20,468 nt of DNA from a virus, in the IMG/VR virus record IMGVR_UViG_3300043446_001244, positions 1-20,468 of that record; one strand, given 5' to 3'. The notes under the pieces are model-generated. The model saw only the letters and a list, made by a program, of their open reading frames with translations. It ran no database searches and was not told the DNA's origin. Shown piece after piece: positions 1 through 20,468 of this stretch. The position numbers were made by a program, and so were the translations under genes. The stretch's first letter is position 1. The number at the start of each line of letters is the position of its first letter.

Positions 1-75
1 CAGGATTTTTAAAGTCTCTCCATGACTACGAGGGGGTTTCCCGACCAGGGTGCTTTTTGAGTCATCCCAAGACTA

Positions 76-147
76 TAGGGACACTGGGAGTTGAACCCAG
101 ACTAACCCGTTATAAGCAGGCCGCTCTAACCATTAAGCTATGCCCCC
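76..147 (-). tRNA. tRNA-Ile (anticodon UAU)
   Basis: A 72-base cloverleaf can be drawn on the minus strand. The acceptor is GGGGGCA/TGTCCCT (with G-U pairs) and the discriminator is A. The D arm is GCTT/GAGC. The anticodon stem GCCTG/CGGGT closes the 7-base loop CTTATAA, and the T arm is CTGGG-TTCAACT-CCCAG. U33 precedes the anticodon TAT, which reads AUA (Ile). CCA is not encoded. The UAU anticodon is uncommon in bacteria, which normally read AUA with a lysidine-modified CAU tRNA. It lies just downstream of the small-gene cluster and may be co-transcribed with it. Confidence 0.9.
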
Positions 148-156
148 ATACATTAA

Positions 157-330
157 TTAGGGAGCTTCATCATGATTGAAATATTCATTAAAGTAGTCAG
201 AATATTCTTGATATGGAACCATGACTACATTACCTTCCTGAGACTTAATTAAAAAATGTTCGCCATCTGATACTCTTTCCATAATTTCATCAAAGTTTTC
301 TTCAATTTGTTCTACAGTAATTTCTGTCAT
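157..330 (-). CDS. Phd/YefM-like antitoxin-type small protein (57 aa)
   Basis: This 57-residue protein has the layout of the Phd/YefM antitoxin N-terminal fold: a helix with the pattern ENFDEIMERV, then DGEHFLI, then a strand GNVVMVPYQEY. It corresponds to the family pattern of helix, 'V..G..f.I...g..vv.v...eY'. In a classic module such proteins bind DNA and neutralise a Doc or YoeB toxin. No recognisable toxin gene is adjacent. The ATG at 330 is chosen over an upstream TTG (348), because the preceding 48-aa gene stops at 332-334 (TGAAATG), suggesting coupled translation. The acidic C-tail (FNHDEAP) is short for a toxin-binding region. Similar orphan proteins are, from memory, common in cyanophages. 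The fold is inferred from pattern, not searched. Confidence 0.72.
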   Translation of the reverse strand: MTEITVEQIEENFDEIMERVSDGEHFLIKSQEGNVVMVPYQEYSDYFNEYFNHDEAP

Positions 331-331
331 T

Positions 332-478
332 TCACTTAAATTTTTCAATTACAGCAAGGACTCCATGTGCATAAAAGAAAAGAAGTATTGAACCAATGCT
401 GGCACTTATGATTGTAGCAGTTTTATTGTGCTTGTCAATGGCAGCATCAATCATTTTTTGAACTTCTTCAGGTTTCAT
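332..478 (-). CDS. 48-aa single-pass membrane protein, unknown function
   Basis: The ATG at 478 opens a 48-codon frame ending TGA at 332-334. Residues 1-19 are polar and charged (MKPEEVQKMIDAAIDKHNK). A hydrophobic segment of about 25 residues follows (TATIISASIGSILLFFYAHG, then VLAVI), with a short basic end EKFK. This suggests one transmembrane helix. The gene overlaps the preceding 51-aa gene by 11 bases and is followed one base later by the ATG of the antitoxin-like gene, so it is embedded in a polycistron. I recognise the general type from cyanophage genomes but know no function. A membrane-acting effector paired with its antitoxin-like neighbour is only a speculation. Confidence 0.68.
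   Translation of the reverse strand: MKPEEVQKMIDAAIDKHNKTATIISASIGSILLFFYAHGVLAVIEKFK
411..438 (-). promoter_or_regulatory. possible sigma70-like promoter for antitoxin-like gene and tRNA-Ile
   Basis: TTGACA (438-433), 16-base spacer, TACAAT (416-411), located inside the 48-aa membrane-protein gene. It would add transcription of the Phd-like gene and tRNA-Ile. Confidence 0.35.
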
Positions 479-623
479 TATCCCAGTTTAAAAACTTTTG
501 CATAGGATCTTTTTTTGTTTTTATAATTTCACAAGCTCTTCTGTAAAACATATTATTTGTGTTTCCAGATGCTTCAAATGTTTCTTTAATTTTCACCCAA
601 TTTTCATAGGTGTGTTGGTCCAT
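468..623 (-). CDS. conserved-type small protein (51 aa), unknown function
   Basis: This 51-codon frame starts at ATG 623, immediately after the TAA of the preceding gene (TAAATG), and ends TGA at 468-470 inside the start of the next gene. The product begins MDQHTYENWVKIKETFEASG and contains a central NNMFYRRACEIIKT segment. It is soluble, mixed-charge and probably helical. Tight packing with both neighbours supports it as a real gene despite its length. Proteins with this 'TY..WVK.K...E..G.TN..FY.RA' pattern recur, as far as I recall, in cyanophages. The function is unknown and no catalytic motif is visible. Confidence 0.7.
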   Translation of the reverse strand: MDQHTYENWVKIKETFEASGNTNNMFYRRACEIIKTKKDPMQKFLNWDNET

Positions 624-779
624 TTAAAATTTTTGCAGGTGGTCATTTAACCTCAACAATATTTTTTCTGCTTCTTGGACGTCTATTCCATCTTGTTTGG
701 AATAATATATGTAGTCATCCAGTGCAAGAGTAATCATCTCAATGTCTGGTTTTGATAACTTTGGGGACTCCCAACTCAT
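624..779 (-). CDS. small acidic protein (51 aa), unknown function
   Basis: ATG at 779 overlaps the TGA of the zinc-ribbon gene (ATGA). The frame runs 51 codons to TAA at 624-626 and abuts the next ATG directly. The product begins MSWESPKLSKPDIEMITLAL and continues with DDYIYYSKQDGIDVQEAEKI, then a helical LLRLNDHLQKF end. It is acidic, probably all-helical, and lacks membrane segments or cysteines. Position in a chain of stop/start overlaps is the main support. I do not recognise a function. Confidence 0.68.
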   Translation of the reverse strand: MSWESPKLSKPDIEMITLALDDYIYYSKQDGIDVQEAEKILLRLNDHLQKF

Positions 780-1030
780 TTAATGTCAAACTCCATTTTT
801 CTAACTTTACGATTTTTTCTTGCTTCCTGCCAGGCTATATCTTCACTGGTCAGAAGATTGTTTGATTTCTTTTTATTATAGGATGAAGTAATAATTTCTA
901 CAAGTGTCAGATCAATTGCAGTAATACTTTCTCCCTTGATTGTTGTCATATTATCACATCCACAACATTTTGTTTTTGTTGGATGTGATTCTAATTCTTT
1001 GTTACAATTTTTACATCTAATTTTTAACAT
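776..1030 (-). CDS. small zinc-ribbon protein (84 aa)
   Basis: The N-terminus carries CKNC at about residues 6-9 and CCGC at about residues 22-25, a probable four-cysteine zinc ribbon. It is followed by MTTIKGESITAIDL and a basic C-terminal stretch (ARKNRKVRKMEFDIK). The ATG at 1030 is chosen. An in-frame extension upstream would run back through tRNA-Gly and is therefore unlikely. The stop TGA overlaps the next gene's ATG (779). The zinc ribbon plus basic tail suggests nucleic-acid or protein binding, but that is inference. I recall similar proteins as conserved hypotheticals in cyanophages. It heads the five-gene cluster just downstream of tRNA-Gly. Confidence 0.8.
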   Translation of the reverse strand: MLKIRCKNCNKELESHPTKTKCCGCDNMTTIKGESITAIDLTLVEIITSSYNKKKSNNLLTSEDIAWQEARKNRKVRKMEFDIK

Positions 1031-1050
1031 TGTTCTGTACTCAATAAGTA

Positions 1051-1121
1051 AGCGGGTAACGAGATTCGAACTCGTGACTCCAACTTGGAAGGATGGCATT
1101 TTACCCCTAAACTATACCCGC
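1051..1121 (-). tRNA. tRNA-Gly (anticodon UCC)
   Basis: A 71-base cloverleaf on the minus strand. The acceptor GCGGGTA/TACCCGC is perfect, and the discriminator is T as expected for glycine. The D arm is GTTT/AAAT. The anticodon loop CTTCCAA has anticodon TCC, and the T arm is ACGAG-TTCGAAT-CTCGT. The acceptor and D-arm region closely resemble cyanobacterial and plastid trnG-UCC as I remember it. The anticodon stem CCATC/GTTGG has one U-U mismatch (third-to-fourth pair), which is odd. CCA is not encoded. A G+C hairpin at 1128-1145 lies just 5' of it in the transcript and could help processing. Confidence 0.93.
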
Positions 1122-1127
1122 ATAAGA

Positions 1128-1145
1128 AAGGGGATGACTCCCCTT
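1128..1145 (-). terminator. hairpin between lysozyme-like gene and tRNA-Gly
   Basis: In the minus-strand transcript AAGGGGA-GTCA-TCCCCTT forms a perfect 7-bp stem with a 4-base loop. It is 9 bases after the stop codon of the lysozyme-like gene and is followed by TCTTAT rather than a full U-tract. It may be a weak terminator or a processing and stability hairpin that separates the lysozyme mRNA from tRNA-Gly. Confidence 0.55.
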
Positions 1146-1154
1146 CATATTCAA

Positions 1155-1793
1155 TTATACATCAGTTTCAACCAGACGTCTAGCATAGTCATATGCATAA
1201 GATGTTCTAGCTCCATGATGTCCCCATCCAATCCAACTATAGGCATAATTCATATATCTGTCAATAGTTTTGCCTGGGGTCTTCATTCTATTTTCAATTC
1301 TTTGCCACTGAATTTCAGTAATTAAGTAATTCAGTTGGGTATGAAGTGAAGAAGGATTGACTCCTTTTTTACGAGCAAAATCACCCAATCCATAATATCT
1401 GTTTGAAGAGGTCCATTGGATGAGACCATAACCTCTTCCACAACCACCATATGAGGTCCTAGCGCCACCTTCACAGATATTAGGTACAAATGTAGACTCT
1501 TGTCTAATATTACCCATGATGGTAGCAAGGGCGTTTTTGTCTTTAATACCACGGTCCTGGAAGAATGCCAGGGTAGCATTTTCATGTTCATTACACCCTT
1601 TACACATTAGCCTTGTTTCTTTTGGCTTTTCGGGAGCAACCTCGCGGATTGCTGTCTTTGATGTAGGCTCCTCTTGAATAATACTATAAGGAGGATTATT
1701 CGTTTGTTGAGGAGGAAACACTGAAGGCAGTGTTGCCGTATTGGTTGTAACCGCTGCCAGAAGAGGCATGGCTACAGTAAAGAAGTTTTGCAT
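1155..1793 (-). CDS. tail-lysozyme-like / glycan hydrolase protein (212 aa)
   Basis: The C-terminal two thirds looks like a phage tail-lysozyme or goose-lysozyme-like domain. Residues about 86-102 (NALATIMGNIRQES) include a candidate catalytic Glu99. These are followed by a Gly/Cys-rich loop (CEGG, GGCGRGYGLIQWTS at about 117-129) typical of enzymes with an 'IM.NI..ES.f.p....YGl.QW' signature. The N-terminus MQNFFTVAMPLLAAV is hydrophobic and signal-like, followed by a Pro/Thr-rich linker to about residue 60. This suggests export or virion association. The ATG at 1793 is chosen over a TTG at 1820, which lies inside the conserved-looking leader hairpin. A late promoter at 1912-1919 and a long structured leader precede it. 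It would cleave peptidoglycan during lysis or entry; which of the two cannot be told. Confidence 0.8.
   Translation of the reverse strand: MQNFFTVAMPLLAAVTTNTATLPSVFPPQQTNNPPYSIIQEEPTSKTAIREVAPEKPKETRLMCKGCNEHENATLAFFQDRGIKDKNALATIMGNIRQESTFVPNICEGGARTSYGGCGRGYGLIQWTSSNRYYGLGDFARKKGVNPSSLHTQLNYLITEIQWQRIENRMKTPGKTIDRYMNYAYSWIGWGHHGARTSYAYDYARRLVETDV
1236..1264 (-). promoter_or_regulatory. possible sigma70-like promoter ahead of tRNA-Gly
   Basis: TTGACA (1264-1259), 17-base spacer, TATAGT (1241-1236) within the lysozyme-like gene's 3' part. It would give tRNA-Gly and the five-gene cluster an early promoter independent of the late lysozyme transcript. Confidence 0.4.
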
Positions 1794-1815
1794 TAAAATT
1801 AATTGAACTCTACAT

Positions 1816-1864
1816 CCCAATAGAGAAAGCGCACTTCCCTCTTCTCAGAGGGCAATCTCCTGGG
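1816..1864 (-). ncRNA. structured 5' leader element with GNRA hairpin
   Basis: The minus-strand transcript folds into a nested structure. An outer stem CCCA/TGGG (1861-1864 with 1816-1819) leads to GAGA/TCTC (1856-1859 with 1823-1826). The apical hairpin is a perfect 6-bp CCCTCT/AGAGGG (1847-1852 with 1837-1842) capped by GAGA, a GNRA tetraloop. It occupies most of the otherwise non-coding space between the 65-aa gene and the lysozyme-like start. It could control translation or stability of the lysozyme mRNA. No ligand or known family is recognised. Confidence 0.5.
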
Positions 1865-1883
1865 CTCTAAATCATTATCAAAG

Positions 1884-1908
1884 ACTCATAATAAAAATCA
1901 TAATGAGT
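1884..1908 (-). other. AT-rich stem-loop at the predicted late-mRNA 5' end
   Basis: ACTCAT (minus strand 1908-1903) pairs with ATGAGT (1889-1884) around a 13-base AT loop. With the late element at 1912-1919, transcription would start at about 1905-1906, so this stem would sit at the very 5' end of the lysozyme mRNA. A stability role is possible; the stem is only 6 bp. Confidence 0.35.
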
Positions 1909-1911
1909 GAT

Positions 1912-1919
1912 TATTTATT
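1912..1919 (-). promoter_or_regulatory. late promoter (AATAAATA)
   Basis: The minus strand reads AATAAATA, matching the NATAAATA late-promoter core of T4-like phages. It overlaps the end of the 65-aa gene. It is oriented to transcribe the lysozyme-like gene with a leader of about 110 bases. Function would need phage gp55-type sigma and gp33. Confidence 0.5.
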
Positions 1920-2112
1920 CATTATAGAATTGACCCGTGATATAGTCCAAAGAAAGAACTTCAATATCTTTTTCATCTACAATCCAATCACGAATTTCTT
2001 CATAAAGGGATGAAGCATCTTCTGCTCTTCCTTCTGCACACAAATCATGCATTCTATCAATAATTCTATCAAGTTCCTTCTGACAAAGTTTTTTCAATTC
2101 CTTTCTGTTCAT
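1915..2112 (-). CDS. small acidic helical protein (65 aa), unknown
   Basis: Starts MNRKELKKLCQKELDRIIDR at ATG 2112 and runs 65 codons to TAA at 1915-1917. The N-terminal half is a basic/acidic amphipathic helix. The C-terminal half (SLYEEIRDWIVDEKDIEVLS) is acidic. It overlaps the last 44 bases of the GIY-YIG gene, so translation is probably coupled. A longer frame back to 2178 exists but would overlap even more and starts with a poorly supported codon. There are no catalytic motifs. Function unknown. Confidence 0.65.
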   Translation of the reverse strand: MNRKELKKLCQKELDRIIDRMHDLCAEGRAEDASSLYEEIRDWIVDEKDIEVLSLDYITGQFYNE

Positions 2113-2527
2113 AATAATCTTTTCTAAAGTATCTTGATAGAATATTGCTATTGTAGTACATAGGGGTTCCATCGTCAAGAGATTCAGTTAAGACATTATT
2201 TAAGAATAGTTGACGTGTTTCTTCATAGTTGGTTTTACCAACTGTCGAATGTAAAGATAATATGGTTCTGGTAAACTGTTCCTTACCATACTTCTTCACA
2301 TCTTCTTTTAATTCTGGACAAGAACCATAATACTTTTTCCAATCACTTTCTTGTTTTACTTTTCTTTTCTTACCTTTAGGAGTTCTAAAAGACCAAAAAT
2401 ATTTCCTACCAATATATCTCCTATTTGTTGGAACACATTCAATAAGATAAACAAAACCAAAGTTACCTTGAATATTATCTGTATCAAAAATTTCCCCAAG
2501 ATATCGCCAAGGATTCTCATAGGACAT
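2069..2527 (-). CDS. GIY-YIG nuclease-like protein (152 aa)
   Basis: GFVYLI at residues 24-29 and RYIGRKYF at 37-44 form the GIY and YIG motifs with normal spacing. They are followed by a basic KGKKRKVKQESDWKKYYG segment typical of a T4-like phage nuclease family. GIY-YIG proteins cut DNA, either as homing endonucleases (T4 Seg) or in repair. This one lacks an obvious DNA-binding extension and is not inside an intron, so free-standing nuclease or structure-specific roles are both possible. ATG at 2527 is used. It has two promoter candidates upstream: sigma70-like at 2576-2604 and late-like at 2549-2556. Its 3' end overlaps the 65-aa gene. Confidence 0.78.
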   Translation of the reverse strand: MSYENPWRYLGEIFDTDNIQGNFGFVYLIECVPTNRRYIGRKYFWSFRTPKGKKRKVKQESDWKKYYGSCPELKEDVKKYGKEQFTRTILSLHSTVGKTNYEETRQLFLNNVLTESLDDGTPMYYNSNILSRYFRKDYYEQKGIEKTLSEGT

Positions 2528-2548
2528 TTAAATTATATCTAAAGGTAT

Positions 2549-2556
2549 TATTTATC
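2549..2556 (-). promoter_or_regulatory. late promoter (GATAAATA)
   Basis: GATAAATA on the minus strand, 21 bases upstream of the GIY-YIG start codon, matches NATAAATA. It lies just downstream of a sigma70-like promoter, giving a tandem early/late arrangement. Confidence 0.5.
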
Positions 2557-2575
2557 CTTCATCCTTAACAGAGTG

Positions 2576-2604
2576 ATTCTAATTACATTCTGGGTCCTTG
2601 TCAA
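2576..2604 (-). promoter_or_regulatory. sigma70-like promoter
   Basis: Minus strand TTGACA (2604-2599), a 17-base spacer and TAGAAT (2581-2576). The -35 overlaps the C-terminal codons of the one-TM protein gene. The predicted start near 2569 would express the GIY-YIG gene early with host RNA polymerase. Confidence 0.55.
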
Positions 2605-3034
2605 CCCATGCTCCTCTAATGCCCATCACTCCTTCAGGGCACTCATAGTAGATGGCATCCTTTACCACCAATCTCTGGGTCTCAGAGAATCTTGGGGACC
2701 TGAGTGACTCTAGGATGGTCTTGTTGGTCATCCTGGGGGTCTCTGGAGGCAGAGATTCCTCATAGGCTCGTATGGCATCATCAACATCATTTTTAATTCT
2801 ATTATTCAGTAGTTCAGGTGTTCTGATAGTCAGGTCATTGATAATATTATCTTGTGGAAGTAAATCAAGTCTAATAAGTTCTCGTTGTATTTGATCTAAT
2901 AATCTCCAAAGAATTCTTTCATTCACTTTAAACATTGATGATAACAGTGTTACCAAAGAAAAAAGGATTATGCTCCAAAAAGCATAATCCCATACTGATC
3001 TTTGTTTCTTTCCAAACTGGAAATTAAATTTCAT
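2579..3034 (-). CDS. one-TM conserved-type protein (151 aa)
   Basis: An N-terminal basic stretch (KKQR) precedes a hydrophobic segment at about residues 17-35 (YAFWSIILFSLVTLLSSMF), probably one transmembrane helix. A soluble, charged region follows, with IQRELIRLDLL and the arginine-rich TPRMTNKTILESLRSPRF. The C-terminus IYYECPEGVMGIRGAWVDKD includes cysteines flanking a Gly/Trp pattern. I recall related cyanophage hypotheticals with a similar C-terminal end. Start ATG 3034 overlaps the upstream TGA (ATGA). Located after a late promoter-driven gene, so probably late. Function unknown; envelope or virion association are guesses. Confidence 0.75.
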   Translation of the reverse strand: MKFNFQFGKKQRSVWDYAFWSIILFSLVTLLSSMFKVNERILWRLLDQIQRELIRLDLLPQDNIINDLTIRTPELLNNRIKNDVDDAIRAYEESLPPETPRMTNKTILESLRSPRFSETQRLVVKDAIYYECPEGVMGIRGAWVDKDPECN

Positions 3035-3684
3035 CTTTCAACAGAATATCTTCTATCAGATTTTGAAGTATCCATATGCTCTTTTGCTCTTGCAGTAGCA
3101 GTAGCATACATTACATTTTTCCATCTTGAACCATATCTCTTTTTAAAATCTGCAGCAGATTTTTTCAGACCTTTTACAAGTCTTTCCTTTTCTCCAGTTT
3201 CTGCTGTATCAAGTGCTCTTTCTGATACAAACTCTTCATTATTGGTTTTTTTCTTTTCTCTTGCTGCCTTTGATTTGGCAAGTGCTCTTGCTCTAGCAGC
3301 ATCTCTTTCCTTTTGAGGGATTTCCCAGTGCTTAATATCCATAGTTCCTTCTTCAATCTCAAACTCTTCTTTAGGAGTTTCTTTCTTATCAAGAAGATCT
3401 TTCAGATGCTGCATCTTCTTTCTTTGAGAAGGCTTTCTGGTTCTTGGAGTTTCACACTCATGCTCTTCATCAACAGTTCCATGAATGTGCTTGCCCTTTG
3501 ACTTAGTATCTGCTCTTTTAGCAGACTGTGCTTCTGAGCTTGCATACTTAGAGGCAACACTTGGTGCCATTTTACTTGCTCTCTTATCAGCGGCTAATTC
3601 TCTTCTAAGTGCCTTTTCATCAGCACTTAATGCTTCAGAATAAACTTGCTCATATGCTTCTCTAATGTTATTGAGTCCTGCCAT
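3031..3684 (-). CDS. basic Ala/Lys-rich virion-type protein (217 aa)
   Basis: Highly charged and low complexity: EALSADEKALRRELAADKRA near the start, and a Lys/Arg/Ala-rich middle (ARARALAKSKAAREKKK). The C-terminus contains DFKKRYGSRWKNVMYATATA, a motif I associate with cyanophage virion proteins ('FK.RYG....VMYATAT'). There are no enzyme motifs. An ideal late promoter TATAAATA at 3707-3714 lies directly upstream, so a structural or DNA-packaged internal protein is likely. ATG 3684 is chosen with AAGGA 11 bases upstream; a TTG at 3693 would leave no room for a ribosome binding site. The stop overlaps the next start. Confidence 0.78.
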   Translation of the reverse strand: MAGLNNIREAYEQVYSEALSADEKALRRELAADKRASKMAPSVASKYASSEAQSAKRADTKSKGKHIHGTVDEEHECETPRTRKPSQRKKMQHLKDLLDKKETPKEEFEIEEGTMDIKHWEIPQKERDAARARALAKSKAAREKKKTNNEEFVSERALDTAETGEKERLVKGLKKSAADFKKRYGSRWKNVMYATATARAKEHMDTSKSDRRYSVER

Positions 3685-3706
3685 GACGCACAAAATCCTT
3701 TTTAGT

Positions 3707-3714
3707 TATTTATA
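3707..3714 (-). promoter_or_regulatory. late promoter (TATAAATA)
   Basis: Perfect T4 late-promoter core TATAAATA on the minus strand, 22 bases upstream of the ATG at 3684. Its first bases follow immediately after the U-tract of the terminator at 3714-3737, so termination and late initiation are fused. Confidence 0.82.
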
Positions 3715-3737
3715 AAAAAGAAGGTCCTAAGACCTCC
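3714..3737 (-). terminator. intrinsic terminator after the 165-aa gene
   Basis: The transcript forms GGAGGTC-TTAG-GACCTTC (with one G-U pair) followed by six U residues, beginning 7 bases after the stop codon of the 165-aa gene. It insulates that gene from the late unit starting at the abutting TATAAATA. Confidence 0.8.
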
Positions 3738-3744
3738 CTCCTTT

Positions 3745-4242
3745 TTACTTAAGCATTTCTATGATTGTAGACAAGTCATCCTTATACACATCTTGAACTG
3801 AAATAGATTCTCCAGAAGATGTTACTTTTGTTACAGTATATTTTTTTTCTTTTATTTCAAAGTTTTCTACTTTAGGTTCTTGGAAAATAGTTGAAATATT
3901 TAAACAATTAGAAATAGTTTCGTGAGATTTATTTCGCTTTTTATCATGTTTTTTAAATAAATTTGGCAAAAGTTTTCTATATTCATTCCATTCTGGCCTG
4001 TCCATATTATTATTAAATCTTCCAGAAATTCTGTCTGTAACAGAATTCAATTCAATATCATTTAAATAAGGCCACTCTGATTCAATAATTGATTTAATTC
4101 CTCTAAGATATTCACTTTCAGAATTTCTTTGTGCTTGTCTGTGCAAAGCACTTTTTACAATAATTTGCCATTTATTGTTATAGTGATACCTGAACCCAGG
4201 GTGCTTTTGTTCAATATCTGCCAAAGATGTTTTTGATGTCAT
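3745..4242 (-). CDS. unknown early-type protein (165 aa)
   Basis: Not recognised. The product is polar and Lys/Asn-rich. The first 60 residues hold aromatic and charged positions (HPGFRYHYNNKWQIIVKSAL). The middle is rich in Asn and Arg (SGRFNNNMDRPEWNEYRKLL), followed by the basic KKHDKKRNK stretch. The C-terminus is acidic with beta-like alternation (KKYTVTKVTSSGESISVQDV). There are no cysteine clusters or membrane segments. It is a single-gene unit: sigma70-like promoter at 4279-4307 with a 12-bp palindrome over the start point, and an intrinsic terminator right after the stop. That arrangement suggests an early, perhaps host-directed or regulatory protein. Confidence 0.75.
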   Translation of the reverse strand: MTSKTSLADIEQKHPGFRYHYNNKWQIIVKSALHRQAQRNSESEYLRGIKSIIESEWPYLNDIELNSVTDRISGRFNNNMDRPEWNEYRKLLPNLFKKHDKKRNKSHETISNCLNISTIFQEPKVENFEIKEKKYTVTKVTSSGESISVQDVYKDDLSTIIEMLK

Positions 4243-4268
4243 GATATTTAATTATTAGAAAATATAAC

Positions 4269-4280
4269 ATTTGATCAAAT
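4269..4280. promoter_or_regulatory. 12-bp palindrome at a predicted transcription start
   Basis: ATTTGATCAAAT is a perfect inverted repeat. It overlaps the end of the -10 box and the predicted start site of the promoter for the 165-aa gene, the usual place for a repressor operator. It also carries a GATC site that could be methylated. Confidence 0.4.
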
Positions 4281-4307
4281 TTTAAACCATGAAAACAAGG
4301 TTGTCAA
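4279..4307 (-). promoter_or_regulatory. sigma70-like promoter of the 165-aa gene
   Basis: Minus strand TTGACA (4307-4302), 17-base spacer, TAAAAT (4284-4279). It lies in the intergenic space after nrdB and points to the ATG at 4242. The -35 is part of the possible nrdB terminator stem. Confidence 0.72.
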
Positions 4308-4311
4308 CCCT
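4292..4311 (-). terminator. weak terminator-like hairpin after nrdB
   Basis: AGGGTT-GAC-AACCTT followed by GTTTT just after the nrdB stop codon. The stem is 6 bp with one G-U pair. It shares bases with the -35 box of the next promoter, so the identification is tentative. Confidence 0.35.
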
Positions 4312-4313
4312 GG

Positions 4314-5498
4314 TCAAAGTTTGAACCCAGCAAAACTATCCTTTTTCAAATCTTGTTTAATCCCTCCAACCACATAACTCTCAACTTCTGTTTCTTGTGG
4401 TGCCACTTGAAGTCCTTTAGAAGAAATCCAGTGCTCAGTCCAAGGAAGTGGATTATTCTTAGCAGGAATGTCATAGAGTGGTTTCATTCCAATAGCACGC
4501 ATTCTTCTATTGGCAATCCATTCAACATAACTATTGAGAAGTTTGTCATTTAGACCAATCATAGAACCATCTTTAAACAAATATTGTGCCCATGCCTTCT
4601 CTTGATTCACACAAGTATCAAAGGCAGTTTTTACCCATTCCTCTTCTTCTTTAGCAATTTGTCGCATTTCTGGATCATCGCCTTCATTCCACTTATTGAG
4701 GATGTTTTGAGTAATGACAAGGTGCTGATTTTCGTCTCTTGCGATGAGAGAGATAATTTTAGCGGATCCTTCCATAAGTTTGAGTTCACCAAATGCAAAG
4801 CTGCAAGCGAACGAGACATAAAACCTGATACCTTCGAGAATGTTGACATTTGCAATAGCACGATAAAGTTTTCTTTTAAGTTCTATTCTTTCTTCTTTGG
4901 CAGAACCTGCACCTTCCTGAGCAAAGATCCAGGCATTAGATGTTCCATAATGTTGAGCAGAATTGATGAAGTCATTATAGGCTTCTGTAACTGTTTCTGC
5001 ACGTTCTAAAATCTGATGATTACTTAAGATAGAATCAAAGACTTCAGAAGGATTGGAATACACATTTTTAATAATGTATGTATAAGATCTGGAGTGAATC
5101 ATCTCCATAAACTCCCACACCTTCATACAGGATTCAAGTTCAGGAAGTGAGCAGTATGGTGCAAATGCCATACTGGGACCACGACCCTGAACAGAATCCA
5201 GAAGAATCTGGTACTTCAGATTAGAAGTAAAGATGTGCTTCTGTTCTGGTCTAAGTTGACCATAATCAGAACGATCCTTTTGAAGAGAAACTTCTTCAGG
5301 TCTCCAGAAGTATCCAAGTTGCTGTTGTGTCAGTTTATCAAAAATAGGATACTTATAGGTATCATATCTTTGAAGACCAAGAGGTTGACCAAAAAACATA
5401 GTTTGTTTTTTAGAATCAACTTGATTGGTATTGAATACCGTCATTCCATTCATGCTCTTTGGTTCCTCTGAAGTAGTTCTAAATTTTACAGGATTCAC
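4314..5498 (-). CDS. nrdB: ribonucleotide reductase class Ia, small subunit
   Basis: NrdB carries the di-iron tyrosyl radical used by NrdA to reduce ribonucleotides. Visible ligands and radical site: Asp101 (DSVQGR), Glu132 and His135 in EMIHSRSY, radical Tyr139, Glu222, Glu256 and His259 (RDENQHL). The length of 394 aa is normal. The start is debatable. GTG at 5498 has GGAGG six bases upstream, inside the nrdA 3' end, and is used here. ATG codons 15 and 18 residues later would give a start closer to usual cyanophage NrdB (MTVFN...). The 20-base overlap with nrdA implies coupled expression of the two subunits. It feeds dNTP synthesis for phage DNA. Confidence 0.95.
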   Translation of the reverse strand: MNPVKFRTTSEEPKSMNGMTVFNTNQVDSKKQTMFFGQPLGLQRYDTYKYPIFDKLTQQQLGYFWRPEEVSLQKDRSDYGQLRPEQKHIFTSNLKYQILLDSVQGRGPSMAFAPYCSLPELESCMKVWEFMEMIHSRSYTYIIKNVYSNPSEVFDSILSNHQILERAETVTEAYNDFINSAQHYGTSNAWIFAQEGAGSAKEERIELKRKLYRAIANVNILEGIRFYVSFACSFAFGELKLMEGSAKIISLIARDENQHLVITQNILNKWNEGDDPEMRQIAKEEEEWVKTAFDTCVNQEKAWAQYLFKDGSMIGLNDKLLNSYVEWIANRRMRAIGMKPLYDIPAKNNPLPWTEHWISSKGLQVAPQETEVESYVVGGIKQDLKKDSFAGFKL

Positions 5499-7773
5499 AA
5501 TCTTCCTCCGCTTCTAATAGTTCTTGGACAAGGGCATCTAAATTAACTGATTCCTCCTTAACTTCATCTGTTTTGTTATCATATGTATTCTGATAATAAC
5601 TTGTCTTCCAACCATACTTATATGTAGAAAGAAGATCTTGTGCCATCACACTAACAGGAACTTCATTATTATCATAATTTTCTGGGTTGTAACTCCAGTT
5701 TCCAGAAATTGCTTGATCGAAGAACTTCTGCATAACTGCAACAATATTAATATAACCAGTATTCCCAGGCATATCCCAGAGGAGCGTATAATTGTTTTTA
5801 AGGTGTTGGTATTGAGGGACAATCTGCTTAAGAGGTCCTTTCTTGGACTTCTTAATGGACAAGAATCCACGAGGAGGTTCAATTCCATTTGTGGCATTTG
5901 ACACAACGGAACTGCTCTCCGATGGCATCTGTGCGGACAGTGTTGAGTGTCTGAGTCCATGTTCCAGGATAGATACCCTAAGAGATTCCCAGTCATGTTG
6001 AAGTGGAATGGATGAAATTTCGTCTACGTCCTTTTTGTATGTATCAATTGGCAAAATGCCTTGAGAATATTTGGTTCTGTTAAAATACTTACAGGCACCC
6101 TTCTCTTTGGCAATCTGATTAGATGATTTGAGAAGATAGTATTGGAAAGATTCAGACAGACCATGAACAGCATCCCATGCCTCTTGTGATTCATATTTGA
6201 ATCCAAGTTTGGCAAGATAGTGTGCCAGTCCAATAAAACCTACTCCAAGAGACCTACGTGCCTTTGTGGCAATCTCTGCAGCAGCAACTGGATACTTCTG
6301 ATAATCAACTAATTCTTCCAATCCACGAACTGAAAGGTCACAGAGTTCTTCAAATTCATCATCAGACTTTACCTTACCAACATTAATGGCAGAAAGAATG
6401 CACAGAGCAATTTCTCCTTCTGGATCATCAATATGCTGAAGGGGTTTGGTGGGAAGTGTAATCTCTTGACAAAGATTACTCATCTCTACTTTATCTAAGA
6501 AAGAAGAATGAGAATTGCAGTGGTCAATATTCATAATGTAAATACGACCAGTTTCTGCACGTTCCTTTAGAAGTTCCAGAATGAGTTCTTGAGCCCTAAC
6601 AGTTTTTCTTGGAATAGATTCATTTCGTTCTGCATCCACATATAAATCGTCAAATCCATCAAGCCCAAAACTAGCACTAAGCTCAGGAACATCGTGGGGA
6701 CTGAAAAGTGAAATTTCTTGATTGTTGATGAATCTTTCATAGAAGAGCTTGGAAATTTGAATGGAATAATCTAACTTACGAACACGATTATCTTCAGTTC
6801 CCTTATTATTTTTCAGAACAATAATATCTTCTATTTCTTGGTGCCAGATTGGAAAGTGGACAGTTGCTGATCCACCTCTGATGCCATTTTGAGTGCAGCA
6901 TCGGACAGTTGCTTCAAACTTCTTGAGGAAAGGGACAACACCTGTGTGCTGAACTTCTCCACCTCTGATTTTACTGTTGATGCCCCTGATTCTACCTGCG
7001 TTGATACCAATTCCTGCTCTCTGAGCAACATACCTACCAATTGCCATATCAGAGCTGAAGATACTGTCAAGGGTATCATCAACATCAACAAGAACACAAC
7101 TTGCAAATTGGCGAAGTGGGGTTCTAACACCTGCCATGATTGGCGTAGGAATGTTGATTTTGTGCTTTGAAATTGCATCATAGTATCTCTTAACGTAATC
7201 TAAACGAGTTTCTTTTGGATATTCTGCAAAGATAGTTAGAGCAATCATCATGTACATGAACTGTGGAGTCTCAAAGACTTTTCCAGTGCTCCTATCCTGA
7301 ACCAAATACTTATCAGCAACCTGCCTCAACCCTGCATAGGTAAAGAGCATATCACGATCATGGTCAATAAAACTATTTACCTTATCAATCTCTTCCTTAG
7401 AATATTTTACAAAAATCTCATTATCATAGACACCATGATTTACACATTTGTAAATATGCTTCTCCAGATGAGGAAAGTCTTTGATTCCACCATAAAGACT
7501 CTTCCTCAAAGAAAAAAGAAGAAGACGTGCAGCAACAAACTGATAATTTGGGTGATCCAAATCAATCAAATCTGATGCAGAACGAATCAGAATTTCCTGG
7601 ATTTCTGCAGTTGTAATGCCATCATAAAATTGAATTCCAGATTGCATTTCAACCTGTGAAGCAGAAACTCCAGCAATTCCTTTACATGCTTCTTCCACCA
7701 TCAAATGCATTTTATCAAGATTCAAAGGTTCAATAGAACCATTCCTCTTTTTAACTTTTAACCCGTTGCTCAT
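5479..7773 (-). CDS. nrdA: ribonucleotide reductase class Ia, large subunit
   Basis: 764 aa, close to T4 NrdA. An ATP-cone region (KKRNGSIEPLNLDKM) opens the protein. The catalytic barrel has Cys226 (ASCVLVDVDD), the Asn433-Cys435-Glu437 set in SNLCQEI, and Cys458 (LCILSAINV). The C-terminal CESC supplies the redox pair for thioredoxin or glutaredoxin. A YY pair in TSYYQNTYD fits the radical-transfer tyrosines. All expected active-site residues are present. ATG 7773 overlaps the primase TGA (ATGA) with GGAA upstream; a GTG at 7785 is less likely. The primase-nrdA-nrdB chain links priming and dNTP supply in one operon. Confidence 0.97.
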   Translation of the reverse strand: MSNGLKVKKRNGSIEPLNLDKMHLMVEEACKGIAGVSASQVEMQSGIQFYDGITTAEIQEILIRSASDLIDLDHPNYQFVAARLLLFSLRKSLYGGIKDFPHLEKHIYKCVNHGVYDNEIFVKYSKEEIDKVNSFIDHDRDMLFTYAGLRQVADKYLVQDRSTGKVFETPQFMYMMIALTIFAEYPKETRLDYVKRYYDAISKHKINIPTPIMAGVRTPLRQFASCVLVDVDDTLDSIFSSDMAIGRYVAQRAGIGINAGRIRGINSKIRGGEVQHTGVVPFLKKFEATVRCCTQNGIRGGSATVHFPIWHQEIEDIIVLKNNKGTEDNRVRKLDYSIQISKLFYERFINNQEISLFSPHDVPELSASFGLDGFDDLYVDAERNESIPRKTVRAQELILELLKERAETGRIYIMNIDHCNSHSSFLDKVEMSNLCQEITLPTKPLQHIDDPEGEIALCILSAINVGKVKSDDEFEELCDLSVRGLEELVDYQKYPVAAAEIATKARRSLGVGFIGLAHYLAKLGFKYESQEAWDAVHGLSESFQYYLLKSSNQIAKEKGACKYFNRTKYSQGILPIDTYKKDVDEISSIPLQHDWESLRVSILEHGLRHSTLSAQMPSESSSVVSNATNGIEPPRGFLSIKKSKKGPLKQIVPQYQHLKNNYTLLWDMPGNTGYINIVAVMQKFFDQAISGNWSYNPENYDNNEVPVSVMAQDLLSTYKYGWKTSYYQNTYDNKTDEVKEESVNLDALVQELLEAEEDCESCKI
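5505..5509 (-). promoter_or_regulatory. Shine-Dalgarno GGAGG for nrdB
   Basis: GGAGG lies within the Glu-Glu codons near the nrdA C-terminus, six bases before the nrdB GTG. It is the main reason to prefer the GTG start. Confidence 0.65.
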
Positions 7774-8774
7774 ACTCGTTTCCACTGAATAAGTTTTGTC
7801 TTTGCTTGTAAACCAGAATAGGTATTTAATTTTAACATATTGTTCACATCAAGTCCAGCCAGGACCATTTCATTTACATCTTTTTCTTTAATATCTGATG
7901 GCCAAATTACCACAGGCAATTTAAGATCAATTGCCTTCTCAATTCTTTCTACAATCTGTTTATTTCTTTTTTCATTATCATAGACCATTACAAAGTCAAC
8001 ATCAAAATTGTGTAATAAAAACATCTTATCAATATCAGCACCTACCATTGCAATAGCATTATCAATAAACATACTATCAATTGGACCTTCTGTAATATAA
8101 ACTGTTTGATTCCAATCTATGTCATCAAGACCATAAATTTTTGGATGATGTTCATCTAAGATAATTGTAATGTATTTGACTTTTGAATCTTTCCTTAAAC
8201 TACGACCTTGGAACCCAAATACTTCCCCTCTATTGATGAGTGGGATGATGATTCTTGGTTCATCCTGGTCAGTAGTTTCAAAAGTATATTTTTGTTCATT
8301 TGTCCATTTCTTGAATGATTCACAGAAATATAGTGATGACAAGTACTTTTCTGGTATTTGTCTATTTTTTAAATATACTTTTGCTGGGTGTTCTGTATTT
8401 AGTTCTGCTATGGTTGGCAAATCTAACTTACTTACTTTTTTGAATTCTGGTGTTTTAAAATCAAAACTTGGTTCTGGAGTGTTTGAATTTTTACCAGTTA
8501 ATCCATTCTTATATCTTTCAAGAATATACTGGTCATAAAGAGATTGATCCAAATCCTTTAGAAAATTTGTAAAGGATTTAGACATTCCACAATTATGGCA
8601 CTTATAATTGTGATCATTTTTGAGTTGATAGATATACCCTCTTGCCTTATTCTTGTTCCTCTGAGAATCTCCACAATAAGGGCATCTAAAATTATAAAGA
8701 TTATTTTTTACTTTCTTGAATTTCTGTAGTCTAGAAGAAGCTAACCCAATATATTTGGCATCAATAAAAGACAT
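7770..8774 (-). CDS. 61: DNA primase gp61 (T4-type)
   Basis: Synthesises RNA primers for lagging-strand replication with the gp41 helicase. An N-terminal zinc site is formed by CPYC (residues 31-34) and CHNC (59-62). The Toprim catalytic core has TEGPIDSM (Glu229) and MVYDNE (Asp266). 334 aa is close to T4 gp61. ATG 8774 is chosen (MSFIDAKYIG), the usual N-terminus in this family; an in-frame TTG at 8780 has no better ribosome site. A sigma70-like promoter at 8798-8826 lies directly upstream, and the stop overlaps nrdA. Confidence 0.93.
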   Translation of the reverse strand: MSFIDAKYIGLASSRLQKFKKVKNNLYNFRCPYCGDSQRNKNKARGYIYQLKNDHNYKCHNCGMSKSFTNFLKDLDQSLYDQYILERYKNGLTGKNSNTPEPSFDFKTPEFKKVSKLDLPTIAELNTEHPAKVYLKNRQIPEKYLSSLYFCESFKKWTNEQKYTFETTDQDEPRIIIPLINRGEVFGFQGRSLRKDSKVKYITIILDEHHPKIYGLDDIDWNQTVYITEGPIDSMFIDNAIAMVGADIDKMFLLHNFDVDFVMVYDNEKRNKQIVERIEKAIDLKLPVVIWPSDIKEKDVNEMVLAGLDVNNMLKLNTYSGLQAKTKLIQWKRV

Positions 8775-8797
8775 ACTCAAGAGAAATATTGATCCTC

Positions 8798-8826
8798 ATT
8801 CTATCAGATATGTGGTCTTAAGTCAA
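8798..8826 (-). promoter_or_regulatory. sigma70-like promoter of the primase-nrd operon
   Basis: TTGACT (8826-8821), 17-base spacer, TAGAAT (8803-8798) on the minus strand. The -35 overlaps the stop codon of the upstream coiled-coil gene. The start near 8791 leaves a leader of about 17 bases before the primase ATG. Confidence 0.72.
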
Positions 8827-9260
8827 TCTGAAACATTCTGTTGATGAAGATGTCCCTGGCGCTGCATTTGCATCTCAGAGGGTGTCCACCAACCAGAAGC
8901 AAGTGTTGAGAACGCTGCAACTAAGATTGATAGAAGAACCCCACACCCAATAGTCATCCACTTTATTTTAGAAATCTCTTGAACATTTTCTTCTATTTTA
9001 TCAATTCTTTTATTAACTTCTTCATATTGATCTCTGTTCTCTAATCTAAGTTCTTCAATTGTTCTACTAATATAATCATCTGCTCTACTACACTGTTCAA
9101 TTTTTTCCTCATGGACAGCAAGCATCTTGCTGATATTCTGATTTGCCTTTCCTACAAGTTGAATTGCCTCATCAATTCTCCTCAGCATAAGTTCATATGA
9201 GGAAAGACGTTCCTCTAAAACAGCAATCTTAGTGTCTGCTGTGGTGTTTTGATTAAACAT
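8823..9260 (-). CDS. coiled-coil protein with C-terminal TM helix (145 aa)
   Basis: Residues about 10-95 are heptad-rich (AVLEERLSSYELMLRRIDEA, RIDKIEENVQEI), predicting a coiled coil. A hydrophobic helix follows at about 100-122 (WMTIGCGVLLSILVAAFSTL), then a short polar tail with GWWTPSEM. The coiled-coil-then-single-TM layout resembles XhlA-type phage proteins, which sit at the inner membrane and can assist lysis. The resemblance is architectural only. ATG 9260 follows the previous stop by four bases. Probably late, since it continues the virion gene run. Role in lysis or membrane scaffolding is inference. Confidence 0.8.
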   Translation of the reverse strand: MFNQNTTADTKIAVLEERLSSYELMLRRIDEAIQLVGKANQNISKMLAVHEEKIEQCSRADDYISRTIEELRLENRDQYEEVNKRIDKIEENVQEISKIKWMTIGCGVLLSILVAAFSTLASGWWTPSEMQMQRQGHLHQQNVSD

Positions 9261-9264
9261 TTTT

Positions 9265-9480
9265 TTACTTTTGTCTAATATTTCTCACCCATGCAGTCCT
9301 TGATTTTGGACCTAAAAATATAACATTCTTTTTTCTTTTTTTATGAACTGGAGGATTTCCAGGGTCAGCAGCTGGGGTTCCTGCTATATTTCCACCAGAA
9401 ACATTACTTACTGGAAGACCACCACCAGCCATTTCTTCTCTAATAATATTTATAATTAGATCTAATTTTGACTGATTCAT
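9265..9480 (-). CDS. small virion-type protein with basic C-terminus (71 aa)
   Basis: ATG 9480 shares a base with the upstream TAA (TAATG) and has GGAG nine bases upstream; a longer TTG frame to 9507 is rejected. The product starts MNQSKLDLIINIIREEM, then a Gly/Pro-rich segment (SGGNIAGTPAADPGNPPV) and a basic end with KKRKKN and SRTAWVRNIRQK. The 'IAG.P..dPPv..KKRK' pattern recurs in small cyanophage proteins that I recall as virion components. Function unknown. Confidence 0.7.
   Translation of the reverse strand: MNQSKLDLIINIIREEMAGGGLPVSNVSGGNIAGTPAADPGNPPVHKKRKKNVIFLGPKSRTAWVRNIRQK
9447..9454 (-). promoter_or_regulatory. possible internal late promoter (TATAAATA)
   Basis: Perfect TATAAATA, but inside the 71-aa gene over Ile-Ile-Asn codons in an AT-rich stretch. 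It could drive a shorter product or the coiled-coil gene downstream; coincidence is equally possible. Confidence 0.3.
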
Positions 9481-9851
9481 TATAGTGTCTCCAAAATTCT
9501 TAAACAATTTTCATCAATAGGAATATCATTTAGAAAAGTTTTTGGATATTCTGGTATTCTATTCAGATACATTAAAAATGTTTTCATAGAAGACCACAAT
9601 TCTCTTTCAATCTTAAAGAATAAAAGTGGAAGTGCAGCATCATTAAAAACATTAAAGACTATAATAAAATGATTAATCAGGAGAGTTGTTTTTAACTCTC
9701 CTGATCTAACATATCGTCTTAAAAGTTTTTTGATATATTTAAATCTACTTAAGTCCTCAAAAAAATCTTCTTTAGTTATCGCTTGAGGATTGTCATAGTG
9801 TTTAATAGCAAAAAGGATGTAATTATCCTCATTCAATTCATCAAACTTCAT
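9480..9851 (-). CDS. conserved-type T4-like phage protein (123 aa)
   Basis: Begins MKFDELNEDNYILFAIKHYD and continues with a central FKYIKKLLRRYVRSGELK and NHFIIVFNVFNDAALPLLFF. This is a strongly conserved pattern ('NYLLFAIKHYDNP...RFKYLKRLLRRY...GEL...NH....NVFG..A...LFFK') that I recall across T4-like marine phages, often beside virion genes. No enzyme motif is visible. It is helical and moderately basic. Start ATG 9851 lies 7 bases after the previous stop, and its TAA overlaps the next ATG. Function unknown; an assembly role is suggested only by its neighbours. Confidence 0.82.
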   Translation of the reverse strand: MKFDELNEDNYILFAIKHYDNPQAITKEDFFEDLSRFKYIKKLLRRYVRSGELKTTLLINHFIIVFNVFNDAALPLLFFKIERELWSSMKTFLMYLNRIPEYPKTFLNDIPIDENCLRILETL

Positions 9852-9858
9852 AGATTAA

Positions 9859-10617
9859 TTACTTAGGAGTTGGATAAATGATTCCATTAGAACCAGTTGT
9901 AACTCCAGACATGGCAACAAGAACTTCACTCTTAACTCTCAAGTTTCCATGAGTATCAACATAAGTCATAATACCAACCCAACCTTGATGAGTGTATCCT
10001 CTATATGCTGAAGCAACTGAATCTGTAGAAATACCATAAACTTGTCTATCATATCCATCAACATATCTCTTGAATGTAAGAGTATCACCTGTTGCAATTC
10101 CTGCAGAAATTGTTGATCCAAGAGTGATAGTGGTAGAACCAAGTGTTGAAATTATAAGATTATTTCCACCATTTAAAAGACGATCTCCAACAATTAATCC
10201 AACAGGAGGGACTACAGGAATAACATTAGTTCCTACACCTGCATTTGTAGTTGCAGTTCCAGTGATTGATAAAATCTTTAAAGTTTCTGCTAAATCATTA
10301 GCATTACTAAATGTACTATCAAGAGTAGTATATTTAGGAAGTTCACTAATATAAAAATCAGTTGATGCAATTGCAGCACCACTTAATCCAGCAGTAGATG
10401 CAATTGTAAGTTGTGTTGTGCTTGCAATACCTACAATAACAGCATCACCAAAATAAGTTCCGCCAGAACCTCTATACCCAAATCTAATTACATCTCCAGT
10501 AGCAGCAGCTCCAACTCCTCCAAAAGTTGTTCCAGACCCAGTAACAACCAAAGTTGAGTAGTTTAAAGTGACTGTGCCCCCTGAACCTTTGTTGTCGTTG
10601 TTTCCCCAGAGTGCCAT
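9859..10617 (-). CDS. virion structural-type protein, Gly/Thr/Ala-rich (252 aa)
   Basis: Begins MALWGNNDNKGSGGTVTLNY, an N-terminus ('MALWGNND') that I associate with cyanophage virion proteins. The rest is rich in Gly, Thr, Ile and Ser and beta-strand prone, with repeats such as TGSGTTFGGVG, TTQLTIASTAGL and STTITLGSTI. A late-type unit precedes it: terminator, TATAAATA at 10651-10658, then ATG. Low charge and repetitive beta character suit a fibre, decoration or baseplate-wedge role. There are no catalytic motifs or cysteines. The AGGT ribosome site lies about 8 bases before ATG. Confidence 0.8.
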   Translation of the reverse strand: MALWGNNDNKGSGGTVTLNYSTLVVTGSGTTFGGVGAAATGDVIRFGYRGSGGTYFGDAVIVGIASTTQLTIASTAGLSGAAIASTDFYISELPKYTTLDSTFSNANDLAETLKILSITGTATTNAGVGTNVIPVVPPVGLIVGDRLLNGGNNLIISTLGSTTITLGSTISAGIATGDTLTFKRYVDGYDRQVYGISTDSVASAYRGYTHQGWVGIMTYVDTHGNLRVKSEVLVAMSGVTTGSNGIIYPTPK

Positions 10618-10650
10618 TCTTTTTACCTAATAAGTTTCTTTGTCTAAAAA

Positions 10651-10658
10651 TATTTATA
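10651..10658 (-). promoter_or_regulatory. late promoter (TATAAATA)
   Basis: Perfect TATAAATA 33 bases upstream of the 252-aa gene. It overlaps the end of the U-tract of the terminator at 10658-10687, the same fusion of terminator and late promoter as at 3707-3737. Confidence 0.82.
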
Positions 10659-10687
10659 AAAAAAGGAGACCTTAAACTTTGGTCCCC
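10658..10687 (-). terminator. intrinsic terminator after the 59-aa gene
   Basis: GGGGACC-(9 bases)-GGTCTCC, one G-U pair, followed by seven U residues. It ends the 59-aa gene transcript. The upstream arm can alternatively pair in ACTTTGG-GGA-CCAAAGT (10676-10692), which would block terminator formation. Confidence 0.78.
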
Positions 10688-10709
10688 AAAGTAATATGAG
10701 TTATTTAAT

Positions 10710-10889
10710 TTACAGTGTTTTACCGCCTTTATCCTTAAGAACTTTCTGAACTTGAATTAAAACAAATGATGCAATTCCATTAGATTTAATTTGTGGAAAT
10801 GCTCCAAGAAGTTCAGAAACAATTAGAAGAATAGTTGCAAGTGATGCTTGATTTGCTAATGCCCAAGCCCAGATTAATCCAAATTCCAT
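10710..10889 (-). CDS. 59-aa hydrophobic small protein, unknown
   Basis: ATG 10889 with GAGGG six bases upstream; 59 codons to TAA at 10710-10712. The product begins MEFGLIWAWALANQASLATI and continues LLIVSELLGAFPQIK. A hydrophobic segment covers about residues 4-32, and the tail is basic (QVQKVLKDKGGKTL). It has its own late promoter-like element (GATAAATA, 10917-10924) and an intrinsic terminator, so it can be a single-gene late transcript. One membrane helix is likely. Holin-like or other membrane roles are possible but there is no specific support. Confidence 0.75.
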   Translation of the reverse strand: MEFGLIWAWALANQASLATILLIVSELLGAFPQIKSNGIASFVLIQVQKVLKDKGGKTL

Positions 10890-10916
10890 AATGACCCTCT
10901 ATGAAATATCTAAGAC

Positions 10917-10924
10917 TATTTATC
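10917..10924 (-). promoter_or_regulatory. late promoter (GATAAATA)
   Basis: GATAAATA on the minus strand overlaps the stop codon of the 313-aa gene and lies 27 bases upstream of the 59-aa gene's ATG. Confidence 0.6.
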
Positions 10925-11861
10925 TGTTAATATCTTTCAGAACCTTAGATGCTGCTGCAGCAAGTTTGTCATAACGACCTTTCACCTTTCTATTTGATGC
11001 TGGTGCTGCTGGTTTTGGAGTTGGAGTTGTTTGAACTTTTCCTCTGGTTCCAGAAGATCTCATACCAGCAAGAACAGTTTCTCCTTTGCTATGAATTGCT
11101 GCAGTTCTTTCTGCTTCTTTCTTTTGTGCTGTTCTTTGAGCAGGAGTCATAGTTCTTTGAGACCTTTGTGATGCAGGTCTCATCTTAGACTTTTTTGGGT
11201 CAAATACTGCCTCATCAAGATTTTCAAATGCATCTGGTCTATTTGAAAGATACTCAAGAATAGAATCAAAAGATTCTCTTGTCATAGATGCTTTTTGAAG
11301 TTGAACACGAGCCATATCTGCTCTGATTTGAGCTTGTGCTGCTCTTCTCTTAGCAGATGCCATTTGGGTATCTGTAACATTCATAGTTTCAGCATCACCT
11401 CTTGCTGGCATTTCAGCAGTTCCTTCATTAAGTTCAGCAGACTCATAAATCTCAGTCATTTCGTCCCAGGTAAATTCTGAGAGGTCATAACCTTCTTCTA
11501 CAAGTTCACTGACCCATGCCTCAACTTCTTCCTTCATTCCCAGTTGTGGATTAATGGTAACTGTATTTTTACCTTTCATTACATCAACTTTTTTATCTGC
11601 ACCCTTTGAAACCTTATTTTCAATTTCTACAAGAGATTCTTCCTTTACACTTGAGGTATCTTGACCATCTGGTTTTCCACCTTTCTTTCTCTGAATGGCA
11701 TTATGAACTGCACCACGATACTCTTTAGCACCACTTTCTACTTTACCATCCCCATCATAATCTCTCTTGGCCTTCTCTTCTTCAAGTTTGGTATAAGGAT
11801 CATCCATTTCAAAAAATGGTTTCCTGACCTCTTCAAATGATTGTGTCCAAATGTTAGTCAT
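10920..11861 (-). CDS. virion/internal-type protein with EF-hand-like loop (313 aa)
   Basis: Residues 34-39 (DYDGDG), within RDYDGDGKVESGAKEYRG, match the DxDxDG start of a calcium-binding loop. The rest is Lys/Glu/Ala-rich. A middle segment (MASAKRRAAQAQIRADMARV) is predicted helical. The C-terminal third is Thr/Pro/Ala/Lys-rich and low complexity (TPTPKPAAPASNRKVKGRYD). I recall cyanophage virion proteins with 'DYDGDGKvES...EY.G' near the N-terminus. No enzyme motif is seen. A TATAAATA element at 11890-11897 lies 28 bases upstream, so late expression is likely. It follows the cytidylyltransferase-like gene with a 4-base overlap. Probably a capsid-internal or scaffold-type protein. Confidence 0.75.
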   Translation of the reverse strand: MTNIWTQSFEEVRKPFFEMDDPYTKLEEEKAKRDYDGDGKVESGAKEYRGAVHNAIQRKKGGKPDGQDTSSVKEESLVEIENKVSKGADKKVDVMKGKNTVTINPQLGMKEEVEAWVSELVEEGYDLSEFTWDEMTEIYESAELNEGTAEMPARGDAETMNVTDTQMASAKRRAAQAQIRADMARVQLQKASMTRESFDSILEYLSNRPDAFENLDEAVFDPKKSKMRPASQRSQRTMTPAQRTAQKKEAERTAAIHSKGETVLAGMRSSGTRGKVQTTPTPKPAAPASNRKVKGRYDKLAAAASKVLKDINR

Positions 11862-13126
11862 TTAACTTTACTTACGGTTTTCCTTATTTTATTTATAGAA
11901 TCCACTGTTGCTCCTGGGGTCATAGATGCTACGTATTTTGTATATCCAGAGGTTCCAACTAATGTATTAGGATGTATTTTATCTCTCATAATCTTATCCA
12001 TTTTTACTTCTGTATATTCACAAACATCTTTAATCCAAGACTTAAACATAATCCCATCTTCAGTCACACATATTAGATGATTGGCACCAGAACGAATTAC
12101 TTCTCCTCTAAGTCCTGTATGAGTACTTTCTACTTTAGACCCAACTCTAAAAAGATGACCAAAGATATAATTTTCTCTTAGTCCCTTCCAATCATACTCT
12201 GGAGCAATCTCCCAAAGATTATATCCTTCTTTCACATTCATAGATTGCTGCAAATCTGCAAACAACTGCTTTGATTTTTTGAAATTTTTTGGAAGCATTT
12301 TTTTGAACGACTCAAAATCATTTTCTGCCACTGCCTTTCTTGCTGCATCAGAAGCAACATCTGCATCTTTTGGTCCAGCAGAAATTACATTCATACTTGT
12401 ATAATCATACAACTGACCGTTGTTTTTGTTTGCAAGATTATCAATTTCAGATACTCTTTCTGCACCACAAACAATATTGACTCCAGTATATCCTTCTTGA
12501 TTTAAGAATGTAAGAACATCAAAGATAGTAACAAATTCATCACTATCAATAATATTTTCTGCATACTCAGGAAACATTTCCTTCATATAAGAAATCTTTA
12601 AATCTGGGTCTAATGGATTCTGTTTTCCATCCTGAGACCTACTTGGGAAGATGTAAAAGTTTCCTTCAGTTGCAGTTTGTTTTGCAGTGCTGAATGCTTT
12701 TTGATGTGAAACTGTTGGTGGATTAAACTTACCAAACACTACAGTGGCAACTTCACCTCTTGAATCTTTTTTAGGTGCTGCTCCTGCTGGAGGTTTTCCT
12801 GTTGCCCCAGTTGTTGCAAGTGCCTTAGTTCTCTGTGCTGTTGGTTGTTGTGGTTTGGTTCCTAATCTCTTTGGTGCTGGTTTTTGTTTCTTTGCTCTAC
12901 CTTGTTTTACATCAGCAGGTTTTTGTTTCTTTTGTTCTTCTTCCTCACCACCTTTTTTCTTCTTCCCACTTATAAATTCAAGTTGACCTTTAAATGTTCT
13001 TGCTACTCTCTGTTTCTGTTTGTCAATCCAATATCCATGCCCATCACCAACTAACCCAAGCTTATGTGCTTTCTGTGCTGCTTGGGATGTTCTTGCTTCT
13101 AAAATAAATTCTGAAAATCTTTTCAT
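11858..13126 (-). CDS. cytidylyltransferase-like modular virion-associated protein (422 aa)
   Basis: Residues 1-55 are a conserved-type head (AHKLGLVGDGHGYWIDKQKQ). A basic low-complexity linker follows at about 55-120 (KKKKGGEEEEQKKQK). The Rossmann nucleotidyltransferase-like domain begins EVATVVFGKFNPPTVSHQ at about residue 125. TVSH replaces the usual [H/T]xGH signature, and SDAARKA may be the remnant of the ISSTxxR motif. After the domain, FRVGSKVESTHTGLRGEVIR gives a KOW-like beta module, and the C-terminus ends with VGTSGYTKYVASMTPG. Such composite proteins are, as I recall, common in T4-like cyanophages and are sometimes found in virions. Activity is uncertain because of the altered motif. 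Start ATG 13126 overlaps the prior TGA. Confidence 0.78.
   Translation of the reverse strand: MKRFSEFILEARTSQAAQKAHKLGLVGDGHGYWIDKQKQRVARTFKGQLEFISGKKKKGGEEEEQKKQKPADVKQGRAKKQKPAPKRLGTKPQQPTAQRTKALATTGATGKPPAGAAPKKDSRGEVATVVFGKFNPPTVSHQKAFSTAKQTATEGNFYIFPSRSQDGKQNPLDPDLKISYMKEMFPEYAENIIDSDEFVTIFDVLTFLNQEGYTGVNIVCGAERVSEIDNLANKNNGQLYDYTSMNVISAGPKDADVASDAARKAVAENDFESFKKMLPKNFKKSKQLFADLQQSMNVKEGYNLWEIAPEYDWKGLRENYIFGHLFRVGSKVESTHTGLRGEVIRSGANHLICVTEDGIMFKSWIKDVCEYTEVKMDKIMRDKIHPNTLVGTSGYTKYVASMTPGATVDSINKIRKTVSKVK
11890..11897 (-). promoter_or_regulatory. late promoter (TATAAATA)
   Basis: Perfect TATAAATA near the 3' end of the cytidylyltransferase-like gene, 28 bases upstream of the 313-aa gene's ATG. 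Confidence 0.72.
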
Positions 13127-13347
13127 CTATTGATTTCTGAATATATCAAATCTTGGTTGCTACGAATATATTGCAATCCAAGTTTTTTTACTTGTAAATA
13201 TTTATCTTTCTTATCTTTAGGGTCTTTATATTGGTCTACAAAACTTACATAAAACCTGCAAAAATTTTCAATAGTTTGTTTTTTCAGTTGCCTAATGCGA
13301 ATGCGTTTCTTATAAAGTATCACAAGTTCTTTAAAAAAATCTTCCAT
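13123..13347 (-). CDS. small basic protein (74 aa), unknown
   Basis: Lys/Ile/Gln-rich helical product beginning MEDFFKELVILYKKRIRIRQ and continuing LKKQTIENFCRFYVSFVDQY. It contains an acidic-basic KDPKDKKDKYLQ segment. Both ends overlap neighbours: TGATG with the methyltransferase and ATGA with the cytidylyltransferase-like gene. That links the modification pair to the following virion genes in one reading chain. No motif is recognised. Basic charge would fit nucleic-acid or partner-protein binding, but this is not evidence. Confidence 0.68.
   Translation of the reverse strand: MEDFFKELVILYKKRIRIRQLKKQTIENFCRFYVSFVDQYKDPKDKKDKYLQVKKLGLQYIRSNQDLIYSEINR
13199..13206 (-). promoter_or_regulatory. 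late promoter (GATAAATA)
   Basis: GATAAATA on the minus strand, inside the 74-aa gene and 72 bases upstream of the cytidylyltransferase-like gene. Matches NATAAATA; support is sequence and position only. Confidence 0.45.
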
Positions 13348-14114
13348 CAGGAAAGTAGCGTAAATATATCCCTTTCAGTATTTACCTCAATACCACATTC
13401 TTCAGTAAACTTCTCAAGGTCTTTCTTAGATGGATTGTAAATTCTTTCTCTTGCCATGGCATGATAGTCATCAGACAAATCAAATCCAATATAATCATGT
13501 CCAAGAAGTCTGGCAGCAAGTCCAGTAGTTCCCGAACCACTATAAGGGTCAAGAATTAATCCAGGTTCTTGGAGAACACCTTGAATACAACGCAAAGGGA
13601 GAATGATAGGAAATGGTGCAGGATGAGGATTCTTCATCTCGGGACCAAACTTCCAGACACTACCATAATTTACAGACCTTCTGGGAAGTTTAGGACGCTT
13701 TGCACCTTTGCACAACCAATAGATTCTCTCATCAATCTGCGTGAATCTATATCCAGAAATCTCTGGGCCACTTCCCCTATTCCAAATGATCTCTTCTCTA
13801 ATGTGCCACTTGGTCTTAGGCAACCATTCCCATGGAGAAGTTGCATTACCATTCAGATACCTAACCTTATGATTATAGAACAGTGAACCTCCTTCTTTGG
13901 TTTTGTCAAACAGAACATTCAGCAGTTCAATCTGCTGCTCCTGATAAACATCCTCTGGAAGTGAATCATCAAACTTATCATATTCAATTTTACGAAACAA
14001 TCCACCACCAATCTTTTGTTTGTTGTATGGTGGTGAGGTTACAGTGCAATCAATAGAGTTGTCATCAAGTTGTTTTGCCAACTCAATACAATCTCCAGTT
14101 CTCAGATCAATCAT
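13347..14114 (-). CDS. DNA methyltransferase (N4-cytosine/N6-adenine, beta type)
   Basis: TSPPYN at residues 26-31 is motif IV (SPPY), and DPYSGSGTT at 189-197 is the SAM-binding motif I. The order IV then I indicates a beta-class amino-methyltransferase. SPPY is frequent in N4-cytosine enzymes, but N6-adenine targets are not excluded. A middle segment (REEIIWNRGSGPEISGYRFT) fits the target-recognition area. 255 aa is compact but complete. It methylates phage or host DNA in the cell, possibly as protection against restriction. The 335-aa unknown gene lies 4 bases upstream, and the next start overlaps its TGA. The target sequence cannot be read from here. Confidence 0.92.
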   Translation of the reverse strand: MIDLRTGDCIELAKQLDDNSIDCTVTSPPYNKQKIGGGLFRKIEYDKFDDSLPEDVYQEQQIELLNVLFDKTKEGGSLFYNHKVRYLNGNATSPWEWLPKTKWHIREEIIWNRGSGPEISGYRFTQIDERIYWLCKGAKRPKLPRRSVNYGSVWKFGPEMKNPHPAPFPIILPLRCIQGVLQEPGLILDPYSGSGTTGLAARLLGHDYIGFDLSDDYHAMARERIYNPSKKDLEKFTEECGIEVNTERDIFTLLS

Positions 14115-14118
14115 AAGT

Positions 14119-15126
14119 TTAAAATGTCATTTGAATACCAATTTTTTCTGGTTTTTCTCTTGTTGGATTTAATGTCATATCTCCATTGGAATCACTTCCA
14201 AAAGGACCAGCTCTTCCTTTACCTACAATAGATGCTCCTTTAACTGCATTGGAAAATTTTGGTTTGCCATTCCCAGTGCTTTCAATTTTATAGCTAAAAG
14301 CAAATAATTGTTTGGTATTGTAATATAAATTTGTAAATTCAATTAGTGATGAATTGATAGTAGGTAACTTTGACCAAATTTCAATTTGTTTTTCTAATGC
14401 ATTAGCATAGAATGAGATCATTTTTTCAGGAAGTTCTGTTGAGTTTCCTGGAATTAAAACAGAATCTTGTTCTCTTTTTTTACCAACTAACTCATCTAAA
14501 ACTCCACCACCTTTACCACCTTCACCATAAATTGCAATATAAGGTCCAAGTTTTGCAGAATTGACACTTAAAACCTTCATCAAACTCAATATCTCTTTAA
14601 ATTTTTTGTTATTTGATTTATTAATTAAATTTACAAAATCTTTATTGCCTACAATATCTCCTGGTTTAAGAGTGTTTGTTTTTCCTGTTGGCATTTTTAC
14701 TGTCACTTCAGTGCCATTTATAGAAAAATCATATCCACTCTGACTCACACTATTTGGAACTCCTACAGAAGATGATTCAGTAAAAGTAGTTTTTTTATTA
14801 ATTTCTTTATTTTCAACTAGAGAAATTGGTCCTATCACTTCTGCAAAATATTTTTCTATTTCTTTTAAAGAATTAGGACTATCACCAGTAGGAGTTGATT
14901 CTAAAACTTTTTTAAGAGCAGAATATCCTGGAAAAGATTTTGATGAACCAGCATTATTGATAAGATGTTTGAGGTAAGGTGCATAGTTGGGGTCAACCAT
15001 GTTAAATTCACGAATTTTTTCATCAATGGCAGATAGAACAGCCCTTTTGTATGAGGTAACAGTAGGGTAGGTTCCACCCAAACCCAACTCTGTTGGCTTT
15101 AAGCTTGGTCCTTTAAACTTAGACAT
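14119..15126 (-). CDS. unknown protein paired with the methyltransferase (335 aa)
   Basis: Not firmly recognised. Visible elements: AEVIGP at 95-100, GYDFSINGTEVTVK at 131-144, then TNTLKPGD at 150-157. The pattern of an early Glu, then Asp, then xVxVK on a strand is compatible with a PD-(D/E)xK nuclease core, although the usual ExK acid is replaced. The C-terminal region (SIVGKGRAGPFGSDSNGDMT) is Gly-rich. No transmembrane segments are seen. It stops 4 bases before the methyltransferase ATG, so the two are likely co-expressed. A restriction-like partner, nuclease or modification accessory is possible; a virion or unrelated role cannot be excluded. Confidence 0.8.
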   Translation of the reverse strand: MSKFKGPSLKPTELGLGGTYPTVTSYKRAVLSAIDEKIREFNMVDPNYAPYLKHLINNAGSSKSFPGYSALKKVLESTPTGDSPNSLKEIEKYFAEVIGPISLVENKEINKKTTFTESSSVGVPNSVSQSGYDFSINGTEVTVKMPTGKTNTLKPGDIVGNKDFVNLINKSNNKKFKEILSLMKVLSVNSAKLGPYIAIYGEGGKGGGVLDELVGKKREQDSVLIPGNSTELPEKMISFYANALEKQIEIWSKLPTINSSLIEFTNLYYNTKQLFAFSYKIESTGNGKPKFSNAVKGASIVGKGRAGPFGSDSNGDMTLNPTREKPEKIGIQMTF

Positions 15127-15143
15127 TTACTTATAGTTTATTA

Positions 15144-15554
15144 TTATCTATCGTCTTCTGAACGATTTTCAGAATAGAATACATCAAAAGCACCCTCAGG
15201 ATAACGCTTCATCAGTTTGTCCACATTCTTTGAGATGACATAATCAATAGGAACTTCCAAAGCAATACATGCCTGCATCACATACCACATCAGATCACCA
15301 AGTTCAGTGATGAGATGATCTTTATTATCTTGGTTCCAGGGCTTACCTTGGAAAATCATCTTCTTCACAATTTCAAGAAACTCACCACCTTCAGCATTGA
15401 TACCAACACCAGCAGTCAGGAGTCGTTCAATATTAGCACCTTTACGATCCAGTTCTACAATACGATCAGAAAATGCTACAAAATCTTTTGATGCATCAGA
15501 TGTGACAGCATCTACAAAGTTTTGATACTTGTTAAAATCTACTTTGTCCATCAT
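15144..15554 (-). CDS. mazG: MazG-type nucleotide pyrophosphohydrolase
   Basis: MazG enzymes hydrolyse nucleoside triphosphates to monophosphates; in cyanophages they are thought to adjust nucleotide pools. EGGE (Glu55, Glu58) and ELGD (Glu84, Asp87) give the ExxE...ExxD metal site of the all-alpha NTP pyrophosphatase fold. The following SKNVDKLMKRYPEGAF is typical of the family end. 136 aa is one MazG domain. ATG 15554 overlaps the gp41 TGA; a second ATG follows directly and could be the true start. Its place beside gp41, uvsX and the polymerase suits nucleotide management during replication. Confidence 0.92.
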   Translation of the reverse strand: MMDKVDFNKYQNFVDAVTSDASKDFVAFSDRIVELDRKGANIERLLTAGVGINAEGGEFLEIVKKMIFQGKPWNQDNKDHLITELGDLMWYVMQACIALEVPIDYVISKNVDKLMKRYPEGAFDVFYSENRSEDDR

Positions 15555-16930
15555 ACAAATTTAAAACCTTCGAATTTACTTTTTTTAGAGTCGTCCTCAT
15601 TATTATATTCCTCTTCTTGTCCAGAGTCAAGAATATCTTTCTGAGCACTTTGTTCACAATCATAGAGTCTCATTTTTGCTCTATCAATTCCAACTACAAA
15701 TCTTTTATTGATAGTTGGATCATTATATCTATTCTTTAATTGCTTTACCATAATTTGTCCCATCTGCTCAAGTTCTTCTGTACTAATAAGGGCAAACATA
15801 AGATCAGCAGTAGCAGGGAGACCAAAGGACTCAGAAGTATCAGTAAGTTCAACATCGCTATTGCCATAACCACTACGAGTGGTTTGAGTAGCAGAAACGA
15901 TTGGAACGTTGAATTCAACTGCCAAACCCCTAAGTTCCTCTGCAATTGCTTTAACATATGAATAAGAATTGACAGAAAAATTTGACTTATACCTACTGGA
16001 AGCACAAATGTTAAGGTAGTCAATGAAAATAATATTAGGTCTAAATGATTTCTTAAGAGAAAGTTCATTTAAGAGTGATTTAAAATGACCTACATGTGCT
16101 GATGCAGTTGGATATTCTTTGATGATTATTGTTCCCTGTGTTTTTTTAGCAATAGTATTCACTTTGCTCTCAAACATAGGTTTGGGAAGTTCAACAATAT
16201 CTTTAATATTTACATTCAGGAGATTCGCATCAATTCTTTCAGCAATCCTGTCTTCTGCCATTTCAAGTGTAATGTAGAGAACATTGAGCCCTTGCAGGAG
16301 GATGGAGCTAGCCATGTGGCACATGAATAGACTTTTGCCGACGCCTGTACCAGCAAGAGCGATATTGAGAGTCTTGTTAGGGAGACCACCTTTTGTAATT
16401 TTGTTGAAGTATTCAAGGTCAAAGGGGATTTTGTCTTCTTTTCTGTGATAAGATTCATATCTTTCTTGGTAGTCATTTAAGTAGTCGTGTCCAATGTGAT
16501 TATCAAAACTTACAGCAAGTGCCTGTTGTAAGATTGATGGAATTGCATCTCGTGATTTCTTTTCATCTTGCCCATCTGCAATCTTAATAGATTCCATGAG
16601 AGCAAGATAAATCGCTTTATCTCTACACCACTTTTCAGTGGTATCTACAATCCAATTAGTTTCTGATGGTTCATCATCTAATTTAGAAAAATAATCACAG
16701 ATGACCTTATATGTATCCTCTGTAATATCAATTCTTCTTTCAACTTCAATTAGAATAATTTCTTTAGTTGGAAGATTGTCATAGGAAAGAATGAACTTAC
16801 AAACTTCTTCAAAAATGACTTTCTCGTGGAAATTTTCGAAGTATTCAGACTTGATAAAAGGTAGTACTTTTCTGCAGTAATCATTATTAAACAGTAGATT
16901 TTTTAGAATTGTATTTTCTACTTTTTCCAT
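15551..16930 (-). CDS. 41: replicative DNA helicase gp41 (T4-type, DnaB-like)
   Basis: Hexameric 5'-3' helicase that unwinds the fork and partners the gp61 primase. The Walker A is AGTGVGKS at about 193-200 and Walker B IIFIDYLNI at about 300-308. The sensor is SATQTTRSG, and KQLKNRYNDP carries the arginine-finger region. The N-terminal helical domain precedes them. 459 aa is close to T4 gp41 (475). ATG 16930 shares a base with the uvsX TGA (TGATG) and has GGAGGG just upstream, although the spacing is short; GTG at 16933 is the alternative. The C-terminal tail is acidic then basic (EEEYNNEDDSKKSK). Confidence 0.95.
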   Translation of the reverse strand: MEKVENTILKNLLFNNDYCRKVLPFIKSEYFENFHEKVIFEEVCKFILSYDNLPTKEIILIEVERRIDITEDTYKVICDYFSKLDDEPSETNWIVDTTEKWCRDKAIYLALMESIKIADGQDEKKSRDAIPSILQQALAVSFDNHIGHDYLNDYQERYESYHRKEDKIPFDLEYFNKITKGGLPNKTLNIALAGTGVGKSLFMCHMASSILLQGLNVLYITLEMAEDRIAERIDANLLNVNIKDIVELPKPMFESKVNTIAKKTQGTIIIKEYPTASAHVGHFKSLLNELSLKKSFRPNIIFIDYLNICASSRYKSNFSVNSYSYVKAIAEELRGLAVEFNVPIVSATQTTRSGYGNSDVELTDTSESFGLPATADLMFALISTEELEQMGQIMVKQLKNRYNDPTINKRFVVGIDRAKMRLYDCEQSAQKDILDSGQEEEYNNEDDSKKSKFEGFKFV

Positions 16931-17937
16931 CACCCTCCATATCTAAATTCTTTTTGTGATACTTCATCCAAGGCTTGGAGGATTTCCTTTGTAAAGTACT
17001 TCTCTGGATTCTCCATGATAGTTTTTCCAAATTGAGAAGTACCATCTCCGATATCATAACGAGTTCCCACTTTCTTAAAGATTTCGTATTTTTCAGCAAG
17101 ATCAAGGAGACCATAATACTTATCCAGACCACGTTCATCATAGTACAACCTCACCTCCACTGTTTTGTTTTCTTTACTCAAGCGTGATTTATGAGTTGTT
17201 GCCTTGATGATGTTACCAACAACTTCTGTTCCATCCTTCTCTTTCTTTTTAGAAAGATAGATGATTGTAGAAGCAGCATACTTAAGTCCAGAACCACCAC
17301 TCATTTCTTTTGTTGGAATGTAGGATCCAACAACATCATATGTATGATTGGTTACTATCATAGGAATTTTAGCTTGCCCAAGTTTCAGAGTCAACATTCT
17401 AAATGCACCTTTGACCAATTGTGATTTGGTCATGTCACGAACTTGTTTTTCATTCAGGGCATCATCAATTTCTTTCTCTGTAGAAAGCATTCCCAAAGAA
17501 TCAAGAACAAACATACAAGGTTTACGTTCACCTTCTTTGCGCTTGAGATACAAATCAACTGCCTTGAGTGCTTTGCTTCTAAACTCTTCAATAGTAACTA
17601 CATTAACTACAACAATCCTACTGGTATCAAGACCTCTGCTTTCCAACATGGACTTGGTTACTGCTGCTTCAGTATCAAAATACAAGCAGTATCCATCAGG
17701 ATTATTGGTAAGAAAATTCTTAACCACTGCCAGTGAGAAGAAAGTTTTTCCTGTAGAACTTTCACCTGCGATTGCAGTAATCTTATTGCCAGATACCCCA
17801 CCAAATATACTACCACTGGCAAGAGCATTAAAAATGTACGAACCTGTGTCCACATAAGTTTCAGATTCATCAATGTCTGCTGCAAGTTGTGTATATTCTC
17901 CACCAATTTCCTTTACAATATCTTTTAAGAAGTCCAT
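16930..17937 (-). CDS. uvsX: recombinase UvsX (RecA-like)
   Basis: Forms filaments on single-stranded DNA and drives strand exchange for recombination-dependent replication and repair. The Walker A is GESSTGKT at 58-65, catalytic Glu90 lies in FDTEAA, and Walker B is MFVLDSLG at 142-149. The DNA-binding loop region with [20 protein letters not shown] follows. 335 aa is slightly shorter than T4 UvsX (391), mainly at the C-terminus. ATG 17937 ([13 protein letters not shown]) is chosen, two bases after the polymerase stop; an in-frame upstream extension would overlap the polymerase. The gene sits between gp43 and gp41, a usual cyanophage order. Confidence 0.95.
17366..17394 (-). promoter_or_regulatory. 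possible internal sigma70-like promoter in uvsX
   Basis: TTGACT (17394-17389), 17-base spacer, TAAAAT (17371-17366) inside uvsX. It could add expression of gp41 and mazG, but coding constraint makes a chance match plausible. Confidence 0.25.
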
Positions 17938-17939
17938 AG

Positions 17940-20432
17940 TTATGCAAATAGTGATTCTAATGTGTTTACTTTTTCTACGTTCCAATCAATACAATTAAGA
18001 ATGTTTTTGAGTGGTTCGATAAAACTTTTTTCAAATTGAAGATCATAATCTACATATTTACCAAGTCCAAGTTCTTTAGGAAATTGTTGGATAAATGAGA
18101 TTACATTTTCTCTGATTGGATTTGCCTTTTTAAGATAACAAAATTTAATTTTTTCTCCATTATTAATTAATGGATACTTTGAATCCAATCCTTTGTCTCT
18201 GATGTAGTAATTATACAGCAAAGCTCCTCTTGTGTGAATAGGCGTCCCAGATTGGTAAATTGTAGATGATGATCTATATTTTGTAAGTTCATTTACAGAT
18301 CTTGGAAAAGAAATTTCTTCTGGAGGAAGATTACGAAAATCCTTCTTGAACTTATCTACAAAACTAATCAAATCATCTTCAGTTTTATTCATGATGATGT
18401 TGAGTGCCTCTTTAATTTTGACTCTACATGGAGCAGGAGTAGAGGATTTTACTGCTTCAATTCCCATCATCTTGAGTTTAGGAGTTTCATATCTAACTCC
18501 CTCACTATCCCAAACATTCAAAATATAACGTTTCTTGGCAGTCCAGATTCCACGATCAGCAATATTTTCTCGTTTCATCTGCATTTTTTGGTCATAGGCA
18601 TTTACATAGGTCGCCAATTCTTGATAAGAACCTTCAATATACTTCTCAAATTCCACCTGACAGATCTTATCAAGGAACGAGACAACGCTTTCAGTAGTTT
18701 TCTCTCTTCCCTTGAATACAGTTTCAACCAGAGGACCCATGTTGAGATAAACAGAATCAGTATCCACAGCAATAACATAATCAACATCTCCTGTCTTAAG
18801 AATTTTATTTAAATATTGATTGAGTTTATTTTCAATCCATCTAATAGATACTTGACCAGAAAGAGTTACTGCTTCTGCATTTGCAAGTTTGAAATATCTA
18901 AAGTACTCATTTCCAACTGCACCATAAGCAGAGTTCAAAGAAATTTTCTTTGCCATTTGAATGTTATTACATCTAGCAATTTCTTTTTCTAATTCTTTGG
19001 TTGGAGTCTTTTCGTATTTCTTCTTTGCCTGAATCATCTTCTTTTTATAGATGACACGATCAGTATACATTTTTTCCATGAGTTCTGGCAGAAATCCACG
19101 AACATCCTTCCTATACATAGCACCATTGGCACATACTGCATAATCAGAATAGAGAGAAAAATCTAATGTTTCATTTAAGATCTTCTCTACAGTCACACTT
19201 GGATGCCTTTCTTCCAAAAGTGTTTCAGGACTAATGTTATACTGCATAATCAAATGTGGATACAGTGAGTTCAAGTCAAAACTTACAACCCAATCATATC
19301 TTCCTGGAATAGGTTCCTTAACATAGGCACCAGCAAATTTAGAATCCTTCTTAGTTTCTTTTTTGAAAGGAATGACAATATTCTTTTCTTTAAGATAGTT
19401 GTAGATAATTGAATCCCAAGTTCTGACTTGAAAGAATACATCATTATAGTTTCCCTTTGAGTCATATGCCATAGTAATGGCAAGTTCAATCAGTTTCATC
19501 TTGTCTTCCAAACGGTCCACAAGTTCCACGTCCACAATGTTATATTCTACAAACTTTTGCCAATTTTTTGTATAGAACTCTTTAAATGTATCATATTCAG
19601 AGTGGTCTAGTTTCTTTTGTCCCAACTCCACTTCAGCAATATGATCCAGACGATATGATTCTTGATTTGTATAGGTAAACTTTGTATACAACTCAAGATA
19701 ATCCAGAACAGTCAGACCAGCAATATCACAAGTATTATGTGATCTACCTTTAATGGTGATTTCTTCTTCTGTAACAATACCCCAGGTAGAAAGTTGCTTT
19801 GCCACTTTCTGTCCAAGAACTCTACACAATCTTCCATACAAATATGGAATGTCATAAAGACGACAATTCCATCCTGTAACCACCTCTGGAGAATATTCTT
19901 CCCACCAGAAAATAAACTTATCCAACAGGTCCATTTCATCTGAACACTGATAATAAGTTACATTTTTTTGTTTGTTTATAAAAGGTTTGATGCCCCAAGT
20001 AAAGATTTCTTTGGTGGCATAATCCTGAATAGAGATTGTAAGAATTTTTTCACTACAACTTTTTACATCAGGAAATCCATTTTCTGATGCCACCTCAATA
20101 TCAATTGTAATCAATTTGATTTTAGTAATATCAAACTTAATTTCTCCTTTGAAATTTTCAGAAATGTATTGGTTGATATATCTGGTATTTCCGTATAGTT
20201 CAAAGTTATCTACATTCTCATATTTACTAATGAATTCTCTTGTTTCACGAATGGTTCCAGGTTTAACTTGTTCTACATACTTACCTTCAAGTGTTTTGAA
20301 TTTTGTTTTCTTACCAGAAGTCACATAAAGAGTTGGGTAAAACTCTTCTCTGTTTTTATAATGTTTTCCGTCAGAATACCCTCTGGAAAGTATTTCATTT
20401 CCAACAAGAACTACATTCGTATAAAAATTCAT
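17940..20432 (-). CDS. 43: DNA polymerase gp43 (family B, proofreading)
   Basis: Replicative polymerase of T4-like phages. The 3'-5' exonuclease has Exo[11 protein letters not shown] (Asp111, Glu113), Exo[11 protein letters not shown] (Asp194) and ExoIII YNIVD (Asp301). The polymerase has motif [11 protein letters not shown] (Asp386), motif [11 protein letters not shown] (Asn500) and motif C VDTDS (Asp557, Asp559), with KKRY at 633-636. The C-terminal TLESLFA resembles the sliding-clamp binding tail of T4 gp43. 830 aa is normal for cyanophage gp43 and a little shorter than T4 (898). There is no intein or intron interruption. ATG 20432 overlaps the stop of an upstream gene. Confidence 0.97.
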
Positions 20433-20468
20433 TTAATAGCCTTCAAATAAAGTTCAACTTGATCTGGT
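20429..20468 (-). CDS. 3' end of an unknown gene upstream of gp43 (partial)
   Basis: The last 12 codons of a frame ending [12 protein letters not shown] and TGA, overlapping the polymerase ATG (ATGA) as in other junctions here. In T4 the gene before 43 is regA, but these residues are too few to identify anything. Confidence 0.5.
   Translation of the reverse strand, partial: PDQVELYLKAIK

What the first reader, a model, noticed from the sequence alone, without database searches (positions are those of the whole stretch)
13347..15126. DNA methyltransferase tightly linked to an unrecognised 335-aa protein with a possible nuclease-like core
The SPPY-type methyltransferase is clear. The gene 4 bases upstream has an E...D...xVxVK pattern (AEVIGP, GYDF, VTVK) followed by TNTLKPGD, compatible with a degenerate PD-(D/E)xK fold. 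A phage-borne nuclease and methylase pair could degrade host or rival DNA while sparing phage DNA. Seen: motifs and spacing. Known: beta-class methyltransferase motif order. Inferred: the nuclease fold and the partnership.
Basis: partly seen in the sequence, partly recalled or inferred. Interest (0 to 1): 0.55.

Follow-up and report, generated by a model that had tools for sequence, protein, structure and literature searches.

The report
Swappable nuclease-like gene in marine phages
The unknown gene beside a DNA-methylating enzyme in this cyanobacterial phage is predicted to have the core of a DNA-cutting enzyme, and it sits in a fixed genome slot where dissimilar genes replace one another between almost identical phages, so it is probably a weapon or self-spreading gene and not the methylase's fixed partner.

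Summary
A beta-class, N4-cytosine-like DNA methyltransferase (13347-14114, minus) lies 4 bases after an unrecognised 335-aa ORF (14119-15126, minus). A confident AlphaFold2 model (pLDDT 89) has the element order of restriction-enzyme cores, with those residues where the catalytic ones belong. The acid of (D/E)xK is always S or T and no PDB match is significant, so activity is unproven.

The partnership fails. The gene fills position X of a slot MazG-X-(Y)-cytidyltransferase of T4-like cyanophages. Of 80 methyltransferase loci with sequence upstream, X is the window's family in 11 and a family without detectable similarity (phrog_1462-like) in 69. On the methyltransferase tree the X label changes 10 times, as often as when shuffled. 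Of 58 loci of the window's family, 12 have the methyltransferase next. Near-identical phages differ by ORF-exact replacement of X with short divergent flanks. Sequenced S-RIM2 isolates show the same with a third family.

Best reading: a swapped conflict or homing-like nuclease, not half of a restriction-modification system.

The parts
14119..15126 (-). 335-aa protein X (family 'C10' here): predicted PD-(D/E)XK-like nuclease core, E96-D133-[S/T]xK144
   Evidence: ORF; invariant residues; model pLDDT 89.0, pTM 0.75; dN/dS 0.08-0.19 in five comparisons
14839..14841 (-). codon of E96 (helix 86-105), invariant
14728..14730 (-). codon of D133 (just before strand 134-136), invariant
14695..14703 (-). 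codons T142-V143-K144 (strand 139-144); S/T at 142 and K at 144 in 41 of 41
13347..14114 (-). beta-class DNA methyltransferase (PF01555), N4-cytosine type most likely; position Y of the slot
   Evidence: PF01555 E 1.1e-30; nearest solved chain 8s9m 'DNA cytosine-N4 methyltransferase' E 3.1e-46; motif order
15144..15554 (-). MazG-like pyrophosphatase, upstream border of the slot
   Evidence: phrog_229 E 4.5e-54
13123..13347 (-). 74-aa ORF of unknown function between methyltransferase and cytidyltransferase
   Evidence: no family below E 0.06
11858..13126 (-). cytidyltransferase-like protein (phrog_395), downstream border of the slot
   Evidence: phrog_395 E 6.7e-80
15551..16933 (-). DnaB/gp41-like helicase; most of the anchor used for near-identical pairs
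   Evidence: 2354 phage records at E 1e-40 or better; most listed ones annotated as primase/helicase

Best explanation
The 335-aa protein is a phage endonuclease-like protein with a PD-(D/E)XK-type core and an unusual E-D-[S/T]xK set of conserved residues. Its gene occupies a fixed slot (MazG - X - Y - cytidyltransferase) of T4-like cyanophage genomes. In that slot whole X genes, often without detectable sequence similarity, replace one another by recombination in the conserved flanking genes. X is not the cognate restriction enzyme of the neighbouring methyltransferase, which is one of several alternative Y genes. Most likely X cuts DNA of competing phages or other targets in the infected cell. 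Exchange of X changes what is cut, or what the phage is immune to, and cleavage by X may itself promote its inheritance. Shown here: residue conservation, a predicted fold, the slot, and the replacements with short divergent flanks. Inferred: nuclease activity, DNA as substrate, target, and the conflict or drive role.
For: E96, D133, K144 in 41 of 41 and S/T142 in 41 of 41. Model pLDDT 89.0: helix 86-105 (E96), strands 121-123, 134-136 (after D133), 139-144 (K144), helices between 155 and 188, strand 275-281. Top PDB ranks are restriction enzymes: 6uke Z 5.2, rmsd 4.0, 146 aligned; 3ndh. C2, the other common occupant, has its own invariant E20, D139, D145, S203-L204-K205 in 38 of 38. X is C10 in 11, C2 in 69, not seen in 1 of 81 loci; 10 label changes on the methyltransferase tree, shuffled mean 10.3. 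With about 1 kb upstream of MazG at least 98% identical, X is replaced in 16 and diverged in 1 of 40 pairs (7 distinct comparisons); MazG is replaced in 0 of 40, the methyltransferase replaced in 0 and diverged in 2 of 40. ORF-exact swap with tapering divergence in L002/L012 and ORF-exact swap in S-RIM2 isolates RW_12/RW_01. dN/dS 0.08-0.19.
Against: No PDB match is significant (Foldseek best E 2.6; VIA Z 5.2 is in the range the tool calls middling). C2 and the other X families were not folded; their kinship in fold with C10 rests on motifs. Many replaced pairs come from metagenome contigs and share loci. Flanks next to X were not closer between phages sharing the X family. No swap among the 48 ACG-2014d records listed at 99% or more. 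S-SRM01 has no X recognised by my models in the slot.
Confidence: 0.62

Rival explanations
1. X and the methyltransferase form a Type II restriction-modification pair: X cuts unmodified host or rival DNA at a site that the methyltransferase protects in phage DNA.
For: 4-base spacing and same strand; nuclease-like core; beta-class methyltransferase; in 80 of 80 loci with sequence upstream of the methyltransferase a C10 or C2 gene precedes it.
Against: Methyltransferases up to 99.2% identical stand next to different X families, and X identity falls to 29% where methyltransferases are 96% identical; X label unlinked from the methyltransferase tree; 35 of 58 C10-family loci have DUF6267 or cytidyltransferase as the next modelled gene; no PF01555 match in the records of S-SZBM1, S-WAM1, AG-345-F15, S-RIM2 and ACG-2014d, which carry X (W04-W08).
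Confidence: 0.06
2. X is an early host-takeover nuclease (host DNA breakdown or destruction of a host factor) that diversifies because hosts evolve resistance or inhibitors; swapping is ordinary recombination plus selection.
For: Lies among replication genes on the same strand; an X-like gene is in the slot in seven of the eight reference cyanophages opened (families); swap flanks need nothing beyond homologous recombination.
Against: A general host-DNA nuclease would not need dissimilar families to replace each other between phages that are identical nearby; S-SRM01 lacks a recognised X.
Confidence: 0.2
3. X has a restriction-enzyme-like fold but is not a nuclease (DNA-binding, structural or decoy protein); the S/T in place of the acid marks lost activity.
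For: S/T in place of D/E in 41 of 41 and S in 38 of 38 of C2; no significant PDB match.
Against: E96, D133 and K144 stay invariant while 324 of 335 positions vary in A4; restriction enzymes with a moved acid exist (passages of PMC551604 and PMC4652773).
Confidence: 0.12

Closest known systems
Type II restriction endonucleases of PD-(D/E)XK fold with a displaced acid (CCGG family: NgoMIV, Cfr10I, BsaWI); HhaI (6uke) and 3ndh as nearest folds listed
   Same: Glutamate, aspartate and lysine set (BsaWI E92, D145, K165; passage of PMC4652773); VIA best is 6uke, Foldseek first rank is 3ndh
   Different: No conserved acid 12-13 residues after the lysine (position 157 tested); no sequence similarity found; not linked to one cognate methyltransferase; no relative found in two pattern-limited scans of bacterial genomes
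Free-standing phage homing or marker-exclusion endonucleases (SegF, SegG, F-CphI; ICP1 HEGs)
   Same: Nuclease-like phage gene replaced together with short flanking tracts (concept from abstract, introduction and passages of PMC10448857; SegF and SegG from reference lists; F-CphI from a search listing)
   Different: No known homing domain; the slot holds one X or another and is seldom empty; dissimilar families replace each other
phrog_1462 (P-TIM68 gp156, S-RIM2 RW_12, P-SSM7, ACG-2014d, S-RIM14) and phrog_2496 (ACG-2014b; S-RIM2 RW_01 by 94.6% identity), function unknown
   Same: Same slot, similar length, D...SxK-type pattern
   Different: No detectable homology with the window protein by hhalign or hmmscan
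N4-cytosine methyltransferase, beta class (8s9m/8s9n; P-TIM68 gp157)
   Same: PF01555, SPPY, motif order; E 3.1e-46 to 8s9m; 80.2% to P-TIM68
   Different: Target sequence unknown; no fixed restriction partner

Membership tests
PD-(D/E)XK nuclease superfamily | alpha-beta-beta-beta-alpha-beta core | tested here: met
   Predicted model only: H86-105, E121-123, E134-136, E139-144, helices 155-188, E275-281, pLDDT 89.0
PD-(D/E)XK nuclease superfamily | Invariant D and K on the beta hairpin, helix E | tested here: met
   D133, K144, E96 in 33 of 33 and 41 of 41
PD-(D/E)XK nuclease superfamily | Acid two residues before the lysine, (D/E)xK | tested here: not met
   S or T in 41 of 41 rows; therefore called 'PD-(D/E)XK-like', not filed as a member
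PD-(D/E)XK nuclease superfamily | Significant similarity to a solved member | tested here: inconclusive
   Foldseek best 3ndh E 2.6; VIA 6uke Z 5.2, rmsd 4.0, 146 aligned; no relevant sequence match in PDB
PD-(D/E)XK nuclease superfamily | Metal-dependent DNA cleavage | not testable with these tools
   Needs protein
CCGG-family restriction enzymes (PD..K-x12-13-E) | Acid 12-13 residues after the catalytic lysine | tested here: not met
   Position 157 (K+13) is D in 12, E in 1, not acidic in 28 of 41
Type II restriction-modification system | Stable linkage of one nuclease family with the methyltransferase | tested here: not met
Type II restriction-modification system | Methylation blocks cleavage at a shared site | not testable with these tools
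   Needs assay
Homing endonuclease gene | Gene replacement with divergent (co-converted) flanks between near-identical genomes | tested here: met
   plain recombination can give the same pattern
Homing endonuclease gene | Recognisable homing domain | tested here: not met
   No Pfam or NCBIfam match over cut-off and no strong PHROG match for the C10 proteins scanned
Homing endonuclease gene | Cleaves the allele that it replaces | not testable with these tools
   Needs cross or cleavage assay
phrog_1462 | hmmscan match | tested here: not met
   Only phrog_18515 at E 0.043 for the window protein; hhalign C10 against C2 probability 0.1-0.8%
PF01555 beta-class DNA methyltransferase (the neighbour) | Pfam cut-off and motif order | tested here: met
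   107.7 bits against cut-off 26.7; SPPY 27, DPYSGSG 189

The most novel reading that the evidence does not exclude
T4-like cyanophages carry a nearly always occupied 'nuclease allele slot'. Several dissimilar families of E-D-SxK restriction-fold endonucleases compete for the same position, each able to cut genomes that carry a different allele and so convert the slot, with a few hundred flanking bases, to itself. This would be a multi-family, allele-against-allele gene drive or marker-exclusion system working in present-day aquatic phage populations, with the neighbouring methyltransferase or DUF6267 gene only a passenger or a modifier.
Probability: 0.3. Interest if true: 0.86.

Novelty: new variant of a known kind. 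Interest (0 to 1): 0.64.

Why it matters
It gives a nuclease-like fold prediction for a protein with no match over cut-off in Pfam or NCBIfam, none in PADLOC and only a weak one in PHROGs (E 0.043). It replaces a plausible restriction-modification story by another: of the genes compared in a conserved replication region of T4-like cyanophages, the one that is replaced as a whole between near-identical phages is a predicted nuclease. Sequenced S-RIM2 isolates differ by this gene in near-identical flanks, so what drives gene replacement between closely related lytic phages can be tested by mixed infection of a laboratory Synechococcus strain.

Tried and rejected
Restriction-modification pairing: rejected as the main reading. 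Homology between C10 and C2, phrog_2496, phrog_3560, phrog_22045 or the C14 gene by hhalign: nothing. P-TIM68 gp155, gp156 and gp159 as hidden homologues of the window protein: no significant match. First structure model from seven close sequences: pLDDT 42, not used. PDB sequence searches for X: no relevant match. Weak family matches not followed: phrog_16992 in 1 of 12 members (best E 0.0024); PF20760 (P23-45 gp39 N-terminal domain) for L093 at E 0.0037, 17.7 bits against a cut-off of 32.3. Relatives of X in bacterial genomes: none in two scans of genome contigs, pattern-limited. Phage records: none for the window protein or L048; E 0.7 through L025; S-SZBM1, S-WAM1 and AG-345-F15 through L098; none through L106. 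The VIA list shows only 6uke and 3ndh; other restriction enzymes are not excluded by that. Idea that flanks next to X are closer among phages that share the X family: not supported in the five-locus comparison (WIN-L002, both C10, no closer than WIN-L015). The 6 cytidyltransferase and 2 MazG 'replaced' cases proved to be contig ends. Searches for a paper on this slot found none in the held open library (listings and abstract starts only, apart from the papers named); subscription journals are not covered. The HhaI structure paper was not held; '3ndh = ThaI' and active-site details of HhaI are recalled and not relied on. Rows dropped: the truncated or late-start members L094, L136, L138, L153 (and L139, L154); C2 members under 380 aa or at least 90% identical to a kept one (34 kept of 69, plus 4 reference phages); loci with under 700 bases of methyltransferase or no upstream X (74 of 81 used); the G+C count uses the 63 loci in which all four genes were found; second fetches of a contig, and the window's near-copy, were dropped (58 loci, near-identical contigs not merged). 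One search returned the best 80 of 91 matching loci.
Full report
What is there. The window is a 20,468-base virus record, 99.8% identical over 12.3 kb to contig IMGVR_UViG_3300046804_003510. Gene order follows T4-like cyanophages (Kyanoviridae). P-TIM68 is the nearest phage record for the methyltransferase (80.2%) and shares the gene order; for the helicase the first listed record is S-SRM01 at 78.0%. On the minus strand run DNA polymerase, a RecA-like gene, DnaB-like helicase, MazG, the 335-aa ORF, the methyltransferase, a 74-aa ORF and a cytidyltransferase-like gene.

Methyltransferase. PF01555, 107.7 bits. SPPY at residue 27 precedes DPYSGSG at 189, the beta order. The nearest solved chains, 8s9m and 8s9n, are called DNA cytosine-N4 methyltransferase (E 3.1e-46), so N4-cytosine is the likelier product. 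The target sequence is unknown.

The 335-aa protein. No match over cut-off in Pfam or NCBIfam, none in PADLOC, best PHROG E 0.043, and no match in 50,697 phage records. Relatives came from viral contigs: 54 distinct contigs, plus L025. More distant relatives lie in phages S-SZBM1, S-WAM1 and AG-345-F15. In 33 aligned members (18-93% identity to the window) 11 positions are invariant: P11, Y51, E96, G99, D133, K144, N151, K154, G194, S252, G330. In 41 rows position 142 is S (30) or T (11) and position 245 is E (40) or D (1). Caveat: patterns that recruited members contained E96, N151-K154 or D133. In A2, whose 12 rows were reached through the methyltransferase or by patterns free of these residues, the three named residues are among 42 invariant positions. 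dN/dS against five close relatives is 0.08-0.19, so the gene appears to be kept functional.

Fold. With the 33-row alignment AlphaFold2 gives mean pLDDT 89.0 and pTM 0.75; helix 86-105 carries E96, strand 134-136 follows D133, strand 139-144 ends with K144, then helices up to 188 and strand 275-281. That is the element order of PD-(D/E)XK cores, with a helical insertion before the last core strand. Foldseek finds nothing significant in the PDB; its first rank is 3ndh, a restriction endonuclease with DNA (E 2.6). VIA-align's best is HhaI endonuclease 6uke (Z 5.2, rmsd 4.0, 146 residues); 3 of 168 chains reach Z 2. The tool warns that Z under 8 can be a common arrangement, so this is support and not proof. 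BFVD gives 7 structural neighbours at E 0.001 or better (best 4.4e-10); five are called uncharacterised and two have no name in the list.

Active site. E96-D133-[S/T]xK144 lacks the acid of (D/E)xK. In some restriction enzymes the acid has moved elsewhere (PD-XXK-E; passages of PMC551604), and BsaWI uses E92, D145, K165, D175 (passage of PMC4652773). Here position 157, 13 after K144, is acidic in 13 of 41; the acid at 245 is a candidate that I could not measure.

The slot. I built models of MazG, X (C10 = window family, C2 = phrog_1462-like), methyltransferase, DUF6267 and cytidyltransferase and ordered them on every fetched locus (E 1e-6 or better). The pattern is MazG - X - Y - cytidyltransferase. 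Of 58 C10-family loci the next modelled gene is the methyltransferase in 12, DUF6267 in 13, cytidyltransferase in 22, C2 in 1 (L093, both X families side by side), and none in 10, five of them L104-L108 from another phage group and the rest contig ends. No locus showed both methyltransferase and DUF6267. In ACG-2014f Y is a Dam-type methyltransferase. In reference phages X is phrog_1462, phrog_2496, phrog_3560 or phrog_22045; S-SRM01 has none that I recognise. In C2 the residues E20, D139, D145 and S203-L204-K205 are invariant in 38 of 38. The other families show a D...SxK-like pattern by eye, an observation and not a test.

X against methyltransferase. Of 80 loci returned for the methyltransferase (best 80 of 91) plus P-TIM68, the gene upstream is C10 in 11, C2 in 69, and missing from the contig in 1. 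Methyltransferases of L002 (C10) and L015 (C2) are 99.2% identical; among 813 same-family pairs with methyltransferase identity of at least 85%, X identity falls to 29%. On a tree of 74 methyltransferase genes the X label needs 10 changes (7 forced by well-supported branches), shuffled mean 10.3. A nuclease tuned to the methyltransferase's site should not behave so.

Replacement events. With the stretch 300-1300 bases upstream of MazG (mostly DnaB) at least 98% identical, 40 pairs (37 loci) qualify: X is replaced in 16 and diverged in 1; MazG is replaced in 0; the methyltransferase is replaced in 0 and diverged in 2; 6 cytidyltransferase losses are contig ends. The 17 pairs collapse to 7 distinct comparisons. 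With the cytidyltransferase end as anchor, X is replaced in 10 of 32, the methyltransferase in 0 (3 diverged), and 2 MazG losses are contig ends. In ten chosen pairs, 0 of 282 windows of 150 bases outside X and its flanks fall under 85%; the pairs were chosen for like flanks, so this shows locality, not rate. L002 against L012 is 99-100% identical for about 2.7 kb upstream, falls to 98, 94 and 82% over the last 450 bases before X and to 89-92% over about 600 bases after it, then returns to 99-100% for 1.5 kb. In 51 control pairs with the same X, identity next to X averages 99.6% upstream and 100.0% downstream.

Isolated phages. Of 60 S-RIM2 records listed of 319 matching records, 12 cover 99-100% of the S-RIM2 RW_12 region and 48 cover 79-81% at 97.9-99.3% identity. 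I opened three of the 48: RW_01 and Np_01 carry in the slot a 422-aa protein, R1_1999 one annotated as 382 aa, 94-95% identical to the phrog_2496 protein of ACG-2014b. RW_12 and W2_02 carry the same 390-aa phrog_1462 protein. Between RW_12 and RW_01 the match breaks 10 bases after the first base of X and resumes 10 bases after its last. Elsewhere windows are 99-100% identical, apart from those at the edges of X (94-95%) and a second difference about 2.4 kb downstream; Np_01 also differs in small ORFs just upstream of X. These phages have DUF6267 and no methyltransferase next to X. No swap was seen among the 48 ACG-2014d records listed at 99% or more. The isolates answer, for S-RIM2, the worry that metagenome misassembly made the swaps; single contig pairs remain open to it.

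Reading. X is a predicted nuclease under purifying selection in a fixed, exchangeable slot, poorer in G+C than MazG and methyltransferase in 63 of the 63 loci where all genes were found. Two accounts fit: diversifying selection on a weapon or host-directed nuclease, or a homing-like process in which cleavage favours the cutter's own allele. Local conversion tracts around a nuclease gene are what homing gives (concept in PMC10448857: abstract, introduction and passages read), but recombination with selection gives them too. The authors of PMC3037559 noted endonuclease-flanked exchange cassettes elsewhere in cyanophage genomes (passages). I found no description of this slot in the held library.

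Verdict. Observation confirmed; fold idea supported at the level of a confident model with a non-canonical active site; partnership not supported; the unexpected result is the swap slot.

Noticed in passing
window 2069-2527 (minus): SegE-like GIY-YIG protein (PF19835 'Putative endonuclease segE', E 1.1e-51) elsewhere in the same window.
   Followed up: no
L012 3949-4689, L028 1848-2618, L032 3919-4689, L043 3919-4689 and four more loci: An extra gene (C14, 246-256 aa) between MazG and C2 in 8 loci with a canonical-looking SDVK...VEVKM pattern; the one tested (L032) has no match over cut-off in Pfam or NCBIfam and none in PHROGs or PADLOC; possibly a second nuclease.
   Followed up: partly
L098 5370-6563; L116 10584-11480; P-TIM68 48424-49212: DUF6267 (PF19782) carries a KWDG motif like nucleotidyltransferase ligases (motif recalled) and alternates with the methyltransferase at Y; in P-TIM68, S-SRM01 and ACG-2014f a DUF6267 lies elsewhere in the genome, in P-TIM68 near genes annotated as methylases.
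   Followed up: partly
L118 11693-13929 (ACG-2014f): X of family phrog_3560 directly before a Dam-type methyltransferase (PF02086, E 1e-24): a different kind of methyltransferase at Y.
   Followed up: partly
L098 4058-4345, L110 4986-5300: Relatives of X without the methyltransferase carry an extra N-terminal stretch of about 95 aa; in S-SZBM1 it resembles a bacterial SH3 domain only weakly (PF08239 E 0.018).
   Followed up: partly
between the RecA-like gene and DnaB, e.g. L002 950-1502 (C5/C12 genes): A second variable slot: extra genes (2OG-Fe(II) oxygenase in annotated phages) present or absent between RecA-like gene and helicase.
   Followed up: no
L093 3736-5810: C10 and C2 in tandem in one contig, which may be an intermediate of replacement; the contig ends inside C2.
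   Followed up: no
L157 2387-3535 (S-RIM2 R1_1999): X is annotated as 382 aa against 422 aa in two other S-RIM2 isolates, with 381 residues at about 99% identity: possible frameshift or sequencing error.
   Followed up: no
L104-L108, e.g. L106 5986-7134: A distant 383-aa relative of X in another phage group with an insertion between D and SxK; no MazG or slot methyltransferase model hit in the fetched stretch.
   Followed up: no
window 75-148 and 1051-1121 (minus): tRNA-Ile(tat) and tRNA-Gly(tcc) genes.
   Followed up: no
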